From Burkholderiales bacterium RIFCSPLOWO2_02_FULL_57_36 (GTDB taxonomy: Bacteria; Pseudomonadota; Gammaproteobacteria; Burkholderiales; Burkholderiaceae_D), in assembly GCA_001770855.1 (NCBI GenBank), contig MESE01000091.1:1-64000 (forward strand): a stretch of DNA of 64,000 nucleotides. Direction: 5' to 3'. Position numbers and translations under genes: made by a program. Positions 1-64,000 of the stretch are shown here, piece by piece (the stretch's first letter is position 1; the number at the start of each line of letters is the position of its first letter). The notes beneath the pieces were generated by a model that worked only from the letters and a program-made list of their open reading frames with translations, was not told the origin of the DNA and did no database searches.

Positions 1-88
1 CCTCAACCGTTTCAACCGCCCGGTGCGGACCCGCATGCCGGGTGGTGTGGGAGGGGACCGACCAATTACTGGCCGCCCCTATCCCGAT
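1..88 (+). mobile_element. Group II intron, 3' end (domains V and VI)
   Basis: The first 88 bases fold as the catalytic 3' part of a group II intron. Domain V is about positions 14-47: a nine-pair lower stem (15-23 with 38-46), a two-base bulge (36-37), a short upper stem (24-27 with 32-35) and a four-base loop. Domain VI follows at 49-85: GGGA/TCCC and GGGG/CCCC pairings leave A81 bulged, seven bases before the end, as expected for the branch-point adenosine. The intron should end at the GAT at 86-88. The rest of the intron, including any reverse transcriptase gene, lies left of the window. The 3' exon is noncoding DNA 34 bp from the stop of the Cys-rich gene on the other strand. Confidence 0.83.
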
Positions 89-122
89 TACGTGCCTTGT
101 GTCCTGATTTTTACCGTCATTA

Positions 123-500
123 CTAATGCGCCGCCGCGCCGGCAGTCTGGCCGACACCGCCGGCTTGTGCGCCCGATGCCATGCGGCGGCACTCAACTGC
201 GCACCGGCGGCATGCTTCCGCGCATTCCTGGCAGTGGGCCATCTGGTGTTTGGCGCATTCTTCGCCGCATGCATCACACACGTCGGCGCACATTCCGCAA
301 ATCACCGTGGAAAATTCGCTTCCGCGCGCCATGTAGCTTGCCGCCATGCGGCAAATTTGCGCGCAATCCATATCCAGCGCAATGCAGCGCGCCATCGTTT
401 TTACATCCTGCTCCATCAGGCATGAAGCGGCGCAATGATCGCAGGCGGTAGCGCAGGAATAACATTCGTCGATACATGATTGAAACTGTTCATGAGCCAT
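123..500 (-). CDS. Four-helix-bundle copper-binding (Csp/DUF326-type) protein
   Basis: A 125-residue protein with about 19 cysteines, mostly in CxxxC or CxxC spacing along predicted helices (for example CIDECYSCATAC near the N-terminus and CQECAEACRRC near the C-terminus). This is the pattern of the Csp copper-storage family, in which cysteines lining a four-helix bundle bind many Cu(I) ions. There is no signal peptide, so a cytosolic Csp3-like role is inferred. The start at 500 is set by an AAGGAG Shine-Dalgarno about seven bases upstream; a longer reading frame to 818 has no such support and an uncharacteristic N-terminus. The C-terminal tail after the last Cys is Gly/Ala-rich. A group II intron ends just downstream. 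Confidence 0.9.
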   Translation of the reverse strand: MAHEQFQSCIDECYSCATACDHCAASCLMEQDVKTMARCIALDMDCAQICRMAASYMARGSEFSTVICGMCADVCDACGEECAKHQMAHCQECAEACRRCAVECRRMASGAQAGGVGQTAGAAAH

Positions 501-870
501 GAAAATCTCCTTTGAAAGTAATGGACCAATAGTTTGACGGCGGGATCGGTCGGAGATAGTCGGTAAGCAAACATCATTCCCTTCGGGCTGGTAGTACACT
601 TTGCATTTCGGAGGCCGTGCCGTGGAGGAAGCTCCGGCATGCATTTTGCGTTTTTTGATACGAGAATCGCCGGATAGCAACTCTCGGTGACGTATACAGC
701 GTTCAGCACTTTTCGCCTTTGGTCGGTAAATGGTGCCGTTAGCGGTTGCAGTATTTGCAAAAGGCTTTGGGACTAGCGCCCAACGCACACCGGAATATTT
801 TTCCGTGTTGAAAACCAAGCCGCATTGATCGCGGAAATTTTTTTGTGCATTTCCAAATTCATCTATTCAT
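501..870. other. Divergent intergenic region, no gene seen
   Basis: This 370-bp gap separates the divergent Cys-rich copper protein and pirin genes and should carry both promoters. The stretch 825-870 is AT-rich. I see no convincing RNA gene or repeat. Confidence 0.6.
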
Positions 871-1785
871 ATGACAACAAATACCGCTCTGGACGTCATT
901 GTAGTGCCGCGAACGCGCGACCTTGGCGGCGGGTTCGACGTGCGGCGCGCATTGCCGTCTGCCGAACGCCGCATGGTTGGCCCGTTCGTGTTTTTCGATC
1001 AGTTCGGCCCCACTGTTTTTTCCGCCGGAAAGGGGCTCGACGTTCGTCCCCATCCGCACATCGGCCTTGCGACCGTCACCTATCTTTTCGATGGTGAAAT
1101 CCTGCATCGCGACAGCCTCGGCACGGTCCAGCCGATTCGTCCGGGGGAAGTTAACTGGATGACGGCAGGCTGCGGCATCGTGCATTCGGAGCGTACGGCA
1201 CAAGAAATCCGGCAGCATGAATCATCGCTGTCCGGCTTGCAATGCTGGGTAGCGCTGCCGCGCGCCCATGAAGAAACCGAACCGGGTTTCATGCACGCCA
1301 GCGCTGATGAACTTCCGGTTGAAGAGGGCGAAGGTATTTCCGCAAAGATCGTTGCAGGACGATTTTCAGGCAAACAATCGCCGGTGCCGGTTTTGTCGGA
1401 CATGTTCTATGTCGACGTGCAACTGCAGCCCGGCGCGCGGTTCGCGGTTCCGGCGGAATACGACGAACAGGCGATTTATGTAGTGCAGGGGCGCGTCGAC
1501 ATGGGCCGTGACGGTGTGTTTGACGCGGGGCGGCTGCTGGTGCTCAAGCCGGGTGCGAGCGTGACGCTGGCATGTTCCGGCGCGTCGGCCGCACGCGTGA
1601 TGCTGCTCGGCGGAGAACCGATGGAAGGTCCGCGTTACGTCACGTGGAATTTCGTATCCAGTTCGCGGGAGCGGATCGAGCAGGCCAAACAGGACTGGCG
1701 CGATCAGGCGTTTCCGAAAGTCCCCGAGGAAACGGAATTCATCCCATTGCCCGGCGATGTTGCCCCACCCGTGGACTATCCTTGA
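871..1785 (+). CDS. Pirin family protein
   Basis: A 304-residue bicupin. The N-terminal cupin carries the pirin metal ligands: HPHIG gives His61 and His63, and IVHSER gives His105 and Glu107, the His3Glu set known from pirins. The C-terminal domain has the usual cupin sheet pattern. Bacterial pirins include quercetinase-like dioxygenases and redox-sensing regulators; which applies here cannot be told from sequence. Length is typical. No good ribosome binding site precedes the ATG. It is transcribed alone, divergently from the copper-protein gene. Confidence 0.92.
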
Positions 1786-2136
1786 TCGGTCCCAACCGAA
1801 TAGACGTGGCCTGGAGTTGCACGTTGTTTCATCGAAGCAGGCATGCCGTTGGAATCGCGCGATGCAACAGGCCCGCTCCACTCGGCGGCTTCATGGCACT
1901 TGGTTATTGCGTCGTTCTTTGAACAGCGGCGGTTTGTTGCCTTGCGAATAATTTTCTTCTACACTGCAAGCAATGAAGCTATTAGTCGTTGTCGTCTGTC
2001 TTTCACGGTTTTTAATTGACGTGTAATTCGGCTGAAAACAGGAGCGCGGGGTTTCAGCGTATTTCCGGCCCGGTTAGGCGGATACGTCGCCGAGTTAGGC
2101 AGAAATTTTTTCACCCTAAATAAAAGCTTATATCCT
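1786..2136. other. Intergenic region, no gene seen
   Basis: This gap lies between pirin and a small hypothetical gene on the same strand. The right part (about 2100-2135) is AT-rich and may hold the promoter of the small gene. No RNA gene or repeat was recognised. Confidence 0.55.
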
Positions 2137-2325
2137 ATGACCCAATCAACCTATCTTGCTCCAAAACAAGACCGTTTAGACGCCTGGTATGACGGTTCCG
2201 TGATTTGCATCGTGGCGATTGGGGCGCATGGTGATCCACTCGATCTCGGTGAGCATGAAGTTGAGGCATTTATAGAAAAGTTGCAGGCCTGTTTGCGTCA
2301 GGCTAAAGAAGGTACAAAGACATGA
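2137..2325 (+). CDS. Small hypothetical protein (62 aa)
   Basis: A short, mildly acidic soluble protein with no signal peptide or membrane segment. It reads as a small strand-helix fold: a strand around IVAIGAHGDP, then a helix rich in Glu, Lys and Gln at the C-terminus. I do not recognise the family. Codon use resembles the neighbours and the frame is open across its whole length, but there is no clear Shine-Dalgarno, so it is listed with moderate confidence. Confidence 0.5.
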   Translation: MTQSTYLAPKQDRLDAWYDGSVICIVAIGAHGDPLDLGEHEVEAFIEKLQACLRQAKEGTKT

Positions 2326-2483
2326 CATGACTAGACGGACAACACGTTCGATGGTGCCTTTCTCATCACTGTCTTTGGCGAGATGATCGCCGATTCCATC
2401 GAACTGACAAGGAACAATATCGGCTTCAACGGTTCACCTCGGGGAATGCAAAAAGCATCCGGCAGTGCGGCACTCAAAGCCGG

Positions 2484-3800
2484 CTATTTGTCCACGCCCA
2501 CCACCACGGTAGCCATCCGCTCCGGAGCGATCTTGCGCTTGAATGCCGCCTTGATGTCGGCTGCGGTGACCTTCGCCACCTTGCCGCTCCACGTATCGAG
2601 ATAATCGAGCGGCAATTGATAAAAGCCGATCATTGCGATGTTGTCGAGGATCTTGCGGTTATTGTCGATGCGCAATGCAAATCCGCCGATCAGGTTGTCT
2701 TTCGCGGCCTTTAATTCCAGCGGCGTGGGGCCGTTGCGCAGGAAGGCGGACAGCGTGTCCCGCACCACTTTGAGCGCGGCATCGGTTTGTTCTTTCTGGG
2801 TCTGCATCCCGATCTCGAACGGGCCTTGTTGCGCCAGCGGCAGGAAGTAGCTGTAGACGCTGTATGACAAACCGCGCTTCTCGCGGACTTCATTCATCAG
2901 GCGCGACACGAATTCGCCGCCGCCAAGAATATAATTTCCGACCATCAGCGAAAAATAATCGGGATCGCGGCGCGCCAGCGCAGGAGCGCCGATCAGGATA
3001 TGAGCCTGTGATGCCGGATGCGCGATGCGCTGCTCCTGTCCGGTCAATGCCGGCACCTCCGGCATCGGAGGCAATGCGTCGCCCTGCGGCAGGCGCTGCG
3101 TCAATTGCCGTGCGATCGCGTCGGCTTCCGTGCGTGTAATGTCTCCGATCATCGATATCACGGCCCGGTCGGCGACATAGTGCGTGCGATGAAAGGCAAC
3201 CACGTCGTCGCGTGTGATGGCCTCGACCGACGACACGGTCGGGGTGCTTCCATACGGGTGCGCACCGTACAGCAGGCGCCAGAAAGCCTTGTTCGAGATC
3301 GCTTCAGGTTGCGTAAGCTCTTCCCTGATCACCGAGATGATGCGCGCCTTGTCCCGGTCCAGGTAATTCTGCGGGAAATCCGGATGCGCCAGAATCCGCG
3401 CCAGCAGCAGCGTCGCCTTGTCGCGCTCCTCTCGGTTCGATAAGGTGCGCAATGTCACGCCCGCGCGGTCGTTGCCCACCTCGCCGTCCTGTTGCGCGGC
3501 GATATCGGCAAGCGTATCGGAGATCTGCGCTTCAGTCATCGGCGGTTCCGATGGCGATGCGGCAGCTTCACGCAGACCACGCGCCAGCATGGCGTTGGTG
3601 AGGGAAGCGGTACCGGATTTTTCTGACGGATCGCGGCGCGAACCGGCATCGAATTCGACGCTGATATCCAGAATCGGAATCGACGGGCTTTCGACGAGCA
3701 GCACCTGTGCGCCGTTGGCAAGCGACCACGACTGGATCTTCAGTGTCGCGTGGACATTCCAGCTCATGCAGGCAAGGATTGCAACGATCAGAATTTTCAT
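2484..3800 (-). CDS. M16 family peptidase-like protein, catalytically inactive subunit
   Basis: A 438-residue exported protein: signal peptide at residues 1-18 ending in VHA, then a full M16 repeat pair. It lacks the zinc-binding HxxEH motif; the place where it should be reads GTASLTNAMLARG (about residues 63-75). The C-terminal half keeps the substrate-side Arg/Tyr motif (EKRGLSYSVYSY). Such proteins normally pair with an active M16 subunit encoded directly upstream, contributing half of the proteolytic chamber. Here no active partner is next to it: upstream there is a 270-bp inverted-repeat element. The ATG at 3800 is chosen because it begins a proper signal peptide; a longer start at 3839 would bury it. 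Confidence 0.88.
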   Translation of the reverse strand: MKILIVAILACMSWNVHATLKIQSWSLANGAQVLLVESPSIPILDISVEFDAGSRRDPSEKSGTASLTNAMLARGLREAAASPSEPPMTEAQISDTLADIAAQQDGEVGNDRAGVTLRTLSNREERDKATLLLARILAHPDFPQNYLDRDKARIISVIREELTQPEAISNKAFWRLLYGAHPYGSTPTVSSVEAITRDDVVAFHRTHYVADRAVISMIGDITRTEADAIARQLTQRLPQGDALPPMPEVPALTGQEQRIAHPASQAHILIGAPALARRDPDYFSLMVGNYILGGGEFVSRLMNEVREKRGLSYSVYSYFLPLAQQGPFEIGMQTQKEQTDAALKVVRDTLSAFLRNGPTPLELKAAKDNLIGGFALRIDNNRKILDNIAMIGFYQLPLDYLDTWSGKVAKVTAADIKAAFKRKIAPERMATVVVGVDK

Positions 3801-3876
3801 ATTGGTGATTCCGGTGGAGCCGGAAATTTCGGTTGGCAAAAAGCGTTCGGCATCGTCGTGCTTGCGAAGTCAGGAC

Positions 3877-4146
3877 CTAGTGCCGCATTCGGGAAATACT
3901 CCGACAGTAAATCGCGCCTTTTTCCGTCTAGCGGCGTTGCTGTGGGAGTATCGGCTTGCAAGCCGATACCGTTTCGCAGGCGGATCGCATGCGATCCGAA
4001 ACCCCTGCTGCACCGTTGGTCGTCGTTGCCATAGCCGGCTACGCCGCGAAGCAAGTCCCCTTGCGGGATGTCGCCTCCTTCCGCCTTGCCAGTCGAAAAA
4101 AACCATCGATTTCCTTTGCCGGGCTATTTCCCGAATGCGGCACTAG
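3877..4146. mobile_element. MITE-like element with perfect 22-bp terminal inverted repeats
   Basis: Positions 3877-3898 and 4125-4146 are perfect 22-bp inverted repeats that begin and end with CTAG and contain TGCCGCATTCGGGAAATA. The 226 bp between them hold smaller palindromes, such as the CGGCTTGCAAGCCG core near 3953-3966 and CGGATCGCATGCGATCCG near 3981. No protein is plausibly encoded. The architecture fits a nonautonomous miniature transposable element; CTAG may be a duplicated target, since it is present at both ends. No longer target duplication is seen. It sits between the orphan M16 gene and a VOC gene. Confidence 0.78.
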
Positions 4147-4191
4147 CAAGGAGCGGGATATTTTCGTGCAGGGGTTCAGTGTTGCGATGTC

Positions 4192-4614
4192 TCAATCTTG
4201 AACAATCAGCTGGGGGTTCCATACAACTTCCCATAGATGCCGGTCAGGATCTTCAAAGTAGCCGGCGTAGCCGCCCCAAAATGTATCGTGCGCGGGCTTC
4301 ACGATCACGGCCCCGGCATTTTTTGCCTGCGCCATGACTTCATCGACTTCCGCCTGCGATCCGACATTATGCCCTAGCGTAAACTCAGTCTGGCTCACGC
4401 TGCTTAACGGAAGGCCGGAATCATGGGCGATGCTCTTGCGCGGCCAGATCGTGAGCTTCAAGCCGGCCTGCAAATCGAAGAAGGCCACCGCGCCATGCTC
4501 AAATTCCTTGCCGATGATGCCTTCTGTGCGCAGGCCGAGACCATCGCGATAAAACCGGAGCGCGCGCTCCAGATCGTCGACGCCGATGGTAATGACGGTA
4601 ATCCGGGGTTTCAT
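4192..4614 (-). CDS. VOC family protein (glyoxalase/bleomycin resistance fold)
   Basis: A 140-residue protein with the two beta-alpha-beta-beta-beta modules of the vicinal oxygen chelate superfamily. The first begins TVITIGVDDLERALRFYRDG and the second ends in the typical GYAGYFEDPDRHLWEV (about residues 115-130), whose Glu is the usual metal-ligand position. Members include glyoxalases, dioxygenases and resistance proteins; the substrate cannot be assigned. The gene is monocistronic, just beyond the MITE-like element. Confidence 0.88.
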   Translation of the reverse strand: MKPRITVITIGVDDLERALRFYRDGLGLRTEGIIGKEFEHGAVAFFDLQAGLKLTIWPRKSIAHDSGLPLSSVSQTEFTLGHNVGSQAEVDEVMAQAKNAGAVIVKPAHDTFWGGYAGYFEDPDRHLWEVVWNPQLIVQD

Positions 4615-4709
4615 TCGAGAACTCCTCTTGCGGTGTAATTAAGAGCGCCGAACGAAATAACCGCAAGCCGTCATTCCGGTCGGTGCGTTTTGTCAGGGGC
4701 TCCAAGTAT

Positions 4710-5489
4710 TCAATTTCCCGGTTCCGACTTTGGAATTTCCAGAATCCGAAACGGCGGGCGATCCGGAAAACTGCGCAGCAGCAGCGGCTTGGCGACATTG
4801 TAGACCGGAATATTGTTCACCGTTTTCCCTTCCGGATAACCGCGATGCGCATGGCCGTGAAACACCGCGTTGACCGGATAGCGGATCAACGGTTCTTCCA
4901 GCCGGCTGGTGCCCAGGAAAGCGAATATCTCCTTCGGCTCGCCTTGGACCGTGGCTTCGATTGGAGAGTAGTGCAGTAGAGCGATCCGTTGACTGGTTCT
5001 TAGTTTGGCGAGCGCCGATTCAAGTTTGAGCGCTTCCTGTATCGCTTCGTTGACGAACAGCTTGGTGATGTTTTCGCCCCAGGGGCCAAGCGTGCGCCGC
5101 CCGTATCCGCCCGCAAATCCTTTGGCGCCCGCAATACCGAGCCCGTCGATTTCACAGGCTTCTCCATCCAGAATTTTGACGCCGGCATCGGCCAGGATCT
5201 GTTGCACTTCGTCTTGCTTGCCGGATTCGAAATCATGATTGCCGAGCACAGCCACCATCGGGATTCTGGCTGTGGATAATTCTTCCGCCAGAATATGCGC
5301 CTCCTCGGGCAAACCATAATCGGTCAAGTCGCCGCACAGAAAAAGAATATCCGCTGCTTCGGCGGCTTGCAGAAAAAGCGGGCGCAACGTACCCGCTGAT
5401 GTCTTGGCGCAATGAAGGTCGCCTACTGCTGCCAATCGAATCGTGTCTCGTGGGCGCACAGAAAATTCCTTATTGGTAATTTTATTCAC
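4710..5489 (-). CDS. Metallophosphoesterase (calcineurin-like)
   Basis: A 259-residue protein with the full metallophosphoesterase motif set: GDLH (23-26), GDLTD (53-57), GNHD (83-86), a central HYSP (173-176) and HGHAH (211-215). It should hydrolyse phosphoesters with two bound metals in the cytoplasm; the substrate is unknown. I place the start at a GTG (5489) just before the conserved domain because upstream residues do not look like family sequence; ATG codons at about 5537 and 5561 are alternatives. It is transcribed divergently from a nucleotidyltransferase-like gene 116 bp away, and the two may be functionally linked. Confidence 0.86.
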   Translation of the reverse strand: MNKITNKEFSVRPRDTIRLAAVGDLHCAKTSAGTLRPLFLQAAEAADILFLCGDLTDYGLPEEAHILAEELSTARIPMVAVLGNHDFESGKQDEVQQILADAGVKILDGEACEIDGLGIAGAKGFAGGYGRRTLGPWGENITKLFVNEAIQEALKLESALAKLRTSQRIALLHYSPIEATVQGEPKEIFAFLGTSRLEEPLIRYPVNAVFHGHAHRGYPEGKTVNNIPVYNVAKPLLLRSFPDRPPFRILEIPKSEPGN

Positions 5490-5605
5490 TACACAATCTT
5501 GTATTGTCGTCAGCAAGCAAGAGCCATTCCGTCCCATGGAAAGACTGCAATTTGGTGGCATGAGTTTTGCTGATTTCTGTCTGTCACATCCCCCGGATTC
5601 ATGAA

Positions 5606-6433
5606 ATGCAAAAAGCCGAATTGGCGTCGTCGACAAACGGTGAAACTGATCAAGGCACAATAGCGTTTTATCGTCATGTCCTGGAAGCATTGAATGCTTC
5701 CGCAATCCCGTTCCTGGTCGGCGGCGCCTACGCATTCAACCAGTACACGGCGATCAGCCGCAACACCAAGGACCTCGATATCTTCATTCGGCGCGACGAT
5801 TATTCGCGGATGAGCGGCGCGTTGCTTCAGGCGGGGTACAAAACCGAGATGACCTATCCGCACTGGCTCGCGAAAATTCGCTCCAACGGAGATTTGATCG
5901 ATCTTATTTTCAGTTCCGGAAACGGTGTCGCGGAAGTCGATGCAGCATGGTTCGACCACGCGATTCAGGGGCAGGTGCTCGATGTCCCGGTAAAACTCTG
6001 TCCAGCCGAAGAAATGCTCTGGTCCAAGGCATTCATCATGGAGCGGGAACGCTACGACGGCGCCGATATCGCGCACCTGATACGTGCGCGCGGCGGCCAA
6101 CTCGACTGGCAGCGCCTGCTCCATCGGTTTGGACCGTACTGGCGGATGCTGTTAAGCCATCTGGTCATGTTCGGTTTTGTGTATCCCGCGCACCGCGACC
6201 TGGTTCCGATATGGGTCATCGATGAACTGCTGGAGCGCCTGCGTCACGAAATCCGTACACCGGCGCCGACAGACCATATTTGCCTCGGTCCGCTATTGTC
6301 GCGAGAACAGTATTTGACGGACATCGGAGAATGGGGATACCACGATGCCAGGCTCACTCCTTCGGGCAACATGACGGCAAACGAGGCGGCGATCTGGACT
6401 GATGCGATACAGCGCAAGGGAGAGCCGTCCTAG
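5606..6433 (+). CDS. Nucleotidyltransferase-fold protein (MNT/AbiEii-like)
   Basis: A 275-residue protein whose N-terminal third matches the minimal nucleotidyltransferase fold: Gly-Gly at 39-40 (FLVGGAYAF) followed by the paired acids D56 and D58 in KDLDIF, and a later acidic strand. The C-terminal part is helical and Trp/Arg rich and is not assigned. Related proteins include toxin-like and antibiotic-modifying enzymes, but no partner antitoxin is visible; the divergent neighbour is a phosphoesterase. The start at 5606 is preferred; an upstream start at 5567 is possible. Confidence 0.75.
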   Translation: MQKAELASSTNGETDQGTIAFYRHVLEALNASAIPFLVGGAYAFNQYTAISRNTKDLDIFIRRDDYSRMSGALLQAGYKTEMTYPHWLAKIRSNGDLIDLIFSSGNGVAEVDAAWFDHAIQGQVLDVPVKLCPAEEMLWSKAFIMERERYDGADIAHLIRARGGQLDWQRLLHRFGPYWRMLLSHLVMFGFVYPAHRDLVPIWVIDELLERLRHEIRTPAPTDHICLGPLLSREQYLTDIGEWGYHDARLTPSGNMTANEAAIWTDAIQRKGEPS

Positions 6434-6472
6434 TGCCCGGCTCGGGAAAAGCAGTCCTTTCATTCGATTCAG

Positions 6473-7831
6473 TCAGCGCAGTGCATGTACTTCGCGCAAG
6501 ACTGCTTCCACTTCCGCAGGCGAATTGCGAATGCTCGGCGCCAGGCGCACATAGCGTACCGCGTACGGCGTGACCGTGGCGATGACGTGGCGCTTGCGCA
6601 GCCGATTCACCGCCGCGAACGGATTCATCTTGTTGACGTCGAAGCAGACGATGCCCGCCGAAAGAGTATCGGCCAACGGCGTCCGGAGCGTTATATGCTT
6701 CATCCCTTTCAATCCTTCCTTGAGCTGGCGCGCCAGCTCATGCGTGCGCGATGCGATGCGGGCCTTGCCGATTTCCCGATGCAGGGCAAACGCTTCCGTA
6801 ATCGCCCACTGGTGCTCGAAAGGCTTGAAGCCGCCGGGCGACATCCTGCGTCCGTCGGTGCGGCCGTTGACGTCCGTGCCTGTCATCCAGGCGTTGCGCG
6901 TGCCGTCGTCGTAAAAACTGGGAACGGTCGCCAACATGTTTTCCCATCCACGGGGGCTACCCCATATCAAGCCGGTTCCGCGCGGTCCAAACAACCATTT
7001 GTGACAACCGGCCATGAAAAAATCGCATCCCAGATCGCTCATCGTGGCATCTTCCACGCCGAATCCATGCACACCGTCGACACAGATCAGGATTTGTTTT
7101 TTTTCGCCCCGGCCGGCATTGATTTTTTTGACGGCATCGGAAATGCGCCGCAGCGGCAGCTTGAGCCCGGTGCCGGAATGCACCCATGTCAGCGCCAGTG
7201 CGCGGGTACTCGGCCGGATCGATTTCACCAGCGAATCGGTCAGGCTCTCCTCGGAAACATCATGAATGTTTTCATAGAGCGGCACCTGTCGTACCGAGAT
7301 CTGCTTGTGCATCGATGCAAGCCGCAGCGCCTCATGCGTCGCATAGTAGTCGCGCGTAGTGCTTAATACTTCATCGCCTTTGGACAGGCGCAAGCCGCTG
7401 TAGACCAGCCCAAGTCCCATCGTTGTGCTGTCGGTCAAGGCAATATCGTTCGGCTCATCGACGCCGAGATAATCAGCTGCGGCGGACAATGCGGCATTGA
7501 CGCGGCGCCGGTTCTGCTGATTGAGATAAGCCACGGGATTGCTGTCGAGTTCTTTGCGATAGTTCTCGATCGCATCCCGAACCGCCTTCGGGTGCGACGC
7601 AACGTACAGGGCGCTCATGTGAATGTAATCTTCGGACAGCGCGAACTGATCGCGCACTTCGTTCCAGTCGTCAGCGTTGCGCAGGAATGCGGGGCGGGGC
7701 AATGGTGTCGAATCGGAGGCTGCGTCAAGGTCGGCCTCGGAGTCACCGTTCCGTCCGCACGCAGCAGCGGTGGCGCCGGCGGCGAGCGCCACCGTGGCTC
7801 GTGCAATAAAATCCCTGCGGCTGAGCGGCAT
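6473..7831 (-). CDS. Class V PLP-dependent aminotransferase with Tat signal
   Basis: A 452-residue fold-type I PLP enzyme. The N-terminus has a twin-arginine signal (SRRDFIARA, then a hydrophobic Ala-rich stretch ending AAACG), so export or lipid anchoring after Cys25 is predicted. The body resembles cysteine desulfurase/isopenicillin-N epimerase-like proteins, with a DGVHGFG motif for the PLP-binding Asp and His and GCHKWLFGPRG carrying the Schiff-base lysine. Substrate is unknown. The ATG at 7831 is chosen because it starts the Tat signal. It is convergent with the nucleotidyltransferase-like gene. Confidence 0.9.
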   Translation of the reverse strand: MPLSRRDFIARATVALAAGATAAACGRNGDSEADLDAASDSTPLPRPAFLRNADDWNEVRDQFALSEDYIHMSALYVASHPKAVRDAIENYRKELDSNPVAYLNQQNRRRVNAALSAAADYLGVDEPNDIALTDSTTMGLGLVYSGLRLSKGDEVLSTTRDYYATHEALRLASMHKQISVRQVPLYENIHDVSEESLTDSLVKSIRPSTRALALTWVHSGTGLKLPLRRISDAVKKINAGRGEKKQILICVDGVHGFGVEDATMSDLGCDFFMAGCHKWLFGPRGTGLIWGSPRGWENMLATVPSFYDDGTRNAWMTGTDVNGRTDGRRMSPGGFKPFEHQWAITEAFALHREIGKARIASRTHELARQLKEGLKGMKHITLRTPLADTLSAGIVCFDVNKMNPFAAVNRLRKRHVIATVTPYAVRYVRLAPSIRNSPAEVEAVLREVHALR

Positions 7832-7901
7832 ATGCCAGGACTTTCGCAATCGCTCGCAACACATTTATTCCGTCATTGCAATGGCAGGTCGATCCGGCAT
7901 A

Positions 7902-8123
7902 TCAGACGTGTTCCGGCGGCTCGATTTCCGGCATCCCCGGGTCCGGCTCGATTTCCGGTCCCGACGGCCCCGGCGGAATACCGGGATCAGGCGGCGGCTC
8001 GGGAATTTCCGGGCCCGGGCGATGCCCGGGTTCGATCTCGGGTTCCGGCCTGGGAATTGCAGGAATCTCCGGCGGCGACTTTATCGGGTCTCGTTCCGGC
8101 GGTGGATTGATCATGTTGTCCAT
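7902..8123 (-). CDS. Small proline-rich protein
   Basis: A 73-residue protein made almost wholly of Pro, Glu, Gly and Ile in PEIP/PEPE/GPEI-type repeats, ending EIEPPEHV. There is no signal peptide or membrane segment. Low-complexity proteins of this kind are common unannotated small genes in Burkholderiales; function is unknown. The start at 8123 has a weak purine-rich ribosome site (CAGAGAA). It lies between the aminotransferase gene and a secreted-protein gene on the same strand. Confidence 0.6.
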   Translation of the reverse strand: MDNMINPPPERDPIKSPPEIPAIPRPEPEIEPGHRPGPEIPEPPPDPGIPPGPSGPEIEPDPGMPEIEPPEHV

Positions 8124-8282
8124 TTCTCTGGATAAAGCCTGTTTTGCCAACAGCTTGAACCGCGTTCAATCCGGCAGCGATGTTTCCATTCATTGCTCCA
8201 ACCGGAACGATGCGGGCGGTCAGGACAAAACGCCGCTTCGCCCATCAAGCGTCATGGCTTGAAACGTGCGGCGATTCACCTT

Positions 8283-8846
8283 TTAACGTGTGCCGGCTCC
8301 GGTACTTCCGCTCATGCCGGCGTCGCCCGAACCGCCGCTTGACTGCCCGCCCTGCAGCGTCGGCGTCGCGCCCATATCGACGAGTTTCACCGGCCACGCC
8401 ATTGCGACGGTCCTGACTTTTCCGCCGCTGCGGACCTGCGCGTTTCTGGTCAGGGTATGGCCATTGGCATCGGCGCGGACGCGGTAGTTGCCGGGTTTGT
8501 CAAAATCAACCAGCATGATCGGTGCGTCGCAGTTGGTCTTGAGCAGCGACCGGCCGCGTGCGTCGGCGATGTCGATGTCCACGCCGGCCAGATACGCACC
8601 GTTGCTGGCCGCGAACGTCACCATCAAATCGTAGCCCGACGCTGCCTGTTTCATCGCATCGACCTCGTCTTCTCCGACGCCGCCGCACAGATAGGTAACT
8701 CCGTTTTCGGTTTTCGGTTCAAGATAGGTCATCGGTACCGGCAGCGGGCGATCCGAACCCGGCGGTAATTTTTGAGCGCCGGTTTGCGCAAGCGACGCAG
8801 CGCACGCAAAACCGGCAAGGATCAGGAATGTAATTTTCAGTGCCAT
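8283..8846 (-). CDS. Secreted hypothetical protein with carboxypeptidase-regulatory-like domain
   Basis: About 187 residues with a clear Sec signal peptide (cleavage near ASLAQ), then a beta-rich domain reminiscent of carboxypeptidase-regulatory or transthyretin-like folds (VDIDIADARG...; PGNYRVRADANGHT) and a Gly/Ser-rich tail. A periplasmic or surface role is likely. A CAGGAG ribosome site precedes both a GTG (8849) and the ATG (8846); I choose the ATG. No enzyme motif is visible. Confidence 0.78.
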   Translation of the reverse strand: MALKITFLILAGFACAASLAQTGAQKLPPGSDRPLPVPMTYLEPKTENGVTYLCGGVGEDEVDAMKQAASGYDLMVTFAASNGAYLAGVDIDIADARGRSLLKTNCDAPIMLVDFDKPGNYRVRADANGHTLTRNAQVRSGGKVRTVAMAWPVKLVDMGATPTLQGGQSSGGSGDAGMSGSTGAGTR

Positions 8847-9056
8847 CACAGCAAGCTCCTGGAAAAGTTTCGGCTAACCGGATACCGGTTGCTGGCGGAA
8901 TTACCGTTGCATGCGCCAATCTCGACGGCAACCAGCGCTGCGTCGGTCATCAAGCAAAAAATGTTAATAGGCAAATCTCGTCAACATCGACACGCGTCGG
9001 CATCCCGCCCGCCGCTGCATTCCGGAGCGCCCGGCCGGTCTCGGCGCGAATGCCGA

Positions 9057-9374
9057 TTACTGCGTTTTCGGCTTCACTTGAAGATTGTTTTTAACTTCGG
9101 CAACGCCGGGCACGTTTCGTGCCGCCTGTACGGCCATTCGCGCCTGCTCGGCGGTATCGACGAACCCGGCCAGCGAGATGACACCCCGATAGGAGTCGAC
9201 ATTGATCGCCAGCGCCTCGCCCAATCCTTGCGTTTGTGCAATCTTGGTTTTGACGCGCGTGGTCAGCGATGCGTCGTCGATAAACTCTCCCGTCCCGCGT
9301 GATTTTTCGGTCGGTGCACACGCGCTGATCAACGTGGCGAGCACAATCGAGATGGAAATGGCTAGATGCTTCAT
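9057..9374 (-). CDS. BON domain lipoprotein (OsmY-like)
   Basis: A 105-residue protein with a lipoprotein signal (LISAC, Cys19) and one BON domain at about 38-100 (DDASLTTRVKTKIA ... GVISLAGFVDTAEQ ... GVAEVKNNLQ). BON domains bind phospholipid surfaces, and OsmY-like proteins protect the periplasm under osmotic stress. The start at 9374 has an AAGGA site seven bases upstream; longer starts would put residues before the signal. Confidence 0.92.
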   Translation of the reverse strand: MKHLAISISIVLATLISACAPTEKSRGTGEFIDDASLTTRVKTKIAQTQGLGEALAINVDSYRGVISLAGFVDTAEQARMAVQAARNVPGVAEVKNNLQVKPKTQ

Positions 9375-9700
9375 GGGTAAATCCTTCCGGTAAAAGGATA
9401 AAGAAAACAAACATGCATCTTCCATGCCATTGGATTTTCAAATCTGCTGGCGTCGGACGCCTGCAGGTTCACCTGATCCAAGCGTCTGGACACGCCGCGA
9501 TGATGAAAATGTGTCGGTAGTCTTTGTATAAATTGCAGGCCAAAGCGGATTTTCGATGGCGTTCGCCTCACCGGCCATTGCCGGTCTATCGGCGGAATCG
9601 TTTCTGGCTGAGCATATTCATTGAGTACGATCCAACAGCGCCCCCCGCATTCGTGCTATCTGTTCCGTATCGATACTGCAAAACCGCACCGGGCGCCGAC
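9375..9700. other. Divergent intergenic region, no gene seen
   Basis: This 326-bp region lies between the divergent BON lipoprotein and MgtC genes. An in-frame extension of MgtC to 9524 exists, but its residues do not resemble the family. No RNA or repeat was recognised. Confidence 0.55.
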
Positions 9701-10183
9701 ATGGACTTATGGATGGCCGAAATCTGGCCGACAATACTGCATGAGTTTTCCGATCTACCCAGCGCGACCGAGGCGACGCGGGTAGTGGTGCGCCTGCTGA
9801 CCGCAGTCCTGCTCGGCGGTTTGCTGGGTTACGAGCGTGAAAGAAGGGGGGCGTCCGCAGGACTGAGAACGCACATGCTGGTTGCGCTCGGATCGGCGCT
9901 GTTCGTTGCGGTGCCGCAGCTGGCCGGCGCGACCATTGAAGACCTGAGCCGGGTGCTGCAGGGCGTGGTTGCGGGCATAGGATTTCTCGGCGCCGGCGCG
10001 ATCATCAAGCTTTCGGAAGGCAGGAAAATCGCCGGATTGACGACTGCCGCGAGCATCTGGCTCACCGCGGCCATCGGCGCCGCCGCCGGAATGGGGCGAA
10101 TAACCACCGCGATTCTCAGCGTCGTGCTGGCGCTGGTTATTCTTTCCGTACTGCGCCGGGTGTCGAAAAGCATTTCACCATGA
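9701..10183 (+). CDS. MgtC/SapB family membrane protein
   Basis: A 160-residue inner-membrane protein with four predicted helices and the MgtC signature [23 protein letters not shown] (about residues 34-56), then [12 protein letters not shown] and [15 protein letters not shown]. MgtC-type proteins are linked to growth in low magnesium and acid stress; a transport function is not established. The start at 9701 gives the usual length. Its 3' end overlaps the convergent gene by 9 bp. Confidence 0.9.
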
Positions 10184-10666
10184 CCGGGACGGGCTCGTAC
10201 TCCGCGCGATCAAATCGTGTGCCGCCAGCCCGAGCGCAAGGACGCCGAAGACGGTTGCCAGCGAGCGGCCCGACAGGCGTTTTTCAAAGCCCGGCGTAAA
10301 CCGCCTCGGCACCAGATAATAATCGGTCAGATAGGCGCCCGCGGTCACCAGCGCGCTGCCGGCCAGCGGCCGCAACGGCGAGTCCGGTTTGCCCGGCCGA
10401 GCGCCGAAAAAAGTCTCATACACGGCGGCCCAGAAAATCGCAGCGGCATGGTTCAGCAGAAAACCCGTCAAGGTGTACTTCAGCGATAACCTGTTTTGCA
10501 TGGCGGCTACATCGCCCCAGAGAATATGGCTGGTGGCATTTAGCGGCGCCGCATAGGACCCGATTTCCTTTTTTCCAGCCAGTGCGGTTGCGGCTGCGCT
10601 GGCCATGCCTGCGAGCGTCCCGCTGACCAGGGCGCGCCGCATTGCGGACTCGGTGTTGAGCATCAT
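10175..10666 (-). CDS. Hypothetical membrane protein
   Basis: A 163-residue protein with a hydrophobic N-terminal segment ([20 protein letters not shown]) and three further likely membrane helices, ending in a basic tail. I do not recognise a named family. It lies 12 bp downstream of the FAD/Rieske oxidoreductase gene on the same strand, so the two are probably cotranscribed and may act together. Confidence 0.75.
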
Positions 10667-10678
10667 CGATTTCCTTTG

Positions 10679-12271
10679 CTAGTGTCGGTCGTAACCTTTT
10701 TCATGACGCGCGTCTTTCGATGCGCTCGGCGGCTTCATTTTCCCTTCAGGCCATGCGGCCTCGAGCGGCGTCGGCGCAGGGCCGTGCAGGACCGCGCCGG
10801 CGACATTGAAACGCGACCCGTGGCACGGGCAGTCCCACGATTTTTCGGCGCCGTTCCAGGACACGATGCAGCCCAGATGAGTGCAGGTAGCCGACAGTAC
10901 ATACAGCTCGCCCTGCTCATCGCGATAGGCGGCCAGCTTCCGCTTTCCCTCGCGCAGGATCGCTCCTTGTCCGGCTGCGATCTCCTGTACCGAGTCCACT
11001 TCGCCACCCGTAAGCCAGTCCCGGTACTGGGACAAGGTGTTTGCCTGCTCCTTGATGAATTCCGATATGCCGTGCGTGACTTTGCGCGACGGCGCATAGA
11101 TTTTTTCCCATGCGTTGTCCCGTCCCATGATCAAGTCGGTGATCAACATCGCGCCCGCCGTGCAATGGGTCATGCCATTGCCGGAGTCGCCGGTGATCAG
11201 ATAGACGTTGTCGTCATCCATCGGATTGCGTCCCAGATAGGCAACGCCGTCGGCAGGCTCCATCACTTCGCCGGACCATCTGAAATCGACCGCACCGGCC
11301 ATCGGATAGCGCTCCCGCACCCAGGCTTCGACTTCATCGTAGCGATGTTGCGGATGGCTGTCCTGCCCGACCTTGTGATCCGCGCCGCCCACAATCAAAA
11401 TCTCATGATCCGCATCCGGCACCGGTGTTTGCAGTCGAACGTAGTAGTAAGGATCGCCGGTATCCCACAGAAGGATGCGCGGCACCGATCCTTTCGGTAC
11501 GCGCACGCCGATCACATAGGTTCGGTATCCCGCCTGTTTGGTATGCATGACCACGCGATCGTTGAACGGCGTGTTGGTCGCGACCACCACGGCAGTGGCG
11601 CGAATTTTTCCTTCGGACGTAGTGACGACCTGGACGGAATTGACGGTATCGATGCTTGATGCGCGTGTCTGTGCGTAAACTTTTCCGCCGTTCCGGACAA
11701 ACGCCTTGACCAGGCCGTTCAGGTACTTCAGCGGATGGAACTGCGCCTGGTTTGCAAATCGTAAACACGGCCCACTGTCGAAGCTCAGGCCCGGCACCTT
11801 TTCCAGCTTGTCCACGGTAGCGCCGGCTCTGCGCGCGGCCTCGAGTTCCTTGTCGAGATCGGGATACTCTTTCTCAGTCAATGAAAAAAGGTATCCGTCC
11901 AGGCGTTCGAATTCGCAATCGATATTTTCATCGCGCGCGATCGATTCAACCAGGTTGGTCGCTCGATGAAAGCTGTCGCCGACCAGGCGCGCGTTCTCCG
12001 CACCGAAAGAATTTTCGATTTCAAAGTACCGGTTGTCGGGAGGGAAGAAATGCGCCGTGGTCCGTCCGGTTTCGCCGGCGCCCACGTTGATTGCATCGAT
12101 GAGAACCACTGCCTTGCCTTCGCGAGACAGCAGGTATGCCGCGGTGACGCCGGCAATTCCGCCGCCGATGACGCAGATACTGGTATCGATGTCTCCCTGC
12201 AGGGAGGGAAACTGCGGCAGGTCCGCGGTTGCCATCCAGACCGAAGTTGATCCATGCGGTGTGTCGATCAT
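10679..12271 (-). CDS. FAD-dependent oxidoreductase with C-terminal Rieske [2Fe-2S] domain
   Basis: A 530-residue two-domain enzyme. Residues about 28-400 form a DAO-type FAD domain beginning with the dinucleotide motif [16 protein letters not shown]. The C-terminal 90 residues are a Rieske domain with both ligand motifs, CTHLGC and CPCHGS. Such proteins move electrons between a flavin and a Rieske cluster; the substrate is unknown. No signal peptide is seen. The small membrane protein gene follows 12 bp downstream. Confidence 0.93.
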
Positions 12272-12508
12272 GTTTTCAATCCTTTTGCAATGCCGCCGAT
12301 CGCATTGCCGCTTCCTGCTTGCGCCGGACGGGAGAAAATGTGACCAGGCAACAGTGCCGTCGTGCCCTGATCAATAGACTCCCATGCTTTAACTAAGTTC
12401 GGAATGCAGGCGGAACTTTGCGGCGGCGGAACGCTCCGACATGCATCCGATGCAATTCGTTCGCTCAAAAATTGCATCGTTCATGAGGCTATACAGGAGA
12501 TCGAAAAA

Positions 12509-12934
12509 ATGAAACGCACCGGATCGGCTATTTGGACAGGCGGGCTTAAGGACGGCAAAGGCAAGCTCTCGACGCAAAGCGGCATTCTGGACAATGCCCA
12601 ATACGGCTTCAGTACCCGTTTCGAGAACGAGCCCGGAACCAACCCGGAAGAATTGATCGCGGCGGCACACGCGGGCTGTTTTTCGATGGCGCTGTCGGGA
12701 CAATTGGGCGAAGCGGGGATGACAGCGGAAAGCATCAAGACCAGTGCGGCAGTGACGCTGGAGAAAGGTCCGGATGGCTTCTCGATCACCGCGGTTCATC
12801 TGGACCTGGTCGCGAAAATTCCCGGCGCCGATCAATCCGCGTTCGAGGCCGCAGCCAACAAGGCGAAGGAGGGGTGCCCGGTATCCAGGGTGCTCAATGC
12901 CGCTATCACCATGAACGCGAAGCTGGAGGCGTGA
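12509..12934 (+). CDS. OsmC family peroxiredoxin
   Basis: A 141-residue OsmC/Ohr-fold protein. The first catalytic Cys is in AAAHAGCFSMAL (about residue 56) and the second in KAKEGCPVSRVL (about residue 121), the positions used for thiol-based reduction of organic hydroperoxides. The start at 12509 is fixed by an AGGAGA site eight bases before it; an upstream in-frame ATG at 12404 is not family sequence. It stands alone and ends 54 bp from the convergent AI-2E gene. Confidence 0.93.
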   Translation: MKRTGSAIWTGGLKDGKGKLSTQSGILDNAQYGFSTRFENEPGTNPEELIAAAHAGCFSMALSGQLGEAGMTAESIKTSAAVTLEKGPDGFSITAVHLDLVAKIPGADQSAFEAAANKAKEGCPVSRVLNAAITMNAKLEA

Positions 12935-12988
12935 ATACCGGAGCTCTGAAAGACGCGGCCGAAAGACATCCGGTTTTGCCCATGCCGG

Positions 12989-14104
12989 TCAATCCGACTT
13001 CTCATGCAGCTCACTGGGGGTCTTGACCGGATCATCCAGCACATCCTGCACATACAGCATCGCAATGAGCACGAACAATACCGCGGTCAAAGGGGTGGCG
13101 AGGGCAATCCCCAGCAAGCCGAAAGGTACCGCGAACAGAACCTGCATGGAGATTGTCAGCGCAGGCGGAAGCGACACCATTCGTCGTTCGACCAGCGGCG
13201 CGAGGAGATAACTCTCGCCGGTCTGGATGCCGATAAACAGGAAAAGCGTGTAAAGCGCAGTGTCCGGACCATCGGAGAATGCCATCAACACAGCGGGTAT
13301 GCCCGCCAGAATCGGGCCGAGGTAGGGAACGAATTCGAACAATCCGGCGATCACCCCCAGCGTGACCGCCAACGGTACGCCCAGCAATGTCAAGCCGACT
13401 GCGGTCGTCACGCCGACCACAACCATTGAAACAAGTTTTCCGAACAGCCATAGCTCCAGGGTCATGCCCAATTCCTCGAACACCTCTTTGCCGCGCCGCC
13501 TGCTCTTTTTTGGCACCGCCTTCAGGAAACCGTTGATGTAAACTTGCGGTTGCGCCGCGAGATAGATGCCGATAAAAAGGATAATCGCAATATTGGCTAT
13601 GGTGCCCAGAGTGCCGGTGAACACGACTCGCGCCTGCGACAACATTCCAAACAGATTCGAAATGATTTCTCCGGCGGGTGGGACGGATTGAATAATCTCT
13701 TTCGTCCACGCATATTGTTCCAGATACTCTCGAAGGCGCTGAAGTGACGACGGAATAGTGCTGATCAGCGGGTCAACCTGTTCGACGACTTGCGGTCCCA
13801 GAAAGTAACCGACTAGTCCAAACACGATCACTATCAGGAGCAGTACTGCAATCAGCGATAGGGTTCTCGGCAAAGGCATTTTCTTAGTCAATCTGTTGCT
13901 GGCGCCGTTCAACAAAACCGCGAACAGAATACTGGCAAAGATCACCAGAAGCACATGCCCGGCAAACCAGATCGTGCCTATCATCAACAAGAAAATTGTC
14001 CCGATGCCGAAAACGGTCATGACACGATAAACGTAATTCCGGTCGATCGGTCCGGCGGTGATTTTTTGTCTGGGGGAGACTTGTTCGTGTTGTTGACCAT
14101 TCAT
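12989..14104 (-). CDS. AI-2E family transporter (PerM-like)
   Basis: A 371-residue inner-membrane protein with about eight helices in the AI-2E/PerM pattern, including FEFVPYLGPILAGIPAV and ESYLLAPLVERRMVSLPP, which are hallmark regions. The family includes the AI-2 exporter TqsA and Na+/H+ antiporter-like proteins; the cargo here is unknown. Length is standard. A second, much longer member is encoded at 46.6 kb. Confidence 0.92.
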   Translation of the reverse strand: MNGQQHEQVSPRQKITAGPIDRNYVYRVMTVFGIGTIFLLMIGTIWFAGHVLLVIFASILFAVLLNGASNRLTKKMPLPRTLSLIAVLLLIVIVFGLVGYFLGPQVVEQVDPLISTIPSSLQRLREYLEQYAWTKEIIQSVPPAGEIISNLFGMLSQARVVFTGTLGTIANIAIILFIGIYLAAQPQVYINGFLKAVPKKSRRRGKEVFEELGMTLELWLFGKLVSMVVVGVTTAVGLTLLGVPLAVTLGVIAGLFEFVPYLGPILAGIPAVLMAFSDGPDTALYTLFLFIGIQTGESYLLAPLVERRMVSLPPALTISMQVLFAVPFGLLGIALATPLTAVLFVLIAMLYVQDVLDDPVKTPSELHEKSD

Positions 14105-14488
14105 TTTTTTGTTCTCTCTCGACCAGTTTTTTTAGGAAAGAGTCGCACTCCTGGTTAACCGCTATCAAGATTGATGCCAGCCTTGCATTAGGGACCATCA
14201 TCGGGAAAATTTCCGGATGACCGGAAAAAAATACATGATTTTCCGCCGCTCTTGCAATTGCGCCGTGTGCGACGGGCAAGCAACCAAGGATGCGCGCTTC
14301 ATAAATTTTCTTGCAGTGAACCTTCGAGAAAGCGGAACCGGCATCGGATGCCTTCGCACCCCTTGCCGATTCCGGCGTCGACGAGAAACAAGTGTTCGGT
14401 GCGCCGGATTTTCCCGCCAGCCAATGTTTTCGATGGCACGGAGCTTGCACACCATTCCCGACACCTCATAACTGGAAGGAGTAATTCC
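14105..14488. other. Divergent intergenic region, no gene seen
   Basis: The 384 bp between the AI-2E gene and the divergent secreted-protein gene hold no reading frame with family resemblance. Promoters for both genes are expected here. Confidence 0.55.
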
Positions 14489-15145
14489 GTGAATACAAAA
14501 CTCACTGCTATCGCTGCATCAATTGCCTTCAGCTTTGCCGCTGGCGCTTATGCGCAGACATCTTCCGGCGGCGCAGGGTCGTATGGACAAGGTACGCAAT
14601 CGCAGCAACCGACAAGCGGCAGTTCAGGTGGCAGCGCTAGCACAGGACAACAATCCCAGAAGCAGCAGATTCAACAGCAACACAAGGCTGCCATGGAGAA
14701 ATGCGAAGGCATGCAGGAAAATGCCAAGGACATCTGCAAGGCCGAGGCTGATGGGCAGAAGAAAATAGCGGAAGCGCAGGCAAAGGTAACCGAGCGCGAT
14801 ACGCCAAAGAATCGCCTTAATCTGGCGGAAGCGAAAGCGGAGGCACAGTACAAGGTGGGCAAGGAACGCTGCGACGATCAAGTCAGCGAGGCCAAGAAAG
14901 CCTGTGAACAGTCAGCCAAGGCGGAGCGGGACAGCATGATTGCACAGGCCAAAACGGCATCGCAGAAGCAGACATCCAGCGGCGGCAGTGCTTCCGGCAG
15001 CACCTCTTCCTCGGGACAGGCGGCGCCTTCGGCCGGATCATCGGCAGTACCGCCTACATCCTCCGGCAGCAGCGCTTCGGGTGATTCTTCAGCCGCACAG
15101 CCGACATCGCCGAGCCCGGCGCAACCAATGGGACAGTCGCGGTAG
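14489..15145 (+). CDS. Secreted Gln/Ala/Ser-rich helical protein
   Basis: A 218-residue protein with a GTG start at 14489, supported by an AAGGAG site seven bases upstream, and a Sec signal peptide cleaved after AYA (about residue 22). The mature protein has a Gln/Ser/Gly linker, a charged coiled-coil region (about 55-150) with repeated Ala-Glu-Lys and four Cys, then a Ser/Gly/Pro-rich tail. Similar periplasmic coiled-coil proteins are common in Burkholderiales and not characterised. It is probably a stress or envelope protein. Confidence 0.8.
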   Translation: MNTKLTAIAASIAFSFAAGAYAQTSSGGAGSYGQGTQSQQPTSGSSGGSASTGQQSQKQQIQQQHKAAMEKCEGMQENAKDICKAEADGQKKIAEAQAKVTERDTPKNRLNLAEAKAEAQYKVGKERCDDQVSEAKKACEQSAKAERDSMIAQAKTASQKQTSSGGSASGSTSSSGQAAPSAGSSAVPPTSSGSSASGDSSAAQPTSPSPAQPMGQSR

Positions 15146-15580
15146 GCAGGTGCCGCCACGGTAAATCGTCATGTGATTTTCACAGATCGCCGCAATGGCT
15201 TGCGGCGTACCGTGGTATGACGCGCATGGTCCGATCCGGCGTATTACGAAAATCATGTACCGCTCGATACGGTGCCGCAGCCGGTCTTTCCGGCAAATGC
15301 ATTGTCTTTGACCGCATATGCAGGAACCCTGGGCTCGTGCCGAATCGAACCTTAGTGTTTTTTTAATGTCAGATTTTCACTCTGTCGCCAAGAGTCGAAT
15401 CCAATTGTCTCATTGTCGGGTTCGGCAAAAGAAGACCGATGAAGCGTTATGTCCGCGCTCAAGAAGCGGGTGTGGTGCGGAATTTCAAAGTAAAAATGTC
15501 ATATGTCCGTGCAAAGCCATTGCCGGGTACCGGAACGACCAGTTCATGCGAATGAATTTTCACTGTAAAGGAAATGAAAA
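15146..15580. other. Intergenic region with a perfect short hairpin
   Basis: This 435-bp gap has no convincing gene. A perfect 8-bp inverted repeat, CGCCGCAA TGGC TTGCGGCG, lies at 15188-15207, about 40 bp after the preceding stop, but no T-tract follows, so it is only a possible terminator stem. The part before 15581 is AT-rich and may hold the next promoter. Confidence 0.55.
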
Positions 15581-16126
15581 ATGCTAAGCAGAATCGTTAC
15601 AGTCGCCGCGCTTGCAGTAGGTGGAGTCTTTTTATCGAAGCAGATGAAAAAAATGCGTGCTTCAGGCTCATTGTCTTCCGTTGAAGAATCAATCGAAGTC
15701 AATGTGCCTATCAGCACTGCTTATAATCAATGGACGCAGTTTGAAGAATTTCCGAGGTTCATGGACAGCGTGCACGAAGTACGTCAGCTGGACGCCGAGC
15801 ATTTGCACTGGCGCGCCAGCGTTGCAGGAAAGGAAAAAGAATGGGATGCCGAAATCACCGAGCAGACCCCTGACAAACGAATCGCATGGCGCAGCATAAG
15901 CGGGGTTAAAAACGCCGGGGCAGTCAGTTTCCACAAGATTTCGGATTCGGCCACGAGGGTCATGCTGCAAATGGATTACGATCCGCAGACTTTCGGCGAG
16001 AAAGTCGGCGACGCGCTGGGTGCGGTAAAAATGCAAGCAAAAGGCAACCTGAATCGTTTCAAGGAATTGATCGAAGGCCGCGGTGTGGAAACCGGCGCCT
16101 GGCGGGGAACTGTTGGGCAACACTGA
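15581..16126 (+). CDS. SRPBCC family protein (polyketide cyclase/coenzyme Q-binding-like)
   Basis: A 181-residue protein with a short hydrophobic N-terminal anchor (VTVAALAVGGVFL) followed by a START-like SRPBCC domain: SIEVNVPISTAYNQWTQFEE at the start, FPRFMDSV, then WDAEITEQ and ITWRS-like strands. The family forms a hydrophobic ligand pocket; ligand unknown. It is likely a membrane-attached cytoplasmic or periplasmic protein. A purine-rich AAAGGAAA precedes the ATG. Confidence 0.9.
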   Translation: MLSRIVTVAALAVGGVFLSKQMKKMRASGSLSSVEESIEVNVPISTAYNQWTQFEEFPRFMDSVHEVRQLDAEHLHWRASVAGKEKEWDAEITEQTPDKRIAWRSISGVKNAGAVSFHKISDSATRVMLQMDYDPQTFGEKVGDALGAVKMQAKGNLNRFKELIEGRGVETGAWRGTVGQH

Positions 16127-16263
16127 TGCGTTGTTCGGCGAGCTGATGCCAACATCATTCCGTTACATACGGAGTACGCAACGAAGCGATGTTGGGTCGA
16201 GGCCGTTATGAGGCACTAGGCTCGATACGGATTGTCGATCTGTTGCGTGTTCAGATCCTGGAT

Positions 16264-16998
16264 TCATGCAGGGCTGACACGGTCTGCGAGTTTCAGAAGT
16301 AGCGCGGCTCCATTGCCGCGCCATGCGCTACCGTGCATGCAGGCCAGTGTGGCCGGCTGCAACTCGGATAGGCGCGTGAGATGCCGGCGAGTGTCCGGAC
16401 TATGTGCAAAGTAGTCCATCTGCAGGCGAAACGCTTCGCTCGGTTCCAGAATATCTTCCTCTGTCAGCGGCGGATTCCGATGCCCGGGTTGAGTGAATAA
16501 ATCGCCGCACAAAAGCGTGCGGGTAGTTTCCTCGTAGGCCATCGAGCATTCCCATCCATGCGGCAAGTGCGGCGTTGCAAACCACTGTACGCGGTGCCGG
16601 CCAAGTTCCAGAACTTCACCGTCGGCCATTGCCTTGGCCGGCCGAATGGCGAGATCATCGACGGACACCATCGCTGCGACCTGTCCGCACAGCGGGACTG
16701 CGCCGGGCGCAGCAGTGAGGAATTCATTGAGCGAACCGCATTCGTCGGATTCGACGTGCGAAAAACCGATATAGGCCAGCGATGACAGCGGCAGCACGCT
16801 TTCAATCGCCGCACTCACGGCCGGGAACATCTTGCGGGGGCCGGAATGATAAATCATCGGCTTGTCGTCGGCGATCAGGTATTGATTGAACGAGAACCCG
16901 CCGGGCATCGCCTCCGGCGGTATCGGGGTCGAAATGCGGTAAATACCATCCGCTATTTCATCGACGGTGGTACTGGATTGCGCATTGATCGTTGCCAT
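16264..16998 (-). CDS. MBL-fold metallo-hydrolase, ODP/flavodiiron-like
   Basis: A 244-residue metallo-beta-lactamase-fold protein. The metal motif reads SHVESDECGSLNEFL instead of HxHxDH; the HxExDE form is typical of flavodiiron proteins and ODP oxygen-sensing domains with a di-iron site. Later ligands are likely His in PHLPHGWE, Asp in LLCGDLFTQ and His in LACMHGSAW. There is no flavodoxin domain, so it is a stand-alone oxygen-binding or oxidoreductase module. The start ATG at 16998 is used; a GTG nine bases upstream is an alternative. Confidence 0.85.
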   Translation of the reverse strand: MATINAQSSTTVDEIADGIYRISTPIPPEAMPGGFSFNQYLIADDKPMIYHSGPRKMFPAVSAAIESVLPLSSLAYIGFSHVESDECGSLNEFLTAAPGAVPLCGQVAAMVSVDDLAIRPAKAMADGEVLELGRHRVQWFATPHLPHGWECSMAYEETTRTLLCGDLFTQPGHRNPPLTEEDILEPSEAFRLQMDYFAHSPDTRRHLTRLSELQPATLACMHGSAWRGNGAALLLKLADRVSPA

Positions 16999-17582
16999 GA
17001 TCGTCACTCGCTTTCATATAAAGAGGAAACACTGAGCTTGCAATTCCAGGTTTTTAAATTAGATTCATTTCTAATAAATTCAATTCATTTCAAATTAAAT
17101 GAAAAAAGCAAAATTGCAAGGCCGTCGGCGGAAAGACAAGAGAGGGCGCGCAGGTGTGCGAGAAATGTGATGTGCGCTTCGATCCCGATATGGGTGTATA
17201 GCATACGCCGGCCGATGCGGCATTGGCATGCGTGGCGCAAAACGAGTTGACCATTAATGATAGCGGCGCGCTGGTGAAGAACGGAGCGATTCGTTTTTGC
17301 GGGAAAAGTTTGAGAGGGAACGATGTGCGCGCCGACTCTTTCTTTATTCGTGATGGCGCGTCTTGATCGGATTCTGCGATGCCCAAAGAAAATCCCCTTG
17401 ACGGACGATCGCCAAAACGTATGGCTTATTATTGCTGCGCGGCCCCTTCACTTCCTGGGCCGCGCAGCATACAACGATCTCTTGAGAACTTTCACAGCCC
17501 TCAGTAAGGTTTACCGCTTTTGATCAGGGAGCGGCGGTCTTTCGTAAACCTGTCGAGCGCGCATCAAACAATGCTGCACCCG
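16999..17582. other. Intergenic region, no confident gene
   Basis: This 584-bp gap starts AT-rich (17040-17110), consistent with a promoter for the metallo-hydrolase. A short run with CEKCDVRFDP-like codons near 17155-17190 is stopped at once and is not supported as a gene. A large hairpin at 17433-17469 is described separately. Confidence 0.55.
17433..17469. other. Perfect 13-bp inverted repeat (hairpin)
   Basis: TGCTGCGCGGCCC at 17433-17445 and its exact reverse complement at 17457-17469 flank an 11-base spacer. It lies 114 bp beyond the stop of the phasin gene (minus strand). No T-tract follows on either strand, so it is not a classical intrinsic terminator, but it may end or protect the phasin transcript. 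Confidence 0.6.
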
Positions 17583-18089
17583 TTATCGAGCCCCCGGTTG
17601 GGCGCCTGACGCGGAACCCTTGCTACTCGTTGAAGCCCCCTTGACCGGATTGGATATTTTTTCCATCATTGCTTTTTGACGTTCCGTGGTTTTTTGTGTT
17701 TCTTCGGCGGCGCGGCGCGTCACTTCTTCGGCCACGGCCGCTGCGGTGCGAGTCGCTTCAGGAACACGCGATTCGACCGCTCGCGTCATTTCAACTTGAG
17801 CTCCGGCTGCAATATTGGTGAGGTGCTGGCCGTAGGCGCGCACTTTTTCGGCGGTGGGCTGTACCTGCCCGGTAGCGATGGAAATCGCTTCCATGGGATC
17901 GTCCGCTGCCAAAACCTGCTGCGTAGTTTGAAGCGATTCATCTATGACGGCCTTGGCGACTTGCAGATTCAATTCATTGATCCTTTGTGCGGTATCGAAC
18001 ATTTTTTGCGACATATCGCTGATAAAGGAAAATTGCGATCGCATGTGGTCCTGTACCGCAGGTGTGACGGACTGGGAAAACGGAAACAT
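17583..18089 (-). CDS. Phasin family protein
   Basis: A 168-residue amphipathic helical protein with the phasin_2 pattern: FDTAQRINELNLQVAKAVID, then ATGQVQPTAEKVRAYGQHL and a Lys/Ala/Ser/Gly-rich C-terminus. Phasins coat polyhydroxyalkanoate granules, so PHA storage is suggested for the host. The ATG at 18089 has a GGAGGT site five bases upstream; longer starts have none. Confidence 0.92.
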   Translation of the reverse strand: MFPFSQSVTPAVQDHMRSQFSFISDMSQKMFDTAQRINELNLQVAKAVIDESLQTTQQVLAADDPMEAISIATGQVQPTAEKVRAYGQHLTNIAAGAQVEMTRAVESRVPEATRTAAAVAEEVTRRAAEETQKTTERQKAMMEKISNPVKGASTSSKGSASGAQPGAR

Positions 18090-18262
18090 GATTACCTCCA
18101 TAATAAAAATTAAAAATAATTTACTGCGTGGGAGTTGGGCTGGCAGCTCGTTTTGCCGGTAACGAGAAAGTGATTGAGTAAATCGCCTTATTAAAAGTTC
18201 AATGAAAAATCCAGTAAGTTTTTTTAGATATCGCGGCGAAGTACCGTAGTGAAAAACAGCCG

Positions 18263-18568
18263 CTAATTGCATGCACGATGACGAGGTGAAAATCCGGCCT
18301 GAGCGTCGTTGCTGCGGCTCCATGTGCTTGACTTCTGAAAATTGTGCTCTGCGATAGATTCATCGAAAACAAACGCTTTATCCAAAAGATCTTTGATCAA
18401 GCGCAAAAGTTGCGGCGCATTTCTCGCCGTAACACCGGCTTCGCGTAGACACTTGGCAAGATTTACGAAATGTGCGGGCGCATGCTGAAGGGGTTTTCCG
18501 GAAAATGAGAGACTTGCCGGCTGCTTTACATAATTTTTCAGAGAAATTTCGGTGCCGTTCAAAAACAT
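18263..18568 (-). CDS. Possible small hypothetical protein (101 aa)
   Basis: This frame fills part of the 536-bp gap between the phasin and rsbR genes. The protein would be basic, with a helical middle (PQLLRLIKDLLDKAFVFDE) and no recognised domain. There is no Shine-Dalgarno before the ATG. It is listed as possible only, because nothing else explains this stretch. Confidence 0.3.
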   Translation of the reverse strand: MFLNGTEISLKNYVKQPASLSFSGKPLQHAPAHFVNLAKCLREAGVTARNAPQLLRLIKDLLDKAFVFDESIAEHNFQKSSTWSRSNDAQAGFSPRHRACN

Positions 18569-18625
18569 TCGGGAAAAATCACTTTGCTTATGAAATTTAA
18601 TTCATAGAATTTACAGGAGAGAAGC

Positions 18626-19495
18626 ATGATCGCCAAGAATGACGATGCAAACCGGATCTACATATTGATCCGCGAATCGGAAGCTGAAATTCTGGAAGAG
18701 TGGATCGCCATTCTCAAACGCCAGATAGTTCGGTTCGACGCCGCCGGAGAAGAGGCGACACGGCGCCAATGCGCCCAACTGCTTGGTCTGTTCCGGAATG
18801 CAATCCAGAGCGGGAAAGCCGACAACATCGATGGGCGCGACTGGGATGATGTGCGCCATTTGCTGTCGGAAATCTCGCAGGCAAGAGCCAGGCAGGGATC
18901 AACCCCGAGCGAAACTGCGACGCTCGTGTTCTCGCTGAAACAGCCGTTGTTCGCGCGCTTGCGCATCGAGTTGGCGAAGAAGCCGGAATTGCTGGCCGAA
19001 GATACCTGGACCATCAGCTCGCTGATCGACAAGCTGGGTCTGTATACGATTGAGGTTTTCCAGAAAAGCCGCGATCAGATTATCGCGCGCCAGCAACAGG
19101 AATTGCTTGAGCTGTCCACTCCGGTTGTCAAGCTTTGGCAAAACATTCTTGCGCTCCCGCTGATCGGCACGCTCGATAGCGCGCGTACCCAGGTCGTCAT
19201 GGAAAATCTCCTGCAGAAAATTATCGATACCGGTGCGGCAATCGCCATCATCGATATTACTGGTGTTCCAACGGTGGATACTCTGGTGGCACAGCATTTG
19301 CTGAAGACTATTTCGGCTGCACGCCTGATGGGTGCGGACTGCATCATCAGCGGCATCCGCCCGCAGATTGCACAAACCATCGTCCACCTTGGCGTCAACC
19401 TGGAAGACGTGATCACCAAGGCCACGCTGGCGGACGCTTTTCTAGTTGCGCTTGAGCGTACTGGGTCTGCGGTCCACTCCGGGGCCAGGAACTGA
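18626..19495 (+). CDS. rsbR: Stressosome protein RsbR (RsbRD-like N-domain + STAS)
   Basis: A 289-residue protein. Residues 1-150 are an all-helical RsbRD-type sensor domain; residues 165-282 are a STAS domain with IDITGVPTVDTLVAQHLL and SGIRPQIAQTIVHLGV. Thr219 and Thr251 sit in the two motifs that carry the RsbT-phosphorylated threonines in RsbR proteins. RsbR and RsbS build the stressosome, which sequesters RsbT until stress. An ACAGGAGA site precedes the ATG. It heads a tight operon with rsbS, rsbT, an rsbX-like gene and two kinases. Confidence 0.93.
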   Translation: MIAKNDDANRIYILIRESEAEILEEWIAILKRQIVRFDAAGEEATRRQCAQLLGLFRNAIQSGKADNIDGRDWDDVRHLLSEISQARARQGSTPSETATLVFSLKQPLFARLRIELAKKPELLAEDTWTISSLIDKLGLYTIEVFQKSRDQIIARQQQELLELSTPVVKLWQNILALPLIGTLDSARTQVVMENLLQKIIDTGAAIAIIDITGVPTVDTLVAQHLLKTISAARLMGADCIISGIRPQIAQTIVHLGVNLEDVITKATLADAFLVALERTGSAVHSGARN

Positions 19496-19502
19496 GGCGG
19501 AC

Positions 19503-19859
19503 ATGGAGCGTATACCTATTCTTCGCATGGGCGACCTGCTGCTGGTCACCATCCAGGTCGACATGCATGACCGGCTCGCGATGATGCTTCAGGACGACCT
19601 GACGGCTCGCATCGTCAAGGAACAGGCCAAGGGAGTGCTGATTGACATATCCGCGCTCGACGTGGTTGATTCGTTCATCGGCCGCATGATCAGCAACACG
19701 GCGGCGATGGCACGGGTCCTCGACGCTTCGACGGTTGTGGTGGGCATGCAGCCGGCGGTGGCAATCACGCTCGTCGAGCTTGGACTCGCACTGACGGGCG
19801 TCAAGACAGCTTTGAATGTGGAAAGAGGCATGGCGCTGCTCGGGAAGAACTATCTGTAA
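19503..19859 (+). CDS. rsbS: Stressosome scaffold/antagonist RsbS (STAS)
   Basis: A 118-residue single STAS domain. Ser57 in VDSFIGRMI matches the serine phosphorylated by RsbT in RsbS proteins. The start at 19503 is chosen from the GAGG site and the family length; it is 7 bp after the rsbR stop, and the stop overlaps the rsbT start by one base. It forms the stressosome core with RsbR. Confidence 0.94.
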   Translation: MERIPILRMGDLLLVTIQVDMHDRLAMMLQDDLTARIVKEQAKGVLIDISALDVVDSFIGRMISNTAAMARVLDASTVVVGMQPAVAITLVELGLALTGVKTALNVERGMALLGKNYL

Positions 19860-20329
19860 TGGTCAATTACTCCGCTGAATCCGATACTTTCGCCAGCAGC
19901 ATCGGCAAGTTCGACGAATTCCCCGGTTCCGACGAACGAGCGTCGCTGCCGTTGCGTTCGGATGAACACGTGGTTGCATTACGCAAGATGGTTCGCGAGC
20001 GTGCAACCGCGATCGATCTAAGTCTGGTCGACCAGACAAAACTGGTTACTGCGGCAAGCGAGCTTGCCCGTAATACCTTGAAATACGGTGGAGGAGGCGA
20101 GGTATTGGCGGTTACTTTGTCGGACGGTGTGCGGCAAGGCATTCGCCTGACGTTCGTTGACAAGGGTCCGGGTATTGCCAATGTTGAACAGGCTTTGAGC
20201 GATGGATTTACCACCGGCGCCGGTCTTGGTTTGGGATTGGGAGGGGCAAGGCGGCTCGCCGATGAGTTTGAAATCATGAGCAAACCTGGAGAAGGCACCA
20301 CGGTTAGCATTCTCAAGTGGAAGAGATGA
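19859..20329 (+). CDS. rsbT: Serine/threonine kinase RsbT (GHKL ATPase)
   Basis: A 156-residue HATPase_c protein with the N-box ASELARNTLKYG, the G1 box DKGPGIA and a Gly-rich lid GAGLGLGLGGARRLADEF. In stressosome systems RsbT phosphorylates RsbR and RsbS and, once released, activates a downstream partner. The N-terminal 30 residues are longer than usual. The start overlaps the rsbS stop (TAATG) and the end overlaps the next gene. Confidence 0.93.
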   Translation: MVNYSAESDTFASSIGKFDEFPGSDERASLPLRSDEHVVALRKMVRERATAIDLSLVDQTKLVTAASELARNTLKYGGGGEVLAVTLSDGVRQGIRLTFVDKGPGIANVEQALSDGFTTGAGLGLGLGGARRLADEFEIMSKPGEGTTVSILKWKR

Positions 20330-21369
20330 AAGACTATCTGGTCCAGAAGGCGTTTTCCATCACGCATGCGAGCGAAATATCCGCCGCGCGCCGGCACTGC
20401 CAACAGGCGGCCGCACTGCTCGGATTCGACGAAACGGAATCAGGCAAGGCCGCGATCATCGTGACCGAAGCCGCGACCAACATGCTAAAGCATGCCGGGG
20501 ACGGCTTGATTTTGCTGACTGCCGTGCGGCGGGACAAGATGAATGGCATTGAAGTACTTGCCCTGGACCACGGCCCGGGGATCGCCAATCTCGACCAGAG
20601 CTTGCGCGATGGAACCTCGACAACAGGCACAGCCGGAACCGGCCTTGGCGCAATGCGGCGTCTGGCCCATGAATTCGACGCTTATTCCGCGCCTGGCAAA
20701 GGCACAGCACTTTTCCTTTGCATCTGGTCCGGCCTTGCGCCGGATAACATAAGCGGTGCGAGAGCAATCCTCCCCGACGTGGGCGGGCATCTTCGCTGCG
20801 GCACGGTATGCCTGCCGGTTGCCGGTGAAGAGGAATGCGGTGATGCGTGGGGGATCGTCAACAGTGCAGGCGAAGCGACGATCCTGGTCGTGGACGGACT
20901 TGGGCATGGGCCGAATGCGGCGCAGGCTTCTCATGCGGCAGTACAGGTACTGCATAGCCGTTCCGGACTGCGGCCAGCACCGCTGATAGAGGCGATGCAT
21001 CAAGCCTTGCGCACCACGCGAGGTGCCGCCGCAGCGGTGGCGAAACTGGATAGTTCTACGGAAACCGTCAGCTTCGCCGGCATCGGCAACATCAGCGCCA
21101 GCATCCTGGATGGCGATGCGCGCAAGCAGCTTGTATCGCATAACGGCATCGTTGGACACAACCTGCGCAAGGTGCAGGAATTTGCCACGCCGTGGCCCGC
21201 AGGAGCGACATGCATCCTGTGTTCGGACGGCATTGGAACACAATGGGATCTGAATAACTATCCCGGCTTGCGCCATTGCCATCCTGCGCTGATCGCAGGA
21301 GTCCTGTATCGCGATTTCGCGCGCAGCCGTGACGATGCCACAGTGGTCGTTGCCAAGCGCCTTTCCTGA
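20326..21369 (+). CDS. RsbX-like phosphatase with N-terminal GHKL ATPase domain
   Basis: A 347-residue fusion. Residues 1-140 are a second RsbT/RsbW-like ATPase (N-box TEAATNMLKHA, DHGPGIA, GTGLGAMRRLAHEF); residues about 155-345 are a SpoIIE/PP2C phosphatase (metal Asp in VVDGLGHGPNAAQAS, later CSDGIG and SRDDATVVV). RsbX resets the stressosome by dephosphorylating RsbR/RsbS; the ATPase half may act as a switch kinase. The ATG at 20326 overlaps rsbT by 4 bp; 20317 is an alternative. Confidence 0.9.
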   Translation: MKDYLVQKAFSITHASEISAARRHCQQAAALLGFDETESGKAAIIVTEAATNMLKHAGDGLILLTAVRRDKMNGIEVLALDHGPGIANLDQSLRDGTSTTGTAGTGLGAMRRLAHEFDAYSAPGKGTALFLCIWSGLAPDNISGARAILPDVGGHLRCGTVCLPVAGEEECGDAWGIVNSAGEATILVVDGLGHGPNAAQASHAAVQVLHSRSGLRPAPLIEAMHQALRTTRGAAAAVAKLDSSTETVSFAGIGNISASILDGDARKQLVSHNGIVGHNLRKVQEFATPWPAGATCILCSDGIGTQWDLNNYPGLRHCHPALIAGVLYRDFARSRDDATVVVAKRLS

Positions 21370-21378
21370 GTGGCCTGT

Positions 21379-22725
21379 ATGCCTTTGCGTATTATCAATC
21401 TTGGCATCAGCAGTGAACAGGACGTGGTGCTGATTCGTCAGCGGGCGCGGCAGATTTCCGCTTCGCTCGGTTTTGGTTCCCAGGACCAGGTACGGATCGC
21501 CACCGCGGTTTCGGAACTCTCGCGCACGGCTTTTGCGTATGCGTCGGGCGGAAACGTTGAGTTCGCAGTGGACGGACTGCATCGGGCACAAGTGCTTTTG
21601 ATTAAGATAAAAAGCACCGGCGGCGAATTTCGCGACATGGGTAGTGCGCCAGGTGTCGAACCGATGCCGGATGCCGGTCTGAATGCAGCGCTAATCAGCG
21701 CCCACCGGCTGATGGATCGATGTACCGTTGACGATGAAGCTGGACGTGCGACCGTGATCACGTTGTGCAAATCGCTGCCGACGGGAATTTCGATCAATAC
21801 CGATACCCTGGCCGAATCGGTCAGGCGGATTTCCGTCAGCCCGATCTCCAATACATTTTCCGAAGTCGCACTTCAGAATAAGGAACTGCTCGATACGCTG
21901 GCGGAGCTGAGGACAAAGCAGGATGATTTGTTGGCGTTGACGAAAGAATTGGAGGATACCAATCGCGGCGTGGTTGCGCTCTACGCGGAGATCGAGGAAA
22001 AGGCGGAGCGGCTGCGGCAGGCCGATGAAATGAAATCGCGATTTCTTTCGAACACGAGCCACGAACTGCGCACACCGCTGAGCTCGATTCGCGCGTTGTC
22101 CGGTTTGCTGCTCGACCGCGTCGATGGCGAGCTGACGGACGAACAGGAAAAGCAGATTCGCTTTATCGAACAAGCGGCAACCGATCTTTCCGAGCTGGTA
22201 AACGATTTGCTGGATCTGGCGAAAATTGAGTCAGGCAAGGTCTACATTGAGCCCGCGATATTTGCAGTCAGCGATCTGTTCAGTGCGTTGAGAGGAATGC
22301 TGCGTCCAATCGCCGCCATGCCGGGTGTCGAACTGATATTCGATGATCCGATCGATGAATTGTTCATCCATACCGACGAAGGAAAAGTCGCGCAGATTTT
22401 GCGCAATTTTGTATCGAATGCACTCAAGTTTACGGAGACGGGAATCGTGAAGGTTAGTACGACTCGCGATGAAGCAAGCGGTGACATCCGGTTCATAGTC
22501 AAGGATACCGGGATCGGCATTGCGCCGGAGGATCAGCAGTTCGTGTTCGAGGAATTCAGTCAGATCGAACATCCGCTGCAGCGGCGTTCGAAGGGCACCG
22601 GTCTCGGGCTGCCGCTGTGCCGCAAGCTGGCGCATTTGCTCGGCGGCGAAGTGACATTGTCCAGCACGCCTGGCATCGGCTCGGAATTTTCACTGGTTTT
22701 GCCTGCGCAGCGACCGCCGGCCTGA
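21379..22725 (+). CDS. Sensor histidine kinase with N-terminal RsbT-like ATPase domain
   Basis: A 448-residue cytoplasmic kinase. Residues about 1-135 resemble an RsbT-type GHKL domain, with ATAVSELSRTAFAYA as N-box but a poor G1 box, so it may be a degenerate binding module. A coiled coil (about 155-215) leads to HisKA (SNTSHELRTPLSSIR, phosphorylated His) and HATPase_c (NALKFTETG, DTGIGIAPE, GTGLGLPLCRKLA). No membrane segment is present. Input probably comes from the stressosome. A GTG at 21370 is an alternative start directly after the previous stop. Confidence 0.9.
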   Translation: MPLRIINLGISSEQDVVLIRQRARQISASLGFGSQDQVRIATAVSELSRTAFAYASGGNVEFAVDGLHRAQVLLIKIKSTGGEFRDMGSAPGVEPMPDAGLNAALISAHRLMDRCTVDDEAGRATVITLCKSLPTGISINTDTLAESVRRISVSPISNTFSEVALQNKELLDTLAELRTKQDDLLALTKELEDTNRGVVALYAEIEEKAERLRQADEMKSRFLSNTSHELRTPLSSIRALSGLLLDRVDGELTDEQEKQIRFIEQAATDLSELVNDLLDLAKIESGKVYIEPAIFAVSDLFSALRGMLRPIAAMPGVELIFDDPIDELFIHTDEGKVAQILRNFVSNALKFTETGIVKVSTTRDEASGDIRFIVKDTGIGIAPEDQQFVFEEFSQIEHPLQRRSKGTGLGLPLCRKLAHLLGGEVTLSSTPGIGSEFSLVLPAQRPPA

Positions 22726-22880
22726 ACCGGATGCGCGCGCCGGTCCGGGCACGGATCATGGGCGCCAGCGTTACGCATTACCGTCGTTCAAGAGTGAAAA
22801 AATTTTCCGCATTGACTTTGACATGACCTGCCTTTTGAGGAACCGGATACGACAGCTCTTACCAGGAAAGCGTAAATACC

Positions 22881-24791
22881 ATGAATTCATCAACTGCACT
22901 TATTCTCAACGTTGACGACAACGACGGCGCGCGTTACGCAAAGACGCGTACGCTGCAGGTCGCCGGATTCCAGGTTATCGAAGCGGCGAACGGCACCGAT
23001 GCGCTGGCGCTGGTAACGGAGCAGCGGCCGGACCTCGTGCTGCTCGACGTGAAGCTGCCCGATATCAGCGGTATCGAAGTGTGCCGCCGGATCAAGGCCG
23101 AACCGGCATCGGCAACTGTGCTGGTGCTGCAGACATCCGCGGCGTTGACCGGCCGGGCCGACAAGATCAGGGGCCTGGAGGGCGGCGCCGATAATTATCT
23201 CGCTGCGCCGATCGAAGCCGACGAACTGATTGCCAACGTCAACGCGCTGCTGCGCTTGCGGCACACCCAGTCCGAACTACGGGAAAGCGAAGAACGATTC
23301 CGGCAGATGGCCGAGAATATTCATGATGTATTCTGGATATTCTCGATTGCCGAAAAGCGCTTGCTGTATGTCAGCCCGGCATATGATGCTCTCTGGGGCG
23401 CCAGTCGATCCGGCCTTGCCGATGACTCCATGGCCTGGCTTGACGCGGTGCATTCCGAAGACCGCGAACGGATGCGGCATCGCTTTGCACAGCTGCTCGA
23501 TAATCAGCACTACGATGAGCAATTCCGGGTCGTGCATCCGGACGGTTCGGTACGATGGATACGGGACCGCTGCTTCTTCGTGAAAAATCCCAAGCAGGAA
23601 ATCTATCGCATCGCGCGCATTTCAAGTGACATTTCCGATGCGAAGGACGCCGAGCGTGCGCTGCAGGACGCGGACAATCACAAGGATGAATTCCTCGCTA
23701 CGCTCGCGCATGAATTGCGCAGCCCGCTCGGCCCGATCCGCAATGCCGTTGAACTGATGTATCACGTGCAATCTTCGAATGCCGATACGCATGCGCTCGC
23801 GCGAAAAGTGATTTCGCGGCAAGTCGATCACCTCGCGCGCCTGGTCGATGACTTGCTGGATGTGGCAAGAATCTCGAAAGGGAAGATCACTCTGCAGCGC
23901 ATGCCGGTGGAATTGGGCATGTTCATACAGGCCGCGGTAGAAACGACACGGCCGGTCATCGAGATTCGAAACCATGCGCTGGAAGTCGTTGTTCCGGATG
24001 AAAAAATCTGGATGATCGGCGATTCGGTACGGCTGGCCCAGATTGTCGGAAATCTTCTCAACAACGCTGCAAAATATACGCTGCGCGGCGGCAAAATATT
24101 GCTGAACGCCGAGCGCACCAGTATGGGAAATCTCAGAATCATGGTGCAGGATAACGGCATCGGGATTGCGGAAGAACGGAAAGCATCGATCTTTACCTTG
24201 TTTGCCCAGGGAGACACAGCGCCTGACCGCGCACAGGACGGCCTTGGCATCGGATTGTCGCTGGTCAAGCAGTTGGTCCACCTGCATGGCGGAAAAATCT
24301 GGGTAGAGAGTGCAGGGACTGGCAAGGGAAGCCGTTTTTTTCTTGAATTCCCCATACTGGAAAGAGAGCTCGATCAGGCCCAGCCGGCAGACAATACGAT
24401 TCTTCGTGATGCGGCTCACCAAGCATTGAAAATTCTGATCGTCGACGACAACGTGGACTCCGTCAATATAACGTCAATGCTGTTCGACAGTCTCGGGCAT
24501 GAAACTCTTATTGCGCAGGACGCAATATCGGCAATGGCCCAGGCAAAACAATTTCGTCCCGACGTTATCGTGCTGGATATCGGATTGCCCGGTGTGGACG
24601 GCTATGAATTGGCCCGCATGATTCGGGAACAGCCGGACATCGGGCGGGCCACGCTGATCGCCGTTACCGGCTATGGTACCGATGAGGACAAGAGAAAAGC
24701 GCTGGAAGCCGGATTTGACCATCATCTGGTGAAGCCGGCAAACCTTCAGAATCTGTTAGGCATTATTAAGTCTGCTCAGCGGCTGGTCTAA
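22881..24791 (+). CDS. Hybrid histidine kinase (REC-PAS-HisKA-HATPase-REC)
   Basis: A 636-residue soluble hybrid kinase. Domains in order: REC (about 5-122, Asp56 in LVLLDVKLPD), PAS (about 135-255), HisKA (about 268-335, LATLAHELRSPLG), HATPase_c (about 380-490, NLLNNAAKYT, DNGIGIAEE, GLGIGLSLVKQL) and a second REC (about 515-632, VIVLDIGLPGVDG, Lys in HLVKPANL). It would take phosphate from another kinase and relay it on; with no membrane part it fits downstream of the stressosome. It is separated by 155 bp from the previous kinase and may have its own promoter. Confidence 0.94.
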   Translation: MNSSTALILNVDDNDGARYAKTRTLQVAGFQVIEAANGTDALALVTEQRPDLVLLDVKLPDISGIEVCRRIKAEPASATVLVLQTSAALTGRADKIRGLEGGADNYLAAPIEADELIANVNALLRLRHTQSELRESEERFRQMAENIHDVFWIFSIAEKRLLYVSPAYDALWGASRSGLADDSMAWLDAVHSEDRERMRHRFAQLLDNQHYDEQFRVVHPDGSVRWIRDRCFFVKNPKQEIYRIARISSDISDAKDAERALQDADNHKDEFLATLAHELRSPLGPIRNAVELMYHVQSSNADTHALARKVISRQVDHLARLVDDLLDVARISKGKITLQRMPVELGMFIQAAVETTRPVIEIRNHALEVVVPDEKIWMIGDSVRLAQIVGNLLNNAAKYTLRGGKILLNAERTSMGNLRIMVQDNGIGIAEERKASIFTLFAQGDTAPDRAQDGLGIGLSLVKQLVHLHGGKIWVESAGTGKGSRFFLEFPILERELDQAQPADNTILRDAAHQALKILIVDDNVDSVNITSMLFDSLGHETLIAQDAISAMAQAKQFRPDVIVLDIGLPGVDGYELARMIREQPDIGRATLIAVTGYGTDEDKRKALEAGFDHHLVKPANLQNLLGIIKSAQRLV

Positions 24792-24949
24792 GCCACCTTT
24801 GTGGACGGAGCGTTGAAGCGAGTTTCGCTGCTGCGCTGATATGCGCGCGGAATCGGTGCCAAGAAGAAAAGAAATACGTTTACGTCTCCATGGTTTTACT
24901 GGTCAAAAACGGTTTGGAATTGCGCGGGCCAGGTCTTTACCGTATTTCG

Positions 24950-25513
24950 TTAGACACTCTTGGCGAAGTACGCGATATAGGCAATCGCTTCCCGCGGACT
25001 GGAATAGAGGTCCCGCACTTCAAAGTAACGCGCATGCGCGGTACCCGTAACCTGGACGCCGTTGCGTTCGAGCGCCAGTTTTGTGCGAGGCACATGGAAG
25101 TATTGCGTTGCAACGAATGCCGACTTGAGGTTATTGGCGCGCATGAAGTTTGCCGCATTCTTGGCGGTGGCCGCCGTGTCTGTTCCCAAGCTGTCTTTGA
25201 TAATCACCGCCGACGGCACACCTTTCTTCAACAGATAGCTTGACATGGAAAGTGCTTCGTCGAACCCTTCTTTTCCTGTGCCGCCGCTGACGAAAATTAG
25301 CGGTGCACGATGCTCTTTAAACAGTTTAACTGCCGTGTCGAGTCGTGCTTGCAGCCGCGGGCTGGGAGTCCCGTCCGGAGCAATGGTATTTCCCGGAACA
25401 ACGATCAGGTCGGCATTGGCGACCTGATCGTTGAGTCCTGCCACGACGATCGCGCTTGTAGCAAGCAAGAAGCCGGCAAAGCAGATGAAAAAAAGTAGTT
25501 TTAGTCGCCGCAT
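24950..25513 (-). CDS. YdcF family protein (DUF218)
   Basis: A 187-residue protein with one N-terminal membrane helix (LLFFICFAGFLLATSAIVVAG) and a Rossmann-like DUF218 domain: DLIVVPGNT, LIFVSGGTGKEGFDEA, DSLGTDTAATAKNA and VATQYFHVPRT. DUF218 proteins (YdcF, SanA, ElyC) act at the envelope; YdcF binds S-adenosylmethionine in vitro. The start at 25513 begins just before the membrane helix; 25579 is possible. Confidence 0.9.
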   Translation of the reverse strand: MRRLKLLFFICFAGFLLATSAIVVAGLNDQVANADLIVVPGNTIAPDGTPSPRLQARLDTAVKLFKEHRAPLIFVSGGTGKEGFDEALSMSSYLLKKGVPSAVIIKDSLGTDTAATAKNAANFMRANNLKSAFVATQYFHVPRTKLALERNGVQVTGTAHARYFEVRDLYSSPREAIAYIAYFAKSV

Positions 25514-25614
25514 AAAGAAGTTCCAGCCAGCTCCTTGGAAGTTGGCGAAGAGGCCGCCATGGATGCCCATAAGGCCCATCGGGATAATTGCGCGTCAGTC
25601 ACGGCTTCCTTCAA

Positions 25615-26037
25615 TCAAGCATCCGGTACGACGGAGTCGACGTATTTCCAACTCGGATCTTCATCCCTGTGAATTTCAATTGGATAGCGACTCTCTTCTT
25701 GAGGCATTGCTGACAATCTACGCAGGAAACCTTCGACATCAGCAGTATGGAAAACAAATTCCCGCTTGCCGTCACCGGTAAGCACTACCGACAGCACTGA
25801 ATGCTTGTCTGATTCAACGACATCCACCAAGCGGTTTTCAAATATCTCAAGCTCGCCCATTTCCTGACTGGAAGGAAGCCCCCATTCCTCAGCTTGCGAC
25901 ATAACCCAAATAATGTTCAACCGATTGGGATAGCCGAGTTTGGCAAAATCCACAGGAAAATTACGGAATCTGATCAACTGTGGTTTCTCGTTATACTCGC
26001 CCTTGGCAATCGACCAGCCTATAGAATCAAAATTCAT
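25615..26037 (-). CDS. Hypothetical protein, DUF695-like
   Basis: A 140-residue soluble acidic protein. The layout (GWSIAKGEYNEKPQLIRFRN near the start, a LGYPNRLNIIW strand, then ENRLVDVVE and LTGDGKREFVFHTADVEGF) resembles DUF695 proteins of unknown function. Base composition is less GC-rich than neighbours. The ATG at 26037 fits the domain; an ATG at 26091 gives 18 extra, unlikely residues. Neither has a strong ribosome site. Confidence 0.68.
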   Translation of the reverse strand: MNFDSIGWSIAKGEYNEKPQLIRFRNFPVDFAKLGYPNRLNIIWVMSQAEEWGLPSSQEMGELEIFENRLVDVVESDKHSVLSVVLTGDGKREFVFHTADVEGFLRRLSAMPQEESRYPIEIHRDEDPSWKYVDSVVPDA

Positions 26038-26252
26038 ATTTTCACTTTCGTCTAACGAAACCGTATAAAAAATATCCGCGCATCGTGCCATAGTCGAACT
26101 GTGATCACAATCACCAATCTATGGGATACGGGGACGCCCCTCGGTGTGCTGCAAGCAGAATGACAGTCGCGAGTTAACAAGACTGTCAGCATAAAAAGGT
26201 CACGGCACCGCAGTTGCCTGCGGATTGGAAAAGGCGCTTATTCGCCGGACTC

Positions 26253-28139
26253 CTACGCCTGATTAGCCATTCGGGCATCCGTAATGAATGCCGTCATCCG
26301 ATCCGCAGGCATGGGTTCGGCAAAATAATATCCCTGCATGATGTCGCATCCGGTGTTGCGCAGAAACGCGACTTGATCTTCCGTCTCGACACCTTCGGCA
26401 ATGACGGAAAGCCCGAGTTCGTGCGCCATCGATACGATGGCTGCGATGATGGCGCCGTCCTCGCCATCGTGCCGTATTTCCTTCACAAAAGTACGATCGA
26501 TTTTGAGGTGATCGAGCGGAAAGCGCTTGAGGTAGGCGAACGAGGAATATCCGGTGCCGAAATCGTCGATCGCCAGCCTGATCCCGCGCTGCCGGAACTG
26601 GTGGAGCACACCGATGTTGGCGTGCATGTTATCCATCAGTACCGATTCGGTGATTTCCAGTTCCAGTTGGCAGGGCAGCAGGCCGGTCTGTTCAAGAATT
26701 TCCGATACCGCCTGCATCAGATTGCGGTCCCGCGTCTGTCGCGCCGACAGGTTGACCGCCACGCTCAGCAGCCCCAGCCCGGCCTTGCCCCATGCCGCCC
26801 CCTGCTCGCATGCGGAGCGCAGGACCCACAGTCCGAGCGATCCGATCAATCCGCAGTCTTCCGCGACAGGAATGAACTCGGCAGGCTCGACCACGCCGAA
26901 TTCGGGATGGCGCCAGCGCAGTAGCGCTTCCACGCCGATAATCTCGCCGGTGGCCAGACTCGCCTGCGGCTGGTAATGCACTTCCATTTCATTGCGTTCA
27001 AGCGCGCGCCGCAAGCCGCTTTCCAGCGCAAGCCGGCGCTGTGTCGCTGTGTCCATTCTGGCATGGAAGCTGGCCCAGACGTTCTTGCCCTTGGCCTTGG
27101 CCCGATACATCGCGGTATCGGCGTTACGGACCAGTGTGTGCAAGTTTTTAGCGTGACGCGGATAGAAACTGATGCCGATGCTGGTCGTGACAAAAATTTC
27201 GTGTCCATCCAGGAATACAGGTTCCCGGAGAACTTCCAGGATCGTTTCCGCAGTCAGCTCGGCGCGCTCGCGCAGATTCTGGCCTTCCAGGATCACGGCA
27301 AACTCGTCGCCGCCGATTCGGCAGACGATGTCGCTTTTTTCAAGATGCCCGGTAAGCGTATCGGCTACGGAGCGCAGCAGCAGGTCGCCGGACTGATGGC
27401 CCAGCGTGTCGTTGACCCGTTTGAAATTATCGAGATCCAGCATTAACAATGCCGTATCGTCCCCGGTATCGGTCGCTTTTTTCAGGGCCAGGGCGAGTTG
27501 CACATTGAACGCATGACGGTTCGGCAAGCCTGTCACGGAATCGACGTGGGCCAGATAATTGAGTTCCGCTTCCGCGTCCTTCACTGTCCGGCGCATGCGC
27601 GCCAGCAGCAGATAGGTCGCCGCGAAAGAAGCGATGGCGACAAGTATGGTGAACCCGATGAAAACCAGCAGTCGCCGGTAGAACTGTTCCAGCCTGACGC
27701 GAATCCCGACATGCCCTATAACTTTTTTCTCGGAAAGGACCGGCTGCACGATTTCAAGATAGCGCAGGCCGAAATTTCGGTAGGACGTGAGCGGCGGCGC
27801 CCAATCCGCCAGGGAAGTTTCGCGCTTTTTCCAGTAGGCGAGAGGCGCTCCGGATATGGTGAAAACCGCGGCGACATCGATATTCGGCGAGGTCGACAAG
27901 ACACTCAGCACGTCGCGCGCGGCGTGGCCGTCGTGAAACAGCAGCGATGCCTCGCTGCTGTCGCCGATGACACGAGCCTGTATCAGCATGTCTTCCAACA
28001 GGCCGCTGCGTTGGGAAATAAACTGGAACGACACCAGAAGCACCGCTGCGATCAGCAATGCCGCCGCCGACGAAATCACGCTGGCGCGCGCGACCGAACG
28101 TCCGAGGCGCCCGGGCGCGGGCAATGCGGCGTGGTTCAT
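26253..28139 (-). CDS. GGDEF/EAL protein with periplasmic CHASE8-type sensor
   Basis: A 628-residue membrane protein: TM helix at about 18-40, a CHASE8-like periplasmic domain (SEASLLFHDGHAARDVLSVL), a second TM helix near 150-170, GGDEF (intact RIGGDEFAV) and EAL (intact GVEALLRWRHP, DDFGTGYSSF, IAEGVET). Both catalytic sets look complete, so it may both make and degrade c-di-GMP. Its start overlaps the yfiR-like stop by 4 bp, matching the YfiR-YfiN arrangement where a periplasmic protein represses a membrane cyclase. Confidence 0.94.
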   Translation of the reverse strand: MNHAALPAPGRLGRSVARASVISSAAALLIAAVLLVSFQFISQRSGLLEDMLIQARVIGDSSEASLLFHDGHAARDVLSVLSTSPNIDVAAVFTISGAPLAYWKKRETSLADWAPPLTSYRNFGLRYLEIVQPVLSEKKVIGHVGIRVRLEQFYRRLLVFIGFTILVAIASFAATYLLLARMRRTVKDAEAELNYLAHVDSVTGLPNRHAFNVQLALALKKATDTGDDTALLMLDLDNFKRVNDTLGHQSGDLLLRSVADTLTGHLEKSDIVCRIGGDEFAVILEGQNLRERAELTAETILEVLREPVFLDGHEIFVTTSIGISFYPRHAKNLHTLVRNADTAMYRAKAKGKNVWASFHARMDTATQRRLALESGLRRALERNEMEVHYQPQASLATGEIIGVEALLRWRHPEFGVVEPAEFIPVAEDCGLIGSLGLWVLRSACEQGAAWGKAGLGLLSVAVNLSARQTRDRNLMQAVSEILEQTGLLPCQLELEITESVLMDNMHANIGVLHQFRQRGIRLAIDDFGTGYSSFAYLKRFPLDHLKIDRTFVKEIRHDGEDGAIIAAIVSMAHELGLSVIAEGVETEDQVAFLRNTGCDIMQGYYFAEPMPADRMTAFITDARMANQA

Positions 28140-28663
28140 TTGACTTCCTTTGCAAGGCGCAGCAATTTGGCGCTCACAAGCAGACGGGCCTGGCGGGCGG
28201 CGGTATTGTTCACGCTGAATGTCAATCGGCCGTTATCCAGTCTCATCGTGATGATGAAGTCCGACGTGGCGGCGTCGGCATCATCGCTCACCGTCAGCAG
28301 GCTTGCGCCGGCCAGGCCGCCCTTGATGGTGTTCCAGCGAGCGCGGTCCCCTGCATCGAAAATCACCATGTGGCAGCCTTGCAAGTCATCCGGTGCCTGC
28401 CACGGTTTGATTGCGAGCCGGCGTCCCTTGACCGTCTTGGCGGTCAGGGCGGTGACAGCGGCATGCATGGCGTTATCGCCGCGAAGGCAAATGTTGATGG
28501 GGCTGCCGTGCGGCATGGATTCGGGAGGCCATTCGGTGAAGATTGCAAAGTTGTAGACATATGCCGCCTTGAGATCCAGTTCCGGTACCGGTTGAGCGAA
28601 CGCCGTCGTGCCTAGCCATAACAGCTCTGCGAAGATGGTGAACGTGGCGCCGATATATTTCAT
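28136..28663 (-). CDS. YfiR family periplasmic protein (DUF4154)
   Basis: A 175-residue protein with a signal peptide ending TAFAQ and the YfiR pattern LKAAYVYNFAIFTEWP, ICLRGDN, GCHMVIFDAG and ISFSVNN-like C-terminal strands. YfiR represses YfiN-type diguanylate cyclases in the periplasm. It sits between a TonB receptor gene (6 bp gap) and a GGDEF/EAL gene (4 bp overlap), so the three form one operon in which envelope state would set c-di-GMP. Confidence 0.92.
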   Translation of the reverse strand: MKYIGATFTIFAELLWLGTTAFAQPVPELDLKAAYVYNFAIFTEWPPESMPHGSPINICLRGDNAMHAAVTALTAKTVKGRRLAIKPWQAPDDLQGCHMVIFDAGDRARWNTIKGGLAGASLLTVSDDADAATSDFIITMRLDNGRLTFSVNNTAARQARLLVSAKLLRLAKEVK

Positions 28664-28669
28664 GAGGCC

Positions 28670-30673
28670 TTAAAAACGATGCGCAAACCTGATGCGCATG
28701 CTGCGGCCGTCCTGCGCGATGCTGTCCTGCAGATGTTCGCCGGAGCCGGGATCGGCATAGCGGCGATCAAAAAGGTTGTATAAGCTGATCGAGGCTTCCG
28801 TATTTTTGCCGAGCGAGTAAAGCAGGGTGCCATTGCCCACCCAGTAAGCCGCGGTGTTGCCGGCCTTGGTGCTACGCTTCGAGACGTAGTACGCTTCAAA
28901 GGCGGCGCGCAGATTCGGCGCAACGCGTTTCGATATGTTCAGCTTGGCCAGGTGTTCCGGAGAATTCACCGGAGTCAATCCGGTTCGCTTGTCTGTTGAG
29001 CGCTGCCAGCTATAGCTGGTCCTGAGTCTGGTATCGCCGCTCCATATCCTTTCGTAGCCAAGCTCGACGCCGCGCGCCGTCACCCGGTCGAGATTGCGAA
29101 ATATCAGCAAGCCATCGGAATCCATAACCTGACTGATCAGGTTCGTTACGCCATTCCGAAATACGGAGATTGTGGCGCGGGCGTTTTCAGAGAATTGATG
29201 TTCCAGCGCCAGCTCGGTGGAACGGATTTTTTCCGGCTCCAGGGAAGGATTGGCCTTCTGGCCGCCGTCTCCGGCGACTTCATAGTAAAGCTCGTACGCA
29301 TTAGGCGCGCGAAAGGCCGATCCCATGATGGCCTTTACTGTCGTACTGGGCGTGCCATGCCAGACCAGCGCGACGCGCGGACTGACATTGGAACCTGCCG
29401 AAGGCACGCGGTCATAGCGCAGGCCGGCATTGAGCAGCAGGTCGGGACGCAGCGCGAACTCATCCTGCGCATATAGCGCGGCGCGGTAGCCGGAGCGCCG
29501 GTCATGCAGATTGATGCGATACGGGTCGAGGTCATGGTTGTACTGGTCACGCCGGGCATCGCGCTGATACTCCGCGCCGGCAACCAGCTTGTGACGATCG
29601 AATGCGGTACTCACGATCTTGACTTCGCCGCCCCACCAGCGGGCTATCCCCCCGTCGCGCATCACGGTGATCGGCGGTCCGTCATATACATAGCTGCCGA
29701 CATAGTCATGGCGTCCGATGAACGCCTGCCATGAAAGGTCCGTTCGGTTGTTCAGCGCCGTGCGGTAGTCGAGCTTGATTGCCGACTGTGTGTCCACCGT
29801 GTGCGAGGCCGGTTCATTGAAGGCCTGCTCGAACGATGCCGTCGGAATGCCCTTGTTGCGCTCGGCATGCATGAGGGACAGCGTCATGTTTCCGAGTTCT
29901 GTCTTGAACAGCAGGTGGCTTGATCTGTCGAAGTCCAGGCGCCTGGCAATCCCGTTATTGGCGGCGGGCGTATTGAACTCCGGATAATACAGATCCTGGC
30001 CGCGGATCACGCTCCTGGACGCCGACAGCAGGAACCGCATGCCGCCTTCCATTTCCCATCCATGGCGGATTCCCGCGCGGCGCGCGCCGAAGCTGCCGGC
30101 CTCGACGCTGAGCCTGGTGCCGAAGGCTTCCGTTACCGGCTTGCTGATGACGTTGATCACGCCGAAGAAGGCGTTCGATCCATATACCGACGAGCCCGGA
30201 CCGGGAATGTATTCGATGCGGCTGATCAGTTCCGGATCGAGGATGAAATCGCTGCCGATGGGCGCCTGGTCGTAGACCACGTCGTTGAGCCGGTACCCAT
30301 CCACCAGCAGGAGAAAGCGGCTGTTGTAATCGCCCGGGCGGAGAAAGCCGCGCGCCCCGAGATAGTTGTAGTTGCGGTCATTGGTGACATACAGGCCGCG
30401 AATGCTGTTGAGCGCGTCGGCCAAGGTGCGCCATCCATAGGCCTTGATTTCCTCAGCGGTGATCACGGTAGCCACCGATGGTGCATCGCTGATTTTCTGC
30501 TCGAATTTCGAAGCGCTGTAGACCTGCATTTCGAGCAGGCTTTCGAAGGGCATTTCGGTGAGCCTTGCCAGGCGCTGTTCCGAAGATTCGGCATGCGCCG
30601 GCGGGGCAGCGAAGCCGAGCAGCAAGGCGGAAACGATGACTGCGGGTAGATGAAATATCGCTGATTCAGTCAT
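28670..30673 (-). CDS. TonB-dependent outer-membrane receptor
   Basis: A 667-residue protein: signal peptide (ending AHA), plug domain (about 45-165: VATVITAEEIKAYGWRTLAD, ARGFLRPGDYNSR, IEYIPGPGSSVYGSNAFFGV) and a long beta-barrel ending in the aromatic RIRFAHRF. TonB receptors import siderophores, vitamins or sugars; no substrate is evident. As first gene of the operon with yfiR-like and GGDEF/EAL genes it may act as a signal-transducing receptor. The start at 30673 begins the signal peptide. Confidence 0.93.
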   Translation of the reverse strand: MTESAIFHLPAVIVSALLLGFAAPPAHAESSEQRLARLTEMPFESLLEMQVYSASKFEQKISDAPSVATVITAEEIKAYGWRTLADALNSIRGLYVTNDRNYNYLGARGFLRPGDYNSRFLLLVDGYRLNDVVYDQAPIGSDFILDPELISRIEYIPGPGSSVYGSNAFFGVINVISKPVTEAFGTRLSVEAGSFGARRAGIRHGWEMEGGMRFLLSASRSVIRGQDLYYPEFNTPAANNGIARRLDFDRSSHLLFKTELGNMTLSLMHAERNKGIPTASFEQAFNEPASHTVDTQSAIKLDYRTALNNRTDLSWQAFIGRHDYVGSYVYDGPPITVMRDGGIARWWGGEVKIVSTAFDRHKLVAGAEYQRDARRDQYNHDLDPYRINLHDRRSGYRAALYAQDEFALRPDLLLNAGLRYDRVPSAGSNVSPRVALVWHGTPSTTVKAIMGSAFRAPNAYELYYEVAGDGGQKANPSLEPEKIRSTELALEHQFSENARATISVFRNGVTNLISQVMDSDGLLIFRNLDRVTARGVELGYERIWSGDTRLRTSYSWQRSTDKRTGLTPVNSPEHLAKLNISKRVAPNLRAAFEAYYVSKRSTKAGNTAAYWVGNGTLLYSLGKNTEASISLYNLFDRRYADPGSGEHLQDSIAQDGRSMRIRFAHRF

Positions 30674-31107
30674 AGATAACGGCGGTAGGTACAAAGACTG
30701 GTCAGGGCCTGTTTGCAGGTGTTGTTAATCTGTTTATGGGCGCGTGTATTGTAATGCCTAAATGCAATGTTTCGGGAATTTTAACGTTGGGGCAAAAAAA
30801 CGGAAATTTGATTTCTTATGGCGTATTCCATTTTGTTGAAAAACAATCCGGCGCTGCGGGCCGGACTTTGGTCGGGAAGAGCATAGGGGATATGACGAAT
30901 ATCTTGTTGCTGCAACAACTTGTTCATGGCAGGATGCGTGGATTGTGTTTACATCATCAGTACGCCGTTTTATTGGTCAAGACAAGGTCCTGAAAATCGC
31001 GGTCAAACAGCGGAGAGTCAACATGCATGCGGTTTTCCATCGATTTGTCGTGACAGAATATGCGACACGCCCCGTCGATATGCGCCACGCTTTGTCGCCT
31101 ATAACAC
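30674..31107. other. Intergenic region left of the cassette array
   Basis: This 434-bp gap contains the promoter side of the TonB receptor operon (AT-rich around 30770-30840). Near its right end, GCGACA (about 31062-31067) and TGTCGC (about 31094-31099) pair imperfectly just before the first cassette core, perhaps the remnant of an attC or attI site. No integrase gene is present. Confidence 0.5.
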
Positions 31108-31126
31108 GTTGGGCGGCGAAAAACCT

Positions 31127-31798
31127 ATGAGCATTGACCTCCGAAACGCGGACTCGCGGGTACTTCACGAACCATTTTCCGAGCACCTTGGCGCGAGTAG
31201 CCCACACGCCGCGCTTGCGTGGTTAATTGGTGTCCTTGCCACACAATCTTCCGCGTTGCGCTCATCGAATTCTTACCTGGTCGCGTATACCGGGTGTGTC
31301 CAGGCGATCGACTGGCTTGAGGCAACCGTTGCCTCACCGGTAACTACGCATTGGGGGCAGGGTGCGGCGCTGTTGGGTACCCCTTGGCCACGCATAGAGA
31401 TCTGGCTAGCTGCTGCCGGACCACGACAAATGATGGCGCTCGACACACTTGTCGCCTATCGTGCTCCTGCGCCGAATATGGCGCCCTTGGCCCAAATCGC
31501 CGCGCCTGTCCTGCCCGAAGCTCCTGCACTAAGCGAGTATCAAACAACCCTCAATGCTGTCCTAAACGAGCAAAGCACACCTCGAACAAAAAAGGCGGTC
31601 GAAAGTGCCATAGGTTACGCCGACGAAATCCTCTCGCGCGACAAACGGGGAGTATCCGTAGCGGACCTTCCTATGTTGTTCCTGAAGCCGGAGCTATTCG
31701 AAAATGCGTCAGAGATAATGAGTCGTCACGAGAAAGTCATTTCTGGCGTGCGTGAGTCTGTCCAAGATTTGCTCGCGCAGTTCCCGCCACGTTCATGA
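31127..31798 (+). CDS. Cassette-borne hypothetical protein (223 aa)
   Basis: The first cassette gene starts 13 bp after the GTTGGGC core and ends 6 bp before the attC palindrome, a fit typical of cassette genes. The protein has a hydrophobic N-terminal third (AALAWLIGVLATQ, then SYLVAYTGCVQAIDWLE), a Pro/Ala-rich middle and a charged helical C-terminus. I do not recognise the family, and no catalytic motif is obvious. No Shine-Dalgarno is seen. Confidence 0.72.
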   Translation: MSIDLRNADSRVLHEPFSEHLGASSPHAALAWLIGVLATQSSALRSSNSYLVAYTGCVQAIDWLEATVASPVTTHWGQGAALLGTPWPRIEIWLAAAGPRQMMALDTLVAYRAPAPNMAPLAQIAAPVLPEAPALSEYQTTLNAVLNEQSTPRTKKAVESAIGYADEILSRDKRGVSVADLPMLFLKPELFENASEIMSRHEKVISGVRESVQDLLAQFPPRS

Positions 31799-31804
31799 CT
31801 CGCC

Positions 31805-31871
31805 GCCCAACAAATCATTCCACCGGACCTGCGCGAAAAGCTGCACAGGCCAGTGAATTCAGACGCTAGGC
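31805..31871 (+). repeat. attC-like site 1
   Basis: A 67-bp imperfect palindrome from GCCCAAC (31805-31811) to GCTAGGC (31865-31871). The inner arms pair as ATTCCACCGGACCTG against CAGGCCAGTGAAT with unpaired bases between, as in known attC hairpins. The left half closely recalls the aadA-type 59-base element. The right core has one change from GTTAGGC. Confidence 0.78.
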
Positions 31872-31909
31872 AGCAAGTTTCCGTCACGATAGCGTATATG
31901 GAGAAAACA

Positions 31910-32503
31910 ATGAAACACAAGTTCCGGTGTCGATGCGGACACCTCGCAGGCGAGGTAATGGAGCCACGCAAGGCAATTCGCGGGGTTTGCTATTGTAAAG
32001 ACTGCCAAGCATACGCCAACGCGCTTGGGCAGCGGCAGAGCGTACTCGATGATTGCGGGGGCACCGACGTAGTTGCAACTCAAAGCAAATATGTTGTCTT
32101 CACCCAAGGAGTGCAAGCCTTGGCCTGTCTTTCGTTGTCCGAGAAAGGTCTGCTTCGTTGGTATGCGTCATGCTGTAACACTCCAATCGGCAACACCTTG
32201 AGGAATCATCGTGTTCCCTATGTCGGACTCGTTCATTCTTGCCTGGGGAGCAATACGGAGATCACGAGCACATTTGGGGCAGTTCAAATGCAGCTCAACA
32301 CAAAAGGCGCTTCAAGCAGACCAACCTGGAAGGCAACCGGGAAACTGGCGGCTTTGGGAAAGTTCGTGCCGTCGCTCTTGCTTGGGCGTCTTAACGGAAG
32401 CTACAAGGTCTCGCCGTTCTTCGACTTCAATCAAGGTAGCCCTATAGTCAAACCCAAAGTGCTGTCGCAGTCGGAATTGCAGCAGGCGAGAAATGCCGCA
32501 TAA
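31910..32503 (+). CDS. DUF6151/GFA-like cysteine protein (cassette-borne)
   Basis: A 197-residue protein beginning FRCRCGHLAGEV and then GVCYCKDCQAYA, a zinc-binding Cys arrangement close to the GFA (glutathione-dependent formaldehyde-activating) fold, with further Cys in YASCCNTPIGNT. This matches DUF6151 proteins. Activity is unknown. The start at 31910 has a GGAG eight bases upstream. The stop codon lies inside the following attC core, common for cassette genes. Confidence 0.85.
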   Translation: MKHKFRCRCGHLAGEVMEPRKAIRGVCYCKDCQAYANALGQRQSVLDDCGGTDVVATQSKYVVFTQGVQALACLSLSEKGLLRWYASCCNTPIGNTLRNHRVPYVGLVHSCLGSNTEITSTFGAVQMQLNTKGASSRPTWKATGKLAALGKFVPSLLLGRLNGSYKVSPFFDFNQGSPIVKPKVLSQSELQQARNAA

Positions 32504-32555
32504 CATGCATTTGAACTTATGACACGCAAGCGTGCCCGGTAACCGAATGTTGGGC
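32498..32555 (+). repeat. attC-like site 2
   Basis: A 58-bp imperfect palindrome from GCATAAC (32498-32504, overlapping the stop codon) to GTTGGGC (32549-32555). The centre CACGCAAGCGTG forms a hairpin tip. Length is that of a minimal attC. Confidence 0.75.
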
Positions 32556-32632
32556 GTCAAAATCGGCCAGCGCTCATTCAATGTTTGACAAGCCAGTCTT
32601 CCGCTGAGCCATCTGTGAAAGGAGAATCGTAA

Positions 32633-33079
32633 ATGACTACAGGCAATGTGCGACTGCATCGCGTACTCCGCGCACCTCCGGAGCGCGTTTATCGGGCGTT
32701 CCTAAACCCCGACGCAATGGCGAAGTGGTTACCGCCATACGGGTTCACATGTAAGGTTCACCATATGGATGCGAAGGTTGGTGGCACTTTTCGGATGTCG
32801 TTCACGAATTTCACAAATGGGAACGGTCACTCATTTGGTGGCGAGTATCTCGAACTCGTTCCCGACGAGCGAATTCGCTACACTGACAAATTTGACGATC
32901 CTAACTTGCCCGGAGAAATGCAGGTGACGGTGGTTTTAACGAAGGTGTCCTGCGGAACCGAGATCAGCATCGCGCAAGAAGGAATACCTGCGATTATTCC
33001 TATCGAGATGTGCTACCTCGGGTGGCAAGAGTCCCTTGCGCAACTTGCAACACTTGTCGAACCCGAGATTCCAGGCTAG
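32633..33079 (+). CDS. SRPBCC/AHSA1-type domain protein (cassette-borne)
   Basis: A 148-residue Activator-of-Hsp90-homolog-type SRPBCC protein: LHRVLRAPPERVYRAFLNPD at the start, MAKWLPPYGFTCKV, GGTFRMSFTNF and CYLGWQESLAQLATLVEPE at the end. The family binds hydrophobic ligands and is frequent among mobile cassettes. A GAAAGGAGAATC site precedes the ATG. It has no close relation to the SRPBCC gene at 15.6 kb. Confidence 0.88.
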   Translation: MTTGNVRLHRVLRAPPERVYRAFLNPDAMAKWLPPYGFTCKVHHMDAKVGGTFRMSFTNFTNGNGHSFGGEYLELVPDERIRYTDKFDDPNLPGEMQVTVVLTKVSCGTEISIAQEGIPAIIPIEMCYLGWQESLAQLATLVEPEIPG

Positions 33080-33088
33080 CAAGATGAC

Positions 33089-33158
33089 GCCCAACCCTGC
33101 AGTCAACTGGACGCTGCACGATAAAGCTGCGCAGCGCCGGTTGCCCTAAACATTGAAT
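33089..33158 (+). repeat. attC-like site 3, degenerate right core
   Basis: An imperfect palindrome from GCCCAAC (33089-33095) to ATTGAAT (33152-33158). The arms pair through CAACTGGACGCTGC and GCAGCGCCGGTTG. The right core has lost the GTT needed for recombination, so the array's outer end is probably fixed. Confidence 0.65.
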
Positions 33159-33172
33159 GCACCCAAAACCGG

Positions 33173-33191
33173 GCATCCTTTTTAAGGATGC
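33173..33191 (+). other. Hairpin in the 5' leader of the carbonic anhydrase gene
   Basis: GCATCCTT TTT AAGGATGC is a perfect 8-bp stem with a 3-base loop, ending 20 bp before the ATG at 33212. It may terminate cassette transcripts or influence translation of the next gene. Confidence 0.5.
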
Positions 33192-33211
33192 ACCACCATT
33201 TTTAGGCAGTG

Positions 33212-33952
33212 ATGAAAACATTTTCTCTATCTGTTTTGCTTGTCGGCGTGCTACTCACTTCCGGCGCCGCATATGCCGCGGGCACAACGCATTGGACCTA
33301 TTCAGGCGAGGAAGGACCCGAAAGCTGGGCCAGGCTTACGCCTGAATTTGGCGCCTGTGCTGGCCGGAATCAATCGCCGATCAATTTAGCCGGCTTCATC
33401 GAAGCCGACCTGAAGCCAATCAAAATTTCGTACCGGGCGGGCGGCAATGAAATCTTGAACAACGGTCACACGGTGCAAGTGAATTATGTTGCGGGGAGCA
33501 ACATTTCAGTCGATGGTATCCAGTTCGACCTGAAGCAATTCCACTTCCATGCACCCAGTGAAAACCATATCAACGGCAAGTCATATGCCATGGAAGCGCA
33601 TTTGGTCCACGCGGATAAAGATGGAAACCTCGCGGTTGTTGCACTCATGTTCAAAGAAGGCGATGAGAACAAAGAGCTGACAAAAATATGGCCTTTGATT
33701 CCCAAAAACGCAGGCGAGAAAACCGCACTGCCATCACCTTTTTCCGTAGCGCAGCTGCTGCCTTCCAGCCGTCACTACTACCGTTTCAACGGCTCATTGA
33801 CAACTCCTCCTTGTACCGAGGGTGTGCGGTGGCTGGTTATGAAAAAGCCTGTCTCTGCTTCAAAAAAGCAAGTGGAGGCTTTCTCGCATCTGATGCGCCA
33901 TCCAAATAACCGCCCGGTGCAGCCTGTTAATGCACGCCCGGTATTGCAGTAA
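33212..33952 (+). CDS. cah: Periplasmic alpha-carbonic anhydrase
   Basis: A 246-residue protein with a signal peptide (cleaved near AYAAG) and the alpha-CA domain: WTYSGEEGPESWARL, QSPINL, zinc ligands in QFHFHAPSENH and AMEAHLVH, and LTTPPCTEGVRWLVM near the end. It interconverts CO2 and bicarbonate in the periplasm. Two Cys (ACAGRNQ and PPCTEG) match the usual disulfide. It lies right of the cassette array and is transcribed with its own leader; a GTG at 33209 is an alternative start. Confidence 0.95.
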   Translation: MKTFSLSVLLVGVLLTSGAAYAAGTTHWTYSGEEGPESWARLTPEFGACAGRNQSPINLAGFIEADLKPIKISYRAGGNEILNNGHTVQVNYVAGSNISVDGIQFDLKQFHFHAPSENHINGKSYAMEAHLVHADKDGNLAVVALMFKEGDENKELTKIWPLIPKNAGEKTALPSPFSVAQLLPSSRHYYRFNGSLTTPPCTEGVRWLVMKKPVSASKKQVEAFSHLMRHPNNRPVQPVNARPVLQ

Positions 33953-34075
33953 CCGGCCTCACCATTGACCCGCATGGAAATTTACTGAAATTTGGAGAGT
34001 CCGCATGAGCAGACGGAATGTAAACTGTCGGTCAACGCAGACCTTTTACGTCATTCATCCTGAGCGTTGGATTCC

Positions 34076-34504
34076 ATGAACAACGCATTGGCGGTCGCGG
34101 TCTGTCTGGCGTTCGTGGTTCTCGCGCTGTGGCACTTCCATATGGCATTCGCTCCATCCGATGGCGGGAGTGGTGCCGTGCCCACCGTCGAAGGAAAGTC
34201 CTTGTTCGTTCCTTCGGTCCGGGCAACCGTTGCTGTCGGCATTGTTCTTTTGTCTTTTGCGGCACTGGTCGCGGCAACCGCCGGATTGGTGTCCCTTCCA
34301 ATGCCCAGGCTCGCTCTTGTGTGGCTGTCTTATGCACTCGCACTCGGCCTTCTTGCTCGCTCCATTGGCGAGTTCAAGTACGTCGGTTTCTTCAAGCGAG
34401 TTCGCGGCAGCCGCTTCGCCAAACTGGACACGCTGTTCTATTCGCCGTTATGCTTGCTGCTGGCTTCCGGCGTGGCGCTTGTGGCCCTGCGCAACGGCGC
34501 CTAA
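34076..34504 (+). CDS. DUF3995 family membrane protein
   Basis: A 142-residue protein with four predicted membrane helices and the conserved end EFKYVGFFKRVRGSRFAKLDTLFYSPLCL, diagnostic of DUF3995. The family has no known function. The ATG at 34076 is used; an upstream TTG is possible. It is convergent with the LapA-type gene. Confidence 0.85.
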   Translation: MNNALAVAVCLAFVVLALWHFHMAFAPSDGGSGAVPTVEGKSLFVPSVRATVAVGIVLLSFAALVAATAGLVSLPMPRLALVWLSYALALGLLARSIGEFKYVGFFKRVRGSRFAKLDTLFYSPLCLLLASGVALVALRNGA

Positions 34505-34519
34505 ACCTTCAGCCCGGTT

Positions 34520-35020
34520 TCAGGTAAGCCGATTGGGGCCTTGTCCTTGCATGCTCCGGTCGAGCCGGTCTTCCAGTTCACCGATGTAGGCCGCCAGCGT
34601 ATTGCCGGATTGCTCGATCATGCCGCGCAGATTGCCGTCCACTTCATCCAGCCTTCCCAGCACGGCCGTTCTTGTTTCCGTATCGCGTTCGGCGACTCTC
34701 TGCAACTCCGCTTCCAGGTAGCCGCGCAAGTCGGTAAAGCGTGAAGCCTCGGCCTGGTCCGCAAGTTCACGATTGACTTGCAGCTCCTTGGCATGGCGTC
34801 TGGCCTCCAGCAAAACAGAGGTCTGCAGATACACGACGAACACCAGAAACAGCATGGTGAGCAGTACGATCAGTCCGAGCATGACCAATCCAAGCGGCGC
34901 CTGTATGTCGGTGACTCCCAACGAAAGAGTGGTTGGCGCCATGAATGCGCTCCAGTTGAGCGCGGCAAACACGGCAATTGCGCCGGCGACAATCAGCAGT
35001 AACACGGTGCGTATGGGCAT
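34520..35020 (-). CDS. LapA-type (DUF1049-like) membrane protein with C-terminal coiled coil
   Basis: A 166-residue protein with two N-terminal membrane helices (TVLLLIVAGAIAVFAALNW and GLVMLGLIVLLTMLFLVFVV) in the LapA pattern, then a charged cytoplasmic coiled coil (about 70-160). LapA proteins associate with envelope and LPS assembly functions; the longer coiled coil suggests a partner-binding role. A GGAGAATC site precedes the ATG at 35020. Confidence 0.85.
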   Translation of the reverse strand: MPIRTVLLLIVAGAIAVFAALNWSAFMAPTTLSLGVTDIQAPLGLVMLGLIVLLTMLFLVFVVYLQTSVLLEARRHAKELQVNRELADQAEASRFTDLRGYLEAELQRVAERDTETRTAVLGRLDEVDGNLRGMIEQSGNTLAAYIGELEDRLDRSMQGQGPNRLT

Positions 35021-35513
35021 TTGATTCTCCTCATGAGTCGTGGTGTGATTATGAATCAATCGACCGATCCTTGTGGACAAAGCTTCGGACCGTGCATGCG
35101 GACCTGCTTTTCGCCGTGCGGTCCGATCGCGGGTATAAGCGGAACCGAATGCCGGTGGACGCCTGATGCTCGACAGAAGAAAATGGGGGGCGATGAAACC
35201 GGCGGCTGGGTAGCCGGCGAATGAACCAGTAATCGGGGTGAAACGCATTGGAAATGCATCTGCCCGTCCTTGGATCCAGCAAGCCGATGTTCCGCGGAAC
35301 ATCGGCGCCGTATTCGATCATGCACATCGTTCAGGCTGACGGCAACGACGGTTGCCTGGTCATCGCCGGCGATATTTTTTGCGGCGGCCAATTGATCTGC
35401 ATCTCGCGCCACGGCTCGCTGGCAGGATTTTCTCCGTTTGCATCGGATGTGCGTACCTGCCGGCGTCGCGCCTGGCGATGCCGCTGTGCTCGTCATCGGC
35501 TGCCTGATCGTGC
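35021..35513. other. Intergenic region, no gene recognised
   Basis: Open frames cross this 493-bp gap on both strands, but their proteins are Arg/Ser/Cys-rich and resemble no family. I see no tRNA, repeat or clear terminator. Confidence 0.5.
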
Positions 35514-36152
35514 CTATTCTGTCTGTCGTGTTGGACAACCTGTGCAGCCGGCCATGTACGCGCCGTCGAATATTGCCTGATCCAGAATCGCTCCCTTGAG
35601 ATTTGCATTGGTTAAGATTACATTCGAGAAGTTGGCACCGGTCAGATTAGCGCCGGCGAGTTCTGCCTCTCGCAGATTGGCATCGCTGAAATTTGCCCTT
35701 TGCAATTTTGCGTTACGGAATGTTACGGACGCCAGTTCTCCCGCCGACAGGTCGACGCCCCTCAGGTCCGCGCCTGTGAAGTCGGCTCCGCCCATCAGTG
35801 CGTCTTCCAGATTCGCACTCTTCAGATCGGCGTTTTGGAATTTTGCGTCGACCAGGTTGGCGGCTCTGAAGTTGGCTCCGGACAGTGTGGCGTTGCTAAA
35901 ATCCGTGCGGCGCAGGTCGGATAGTTCCATGTCCGCTTCCGTAAGGTTGGCACGCCGGAAGTTGGCGCCGATCAGGTTGGAGCGGGAAAATTGAGCGCGT
36001 GCCAAATCGACGCCTTGTAAATTGATTCCGTTAAGATTCATTTCCGCACACAGCGTCCCAGGACGGATTCTGCAATTGCTGACTTCGGTTTTTTCCTGTC
36101 CGAATACCAATGTACAGAACAGAAGAGTTACCAGCGGAATGGTTTTTAACAT
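35514..36152 (-). CDS. Secreted pentapeptide-repeat protein
   Basis: A 212-residue protein with a signal peptide (ending LVFGQ) and about 28 consecutive A(N/D)LXX-type pentapeptides (residues about 40-195), which form a right-handed quadrilateral beta-helix. Three more Cys lie at the N- and C-terminal ends (CRIRPGTLC, CTGC). Exported members are structural or binding proteins. The ATG at 36152 starts the signal peptide. Confidence 0.9.
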   Translation of the reverse strand: MLKTIPLVTLLFCTLVFGQEKTEVSNCRIRPGTLCAEMNLNGINLQGVDLARAQFSRSNLIGANFRRANLTEADMELSDLRRTDFSNATLSGANFRAANLVDAKFQNADLKSANLEDALMGGADFTGADLRGVDLSAGELASVTFRNAKLQRANFSDANLREAELAGANLTGANFSNVILTNANLKGAILDQAIFDGAYMAGCTGCPTRQTE

Positions 36153-36677
36153 GTGATGCACTCGCTGATTGAAGCGGCTAGGAACGGAATGAAGCGGATA
36201 CTCGGCTCGATGGATTTTGCCAAGATTTTCAAGTGGGATTTTTAAGCGGTATTTCATGGCATATCGTTAAGCAAGCGGCATACCCGAACGGAAACGATCC
36301 CGATTGTCGTCGCGTATGTGCCAATCTGGTCCATCATTGGATCATTGGATGCGGAAGATGTAACGCTTGTAAAAATTTCAGGCATGCGCAAAATGGAAAA
36401 AAAGTAGCCGTAGATTCGATCGCCGCGGACGCATCACGAGAAATGTGCAGTTGCGCTGTACGAAACTTCGTGGCTCCTATCTAGCGGCAGGTATCGGCAA
36501 CGATTCCCGCATGGACCGGACGGTTTTTTTGCGATGCGGTTTCTTGACTGCAAACTGCTTTGGCGCTATAGAGGTATTCTTGCCAGACCCGTATCGGGGA
36601 CGGCGTTCAGAAAATTTCCGGGATTGCATACAAGCTGGCGAGCTCATGATCGCGCCTGGCATAACCATTGAGGGAAT
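36153..36677. other. Intergenic region with promoter for the two-component operon
   Basis: This 525-bp divergent gap holds a near-consensus sigma-70 promoter at 36544-36572, listed separately. Nothing else with clear function is seen; short open frames here look random. Confidence 0.6.
36544..36572 (+). promoter_or_regulatory. Sigma-70-like promoter of the response regulator operon
   Basis: TTGACT at 36544-36549 and TATAGA at 36567-36572 are separated by exactly 17 bases. Transcription would begin near 36579, leaving a leader of about 100 bases before the ATG at 36678. Confidence 0.75.
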
Positions 36678-37349
36678 ATGCGTATTCTGCTGGTTGAAGA
36701 CGATCGCATGATCGGCGAGAGCGTCCGCACTTCGCTTCGGCAGGACGGATACGCGGTCGACTGGGCGCGTGACGGCAGGCTGGCCGAGTCGGCGCTATCG
36801 ACCGAGCATTTCGATCTCGTGCTGCTCGATCTCGGATTGCCTGGCAAGGATGGAATCGAAGTGCTGCGCGGAATCCGGCAGCGGAAGATCGGCACGCCGG
36901 TGATCGTGATCACCGCGCGCGATGAAATCGACGACCGGATTCGCGGGCTGGACGCGGGCGCCGACGACTATGTGGTCAAGCCGTTTGACCTGGATGAGCT
37001 TGCGGCGCGGATTCGTTCGACGTTGCGCCGCAGTTCCGGCAATGCTGAACCGGAGATTGAAATTCTCGGCGTACGGATCAATCCCGCCACCAGGGAAGTT
37101 ATCCGTGACGGCCGGCCTGCGGCCTTGTCGGCGAAGGAATATGCGATCGTCGAAGCGCTGATGCAGCGGCCGGGCGCGATCCTGTCGCGCGCCCAACTTG
37201 AAGAGCGCATGTACGGCTGGGGAGAGGAAATCGAAAGCAATGCGATCGAAGTCTATATCCACGGCGTGCGGCGCAAGCTCGGCACCGATTTCATTCAGAA
37301 TGTGCGCGGTGTCGGCTATTTCATACCTAGGCCGGACGAAAAACAATGA
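36678..37349 (+). CDS. OmpR/PhoB family response regulator (QseB/PmrA-like)
   Basis: A 223-residue regulator: REC (1-118) with acidic pocket EDDR, Asp51 in LVLLDLGLPG and Lys101 in VVKPFDLDEL, then a winged-helix DNA-binding domain (about 125-220: LSAKEYAIVEALMQRPG, IHGVRRKLG, RGVGYFIP). It is most like QseB/TctD/PmrA. The kinase gene overlaps its end by 4 bp (ATGA), so the pair is translationally coupled. Confidence 0.95.
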   Translation: MRILLVEDDRMIGESVRTSLRQDGYAVDWARDGRLAESALSTEHFDLVLLDLGLPGKDGIEVLRGIRQRKIGTPVIVITARDEIDDRIRGLDAGADDYVVKPFDLDELAARIRSTLRRSSGNAEPEIEILGVRINPATREVIRDGRPAALSAKEYAIVEALMQRPGAILSRAQLEERMYGWGEEIESNAIEVYIHGVRRKLGTDFIQNVRGVGYFIPRPDEKQ

Positions 37350-38662
37350 CATCGATCCGCGCCAGGCTGTCGATTTTTCTGTTGCTCGCCGCAATATTTA
37401 CCGCGCTGCTGATCGGTGCGGTTACCTATCGTTACACGCTCAAGGAGAACGAAGCGCTGTTCGACTACCAGTTGCGGCAGATTGCGCTATCGCTGCGCGA
37501 CCAGGGTTTGATTCCGCATCCGGGACTGCGCTACAACTTGGGCGAAGATGGCATGGAAGTGGTGGTGCGGATCTGGACCGACAGCGGCGCCGCGCTTTAT
37601 CTGTCGCATCCGGGCAACCCGCTGCCGGACCGCATCATCCTGGGTTTCAGCGACATCGTGGCACAGGACAGGCCGTGGCGCATCTACAGCCTTGCTACCC
37701 GGGACCGCATCATCCAGGTTGCGCAACCGCTCGATTTGCGTCGCGACCTTGCGGCGGCAGCAGCGCTTCGCAGCCTGGCTCCGTTGCTGGCATTTGCACC
37801 GCTGATGGCGCTGCTGATCTGGTGGCTGGTGAAAAGCTCGCTGTCGTCGCTGCATCGACTGGCAACCGAGGTCGCGCAGCGCGACGCACGCAGTTTGCAG
37901 CAGGTCCGGGTCGACGACGTGCCGAGCGAGATCGCACCGCTCGTGGCGGCACTCAATTCGCTCCTGGACAGGCTCAAGCGCGCATTTTCCAGCCAGCGCG
38001 CGTTTGTCGCCGATGCCGCGCATGAATTGCGTTCGCCGCTGACGGCGCTGAAGCTTCAGTTGCAGCTGCTGGCGCGCGCGGGAACCGAAGCGGAGCGCAG
38101 GCAGGCGCTTCAGAATCTCGACCAGGGCGTGGATCGCGCCACGCATTTGATCGAACAGCTGCTCACTGCGGCCAGGACCGACCCGAACGACAGGATGACT
38201 TCACCGGAGCCGGCCGATCTGGCCGAACTGGTGCGCCGTGTCGTCGCGGAAATGTTCGTTCTTGCGCAGCAGCGGCGCATAGACATCGAGCTGAATGCCG
38301 CTGAGCATGTGATGATTTCCGCAGAGACGGAATCGTTGCGAATTTTAGTGCGCAACGTGTTGGACAACGCAATTCGCTATACCCCGGGAGGCGGCAGGGT
38401 GAGCATCGGCGTTGCTGCCGGAGAGGGCATCGCGACACTGATCATTGAGGATTCCGGTCCGGGTATCGCCGAAGAAGACCGCAGCCGGGTGTTCGACCGC
38501 TTTTACCGGAAAGAACAGAACGAGCAGACCGGAAGCGGACTGGGCCTTGCGATAGTGAAGAACATTGCGGAGCAGCACGGTGCCCGGATCGAACTCGGTG
38601 TCTCGAGCCTTGGCGGATTACGCGCATCGGTGGTGTTTCCCGCAGCCTCAGCCGAGGTCTGA
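37346..38662 (+). CDS. Sensor histidine kinase (QseC-like)
   Basis: A 438-residue membrane kinase: TM1 (about 9-30), periplasmic 2CSK-type sensor domain, TM2 (about 150-175), HisKA (VADAAHELRSPLTALKL) and HATPase_c (NVLDNAIRYTPGG, EDSGPGIAEEDR, GSGLGLAIVKNIAE). It pairs with the upstream regulator. The serine protease gene follows 272 bp downstream, and envelope stress is a reasonable inferred signal. Confidence 0.94.
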   Translation: MTSIRARLSIFLLLAAIFTALLIGAVTYRYTLKENEALFDYQLRQIALSLRDQGLIPHPGLRYNLGEDGMEVVVRIWTDSGAALYLSHPGNPLPDRIILGFSDIVAQDRPWRIYSLATRDRIIQVAQPLDLRRDLAAAAALRSLAPLLAFAPLMALLIWWLVKSSLSSLHRLATEVAQRDARSLQQVRVDDVPSEIAPLVAALNSLLDRLKRAFSSQRAFVADAAHELRSPLTALKLQLQLLARAGTEAERRQALQNLDQGVDRATHLIEQLLTAARTDPNDRMTSPEPADLAELVRRVVAEMFVLAQQRRIDIELNAAEHVMISAETESLRILVRNVLDNAIRYTPGGGRVSIGVAAGEGIATLIIEDSGPGIAEEDRSRVFDRFYRKEQNEQTGSGLGLAIVKNIAEQHGARIELGVSSLGGLRASVVFPAASAEV

Positions 38663-38934
38663 TCTCTCCGCTTGAAACAGGTGGGGAATCTCGACCGCTT
38701 GCGTTGCTGCCGACGCCGGCGATGCCTTCCTGTATCGCTTCCGGGACCGCGCATGCGCTGCGGCGGGAATCGGAAAGTTTGCCATTTGTGTAATCGTTGC
38801 GATTCCCGGCATCTTCCGGTAGGACCGTACGCCGGAAATTTCGGGAATCCGCCCGGATTAAGTCCTGCTTAAGTTTTCTTTTCTATCATTCCGTCATGCC
38901 GAATTTTCGGCACGTCCCTTGAAAAGGAATGACG

Positions 38935-40422
38935 ATGAAACTCAAGTCACTATCGCTAGCATTAATCGCCGCCGGTGTGGTGGCAACCGGCGCCGCCAAT
39001 GCAGTCGGCTGGAATCCCATCGGCTGGTTCGACAAGAAACAGACGACATCTCAAACCAGTGCGGTGCAGAATTCGGCACCGGGCACGGCTGCGCCTGCTT
39101 CCGCGCCGATCGGCCCGGTCACGGCGCCGAATTACCGCGCGATCGTGGAGCAGTACGGACCGGCCGTGGTCGGCATCAATACGCAGGGCGTCGCCAAGAC
39201 CGCCGCGAGGGGAGCGCCCGATGCAATACCGGACGAGATGCGCCGTTTTTTCAGGGGCATGCCGGGCTTTAACGGCCAGATGCCGCGCAACGAAGCACCG
39301 ACGCGCGGAGTCGGATCGGGGTTCATCATCAGCAAGGATGGTTTGATCCTCACCAACGCGCACGTGGTTGACGAGGCGGACGAAGTCACCGTCAAGCTGA
39401 GCGACCGGCGCGAATACAGGGCCAAGGTATTGGGCAGCGATCCCGCCACCGATGTCGCGGTACTGAAGATCGATGCGAAGGATTTGCCTGTGGTCAGCCT
39501 GGGCCATCCGTCCGGGATCGGCGTCGGCGATTATGTGCTCGCTATCGGATCGCCGTTCGGCTTCGAGCAAAGCGCGACAGCGGGCATCGTGAGCGCGAAG
39601 GGCCGCTCACTGCCGGGTGACGGCTACGTACCGTTCATCCAGACCGACGTGGCGGTCAATCCGGGCAACTCCGGCGGTCCGCTGTTCGATACCGGCGGCA
39701 ATGTGGTCGGCATCAATTCGCAGATCTATAGCCGCTCCGGCGGTTATCAGGGCGTGTCGTTTGCGATTCCGATCGATGTCGCGCTGCGCGTCAAGGACCA
39801 GATCGTGACGACCGGTAAGGTATCGCATGCGCGACTCGGTGTATCGATCCAGGAGCTGGACCAGTCGCTCGCCGAATCGTTCAAGCTTCAGCAGCCGAAC
39901 GGAGCGCTGGTGTCGTCGGTAATGCCGGGCAGCGCGGCGGCCAAGGCCGGTATCGAATCGGGCGACGTCATCCTGAGTTTCAATTCGCAGCCGATCGGCC
40001 GGTCCGGCGATTTGCCTGCGATGGTCGGGGCGGCAAAGCCGGGTGACAAGACGACGCTGGAAGTGTGGCGTGCCGGCAAGAAGATCGAAGTGCCGGTCGT
40101 GCTCGCGGAAGCGAAGGAGCAGCTTGCCGCCAATGACGCCGACGACGGTGTCCGGCAAGGCAGGCTCGGCGTCGCGGTCCGTCCGCTGACCGGCGAAGAG
40201 AAGGCGGCGGCCAACGTGGCTTCCGGCGTCGTCGTCGAACAGTCGGGCGGGCGTGCGGCTCGCGCTGGAATCGAAGCCGGCGACATCATCGTGTCGGTCA
40301 ATGGCACACCGGTCAAATCGGTGGAACAGTTGCAAGCATTCGTGTCCAAAGCGAACAAGCATCTGGCGCTGCTGATCCAGCGCGACGGCTCGAAAATCTT
40401 CGTTCCGGTGCCGCTGGGCTAA
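38935..40422 (+). CDS. Do/HtrA family serine protease (DegQ/MucD-like)
   Basis: A 495-residue periplasmic protease: signal peptide (ending ANA), trypsin-like domain with His in LTNAHVVDEA, Asp in ATDVAVLKID and Ser in VNPGNSGGPLF, then two PDZ domains (about 285-375 and 400-490). It degrades or refolds damaged envelope proteins. The ATG at 38935 has AAGGA six bases upstream; the ATG at 38929 touches the site. It lies directly after the two-component genes. Confidence 0.95.
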   Translation: MKLKSLSLALIAAGVVATGAANAVGWNPIGWFDKKQTTSQTSAVQNSAPGTAAPASAPIGPVTAPNYRAIVEQYGPAVVGINTQGVAKTAARGAPDAIPDEMRRFFRGMPGFNGQMPRNEAPTRGVGSGFIISKDGLILTNAHVVDEADEVTVKLSDRREYRAKVLGSDPATDVAVLKIDAKDLPVVSLGHPSGIGVGDYVLAIGSPFGFEQSATAGIVSAKGRSLPGDGYVPFIQTDVAVNPGNSGGPLFDTGGNVVGINSQIYSRSGGYQGVSFAIPIDVALRVKDQIVTTGKVSHARLGVSIQELDQSLAESFKLQQPNGALVSSVMPGSAAAKAGIESGDVILSFNSQPIGRSGDLPAMVGAAKPGDKTTLEVWRAGKKIEVPVVLAEAKEQLAANDADDGVRQGRLGVAVRPLTGEEKAAANVASGVVVEQSGGRAARAGIEAGDIIVSVNGTPVKSVEQLQAFVSKANKHLALLIQRDGSKIFVPVPLG

Positions 40423-40478
40423 CGCTGATGGAATCAGGGCCAGTTCGAGGGCACTGATTGAATCCGGTACAGTACCAG

Positions 40479-40514
40479 CCGCTGGCCGAACGATTACCAT
40501 CGTTCGGCCAGCGG
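40479..40514 (+). terminator. Strong hairpin after the HtrA gene
   Basis: CCGCTGGCCGAACGAT and its exact reverse complement flank a TACC loop, giving a 16-bp perfect stem 56 bp after the stop. Only a weak T-rich tail (CCGTTTAC) follows, so termination is likely but may not be fully Rho-independent. Confidence 0.6.
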
Positions 40515-40685
40515 CCGTTTACGCTCATCGTGGGCGATACAGTTCAGGGTGAATTTTTCGATGACGGCAACCGGATCATGCCTGCGAAAGCCGGGAATCC
40601 GCATTGAAAATTTCACAAAGCGTTTCATAAAAAAATGAGAGACGAGAAGGCCTTGGCCGGAATCGGTGCTGCCCGGTAGTCAATA

Positions 40686-41441
40686 TCAGAAATTTTTGGT
40701 CAGCATGAAACCGCAAAGAAATCCCGAGACGCTTACCAGGCCGGTGAATTCGTGGGTTTTTTCAAAGGCTTCCGGAATCATCGTGTCAACCACCATCGCG
40801 AGCAGAGCACCGGCCGCAATCGCGTTGATGGCGGAAATGGCATTCGGAGACACGTGCTGTAAAGCAGTGTATCCAATCACGGCGCCGACACCGCAGACGA
40901 GCGTGATGCCGCCCCATACGCCAAAGATATATCCGGCCGAGCGATGGGCCTCTTTCATGCCTGCTGTGCTGGAAAGTCCCTCGGGGATATTGGACAAAAA
41001 AACCACAACCACGATTGACATATTGACTGCGCCTCCGCCGATCATGCCCAATCCGATAATAAGCGACTCGGGAATGCTGTCGAGCAGCGAACCGATTGCG
41101 ATGGCCAGGCCGCTGCCGGTGTGTTCTTCTTCGGATGGCTGTCGGTCGCCGGACCGCTTGCGATGCTTGGCGCCTTGCGTGGCCAGTATCCAATCAGCAA
41201 GCGTGAATGCGGCCGCTCCGCCAAGAAACCCGATCGACGTCGCGTCGAAGCCCCCGGTTCGGTAAGCCTCGTTCATCAAGTCGAAAGCGAGAATCGAGAT
41301 CAGTATGCCGCTTCCGAACGCCATCGTCGCCGCCACCATTCTTTGAGACATATCAAAAAAATGCGCGACTGCAGCTCCGGCGAGCAACGCTGCTCCCGCC
41401 AAGCGTCCCCACAATCCGGCTTGTATCCAGACGGGAATCAT
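40686..41441 (-). CDS. ZIP family metal transporter
   Basis: A 251-residue membrane protein with eight predicted helices. The metal-path helices carry SLLDSIPESLIIG and SNIPEGLSST, the ZIP TM4/TM5 signatures, though the usual His of TM4 is Asp here. A His/charged loop (KHRKRSGDRQPSEEEHT) lies between helices 3 and 4. It likely imports zinc or other divalent metals. The ATG at 41441 has a GGGAGG site; the upstream ATG at 41501 has none. Confidence 0.9.
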   Translation of the reverse strand: MIPVWIQAGLWGRLAGAALLAGAAVAHFFDMSQRMVAATMAFGSGILISILAFDLMNEAYRTGGFDATSIGFLGGAAAFTLADWILATQGAKHRKRSGDRQPSEEEHTGSGLAIAIGSLLDSIPESLIIGLGMIGGGAVNMSIVVVVFLSNIPEGLSSTAGMKEAHRSAGYIFGVWGGITLVCGVGAVIGYTALQHVSPNAISAINAIAAGALLAMVVDTMIPEAFEKTHEFTGLVSVSGFLCGFMLTKNF

Positions 41442-41773
41442 GAACCTCCCTGCAATGATCGGCGTAATCGTGCCATCGTCCCCTTGCAAGAACTCGTCCA
41501 TGCGCGGCAAAGCTTTTTTCCAATCCGGAAACGCAATGCCGGACCATCACCGGATTATTATTTCCTGTTCCCTGGCGGATGCGCCGTACGAGTCTGCCCG
41601 GCTTTCGCCGGAAGCCGGTTTGCACAGTGCGCCGGAGGGTCTTGTTTCTTTTCTGCCATCCTGCGCGCTGTATCGGACGGATTTTTCCGCTACTGGTATC
41701 GACCGCTGGAACGCCCGCTATCCGCTACCTCAAGTTCGGCTGGCGGCAACCGAGGCAACATCGATGCAGCAAT

Positions 41774-43075
41774 TCATGCTTGATCCATCAAATGCAATGC
41801 GATCGCCTGGAATCCGGGATCGGTAACCGGAAGCAGATTGACGTTGGCTGCCACCGGATGGGACGAGAACTTGGCGATTACCATTTCCGCGACCGGATCA
41901 ATGTACAGGCGCTGACCGTAAATGCCGCGTGCATCAATGACCCGATGTTCATTGTGTGAGATCCACCATTTGCTGCGGTACGAATATCCCTTGTATCCGG
42001 GCACGGACGGATATCCGCCCTTGGTAAATTTTTCCGTGTCTCCGCCCGAAAAAATATCTTCCACTACGGCAGCCGGGATGACCTGTGCACCGTTGAAGCG
42101 GCCGCCGAGCCTGATCGTTTCGCCGAACCGGACCAGGTCGCGTAACGTGACATGAAATCCGCCGCCGGCTGCTTCGGTGCCGATTGAATCGACTTGGAAG
42201 TAGGCATCGTTTTCGGCGCCGATCTTTTGCCATATCCGTTCCGACATCAGCGTTGCAATCGAGGTATTCGTCACGCGCCGCAGAACCCAGGCAAGCACTT
42301 CGGTATTGACCGTCTTGTATGAAAATCCTTCGCCATGGCGGCCTTCCTTTTTCAGTAGGCAAAGGAATTCATAAAATGTCGAAGGTCCCGTGGTCCCCGG
42401 CGTTCGCGGGCTCATGCCGCCGGCGCGCGAGTAATCCCATATTTCCGCATTTCTGTCGGCATAATCTTCGGAATAGCGCACGCCGATCTGCATATCCATC
42501 AAGTCGCGTACGCTTGCGTCGCCGTAAGCGCTATTTTTCAGTTCCGGTATGTATCTGCAGACCGCCGAAGAAGGATCGAGGACGCCTTCATTGACCAGCA
42601 TGGCTGCCAGTGTGCCGATGAAGGATTTGGTAATCGAGTAACACGAATGCGGCAGCCGATCCAGCGCAGCGCCGGAATATTTTTCGTACACGATCGCGCC
42701 ACGATGCAGCACGACGACGCTGTCCGTATACGTACTCAGTAGCATCTCCGACCAGGTCATCTGCCGGTCGCCGCAGGCAAACGACAGATGATCGAGTTCA
42801 TGCACTTTCCGCGGCAGCGCGCTCGCTGCCTGATTGCCGCGCCAGACATTGACTGTTGGCACAAGCTCGCGCATATGCGAAAACGACCAGCGCGTGCGCG
42901 GAAAGCGGAACAGGCTGCCGTCGTCGAACCGGATAACGCGTTCCGACGCAGGCGGAAATCCCTGCATCCAGCCGAGTTGCACCGGATCGGTTGATGCCGG
43001 ATGCCTTTGGTCTCCGGCGCCGTCTACGGTGACAGCGCGGCTGGTGCCGATCGTTCCGGATACTGGTTTTTGCAT
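41774..43075 (-). CDS. Serine hydrolase, beta-lactamase class C/6-aminohexanoate-dimer hydrolase-like
   Basis: A 433-residue protein of the beta-lactamase/esterase superfamily. The nucleophile motif SITK (CYSITKSFIGTLAAML) and a Tyr region (GVRYSEDYAD) are present; the order resembles NylB-type amide hydrolases and EstB esterases. No signal peptide is seen, so a cytosolic amidase or esterase is likely. It stands alone, convergent with the DNA before the ZIP gene. Confidence 0.88.
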   Translation of the reverse strand: MQKPVSGTIGTSRAVTVDGAGDQRHPASTDPVQLGWMQGFPPASERVIRFDDGSLFRFPRTRWSFSHMRELVPTVNVWRGNQAASALPRKVHELDHLSFACGDRQMTWSEMLLSTYTDSVVVLHRGAIVYEKYSGAALDRLPHSCYSITKSFIGTLAAMLVNEGVLDPSSAVCRYIPELKNSAYGDASVRDLMDMQIGVRYSEDYADRNAEIWDYSRAGGMSPRTPGTTGPSTFYEFLCLLKKEGRHGEGFSYKTVNTEVLAWVLRRVTNTSIATLMSERIWQKIGAENDAYFQVDSIGTEAAGGGFHVTLRDLVRFGETIRLGGRFNGAQVIPAAVVEDIFSGGDTEKFTKGGYPSVPGYKGYSYRSKWWISHNEHRVIDARGIYGQRLYIDPVAEMVIAKFSSHPVAANVNLLPVTDPGFQAIALHLMDQA

Positions 43076-43324
43076 GCTGCCTCCGCAATTGTATGGCGAC
43101 GTGAAACGAGTCGGTTTTAAGGCGCCGAAGCCGGGACGTAATCCACTACAAATATAAGATCGGCAAACGACGGTTTCATATTTGTTTCAACAAGATAGTT
43201 GATTCCGGATACATGCTTCGGCAAACATGAGTTGCAGTTTATCAAATCTTAAAAACGCGAAGAAGGAGCTTTTTGCGAAATGCCGTGTCCAAGCGTTGTT
43301 TGTTCAAAAGAAAGAATTTCGCGT

Positions 43325-43660
43325 ATGAGTATGAAATGGATCTATTTAGGCCTAGCAATTGTGAGTGAAGTGATCGCCTCGTCCGCATTACGCGCATCCG
43401 ACGGTTTTACCAGGGTTGGACCGACGCTAGCACTGATCATAGGCTACGGCGTTTCATTTTATTTCCTGTCTCTGACGCTACGAACGATTCCAATGGGCAT
43501 TGCATACGCGGTCTGGTCCGGCGTAGGGATACTGTTGATCTGCATCGTCGGATGGATGTTTTTTGAGCAAAAGCTCGATTTGGCGGCAATCGTAGGATTG
43601 ATTTTCATCGTTACCGGTGTCGTGATTCTGAATGTGTTTTCGAAATCGGCCATGCATTGA
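43325..43660 (+). CDS. Small multidrug resistance (SMR) efflux protein, EmrE-like
   Basis: A 111-residue, four-helix protein. The essential Glu is in LAIVSEVIASSAL (residue 15 from the chosen start), and IPMGIAYAVWSGVGILLI gives the Tyr/Trp pair of the quaternary-ammonium subtype rather than the guanidinium subtype. It works as an antiparallel dimer exporting cations against protons. The start at 43325 (MSMKW) or 43331 is plausible. I see no guanidine riboswitch upstream. Confidence 0.92.
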   Translation: MSMKWIYLGLAIVSEVIASSALRASDGFTRVGPTLALIIGYGVSFYFLSLTLRTIPMGIAYAVWSGVGILLICIVGWMFFEQKLDLAAIVGLIFIVTGVVILNVFSKSAMH

Positions 43661-43727
43661 TCCAACGCGCGCGCACAAAGCGTAATCCAAACTATTTTTA
43701 CGGTACATGTTGAATTCGCAGCATTGA

Positions 43728-44720
43728 TCAGTAAGCGCCCAGCAAGGCAAGCACTATGGTCCCGCCGAGCAGCAGCGCCAGCACCGCAATCGCCAGCGAC
43801 CAGCGATGGATGCTTGCCTGATACTGCCAGCTCGCGGATCTGGCCCGGCTGTCAAAGCGTCCATGCGCGCCGTGATCGCCTGGAACCGGCATGTACAGAT
43901 TGTCCTGCCGTCCATCCGGAATTGCTTGGTCGGCGCTTTGACTGGAGTAGGCCCGGCTTGCCAGCAAACGGTCGAGCAGTCCGGGAATGACGCGAGTGCC
44001 CAGAATTGCCTTGACTGCGGGGAATCCCACCCACAGCTCGCGCCGCGTGTGATACGCCGACCATACGATCGCGTCCGCGGCGATCTCGGGCTGGAAGATC
44101 GGCGGGACCGGTTGCGGCTGCTTGTTGAAACAGGTCTTGCCCCAGTCGAATTGCGGCGTGTTGAATGCCGACAAATGCACCATCGTGACGTGCACGCGGC
44201 TTTTATCGTGAATCAGTTCGGAGCGCAATGAATCGGTAAAGCCGCGCAACGCGCTCTTTGCGCCGCAATAGGCGCCCTGCAACGGAATCGAGCGGTACGC
44301 GAGTGCCGAGCCGACCTGGATGATGGTGCCGCGCCCGCGCGGTTTCATGCGTTTGAGTGCCGCCATGGTGCCCCATACCGCGCCGAGGTAGGTGACGCTG
44401 TTGACACGTTCGAAATCTTCCGGCGACATTTTCCCGATCGGGCAATAGGTGGTCGCCATCGCATTGTTCACCCATACATCGATGGGGCCGAACTCCTGTT
44501 CTACGCGTGCGGCGGCTGCTTCTACCTGGGCAAAGTCCGCGACATCGGTCGGTACGATCAATGCGGTGCCGCCGGCCCGCTCGACGTCCTCGCGCGCGCC
44601 GTTCAGCCCGTCCATGCCGCGTGCCAACAGCGCCACCCGGCACCCGCGTCGCGCGAAAGCCATCGCAGCCGCTCGCCCGACGCCGGCCGAGGCGCCGGTA
44701 ATCACGATGCATTCAGTCAT
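43728..44720 (-). CDS. Short-chain dehydrogenase/reductase with C-terminal membrane segment
   Basis: A 330-residue SDR: TGASAGVGRAAAM cofactor motif, NNA (VWVNNAMATT), catalytic Ser in QVGSAL and YxxxK in YCGAKSAL (the Tyr/Lys of SDRs). After about residue 265 comes an extension ending in a membrane helix (LAIAVLALLLGGTIVLALLGAY), unusual for SDRs and suggesting membrane attachment. The PPC-domain gene lies 9 bp upstream on the same strand, so the two are cotranscribed. Confidence 0.92.
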   Translation of the reverse strand: MTECIVITGASAGVGRAAAMAFARRGCRVALLARGMDGLNGAREDVERAGGTALIVPTDVADFAQVEAAAARVEQEFGPIDVWVNNAMATTYCPIGKMSPEDFERVNSVTYLGAVWGTMAALKRMKPRGRGTIIQVGSALAYRSIPLQGAYCGAKSALRGFTDSLRSELIHDKSRVHVTMVHLSAFNTPQFDWGKTCFNKQPQPVPPIFQPEIAADAIVWSAYHTRRELWVGFPAVKAILGTRVIPGLLDRLLASRAYSSQSADQAIPDGRQDNLYMPVPGDHGAHGRFDSRARSASWQYQASIHRWSLAIAVLALLLGGTIVLALLGAY

Positions 44721-44729
44721 GTGAGGTCT

Positions 44730-45170
44730 TCACGGCATCCCGACGTCGATCAGAGGCAGGCCGCTTTCCGGGTCCATGCGCCGCTTCAATCCGGCAGGCG
44801 ATTCGATCAGGATGATTTCAAGCGTCGGTCGAATCCGCGCTTCCAGCAGATGACCGCCATGCGCGCTTCCGTCGCGTTTCCCCACGACGACATGGGCATG
44901 TATTTTCGGCTTGGATTCAAACAAGGTAACGTCGCCCGCCATGGTCAATACCTCTACCTGTTCGTCGATCAGTATCTTTTCGTAATCTTTTTTTTCCCAA
45001 TCGAAGTAACCCAGAGTCACCTTGCTGAAGGCGCCGATCGCGTTAAACCGGCTTGCGGTCAGATTGTAATCATTGCAAAATTTCTGCAATACGGACATCG
45101 GCTCATCGCCGGTCTCCAGGATCAGCGCATAGGTTCGTTCATGATGATTGTTGATGATCTTGTGACGCAT
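44730..45170 (-). CDS. PPC (PCC/DUF296) domain protein
   Basis: A 146-residue PPC-domain protein: TYALILETGDEPMSVLQKF, ASRFNAIGAFSKVTLGYFD, IHAHVVVGKRDGSAHGGHL (with the His triad typical of bacterial members that bind metal) and TLEIILIES. Plant homologs are AT-hook DNA-binding proteins, but bacterial stand-alone forms have no known role. GGAGGCG precedes the ATG at 45170. Confidence 0.92.
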   Translation of the reverse strand: MRHKIINNHHERTYALILETGDEPMSVLQKFCNDYNLTASRFNAIGAFSKVTLGYFDWEKKDYEKILIDEQVEVLTMAGDVTLFESKPKIHAHVVVGKRDGSAHGGHLLEARIRPTLEIILIESPAGLKRRMDPESGLPLIDVGMP

Positions 45171-45386
45171 GTTCGCCTCCGGTTTTCGACCCGCCGCAGC
45201 GCATCGATGAAGTCGTCGACATTTTCTTTTCATGCAAATTCCATACCATTTGAAAGTTCCGGTTCCGTAGCAGGGTGGAGTGACGAAAAAATAATGGGCG
45301 TGCCGGGCAAATTCATCTGGCATTCTTATTGCTCGAATCTCGGTATTCACCAGCTTTGAGTGCGTCTGTTTACAAGGAGATCGGTC

Positions 45387-46277
45387 ATGAAAATCCCGGG
45401 ACTGCGTGGATTGGGAGCCATGGCGCTGATCAAGAAATCGGCCAAGAATTTTTTCGGCGACGACATGACAACGTATGCCGCCGCGCTCGCATACCAAGTG
45501 CTTTTTTCCATCTTTCCATTCATCATTTTCCTGGTTGCGCTACTCGGGTTCTTCCACATCCCGCAATTTTTCGACTGGTTGCGTGAGCAGGCGCAAGTCT
45601 TTATTCCCGGCCAGGCAATGGAGCAGGTAAATCAGGTGATCGAGCAAGTTCAGCAGCCGCAGAGCGGCTTGCTTTCGATCGGCGCGGTCATGGCCCTATG
45701 GGTCGCATCGGCTGCGGTGCGCGCATTAATGAATTCATTGAACGTCGCCTATGACGCGAAGGAAAGCCGGCCCGCCTGGAAGCTGTATCCGCTATCGGTG
45801 GTCTACACCATCGGCATCGCAGCCATGCTGATTCTTGCCGTCGGCATGCTGCTGATCGGGCCGCAGGCAATGGAATGGGTGGCGCTGCGGGTGGGGATGG
45901 AACAGCTGTTCGTGACCTTGTGGACATGGTTGCGCTGGCCGGTATCTTTTCTGCTATTGATCCTGGTGGTGGCCATTATTTACTGGGCTGCACCGAACGT
46001 TCGACAAAGGTTCCGTTTCATTACGCCCGGCGCATTCATCTCGGTTCTGGTATGGATCGCGGCGTCGCTCGGCTTCGGCTATTACGTAAGCAATTTTGCC
46101 GACTACGGCGCGATGTACGGCAGTCTGGGCGCTATCGTGGTCTTGCTTTTATATTTCTATATTTCCGCCGCGGTCCTGCTGTTCGGCGCGGAAGTCAATG
46201 CGGTGATCGAGCGCCATGCGAAAGAACCGGAACCGGCCCGTGAACGCGCGCCGGCGCAGCGGCACAGCCTGGCATAA
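45387..46277 (+). CDS. YihY/BrkB family membrane protein
   Basis: A 296-residue inner-membrane protein with six predicted helices and YihY hallmarks: DMTTYAAALAYQVLFSIFP, WVASAAVRALMNSLNVAYDA, RFRFITPGAFISVLVWIAAS and GSLGAIVVLLLYFYISAAVLLFGAEVNAV. Earlier annotation of this family as RNase BN is incorrect; the function is uncertain. AAGGAGATCGGTC precedes the ATG. Confidence 0.93.
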   Translation: MKIPGLRGLGAMALIKKSAKNFFGDDMTTYAAALAYQVLFSIFPFIIFLVALLGFFHIPQFFDWLREQAQVFIPGQAMEQVNQVIEQVQQPQSGLLSIGAVMALWVASAAVRALMNSLNVAYDAKESRPAWKLYPLSVVYTIGIAAMLILAVGMLLIGPQAMEWVALRVGMEQLFVTLWTWLRWPVSFLLLILVVAIIYWAAPNVRQRFRFITPGAFISVLVWIAASLGFGYYVSNFADYGAMYGSLGAIVVLLLYFYISAAVLLFGAEVNAVIERHAKEPEPARERAPAQRHSLA

Positions 46278-46447
46278 GGATATGGTTTTCGGGCTACGCG
46301 CGGAATCCATGCGGCACGTGTGGCGCCCATGAAAGAGACTGTTTTCCATCGACCCCGGGATTGTATTGACGGCAGGAAAATGTGCAATCCCCTTGATGCG
46401 CTCGGGAGAGTTTTTTTAAAAAAATAGGCTGATTCCGGAGCGTACAG

Positions 46448-46482
46448 TTGTCCACATTAACTGTGGTCAACTCTGTGGATAA
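46448..46482. promoter_or_regulatory. Cluster of three DnaA-box-like 9-mers
   Basis: TTGTCCACA (46448-46456, plus), TTGACCACA (46462-46470, minus) and the consensus TTATCCACA (46474-46482, minus) fall within 35 bp. No replication gene is near, so this is more likely a DnaA-binding regulatory or titration site than an origin. Confidence 0.5.
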
Positions 46483-46530
46483 CTCGTCTTGGGCTTTCCT
46501 ATCTACATGATATGCAAGGAAATTTTACGT

Positions 46531-46544
46531 TTGATACATATCAA
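46531..46544 (+). promoter_or_regulatory. Perfect FNR/Anr-type box
   Basis: TTGATACATATCAA matches the FNR consensus TTGATnnnnATCAA exactly and is followed by GG as in many Anr sites. It is centred about 82 bp before the ATG at 46620; a start of transcription near 46579 would put it at about -41.5, the class II activation position. Confidence 0.72.
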
Positions 46545-46619
46545 GGCAAATCACCCTAGATGTAGCGCAAGCTAAAACTTGAATGATGGAACTGTTCTTG
46601 CACGGCGCAGCTCAAAATC

Positions 46620-49121
46620 ATGAAGTGGCTTCTCTCCTCAATACAATTCCTATTTATGCATCCGAATGGAACATCCGCTAAATCTGCGCCAACCGAGTCC
46701 GCCGCTTCATCCTTGACCACTTCTGCCACCGACACTTCGGCGCGGCCTGTTCCCGGTACCGGCGTGATGACGGCGATCGTGGTGCTGCTGACAATTGCGA
46801 CGCTGTACTTCGGCCGCGATATCTTTATTCCTTTTACGCTTGCGATACTTTTGAGCTTTCTACTGGCACCGCTTGTGAACGGGCTGCGCCATATTCGCAT
46901 ACCGCGTGCGCCCGCAGTGATCCTGGTCGTGACGTTCGCTTTTTCGGTATTGGCTGGGATATCGGTGCTGGTCGGCAGCCAACTGGTAAATCTTGCCAAC
47001 AACCTGCCAAGCTACCAGCAAACCATGCAGGAAAAAATTCGCGCCATCCGCGCCGCGGCGCCGGGCGGAGGTGCGCTGGATCGTACGACCGAAGTAGTCC
47101 AGGCGCTGGGCGAAGAGTTGGCGGCATCGACCGGCAATCCGGCGGACAGCAGAACCGTAGCGAAAAAAAAGAAGCAGGAACCGCTTTCGGTGCGAATTGA
47201 AAGGGGAAACGGCTCAACATACGAGACCGCGCGATCATTGATCACACCGCTGCTCGGGCCGCTCGGCACGGCGGGCATTGTAGTGGTTTTCATCATCTTC
47301 GTGCTGCTTCAGCCAAGCGATTTGCGCGATCGTTTCATTCGCCTGGCCGGCGGCGACTTGCATCGCACCACCGAAGGAATCAACGATGCCGCTGCCAGGG
47401 TCAGCCGCTATCTGCTCATGCAACTGATCGTCAACGCCTCCTACGGCATTCCGGTCGGTATCGGACTGTACTTCATCGGTGTTCCCGGTGCATTTCTCTG
47501 GGCGTTGCTCGCAACGCTGTTGCGCTTCATTCCGTACCTGGGGCCGTTCATGGCCGCTCTTTTTCCGCTTGTTCTTGCGTTCGCCGTGGAGCCGGGCTGG
47601 AACATGTTCCTGTGGACGCTGGCGCTGGTGCTGACGCTGGAATTGATCAGCAACAACCTGATCGAGCCGTGGCTGTACGGATCGAGCACCGGCCTGACGC
47701 CGGTCGCGGTGATCCTGTCGGCGATCTTCTGGACGCTGTTATGGGGACCGGTCGGCCTGATCATGGCGACGCCGCTCACCGTGTGCCTGGTGGTCTTGGG
47801 ACGTTATGTGCCGCAGCTCAAATTTCTCGATGTGCTGCTCGGCAGCGAACCGGTGCTGACGCCGGAGGAGCGCCTTTATCAGCGGCTGCTGACCGGTAAC
47901 GTGGAAGAAGCGATCGAAATCGCGGAGGGGGAGGTGCAGGAAAATTCACTGCTGGAATTTTACGATAACGTCGGTCTGGCGACGTTGCGGCTGGCCGAGA
48001 GCGAACTTGAGCGCAGTGTATTCGTCGGGGAGCGCGGGAAAATATCGGACGGCATGCGCGCGGTGATCGACGACCTAAGGCAGCAGGCGGGAAAGATGGA
48101 AAATGAATCGAGTGAAGCGCGTGCCGGTCAGTGGCGCGGCGCGCTGACGCTGTGCATTGCCGGACGCGGGGAACTGGACGGCGTGGCCGCAACGATGCTC
48201 GCGCACGGACTGGAAAGCCGCGGCATCGATGCGCGTCTGGTGCCGGCGTCCGCTCTCGGACTCGACAGCATCGGCAATCTCGATCTGGTCGGCGTTGAAG
48301 TAGTCTGCGTTTCCTATCTGAATCCCCAGCCGCAAACCTATGCACGCTTCGTATGCCGGCGCCTGAAGCGGCGCGCACCGCATCTCAAGATCGTGCTGGG
48401 CGTATGGAATCTGGCGGCGGATGCATTGCCGCCGACTGAATTCGCATCGGCCGTCGGAGCCGATGCCGCCGTAGCGACGGTGACGGACGCGGTGCGCCAG
48501 GTCGAAGAAATGATAGGGCGGGCGGACGTGCCGGCAATGGTGCCGCCGCCGATTCCGGCGGATGAACAGGAACGTCTGGACGCGTTGTACGGCAGCGGTG
48601 CGCTCGACGCGCGCAGCCGGGGCAAGTTCGATCAGGTTGCGCGCAAGCTTGCCGGCGCATTCGACGTACCGATTGCGCTGGTGTCGCTGATCGATGAGCA
48701 CTCGCAGTTGTGGAGAGGCGCAGCCGGGTTGCCGGAAGAATTGGAAAAAACCAGAAAGGGTATGCGGGAACACTCGATATGCGGTCACGTGGTTGCAAGC
48801 GGCGCTTCGCTGGTGGTGGAAGATACCATGCGCGATCCGCGCTTTGCCGGCAATCCTTTCCTGCGCGAACACGGCATTCGTTTTTATGCAGGCACGCCGC
48901 TCAAGACCGCATCCGGGCACGTGATCGGCACGCTGTGCATCCTGGATCGCAAGCCGCGTACGGTCAACGACCGCGACCTGAAGCTGCTGCAGGTCATTGC
49001 CGACGAGTTGATGACGGAAGTGGAGCAGCATGAAATTATCCAGCGCCGCGAGCATCCGGACGCGGAACAATCGAAGCGAAAATATCCGAGCGTCAAGCCG
49101 AAGCCGGCCGCAGCCTCTTGA
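46620..49121 (+). CDS. AI-2E family transporter fused to a Rossmann-like region and GAF domain
   Basis: An unusually long 833-residue AI-2E protein. Residues about 48-405 hold the membrane domain (IPYLGPFMAALFPL, SNNLIEPWLYGSSTGLTPV). Residues about 415-500 are a helical linker seen in longer proteobacterial members. About 505-630 form an alpha/beta region resembling a cobalamin-binding fold but without DxHxxG. About 655-800 are a GAF domain (FDVPIALVSLIDEHSQLW, HSICGHVVASG, LKTASGHVIGTLCILD). It may gate export by a sensed signal. The FNR box upstream points to control by oxygen. An alternative start is the ATG at 46656. Confidence 0.88.
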   Translation: MKWLLSSIQFLFMHPNGTSAKSAPTESAASSLTTSATDTSARPVPGTGVMTAIVVLLTIATLYFGRDIFIPFTLAILLSFLLAPLVNGLRHIRIPRAPAVILVVTFAFSVLAGISVLVGSQLVNLANNLPSYQQTMQEKIRAIRAAAPGGGALDRTTEVVQALGEELAASTGNPADSRTVAKKKKQEPLSVRIERGNGSTYETARSLITPLLGPLGTAGIVVVFIIFVLLQPSDLRDRFIRLAGGDLHRTTEGINDAAARVSRYLLMQLIVNASYGIPVGIGLYFIGVPGAFLWALLATLLRFIPYLGPFMAALFPLVLAFAVEPGWNMFLWTLALVLTLELISNNLIEPWLYGSSTGLTPVAVILSAIFWTLLWGPVGLIMATPLTVCLVVLGRYVPQLKFLDVLLGSEPVLTPEERLYQRLLTGNVEEAIEIAEGEVQENSLLEFYDNVGLATLRLAESELERSVFVGERGKISDGMRAVIDDLRQQAGKMENESSEARAGQWRGALTLCIAGRGELDGVAATMLAHGLESRGIDARLVPASALGLDSIGNLDLVGVEVVCVSYLNPQPQTYARFVCRRLKRRAPHLKIVLGVWNLAADALPPTEFASAVGADAAVATVTDAVRQVEEMIGRADVPAMVPPPIPADEQERLDALYGSGALDARSRGKFDQVARKLAGAFDVPIALVSLIDEHSQLWRGAAGLPEELEKTRKGMREHSICGHVVASGASLVVEDTMRDPRFAGNPFLREHGIRFYAGTPLKTASGHVIGTLCILDRKPRTVNDRDLKLLQVIADELMTEVEQHEIIQRREHPDAEQSKRKYPSVKPKPAAAS

Positions 49122-49188
49122 ACTTGGCTAACGCCGCGCGGCAGCATCAGCCGCGGCGCGCAACCAGCGCAACCCCGGCGCAAGTGAC

Positions 49189-49764
49189 TCACTTCCCGTT
49201 AGTCCTGCGCCTCAGTTCGATAATTCTCGTTACGATGAGGTCCAAGAAAAACAAGAGGATTAACTGAGCTAAAACGACAGCGATATATTTGTCAGGTGTT
49301 TGCGAAAATGGATTCCAGTCCGCTCTTGCGAAGAATAATAGAGTAAACCCGACAACATAAAAAACATTGAAAAACAGCCATAGTATCTGCTCCGTGTATG
49401 CCCCTTTTCGCACCATGGTAGCCACTATCCAGAATGTAGACGGGGTAAGGGTCGCCACCATTAACAATGCAGATAGCTCGATGTTTTTAATGAAAAACCC
49501 AGCGAACAACCAAATAGCCCACGATAAAATAGCCAGCGCGAACCCCACATAAAACGGCGCACCGCCTTCCAGCTTTTCTTTCTCTACATCTTCAAAATAT
49601 GCTTCGTCATCGATCCAAAATTTTATTCGCAAAGCCAGCATTAAAAAAAACAACAAAATTATGTTCAATGAGATATCGGCGAAATTATCTCTCCCTATTC
49701 CAGTAATCATTGCGCCGATATTGAGAGTTACGAATGTTCTGTGCAGCAAGTGAATTCTGTTCAT
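49189..49764 (-). CDS. Hypothetical membrane protein (191 aa)
   Basis: A protein with about five predicted membrane helices, a short acidic cytoplasmic loop (DDEAYFEDVEKEKLEGG) and a basic C-terminus (ELRRRTNGK). I do not recognise a family. The gene is clearly less GC-rich than its neighbours, suggesting recent acquisition. It is convergent with the AI-2E/GAF gene. Confidence 0.72.
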   Translation of the reverse strand: MNRIHLLHRTFVTLNIGAMITGIGRDNFADISLNIILLFFLMLALRIKFWIDDEAYFEDVEKEKLEGGAPFYVGFALAILSWAIWLFAGFFIKNIELSALLMVATLTPSTFWIVATMVRKGAYTEQILWLFFNVFYVVGFTLLFFARADWNPFSQTPDKYIAVVLAQLILLFFLDLIVTRIIELRRRTNGK

Positions 49765-50438
49765 GCGATATTTCTCCTTTCTCTTTTACGCGTGCTGCAA
49801 TGTCTGCCGCAAAGTTTGGGGGATAAAATAAGTACTGACGTAGACATTGGTCATTTGAATCCACTATAAGTAGCTTGCCTGTTGGTTCCGCGGCAGGGGT
49901 GCTGTGGTTTTATGCAGGTCTAATGACTCCCATGGCGCGTCACACATGGCGAAGCAGCGCAGGACAATAATCGTTCGGCATCGGAGTGAACTTTTTAAAT
50001 GCGTGGGTATCGAAATTTGCATGGATGTTGTCCAAAATTTCGTAAGTGGCTGATATGCATCAATGAGCCGGCCTTTGATGAAGCATAGGCATCGATAGAT
50101 CGGAAAATGCAACAGGTTTGAAATGATCCAGTGCAATGCATGGCTGAACCATTTTCAACAGTTTTCCTGCGCCAGCGCAGAAAATGGCAATGTTGAAGTG
50201 AATCAGGTATCAGCGGCACGCATATCTGATATCACGATTGAAAAGCATACTTTTGGCGCACAGGACGTTATAGTTCAGTTGTCTCCTCCACCCTCCTAAA
50301 GGTTGGATTTAGCCCGCAACTGCAAGGTTCGCGGGCTTTTTTATGTGCGCACGGCATGTGCGTTCCTGGAAATGCAGTTCCTTCGGCAAGCCGTCCCGAT
50401 TTGAACCCGCTCCATTTTCTGCGGCCGCCGGTACGGCG
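49765..50438. other. Long intergenic region with an orphan terminator
   Basis: This 674-bp gap has no convincing protein gene. It is fairly AT-rich. An interrupted inverted repeat runs from CCATTTTC (about 50150) to GAAAATGG (about 50187) around TGCGCCAGCGCA. A strong plus-strand terminator at 50311-50346 has no annotated gene before it, so a small RNA or a lost gene is possible. Confidence 0.6.
50311..50346 (+). terminator. Rho-independent terminator without an annotated upstream gene
   Basis: AGCCCGCAAC pairs with GTTCGCGGGCT (one bulge) around TGCAAG and is followed by six T. No plus-strand coding gene ends in the preceding kilobase. Confidence 0.8.
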
Positions 50439-51044
50439 TCAGTCGCTTGTTTTTTCCATGCTGCCGGTTCCAGGCGCGATATCGATGATGAGCGAAAACA
50501 GCTTGGCGAAATCATTTTTGATCAAGGCGCCGGTCAGCGGATCGTGAATACCCGAAAATCCCGCATCGATTGCAATCCAGTCCTCTTGCGTCAGGAAGCG
50601 CGCCGCACCGGTGAGCACGATATCTTCTTCCAGGCGCATATGGGCGATTTGGAATAGCGCATATTCTTCCACCAGCTTGCGAAGCGGCGGAAAAGCCGAT
50701 GCTCCCGCAAGTTCGAAACGCGCGAGCGCATGTTGAATGCCCCGTACCAGCCCCGCGCCTTGCGCATGCTGGAATTCGAGCTCTGCAAGTGTTATATCGA
50801 GCTCCGAAGTGCGATGCCGGAGCCGGGCAAACAGATAGCGGTCTTCCTTGGGGTGATGCACGCGCTCCGGATAGCCGTCCAAATAGAACAGCATTGCATG
50901 GAATACGCGCGGGTCTGGCGCCTTTTTCCCCTGATCGATTGCGCGTATGAAATAGCGCATGCCATGAACTACGGCCGACAGGTTTTCATGTTCGTCCTGG
51001 ATAATCCTGGTCGCGTTCTGCTGTGCCGCTGATAATACGTGCAT
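50439..51044 (-). CDS. Hemerythrin domain protein
   Basis: A 201-residue helical protein with hemerythrin-type iron ligands: QDEHENLSAVVHGM (His20 region), HHPKEDRYLF, LEFQHAQG and AHMRLEEDIVL. Cytosolic hemerythrins bind O2 or NO-related species and often serve in stress sensing. The C-terminal part (about 160-195) is longer than the minimal fold. AAAGGAACAGGTC precedes the ATG at 51044. Confidence 0.93.
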   Translation of the reverse strand: MHVLSAAQQNATRIIQDEHENLSAVVHGMRYFIRAIDQGKKAPDPRVFHAMLFYLDGYPERVHHPKEDRYLFARLRHRTSELDITLAELEFQHAQGAGLVRGIQHALARFELAGASAFPPLRKLVEEYALFQIAHMRLEEDIVLTGAARFLTQEDWIAIDAGFSGIHDPLTGALIKNDFAKLFSLIIDIAPGTGSMEKTSD

Positions 51045-51267
51045 GACCTGTTCCTTTGAACTCAACAACAAGTAATCTTCGTTGGGCAACGTCGACGCAG
51101 CGACTGCACGATATCGGGGTCGCTCGGAGTTCGAAAATTCCGCAGCCCTTGCGGATGTCGGAGGAAGTCATTGTAGCGAGCCGGAGGGTTCTTGAAAGCT
51201 GGCAAGATGACCTATGCCTCTAGTCATTTAGTGGTACGCGCCTGGTCGGCGTGCCGTTTGAAACAGC

Positions 51268-52779
51268 TTAATTTTCCCAGCGCAGATACTCGCGAGCGGC
51301 AATCAGCTTGGCCCAGGCCAACGGACTCCAGCTGGAATCGGCGAATACCGCGGCGATGACGATCATGGCGCCGCTGACAAGCGGCGGGCCGAGAAGCAGC
51401 GCATTCGTTTCGAGCCGGCCGCGCCGCTCGACATGTTCGTGCGGCCACGTTTCCGGCGTGCGCATGAACCATGCTCGATACAGGATCGGCAGGAAGTAGG
51501 CGGCATTGAGCAGGCTCGACGCCGTCAATACCCAGATTGCCCATTCCGCGCCTGCCGCGTACGCGCCCTCCGCCAGATGATGCTTGCTGACATAGCCCGC
51601 GGTCAGCGGAACGCCGATCATCCCGAGTGCGCCGATACTGAAGGCGAGGGTGGTAGCCGGCATGCGGCGGCCGACACCGTTCATTTCGCTTACGTTGTGC
51701 ACGCCCAGCGTTTCCGCATAATTCCCCGCGCAGAAAAACAGTGTGATTTTCATGATTCCCTGATGCACCAGATGCGCCAGCCCGCCCACTGTGCCGATCG
51801 GGCCATAGAGTGCAACGCCAAGCACGATGTACGACACCTGGCTGATGGTGGAATAGGCGAGGCGACGCTTGAGATCGTCTTGCCACAGTGCGCGCAGCGA
51901 TCCCCAAATGATGGTGATCGAGGCCATGATCGCCAGCGGTGTGAGCAGGTCCAGCGACTGCGTGAATTCGACACCGTAGACTTCATACACCACCCGCACG
52001 ATACCGAATGCACCGGCCTTGACCACCGCCACCGCATGCAGCAGCGCGGACACCGGCGCCGGCGCGACCATCGCCTGCGGCAGCCAGCCGTGCAGGGGAA
52101 CCAGGGCCGCCTTCACACCGACGCCGGCGATCAACAAAAGGAATATCACGCGCAACTGGTTGGCATACTCCGGCGCCAGTTGCGACACCGAGCCGCCCGG
52201 CACGAACTCCACGCGTCCGAGCAGCCCATACAGCCAGACCACGCCGGTGAGCAGAACCGCGCCGCCGGCCAGCGTGTACGCGAGGTATACGTTGCCTGCG
52301 CGAAGCGATTTCTCGGTGCCGCGATGTACCACCAGCGGATAGGTGGACAGCGTAAGCAGTTCGTAAAAGAAAAAGAAGGTAAACAGGTTGCCGGCCATTG
52401 CCACGCCGACGGTCGCCGTGACGCACAGGCTGAAAAATCCGAAGAAGCGGCTGCGATTCGGCGAACCCTCCAGATAACCCACCGCATACACCGTGGTCAG
52501 GAACCACAGCGCTGCCGACAGCGTCACGAACAGCATTGCCAGCGCATCGGCATGCAGCACCAGCTCCAGGCCGGGCAGCACTGCATGGCGAAATTCGTAT
52601 TGCTCATCGCGCGTCACGCCCCACAGCATGAATCCGATCAGCAGCAGCTTCACGCTCGCGCCGACGAGGTTGAGGGTCGTGCGCATGATGCGGCGCCGTT
52701 CCGGCAAAGCGAAGATGATGAGGCCGGGAACCAGCGAACTGGCCAGCACCAGCAACGGCAGCGCCTGGTTCCAGGTCAT
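51268..52779 (-). CDS. Second MrpD-like proton-translocating subunit
   Basis: A 503-residue, about 14-helix antiporter-like subunit of the NuoL/M/N superfamily. Conserved charged sites are kept: Glu in FFFYELLTLSTYP, Lys in AGVGVKAALVPLHGWLP, Lys in AVAVVKAGAFG and Lys in GYVSKHHL. It is the last gene of the Mrp-type operon, overlapping the preceding gene by 4 bp. It likely fills the NuoL-like role of the missing MrpA N-domain. Confidence 0.9.
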   Translation of the reverse strand: MTWNQALPLLVLASSLVPGLIIFALPERRRIMRTTLNLVGASVKLLLIGFMLWGVTRDEQYEFRHAVLPGLELVLHADALAMLFVTLSAALWFLTTVYAVGYLEGSPNRSRFFGFFSLCVTATVGVAMAGNLFTFFFFYELLTLSTYPLVVHRGTEKSLRAGNVYLAYTLAGGAVLLTGVVWLYGLLGRVEFVPGGSVSQLAPEYANQLRVIFLLLIAGVGVKAALVPLHGWLPQAMVAPAPVSALLHAVAVVKAGAFGIVRVVYEVYGVEFTQSLDLLTPLAIMASITIIWGSLRALWQDDLKRRLAYSTISQVSYIVLGVALYGPIGTVGGLAHLVHQGIMKITLFFCAGNYAETLGVHNVSEMNGVGRRMPATTLAFSIGALGMIGVPLTAGYVSKHHLAEGAYAAGAEWAIWVLTASSLLNAAYFLPILYRAWFMRTPETWPHEHVERRGRLETNALLLGPPLVSGAMIVIAAVFADSSWSPLAWAKLIAAREYLRWEN

Positions 52780-54221
52780 GGCGCAACGGCCAGGTTGACC
52801 AGATCGCCGGCGCGCAAGCCCAATAACAGGCTGGCCAGGGCGAGTATGAATGCCGGCCATTCCAGCATGCGCGGCAGGCGGCGGAAGGTGGTGCTTTGTT
52901 CAGCCTTCAGAAATGCGTGGCGCAGCACCTTGAATACGTACGCGGCCGTGAGCAGTCCGCCGACGATCATGACCAGGATCAGTCCCCATTGCCGGCTGCT
53001 GATGGCCGCATCGATCAGCAGCCACTTGGCGAGAAAGCCGGACGACGGAGGCAGGCCCATCAGCGTCACGCCGGCCATGGAAAACGTGAACAGGGTGAGC
53101 GGCAGACGGCTGGAAATGCCGCCCAGGTGCGCAATCTCGTCATGACCGGTCGACAGGATCACCGCACCCGCGGCGGCGAACATCGCGGCCTTGGCCAGGC
53201 CGTGCGCGAATATCTGCATCACGACACCCTGCGTGGCACTTTGCACTGTTTCCGGCGGCGTTTGCGTTACCAGCGGAAAGAGCAGGAACAGGTAGCCGAT
53301 CTGCGCCACGGTGGAATAGGCGACCAGCATTTTCAGGTGCGCCTGCCGCAGCGCCATGAATGAACCCCATAGAATCGCAGCGCCGCCCAGCATGCCGAGC
53401 AGTTGCGCCGCTGCAGGCACCGTCAAGGGCATGTACAGCGTGAGCCAGAGCCGCATGATCAGGTAAAACGATGCCTTGATCACCAGCGCCGACAGCAGCG
53501 CGGACACCGGCGCGGGCGCGCCGCCATGGGCCGGCGGCAGCCAGAATTGAAACGGCACCAGAGCGGTCTTGAGCATTAGTCCGGTCAGCATCAGCCCGGC
53601 TGCCAGCAATACCGCAGCCGGCGCATTTTCGTTCACCAGCGGCGCCAGTACCGAAAGCGAAACGCTGCCATAGGTACCGTACAGCAAAGCGACTCCCAAC
53701 AGATACGCGCCGGAACCGAGCAGCGTGGCAAACAGGTAGCGCAACGCAGCCACGATTGCCGGTGCGCCGCCGCCGCCGGACGCGACCAGGCCGACTGCGG
53801 CCAGCCCCACCAGTTCCAGCGTGACATAGATATTGAATACGTCGGCGGACAGGAACATGGCATTCATCGCCGCCAGCAAAAATCCGGTCAGCGGCCAGAA
53901 ATAACGACCACATTCCGGATGGACGCGGAAATACGCGCGTGCGTACAACGCAAGCGGCAACGCCACGGTTTGCGTCAGCAGCAGCATTGCCGCCGCCAAG
54001 CCGTCGGCCAGCAATTCGATGCCGAGCGGCGCATCCCAGCCGCCCACGCTATGCACGCGCACGGCGCCGCCGGAAACATCCTGCGCGACGGTGAGCGCCA
54101 GCGCCAGCTGAACCGCAAGTCCGGCGAACGCGAGCCGCCCGCCGTGCTCCGGGCCGATCACGAATGCCAGGGTCGCCCAAAACAGCGGCAACAGGACGAT
54201 CCACGCAACCGGATCAGTCAT
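52776..54221 (-). CDS. mnhD: MrpD-like proton antiporter subunit
   Basis: A 481-residue NuoL/M/N superfamily membrane subunit with Glu in IYVTLELVGLAAVGL, Lys in LMLKTALVPFQFWLP, Lys in ALVIKASFYL and Lys in GFLAKWLLIDAA. It overlaps the MrpC gene by 8 bp and the next gene by 4 bp. With its paralog it forms the proton and cation path of the complex. Confidence 0.92.
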   Translation of the reverse strand: MTDPVAWIVLLPLFWATLAFVIGPEHGGRLAFAGLAVQLALALTVAQDVSGGAVRVHSVGGWDAPLGIELLADGLAAAMLLLTQTVALPLALYARAYFRVHPECGRYFWPLTGFLLAAMNAMFLSADVFNIYVTLELVGLAAVGLVASGGGGAPAIVAALRYLFATLLGSGAYLLGVALLYGTYGSVSLSVLAPLVNENAPAAVLLAAGLMLTGLMLKTALVPFQFWLPPAHGGAPAPVSALLSALVIKASFYLIMRLWLTLYMPLTVPAAAQLLGMLGGAAILWGSFMALRQAHLKMLVAYSTVAQIGYLFLLFPLVTQTPPETVQSATQGVVMQIFAHGLAKAAMFAAAGAVILSTGHDEIAHLGGISSRLPLTLFTFSMAGVTLMGLPPSSGFLAKWLLIDAAISSRQWGLILVMIVGGLLTAAYVFKVLRHAFLKAEQSTTFRRLPRMLEWPAFILALASLLLGLRAGDLVNLAVAP

Positions 54222-54519
54222 CCGGCGCTTTCCGCGGCAGGCGCATGCCGCCGGTAAGATTGAACAATTGCCGCGCCAGTGCCAGCGCCAGGGCGGTGGC
54301 TGCGACGGAAACCACGATGCCGGTCAGCACCATCGCCTGCGGCACCGGGTCGGGCGTACCGCTGCGCTGGCCAAGGCCGACCAGTACCAGAAACGCGCCG
54401 CTGCCCATCACGTTGAATGCAAGGATCTTGCGCAGAAGATGCTCCTGCAGCACCAGTCCCGCAACGCCGGTTACAAACAGCGCGGCCCCGGCCAAGGCGA
54501 AGATCATTCCCGTGCTCAT
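54214..54519 (-). CDS. mnhC: MrpC-like subunit (NuoK-type)
   Basis: A 101-residue, three-helix protein of the NuoK/MnhC family: FVTGVAGLVLQEHLLRKILAFNVMGSGAFLVLV, then DPVPQAMVLTGIVVSVAATALALAL, the usual family end. It overlaps genes on both sides. Confidence 0.93.
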   Translation of the reverse strand: MSTGMIFALAGAALFVTGVAGLVLQEHLLRKILAFNVMGSGAFLVLVGLGQRSGTPDPVPQAMVLTGIVVSVAATALALALARQLFNLTGGMRLPRKAPDD

Positions 54520-55190
54520 TCTTCCGCTTCCTCATTTTCGTTGGGCAGCCACAGGAACAGCCCGGCGAGAATCAGGCCGAGCGACACGGTCAGTCCGGCT
54601 TCGATCAGCAGGATCAGGGCACCAGCGTGGCGCGGCGGATATTGCAGCATCGAACCGTTGATCATCGATCCGGCGGCAACTGCCAGAAAAATCATAAAGC
54701 CCGCGGCCAGTCCGCTTCTCAATAACCTGCCGGGCGCTGCCCACGCCGGCAACAGGCCGGCCAGGTAAAGCAGCACGCCGCCGGCGGCCAGTACCGAACC
54801 CGCCTGGAATGCACCGCCCGGACGGTGCGACCCCGCCCACAGCAGATAGCCGGCAACCAGCATCATCAGCGGCGCCAACACGCGCGTCATCGATTGCAGT
54901 ATCGGCTGCGGGCTGACCGAAAGCCGCAGGCTGTTGCTCCGCGCGTCGCCGGCCATTGCCAGCACGCCGATCAGGGCAAGCAGCAGAACTGCAATTTCAA
55001 GCAGCGTGTCGTAGCCGCGAAAGTTCAGCAGCACGGCGGTGACTTTGGAAGTTACGCCGCTGGCGTGCAGCGTCGCGTCGACCTGCACCGCAATGCGCAC
55101 CGGCGGTTCGGGCAGCTGCAGCATGGCGCCGGCGAGTATGAGCCCGACGCCTGCGCAACCGGCAAGCACCAGCCAGCGCCAGAGCATCAC
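54516..55190 (-). CDS. mnhB: MrpB-like subunit with N-terminal MbhE-type domain
   Basis: A 224-residue protein, longer than MrpB (about 140). The N-terminal 90 residues, with TSKVTAVLLNFRGYDTLLEIAVLL, match the end of MrpA (MbhE type); the rest is MrpB (LAPLMMLVAGYLLWAGSHRPGGAFQAGSVLAAG). This is part of a redistributed MrpA. The start is a GTG at 55190 or the adjacent ATG at 55187, both after AAAGGAG. Confidence 0.9.
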   Translation of the reverse strand: MMLWRWLVLAGCAGVGLILAGAMLQLPEPPVRIAVQVDATLHASGVTSKVTAVLLNFRGYDTLLEIAVLLLALIGVLAMAGDARSNSLRLSVSPQPILQSMTRVLAPLMMLVAGYLLWAGSHRPGGAFQAGSVLAAGGVLLYLAGLLPAWAAPGRLLRSGLAAGFMIFLAVAAGSMINGSMLQYPPRHAGALILLIEAGLTVSLGLILAGLFLWLPNENEEAEE

Positions 55191-55444
55191 GATGAATCTC
55201 CTTTACCCTTGGCTCGCAGGTGCCCGACCGTGTCCAGCAAAAGCGCGCCGGTCAGGCCGGCGCCGAGGGCGGCTTCGGTCAGTGCAATATCCGGTGCGTC
55301 CAACCGCGCCCAGGCGAGTGCCATCAGCAAACCGAATACAATGAACAGCACCACCGCACGAAACAGGTCTTGCGCGGTGATCGCGCGCACCGCGCTCCAC
55401 AGCAATGCCGCCGCCAGCAACAGGTCGAAAGCGATGCCGCTCAT
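55187..55444 (-). CDS. MbhD-type (DUF4040) subunit
   Basis: An 85-residue protein with three short membrane helices and the DUF4040 core RAVVLFIVFGLLMALAWARLDAPDIALTEAALGAG. In MrpA this sequence forms the penultimate domain; here it is a separate gene, overlapping both neighbours by 4 bp. Confidence 0.9.
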   Translation of the reverse strand: MSGIAFDLLLAAALLWSAVRAITAQDLFRAVVLFIVFGLLMALAWARLDAPDIALTEAALGAGLTGALLLDTVGHLRAKGKGDSS

Positions 55445-55752
55445 GGCTGCCGCTCCGCCTGCCAATAGGCGATGCCGCGCCGGCGGGCGCGCCGCGCAAT
55501 CAGGAAGCTGACCGCCGTGCTCGCGGCAAGCACCAGCAGCCAGATCAGCACCAGCTTCAGGCCGGAAGCGACATCCTCAACCCTGAACAGCAAGCCGAGC
55601 AGCGTGAAACCGAGACCGAGGTTGTCAACCTTGGCAAGCGCATGCAGTCGGGTGTACACATCCGGAAAGCGCAGCAGTCCGATGGTCCCGGCCAGGAAAA
55701 ATGCCGCGCCGATAATCAGGAACAGGTCGCTGAGCACATCAATAGCGTTCAT
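55441..55752 (-). CDS. mnhG: MrpG-like subunit
   Basis: A 103-residue protein with the MnhG pattern FLIIGAAFFLAGTIGLLRFPDVYTRLHALAK. The start at 55752 begins the family domain and overlaps mnhF by 14 bp; the stop overlaps the next gene by 4 bp. Confidence 0.93.
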   Translation of the reverse strand: MNAIDVLSDLFLIIGAAFFLAGTIGLLRFPDVYTRLHALAKVDNLGLGFTLLGLLFRVEDVASGLKLVLIWLLVLAASTAVSFLIARRARRRGIAYWQAERQP

Positions 55753-56023
55753 GTTCCGACTCTCCCTTTTCCCGTCGCCATGCACGTTGCGCGAACGCCG
55801 CACCTGTAATCGCGGCTAATAGCGCGAATACCAGAGCCGCATCCACCAGCCCGGGACCGCCCCCGGCGTAGGCCAGCAGCAACAGCACCGCCACTCCCGT
55901 GGTGCCGAACAGCAGCGCCGCCAGCAAACGGTCGGCGGCGGTCGGGCCACGCACGACGCGAACCATCGCCGCCAGCAAATTCAGCAGCAGGAATAACGCC
56001 AGCGGCAAGAGCAGTCCGTTCAC
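55739..56023 (-). CDS. mnhF: MrpF-like subunit
   Basis: A 94-residue, three-helix protein with MnhF features (VRVVRGPTAADRLLAALLFGTTGVAVLLLLAY, LVDAALVFALLA). The start is a GTG within GTGA that also ends mnhE, a 4-bp overlap. Confidence 0.9.
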   Translation of the reverse strand: MNGLLLPLALFLLLNLLAAMVRVVRGPTAADRLLAALLFGTTGVAVLLLLAYAGGGPGLVDAALVFALLAAITGAAFAQRAWRREKGESEHERY

Positions 56024-56496
56024 TGCAGCTCCGTTCCGAACAGGCACGCCACATGTGCTTCGGCATTGCGCACTTCCTGTTCCATCGGCATGCGCGAATC
56101 CAGCACATGCAATTGCAGCCGGTTTCCTTCCAGTCCCGCGCTGAGGGTCCCCGGCAGCAAGTTGAGTATGCTGGCGAGAAATATCTGTTCCGGTTCATGC
56201 GGCAGGCGCAAGCGTATTTCGAGTACGTCGGGGTGTAAATTCAGACGCGGCCGCAGCGCCATTGCCGCTACCTGGATGCCACCCTTGACCGATTTGACCA
56301 AAAAGAAAATGAAAAATACCGGAATGCCGGTAACACGAATATGAACCCGGCCCGGCGGATGCAGCCGCACACTGAGCGCTACCGCCAGACCAATGGTGAT
56401 CAGGCCGGTGATCCATCCGTAGAGACTGCCGCCGGTCAGCATCCACCAGAGCACGCAGAAAAATACCGTGCGCACAGTCACTGCGCGCAGCATCAT
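56020..56496 (-). CDS. mnhE: MrpE-like subunit
   Basis: A 158-residue subunit with N-terminal membrane helices (FFCVLWWMLTGGSLYGWITGLITIG) and the soluble MnhE part (FLVKSVKGGIQVAAMALRP, ASILNLLPGTLSAG). It is the first gene of the eight-gene Mrp-type operon. The ATG at 56496 has a GGAG site; an ATG at 56556 is less likely. Confidence 0.9.
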   Translation of the reverse strand: MMLRAVTVRTVFFCVLWWMLTGGSLYGWITGLITIGLAVALSVRLHPPGRVHIRVTGIPVFFIFFLVKSVKGGIQVAAMALRPRLNLHPDVLEIRLRLPHEPEQIFLASILNLLPGTLSAGLEGNRLQLHVLDSRMPMEQEVRNAEAHVACLFGTELQ

Positions 56497-56923
56497 GTCA
56501 GGCACTCCATGCCGGTGTTCACCTGTTCTCCCGGTGGTTTCATGAGCGGGATTCATTTTTTTGTTGTTGCCGATGGAACACGGCAAGACCGTAGATGCGG
56601 TTCGTGCCGATAAAACGATGACAACATTAAAGTAAATTGGTTTAGAAAGAATGTTTCGCCGGTTTGAAAACGCCGATTAAAAAACTAATCAATAGCAAGA
56701 CAAAAATGATCCATCAGATTTTCGTGCGGGCCGATTACGCGATCGCGCCGGGCGGATCTCGGGCGTCATCCACCCATGCAAAGCCAGAATGAATTTCCAT
56801 TTGACAGTATTCGATATCGGCCGGCTCCTGCCGTAATGCACGCTTTATGTGATACTTCAGGGTATTCGGCAACGTGATCACTGCACTTGGCCAACGTGAA
56901 TTCACATCCATAAAGGGAGACAA
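56497..56923. other. Divergent intergenic region
   Basis: This 427-bp region separates the Mrp operon from the DUF2855 gene and carries their promoters. An AT-rich part lies around 56630-56710. No RNA gene or repeat was recognised. Confidence 0.55.
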
Positions 56924-58039
56924 ATGACATCGGCACCTATACCGGCAGGCGCACTGGATTTCATCGTCCGGCGCGACGATTTGCATGTTCATAAATTCGT
57001 ACCCGGCGCGGCAAACGCGGATACGCAACTCGATGCGGGACAGATCCTGATCAAGGTCGACAAGTTCGCATTCACGTCGAATAACGTGACTTATGCCGCG
57101 TTCGGCGATGCGATGTCGTACTGGAATTTCTTCCCCGCCGAAGACGGATGGGGCCGCATACCGGTGTGGGGATTTGGCGATGTCGTGCAATCGAAAAGCG
57201 ACGGCATCAAGGTCGGCGAACGTTTCTATGGTTACTTTCCGATGTCCGACTATGTCGTGATGCAGCCGGGCCGCATCGGCGAGAGCGGATTCTCCGACGC
57301 GGTTGCACATCGGCAGGCGATGCATCCGCTGTATAACCAATACCTGCGAACAGCCGCGGATCCCGTTTACGACGAACAACGCGAAAGTGAAATCGCACTG
57401 TTGCGTCCGCTATTCGTTACGTCATTCATGATCGACGATTTTTTGGATGACAATGATTTCTTCGGTGCGCGTGCGGTCGTGTTGTCCAGCGCATCGAGCA
57501 AGACCGCATACGGACTTGCATTCCTGCTGGCGCAACGCGGGCGCGACCGATGCGAAGTGATCGGTCTGACGTCGCCCGGCAATGTCGTGTTTACCGAAGG
57601 CCTCGGTTGCTACCATCGCGTCCTCACTTACGATCAGATTGCTTCGCTGCCGAACGATGTGCCGGTCGTGTATGTGGATATGGCGGGCAACGGCAAGGTG
57701 CGCAGTGCTTTGCACCATCACTTCAACGACAACATGAAATACTCGTGCGCGGTCGGCGGCACGCATTGGGATCAGCGCGAAGGCGAGGGCAGGTTGCCCG
57801 GCGCACGTCCGATCCTGTTCTTCGCACCGGCGCAGATCAAGAAACGCACAACCGATTGGGGGCCGAACGGCGTCGCCGAACGTCTTGCCGTCCAATGGAA
57901 AGAATTTCTCGGACCGCTTGGCAACTGGATGGCCGTGATCGAGGGGCACGGCGCGGAAGCGGTCGAACGGGTATACCGGGAAATGCTGGAAGGGCGCGCG
58001 CGTCCCGATCAGGGCAACATGCTGTCGCTGTCCGAGTAG
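56924..58039 (+). CDS. DUF2855 family protein (MDR-like)
   Basis: A 371-residue protein with a medium-chain-reductase-like layout: an N-terminal GroES-like part (ILIKVDKFAFTSNNVTYAAFG, IPVWGFGDVVQS) and a Rossmann part (RAVVLSSASSKTAYGLAFLL, PVVYVDMAGNGKVRS). This is the DUF2855 family, of unknown activity. GGGAGAC precedes the ATG. The GIY-YIG gene starts 3 bp after its stop. Confidence 0.9.
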   Translation: MTSAPIPAGALDFIVRRDDLHVHKFVPGAANADTQLDAGQILIKVDKFAFTSNNVTYAAFGDAMSYWNFFPAEDGWGRIPVWGFGDVVQSKSDGIKVGERFYGYFPMSDYVVMQPGRIGESGFSDAVAHRQAMHPLYNQYLRTAADPVYDEQRESEIALLRPLFVTSFMIDDFLDDNDFFGARAVVLSSASSKTAYGLAFLLAQRGRDRCEVIGLTSPGNVVFTEGLGCYHRVLTYDQIASLPNDVPVVYVDMAGNGKVRSALHHHFNDNMKYSCAVGGTHWDQREGEGRLPGARPILFFAPAQIKKRTTDWGPNGVAERLAVQWKEFLGPLGNWMAVIEGHGAEAVERVYREMLEGRARPDQGNMLSLSE

Positions 58040-58041
58040 CA

Positions 58042-58281
58042 ATGCCCTGGTTTTTGTATCTGCTCGAATGCAGCGACGGCAGCATCTATACCGGTATCAC
58101 GGTCGATGTCGATAAACGATACGCGACTCATCTGAGCGGCAAGGGTGCGCGCTACACACGCTCGCATCCGCCGCAGCAAGTGCTGGCCGTGTTCGAGTAT
58201 GAGGACAGGTCTGCCGCATCGAAGGCGGAGCACGCGATGAAGCAGCTGACGGCTAGCCAGAAGCGCGCGCTTTGTCGATGA
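58042..58281 (+). CDS. GIY-YIG nuclease-fold protein (YhbQ-like)
   Basis: A 79-residue minimal GIY-YIG domain: FLYLLECSDGSIYTGIT gives the YLL/YTG strand pair, with Arg in DKRYATHLSGKGARYTR and Glu in KAEHAMKQL. Small YhbQ/UPF0213 proteins have nuclease activity in some cases. The ATG is 3 bp after the DUF2855 stop, so they share a transcript. Confidence 0.93.
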   Translation: MPWFLYLLECSDGSIYTGITVDVDKRYATHLSGKGARYTRSHPPQQVLAVFEYEDRSAASKAEHAMKQLTASQKRALCR

Positions 58282-58287
58282 CCACGT

Positions 58288-59175
58288 TCATGCAGCCATG
58301 CGTTCCAGCAAAAATGCCACGAACGCCGACGTCTTCAATGCCAGTCCGTCGCGCGCCGGATACACGGCATAAATCGGTGCACCGGGCGGCAAGGTACAGT
58401 GCGAGAGAATTTCAAGCAGCTCGCCTCGCGCCAGTTCTTCCGCCACCAGTTTGCGTGGAATCAGCAACACGCCGCAGCCTGCGGTTGCCGCGGTCACCAG
58501 CGCGCCGCCGTCGTTGATCTGCAGCGGTCCGTTGACACGCACCTTGTACGGGCCGTCCTCGCCGCTGAAAGTCCATTCATCGAACACCCGTCCACCGCTG
58601 GCATAAATCAGGCACGCATGATGAGCCAGTTCGGCGGCTGTCTGCGGCGTACCGGCGCGCGCCAGATAAGCGGGCGATGCCACTACGATGCGCGGATTAT
58701 CCGTCAGCTTGCGTGCCACCAGCGATGAATCGGACAGGGACGATGCGCGGATCGCGACATCGATCTGTTCCGCGATCAGATCGACCAGATGGTCTTCCAA
58801 CTGCAGTGCGACTTTCACTTGCGGATACAAGGCCGTGAATTCCACCAGCAGCGGCACTATCTGGCGCCGCCCCGCCATGGAGCAAGACACCCGCAGCACG
58901 CCGCGCACTTGCTGCTGGTATTGATCGGTGAGCTGCTCGATATTGGTCAACGCGCGATCGATCTGCTGCGCCTCCTGCAATACCATTTCGCCGATCTCGG
59001 TCAATGCCAGACGGCGCGTCGAGCGCTGGATCAGGCGCGCGCCAAGGTCCGCCTCCAGCCGCGCCAATTGCCGCGACAGCACCGATTTACCGCAGCCGAG
59101 TTGCGTCGCGGCGCGGCTGATGCTGCCGGCCTGCACGATTGCGGCAAAAATCGCAAGATGTTGTGGATTGAGCAT
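58288..59175 (-). CDS. LysR family transcriptional regulator
   Basis: A 295-residue LysR protein: winged helix-turn-helix at 1-60 (HLAIFAAIVQAGSISRAATQLGCGKSVLSRQLARLE) and a substrate-binding domain after 90. It is divergent from the NADP-dependent oxidoreductase gene 129 bp away, its probable target. The ATG at 59175 fits the family. Confidence 0.93.
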   Translation of the reverse strand: MLNPQHLAIFAAIVQAGSISRAATQLGCGKSVLSRQLARLEADLGARLIQRSTRRLALTEIGEMVLQEAQQIDRALTNIEQLTDQYQQQVRGVLRVSCSMAGRRQIVPLLVEFTALYPQVKVALQLEDHLVDLIAEQIDVAIRASSLSDSSLVARKLTDNPRIVVASPAYLARAGTPQTAAELAHHACLIYASGGRVFDEWTFSGEDGPYKVRVNGPLQINDGGALVTAATAGCGVLLIPRKLVAEELARGELLEILSHCTLPPGAPIYAVYPARDGLALKTSAFVAFLLERMAA

Positions 59176-59304
59176 TAAAATCCCTTTATTGTCGCGTAAT
59201 AGACAACAATGTAATGCCACATTGCATACTTATCAAGCAACGATGCGACATCTATACTCGAATCTGTCTTTCCTACAACAAGCATTCCCATCGGAGAACC
59301 GCAC

Positions 59305-60318
59305 ATGAGCACAACCAATCATCAGTTCAGACTTGCAGCCCGTCCGGTCGGCGCGGTCAAGCGCAGCGACTTCAACTACACGAATGAGCCGGTGCGCGAC
59401 CCGGCTGATGGCGAGATCGTCGTCAAGATTTTGTACGTTTCGCTCGACCCGGCCATGCGCGGCTGGATGAATGAAAGCAAGGCATCGTATATTCCGCCGG
59501 TCGGCATCGATGAAGTGATGCGCGCAATCGCAGTAGGGCGCGTGGTCGCATCGAAGAATCCGGGCTTCGCGGTGGGCGATCACGTCAATGGTCTGCTGGG
59601 CATGCAAGAGTATGCATATTCCAACGGACAGGGCCTGAGCAAGGTCAATCCGAAACTGGCGCCGTTGCCGATGTTTCTCGGCACGCTGGGCATGCCCGGC
59701 CTGACCGCTTATTTCGGCCTGCTCGAAATCGGCCAGCCCAAAGAAGGCGAAACCGTGGTGGTGTCCGGCGCTGCCGGCGCGGTCGGCATGGTGGTCGGTC
59801 AGATTGCAAAAATCAAGGGCTGCCGCGTGGTCGGTATCGCCGGTGGCGCGGAGAAGTGCCGCTACCTGGTGGAAGAACTGGGCTTCGATGCCGCGATCGA
59901 TTACAAGAGCGAAGATGTCATGGTCGGCTTGAAAACGCACTGCCCGAACGGTGTCGACGTGTATTTCGACAACGTCGGCGGCGACATTCTCGATGCGGTC
60001 CTCACGAAACTGGCGCGCGGTGCGCGCATCGTGATCTGCGGCGCGATCTCGCAATACAACAATACGACACCGATCAAGGGACCGGCCAATTACATGCAGT
60101 TGCTGGTCAACCGCGCCACCATGAAAGGCGTGATGGTCGCCGATTATTATCCGCGGGCCGGCGAAGCACTGACTGAAATGGGCGGCTGGATCGGCGCCGG
60201 CAAGCTCAAAACCAGGGAAGACATTGTCGATGGACTGGAAACATTTCCAGAGACGTTTGCGAAACTGTTTTCGGGCGGGAACAACGGCAAGCTGGTGATT
60301 CGGGTTGCCGAGGCGTGA
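59305..60318 (+). CDS. NADP-dependent medium-chain oxidoreductase (curcumin reductase-like)
   Basis: A 337-residue MDR enzyme of the leukotriene B4 dehydrogenase/CurA group: DPAMRGWMNE, LGMPGLTAYFGLLEIG, GAAGAVGMVVGQIAKIKGCRVVGIAGG, YFDNVGGDILDAVL and an end GKLVIRVAEA. It reduces activated C=C bonds using NADPH. Probably controlled by the divergent LysR gene. A strong terminator follows. Confidence 0.94.
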   Translation: MSTTNHQFRLAARPVGAVKRSDFNYTNEPVRDPADGEIVVKILYVSLDPAMRGWMNESKASYIPPVGIDEVMRAIAVGRVVASKNPGFAVGDHVNGLLGMQEYAYSNGQGLSKVNPKLAPLPMFLGTLGMPGLTAYFGLLEIGQPKEGETVVVSGAAGAVGMVVGQIAKIKGCRVVGIAGGAEKCRYLVEELGFDAAIDYKSEDVMVGLKTHCPNGVDVYFDNVGGDILDAVLTKLARGARIVICGAISQYNNTTPIKGPANYMQLLVNRATMKGVMVADYYPRAGEALTEMGGWIGAGKLKTREDIVDGLETFPETFAKLFSGGNNGKLVIRVAEA

Positions 60319-60351
60319 TCGCATAGCGGTTCCTGATGCGTGAAGTGTGAG

Positions 60352-60385
60352 TGCCGCCCGACTATTTGTCGGGCGGCATTTTTTT
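60352..60385 (+). terminator. Rho-independent terminator
   Basis: TGCCGCCCGAC pairs perfectly with GTCGGGCGGCA around TATTT and is followed by seven T, 33 bp after the oxidoreductase stop. Confidence 0.93.
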
Positions 60386-60606
60386 GAATGAGGATCGTGC
60401 TTGTATTTTGACGCTTGCTTCATGGCGACTCGGTTTTCGATAATGGCAGCCATGCCGGCGGCGCTCGGCGTGCGCACGCAGCGTCCCTGATCATCCTTCG
60501 CAGCCATAACCTCAGGTAATCGTCAGCATGAGCAGAAGTGTTTTTACTTCGTTCACTCCATCCTTTAGCCTTGAGTCTCCCGAAACAAACTCTTTGGAGG
60601 CCAGGT

Positions 60607-60978
60607 TTGTTATACAGCGCATATATCGCGGCAGTGTTATCCCTGCTGTTAATTGCACTATCCCTGAACATCTCCCGATTGAGGCTCGCGCATAAAATCA
60701 GCTTCGGCGATGGTGGGATCAAGGAACTCACGCTAGCCACTCGAGCCCATGGGAATTCGTTGGAGCAATCGCTGGTCTTTATCGTGCTGCTTTACTTCAT
60801 GGAAACGGCCCCAGCCGCAAACGCACAAATTGCACTGATGTTCGGCATCGCTTTTATCGTCACCCGTATCGTCCATGGCATGGCAATGTTTACACGACGC
60901 TTGCTGATTCGCCAAATTGCCCATGTCGCGACAGTCGGCCTGCAGCTTGCGACGGCGATAATCATATTGGCGCGTTAA
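60607..60978 (+). CDS. MAPEG family membrane protein
   Basis: A 123-residue, four-helix protein with the MAPEG pattern LTLATRAHGNSLEQSLVFIVLLYFME and TRIVHGMAMF. MAPEG proteins include glutathione S-transferase-like enzymes. The likely start is TTG at 60607, six bases after GGAGG; no ATG gives a sensible N-terminus. The next gene starts 13 bp downstream. Confidence 0.85.
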   Translation: MLYSAYIAAVLSLLLIALSLNISRLRLAHKISFGDGGIKELTLATRAHGNSLEQSLVFIVLLYFMETAPAANAQIALMFGIAFIVTRIVHGMAMFTRRLLIRQIAHVATVGLQLATAIIILAR

Positions 60979-60990
60979 GGAGAAACGAGC

Positions 60991-61452
60991 ATGACAAGCG
61001 AGGACAAGAAAATTGCGCTCTACAAGAGAGTCAACAGTTTTACCGGCCCACTGTCCCGGACCCGGCATCATTGGCGAACCGAAGTCATCGCAAAAATCCT
61101 GGCGCAATATACATGGCTGAAAAACAAAGGCGAACCAAAGAAGGCGGTCGCCGATATCGCCGAAGAGTGGCGGCGCATGTTCGGCCTGAAGCAGTACTGG
61201 AAAATCAACCAGGTCGCTGACGATACCGTGCATGCGGAAATTCATTTCGAGTGCGCGCTGGAGAAAACCGGCGATGTCAACGCCTGTTATCGGCTGATGG
61301 AATATGATCGCGCCTTGTTGAAGAAAATCGGCGGGCAGCTCGTGGTGCTGGAATCCCGCGCCGATCCAGCGGTGCGCGGCTGCTGCAAGGTGGCTATTCG
61401 GAGGCTGGATGACCAGCGAAAAGACCTGATACCGGCGCATCTCAAAAAATAA
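60991..61452 (+). CDS. Hypothetical protein (153 aa), possibly ATC-hydrolase-like
   Basis: A soluble, basic alpha/beta protein. Its end (NACYRLMEYDRALLKKIGGQLVVLE then RGCCKVAIRR) recalls L-2-amino-thiazoline-4-carboxylic acid hydrolase-type proteins, but the match is by impression only. AAGGAGAAACGAGC precedes the ATG. It is 13 bp after the MAPEG gene and probably cotranscribed. Confidence 0.65.
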   Translation: MTSEDKKIALYKRVNSFTGPLSRTRHHWRTEVIAKILAQYTWLKNKGEPKKAVADIAEEWRRMFGLKQYWKINQVADDTVHAEIHFECALEKTGDVNACYRLMEYDRALLKKIGGQLVVLESRADPAVRGCCKVAIRRLDDQRKDLIPAHLKK

Positions 61453-61548
61453 CCGCTGCGCTTTTTAACGCCTCTCTTACTTGACCGGAGACCTTGGACA
61501 GCAGATCATGCCGTTCAGGAACCGGTTCCGGTGAAGAGGAGTTGCACC

Positions 61549-62454
61549 TTGTTGCGCTTGGAAATAAAACATCTACGCTTGATCAGCACCATCGCCGAAC
61601 TCGGCAATCTCACCCGTGCGGCAGAAGCACTTTGTCTGTCGCAACCTGCGTTGAGCAAGCAATTGGCCGAGCTGGAAGAAAAGCTGGAATTTGCGCTCTT
61701 TTATCGCACCAAAAAGGCGATGGTGCTGACCGAACCGGGCATCGAATTTCACGAGCGTGCAAGGAAAATCCTGGGCGACGTCGTCGAACTTGAAACGCAG
61801 CTTCATCAGTACGCCCACGGCGTCGCTGGAAAGCTGAAAATCAGTATCGATCGGGTTCACCGGGACGATTGGCTGCCGTCGGTCATGAAACAGTTTCGCG
61901 GCCGTTATCCGCATATCGGACTTGAAATCAAGCAAGTGCCGGAACTGCTGCACAGCCTGCAAAACAGGGAAGTCGATATCGTGATTATCGGCGAGGCCAT
62001 CGCGGCGGCCGGAATCGATTACGTTCCGCTCAATGCGGACGAAATGGTGGCTGTCCTGCCGGTGGATCATCCGCTCTGCCGAAAGACTTACATATCGCCA
62101 CATGATCTGGCCGGTGTCGACCTTGTGTATTATTTTGAACTGAAACAGTCTTATCTTTACCGACGCTATCTGTATCCCAACCGGATCAGTCTGGGTTCAT
62201 TCCGTCATATCCAGAATATCGATGCGATCATCGAGCTGATCAAAACCGGGGAAGGCGTCAGCGTTCTGCCAAAGCGAATGGTGGCTGATGCGGCAAGCCG
62301 GAAACTGATCAATGTGCGGCCCATCGGCGAAGACGGTTTTCCGTTTACCTGGTACGCGGGCCTGTCACGGGATTCCGACAAACCTTATCTGGCCGGGTTT
62401 ATCGACTTGTTGAAATCCGAAGTTCTTGGGGAGCAAGGCGGCGCGGATAAATGA
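61549..62454 (+). CDS. LysR family transcriptional regulator
   Basis: A 301-residue LysR protein with HTH (LTRAAEALCLSQPALSKQLAELE) and an effector domain (DIVIIGEAIAAAG, IELIKTGEGVSVLPKRM) like MetR/CysB-type members. A GAGGAG seven bases before a TTG at 61549 sets the start; a GTG at 61531 has no site. It is convergent with the GlxA-type gene. Confidence 0.9.
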   Translation: MLRLEIKHLRLISTIAELGNLTRAAEALCLSQPALSKQLAELEEKLEFALFYRTKKAMVLTEPGIEFHERARKILGDVVELETQLHQYAHGVAGKLKISIDRVHRDDWLPSVMKQFRGRYPHIGLEIKQVPELLHSLQNREVDIVIIGEAIAAAGIDYVPLNADEMVAVLPVDHPLCRKTYISPHDLAGVDLVYYFELKQSYLYRRYLYPNRISLGSFRHIQNIDAIIELIKTGEGVSVLPKRMVADAASRKLINVRPIGEDGFPFTWYAGLSRDSDKPYLAGFIDLLKSEVLGEQGGADK

Positions 62455-62492
62455 CTGGTTTTTCAATGAACAGACGTCATTCCTTAACGCGA

Positions 62493-63509
62493 TCAAGCCG
62501 GATTTTCTGTCGCATGCCTTTGGGCAAACTGCTGCCGATAGCCGCTCGGCGTCAATCCTGACTCGCGCTTGAACACGCGCCTGAAAAAATTGACATCGCT
62601 GTAGCCGACACGATCACAAACGCTTTCGACGCTTAGCTTTGTCGTCTCCAACAGGCGCTTGGCGAATTCCATGCGCATGGTTTGAAGGCAGACGCCCGGA
62701 CTGCAACCCAGGCTTCGGTTGAAGCGGCGGATAACAGTACGTTCACTCACCGCCAGATGGCGCGCCAGGTCAGGAAGGCTAAAGGCTTTGTGCAGGTTTT
62801 TCTGCAGCCAGCGCGTGGCCCGGCTGACCAGCGCGTCGGTCTCCTTGTTGAAGTGGTCTTGCACTGCCGCCATCCGGAACGGCGCTTGCGAAGTCCGGTT
62901 GGCATCGATCAGCAGGAGTTTGGCCGTCTCCGTGGCGACCTGCGTACCGGCAAAAATTTCTACCAGTCTCAAGGCGAGATCCATGTAGGCGGTGGCTGCG
63001 CCGCTGCACAGCAAACGGTCGTGCTCGGTCAGAATTTCATCGGGGTGCAGGTCCACTTTGGGATAGCGCTGGCGAAAGGCCTTGCTCAGACACCAATGCG
63101 TGGTGGCGCGGCGTCCATCCAGCAAGCCGGCTTCGGCCAGCAAAAAATTGGCGCTGCAGTTGGCGGCGATGATCGCCCCATGCTGGTATTGCTCGCGCAA
63201 TGCGGCAAGTTGCGGTCTCAGTTGGTCCAATGTTTGCAGCAAAACTTCCACGCTGTTTAGCGCCATGCCTGGAAGTAAAACCGCATCCGCCATGCGCGCC
63301 GGACTGATCGGACCATCGGGGCTGAGGGCGAGTCCCGAAGCTGTGTGCACAGGCTTGCCATCGACCGATTCGAGCCGCCAGCTAAACAACGGCGCTGCCT
63401 GTTTGTTGCGTTGCGCCCAAACGATGTTCGCGGTCAGGAACACATCGATGGGGCCGGCAATACCGGAAGCAATGCTTTGCTCGAATACCCAAATCGTGAT
63501 TAGGCGCAT
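62493..63509 (-). CDS. GlxA family AraC-type regulator
   Basis: A 338-residue regulator: DJ-1/PfpI-like domain (1-190, with ANCSANFLLAEAG and THWCLSKAF) and two AraC helix-turn-helices (about 225-325: LPDLARHLAVSERTVIRRFNR, VGYSDVNFFRRVFKRESGLTP). GlxA-type regulators control catabolic genes. It is divergent from the tautomerase and reductase genes, probable targets. The start at 63509 (MRLITIWVF) is the family start. Confidence 0.93.
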   Translation of the reverse strand: MRLITIWVFEQSIASGIAGPIDVFLTANIVWAQRNKQAAPLFSWRLESVDGKPVHTASGLALSPDGPISPARMADAVLLPGMALNSVEVLLQTLDQLRPQLAALREQYQHGAIIAANCSANFLLAEAGLLDGRRATTHWCLSKAFRQRYPKVDLHPDEILTEHDRLLCSGAATAYMDLALRLVEIFAGTQVATETAKLLLIDANRTSQAPFRMAAVQDHFNKETDALVSRATRWLQKNLHKAFSLPDLARHLAVSERTVIRRFNRSLGCSPGVCLQTMRMEFAKRLLETTKLSVESVCDRVGYSDVNFFRRVFKRESGLTPSGYRQQFAQRHATENPA

Positions 63510-63696
63510 GGTGTGGAGGATCGGCGAAATTGTTCGGGTGACGAGTAATAGTGACATAGAAGAGGGCGTTTTGCCGAGGAGCGCCTGCCCTCGCGCCGTA
63601 TGTCCATATCGTCCCGCAAGTCGTCCGTATCAGCCCTGTCGCGCCGTGTGGCGCGAGCACATACTGGCAGCTCACGACAACTCAAGGAGAGCACAC

Positions 63697-63942
63697 ATGC
63701 CTTATCTGAATCTGCGTACCGCCAAGGGAATGCTCAGCGACGAGCAAAAACAGACCCTGATGGATAGGTTCACCGATGCACTGGTGGAGATTGAAGGTGG
63801 CGGTAACCCTGAATTCCGCAAAATGGTCTGGATCCAGATCGAAGAAGGAGAACCAGGGCAATGGCAAACCGGTGAAATTCGTCCGTCGCCGGAGTCCGTT
63901 GCCAGCTTCGTGAAGCGGCGCGACGCCGATCGGAGCAATTAG
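63697..63942 (+). CDS. 4-oxalocrotonate tautomerase family protein
   Basis: An 81-residue tautomerase with Pro as second residue (MPYLNLRTAKG), the catalytic base after Met removal. It isomerises keto-enol or alpha,beta-unsaturated acids. AAGGAGAGCACAC precedes the ATG. The following gene starts 3 bp after its stop. Confidence 0.92.
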   Translation: MPYLNLRTAKGMLSDEQKQTLMDRFTDALVEIEGGGNPEFRKMVWIQIEEGEPGQWQTGEIRPSPESVASFVKRRDADRSN

Positions 63943-63945
63943 GCT

Positions 63946-64000
63946 ATGTTCAATGCCCTGATCCTGGACAAGAGCCCCGAGTTCGGCGCCTCGGTGCGCG
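63946..64000 (+). CDS. Acrylyl-CoA reductase-like MDR enzyme, 5' end only
   Basis: The 18 codons before the window edge begin MFNALILDKSPEFGASVR, the usual N-terminus of AcuI-type NADPH acrylyl-CoA reductases/quinone oxidoreductases. It forms an operon with the tautomerase gene, 3 bp after its stop. Too little is present for more. Confidence 0.75.
   Translation, partial: MFNALILDKSPEFGASVR

Follow-up and report, generated by a model that had tools for sequence, protein, structure and literature searches.

What does an array of gene cassettes owe its place to when no integrase lies near it? This question is raised by positions 31108-33158 of the window, the whole 64,000-nucleotide stretch of Burkholderiales bacterium RIFCSPLOWO2_02_FULL_57_36 that was analysed (start of contig MESE01000091.1, C91 below). 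An earlier note, made from the letters of this DNA, had described three single-gene units here, and all three are indeed on the plus strand (CDS1, 31127-31798; CDS2, 31901-32503; CDS3, 32633-33079). The stretch is also lower in GC than the window, as the note had stated, by the small difference between 54.2% and 57.1%. In addition, its claim that no tyrosine recombinase is encoded in the 64 kb holds for contig C91, which is without any Phage_integrase match (zero PF00589 or TIGR02249 matches in a profile search), and the array thereby has no integrase nearby in the sense used for CALINs. With bounds taken from the sequence, cassette 1 (31109-31865, plus strand) runs from the cut in the attI core to the right core of attC1, cassette 2 (31866-32549, plus strand) from there to a GTTGGGC core at 32549-32555, and cassette 3 (32550-33152, plus strand) from that core to the decayed core of attC3. 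CDS1 encodes 223 aa of unknown family, with no match in Pfam, NCBIfam or PADLOC and an unusable structure model (mean pLDDT 37). CDS2 encodes a DUF6151 protein of 200 aa (PF19648, E 1.5e-27) and CDS3 an AHSA1/SRPBCC protein of 148 aa (PF08327, E 7e-34). The right neighbour, a plus-strand carbonic anhydrase gene (33212-33952; PF00194, E 1e-47), lies outside the array.

Recognition of the attC sites relied on covariance models that we built from the arrays of relatives with the window excluded (R1, 18 sites; R2, 87 sites). The first site, attC1 (31805-31871, plus strand), scores 40.8 bits with R1 (an E value of 3e-7 for the 64 kb). R2 gives it 37.4 bits, and its bottom strand forms a hairpin that is better than the fold of the top strand (-10.4 versus -5.6 kcal/mol). 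The third, attC3 (33089-33158, plus strand), is weak by model at 14.8-16.6 bits, with E values of 0.19-0.28 over 64-84 kb and of 0.005 when the 2.2-kb array is searched by itself. A 55-bp part of it nevertheless matches the attC found in blaOXA-2 cassettes at 91% identity (E 8e-12), and attC3 is a real attC with a decayed right core, ATTGAAT in place of GTTRRRY. The middle site, attC2 (32498-32555, plus strand), is decayed or doubtful: its score of 7.9 bits corresponds to E 0.41 over the 2.2-kb array, the folding test gives no hairpin (z 0.06), and it is a relic at best. Of the three attC sites proposed by the note, covariance search thus recovers the first clearly and the third weakly and leaves the second unrecognised, and the bottom-strand folding expected of them is found for attC1 and fails for attC2. 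The observation that the second stop codon lies inside the attC is correct, as the TAA of CDS2 (32501-32503) falls within the left core GCATAAC. Set against the CALIN threshold of at least two model-recognised attC, the array has one clear site, one that is weak by model yet blaOXA-2-like, and one that is unrecognised. An Rfam search gave no attC match at the locus, its sole result being an unrelated sRNA, and an attC pattern search of the window's own genome found nothing.

Ahead of cassette 1 lies an element that the note had overlooked. A plus-strand, intI-less module of 217 bp through the core (30898-31114), which we call type A and which is defined by homology to copies elsewhere in the same genome, ends in an attI proper (31056-31114, plus strand) that aligns with 12 other attI sites of this genome. 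The array starts at its GTTRRRY core, GTTGGGC at 31108-31114. The window attI is found by nhmmer at E 3e-12 with a profile that includes the window attI itself; since that profile was built from the aligned sites, independent support comes from BLAST. With 30960-31114 as query, BLAST identifies copies on C111 (85%), C106 (77%), C63 (75%), C2 (72%) and C18 (82%, a short part). The match to C2 covers 98 bp at 72% (E 1.4e-6), and the C2 copy directly adjoins an intI relic, which is the expected position of an attI. On the strength of this homology, the sequence leading into cassette 1 is judged to be a genuine attI platform. Similarity among type A copies is confined to the stretch between about 30898 and the core GTT (31108); beyond that core, differing cassettes start. 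A complete integron has intI adjoining attI; no intI remnant was seen beside the window attI in the profile search of the contig. A plus-strand mini-ORF of 35 aa (31023-31130), preceded by GGAG, spans the attI, and within an ATGA its stop and the CDS1 start overlap. In all three of the remaining full-length type A copies, a mini-ORF of the same layout ends at the core or shortly beyond. We rejected it as a conserved peptide, as substitutions number 22, 16 and 12 at codon positions 1, 2 and 3, with no sign of constraint. A sigma-70 scan of the platform returned no promoter-like site on the plus strand.

The genome around this locus is rich in integron parts. The note had considered the chromosome otherwise free of integron genes, which is contradicted by three damaged intI genes (on C84, C108 and C2) and many attC sites on other contigs of the draft assembly (5.4 Mb, 151 contigs, 97.5% complete, 5.2% contamination). 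The C84 gene is full length with one in-frame TGA, is preceded by a LexA-like box and has several attC beside it; the C108 gene is in frameshifted pieces, and that on C2 lacks its middle. Besides the window's, the genome has 13 attI sites, 11 of which are without intI, whereas those on C84 and C2 adjoin one. Thirteen sites including the window's align as attI, and a site on C81, of a third type, is counted additionally. Type B, the type of the C84 integron, is also present on C52, C106, C88, C128, C141 and C61. The C52 and C106 copies are 90% identical to each other over 304 bp reaching the core, non-intI sequence included, and together with C88 they have non-intI sequence in common to the left of an intI stub. 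The shared non-intI sequence of the C52 and C106 copies indicates that an intI-less platform was itself copied.

A check for MITE-type features found a common left boundary in type A and an inverted GTGTTATAAAT-like stretch near the left end of type B; no target-site duplication was recognised by eye, and the right ends of copies differ. The left parts of type B (L124, L126, L143, L097, L145) contain a TGTTATAAAT stretch that repeats, in inverted orientation, the ATTTATAACA flank of the attI core. In the C18 type A platform (L123:5372-5487), similarity stops at an upstream GTTAA. Another unit takes over from there, which would fit use of this GTTAA as a second core in the platform. A repeat of about 120 bp directly follows the last attC on C81 (L127:3891-4018), C63 (L122:5540-5658), C84 (L035:6723-6849) and C2 (L037:8660-8728), and occurs also at C28:6706-6799. 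This repeat, which may represent the right flank that the platforms originally had, is absent from the right flank of the window array. Long imperfect palindromic repeats near attC are shared by C38 (L096:5387-5548) and C18 (L123:3725-4075 and 6136-6261). Module A was not found in plasmids, nor in 394 genomes of the family, a search that scored two candidates per genome and that weak copies could escape; its pattern had two matches in GTDB genomes, in Bradyrhizobium and Herbaspirillum, which we judged to be chance. Type B was likewise not found in plasmids.

Satellite attI sites are also present in relatives. The attI region of one intI locus from each of 21 family members was queried against these genomes and the window's own, and 26 loci from relatives plus one more own-genome locus were examined. 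Extra attI copies occur in most of the relatives searched, and an attI followed by attC without intI is present in 12 of the 21, from 5 other genera; these relatives were selected for carrying intI, and the fraction with satellites is therefore not a survey. Own genome and relatives together gave 43 attI sites; 25 of these are followed on the same strand by an attC at most 1.5 kb away, and a single one has an upstream attC, which stems from a tandem attI. When C84 and G156, with intI or a remnant directly beside them, are set aside, 8 own-genome sites (weak attC matches included, with 12 bits at C106b and 21 bits at C88) and 15 sites in 12 relatives remain. At the relatives' loci, tblastn detected intI only at L207 (a remnant) and L209 (a split gene at a distance of 3 kb). 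In six relatives, the region matching the intI locus extends 16-28 nt into intI and in two others 76-88 nt, and the remaining relatives have only part of the attI region in common with it. The layout is also found in G045, G192 and G143, whose genomes are single contigs.

Cassettes common to the main integron and a satellite were identified in four relatives: G082 (321 bp, 100% identical), G045 (463 bp, 100% identical, in a single-contig genome with the loci about 1.3 Mb apart), G171 (513 bp, 99.8%) and G299 (281 bp, 97.9%). In all four, the ends of the shared cassette lie at recombination cores; longer matches in G045 (1360 bp, 98.5%) and G082 (393 bp, 98.0%) are not flush at both ends. Transfer between main array and satellite may have run in either direction. 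The shared cassette of G082 is directly behind attI in the satellite and behind another attC in the main array, which is what insertion in trans by IntI predicts. These observations make it very probable that, in these relatives, satellite attI sites are loaded by IntI acting in trans.

For the window locus, we consider it probable that the array is an intI-less satellite of an integron that received its cassettes via an IntI encoded elsewhere, a reading drawn from sequence comparison. An intI-less attI platform would have been duplicated within the genome, and the window cassettes would have been loaded at the copied platform in trans, as in the relatives. No cassette common to more than one locus was found among the own-genome loci compared, and we therefore infer trans loading in this genome from the relatives. 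The platform may drive expression of cassette 1, and the layout suggests that the mini-ORF could be coupled to the start of CDS1, in the manner of ORF-11 in attI1. As the intI genes of this genome all appear to be broken and decay has set in at attC2 and attC3, the array is probably frozen now. Besides the absence of shared own-genome cassettes, the misfit of attC2 and of the attC3 right core with a functional site counts against the satellite reading, as does a draft assembly with 5.2% contamination.

Described origins of CALINs are off-target insertion, intI loss and rearrangement (PMC8618304), and the recognised loss of intI offers an unlikely alternative in which a complete integron at this position lost intI by deletion and left attI and cassettes behind. 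The presence of attI without intI, the damage to the other intI genes of the genome and the six relatives in which similarity extends only 16-28 nt into intI, a pattern that decayed integrons could leave, all agree with it. However, type A copies have a common non-intI left part and a common left boundary, and in type B the sequence to the left of the intI stub, itself non-intI, is common to C52, C106 and C88. Both patterns indicate that an already intI-less platform was copied, and no intI remnant was seen beside the window attI. It is very improbable that IntI instead placed the cassettes at an unrelated, attG-like genomic site. The right flank is not common to other arrays, and attG insertion is a known process, as far as it is cited in PMC12444791 and PMC12901181, but about 100 bp of the left flank are homologous to own-genome attI, and the homology to other platform copies extends to about 200 bp. 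We rejected an attG-type target, which would be unrelated to attI, on this homology.

An assembly artefact, with intI lost or displaced through contig breaks or contamination, is exceedingly improbable for a locus that lies within an 88-kb contig and is flanked left and right by ordinary genes. While 151 contigs and 5.2% contamination leave room for such errors, and CALIN counts run too high in draft genomes (PMC9024848), most of the other copies likewise lie within contigs, and the layout recurs in the single-contig genomes G045, G192 and G143. That the locus is no integron at all, only three ordinary chromosomal neighbours with chance palindromes, deserves hardly any credence. Such a reading would account for the unrecognised attC2, but not for attC1 with its E value of 3e-7 or for attC3 with its match to a known cassette attC. 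Moreover, the genes around a close CDS3 relative from Eleftheria are unrelated to those of the array, on which ground the ordinary-neighbours reading was rejected, and in plasmids relatives of CDS1 and CDS2 are absent or merely distant. Viral contigs held no relatives of the CDS3 protein. The satellite reading keeps part of what the note had proposed, cassettes without an integrase, which stands for the 64 kb and for two of the three attC; the platform at 30898-31114 and an integron-rich genome have to be added to it.

By definition the locus would be a CALIN, and it has the tandem cassettes with attC and no integrase nearby that characterise CALINs (PMC9024848, PMC8618304), but it differs in being headed by a genuine attI from a dispersed platform family. 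Its attI is homologous to those of intI-bearing loci and its cassettes point away from it, as in a sedentary chromosomal integron with intI, attI, Pc and array; in contrast, no integrase is at the locus, and the genome has many attI where integrons are described as typically having one (PMC9024848). The Xanthomonas CALINs away from the ilvD integron resemble it in their intI-less arrays, recurring chromosomal positions and widespread intI inactivation, although attI heads are not reported for them (PMC12444791; compared by description only). Insertion at attG (Loot et al. 2024, as far as cited in PMC12444791) is alike in that IntI places cassettes outside the main integron, but attG is unlike attI, to which the window target is homologous. 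Delta-attI-type gene cassettes (PMC12901181) also have attI sequence away from its usual place beside intI; in these cassettes of mobile integrons, a partial attI stands downstream of the gene instead of attC, whereas the window attI is upstream, as a platform. The mini-ORF recalls ORF-11 of attI1 (PMC8876359), where GGAG and a mini-ORF run through attI into the first cassette with a stop at or near the cassette start; the platform mini-ORFs are longer (about 29-41 aa) and unrelated in sequence, so the likeness is one of layout alone and not of peptide.

We lean slightly towards a broader model for this bacterial family, distributed integrons, in which intI-less attI platforms would have spread through the chromosome as a repeat family, and a single integrase acting in trans would serve its many members, each of them a site of cassette loading and expression in its own right. 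Pseudogenes of intI are common (PMC2426708), and mobilisation of CALINs in trans by a functional IntI has already been stated (PMC12444791). No description of dispersed attI platforms heading CALINs, or of such a route to CALINs, was found in limited searching of open-access literature. The standard program detects no attI outside class 1 integrons (PMC9024848), and attI-headed arrays are for this reason counted as headless CALINs. If many CALINs do sit on copied attI platforms, a single integrase could serve the loading and expression of cassettes at many positions of the chromosome, and the origin of CALINs would become testable by querying each genome with its own attI. Distributed integrons, if real, would be a general and overlooked route to CALINs.

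Three further elements were observed on the contig to the right of the array. A perfect 24-bp palindrome lies at 35283-35306, and positions 50280-50344 match the Betaproteobacteria toxic small RNA family (Rfam RF02278, 52.4 bits). About 2.2 kb past the window end, a further attC-like site is present on the minus strand of C91 (66180-66242; L095:6181-6243), with 22.8-23.9 bits.
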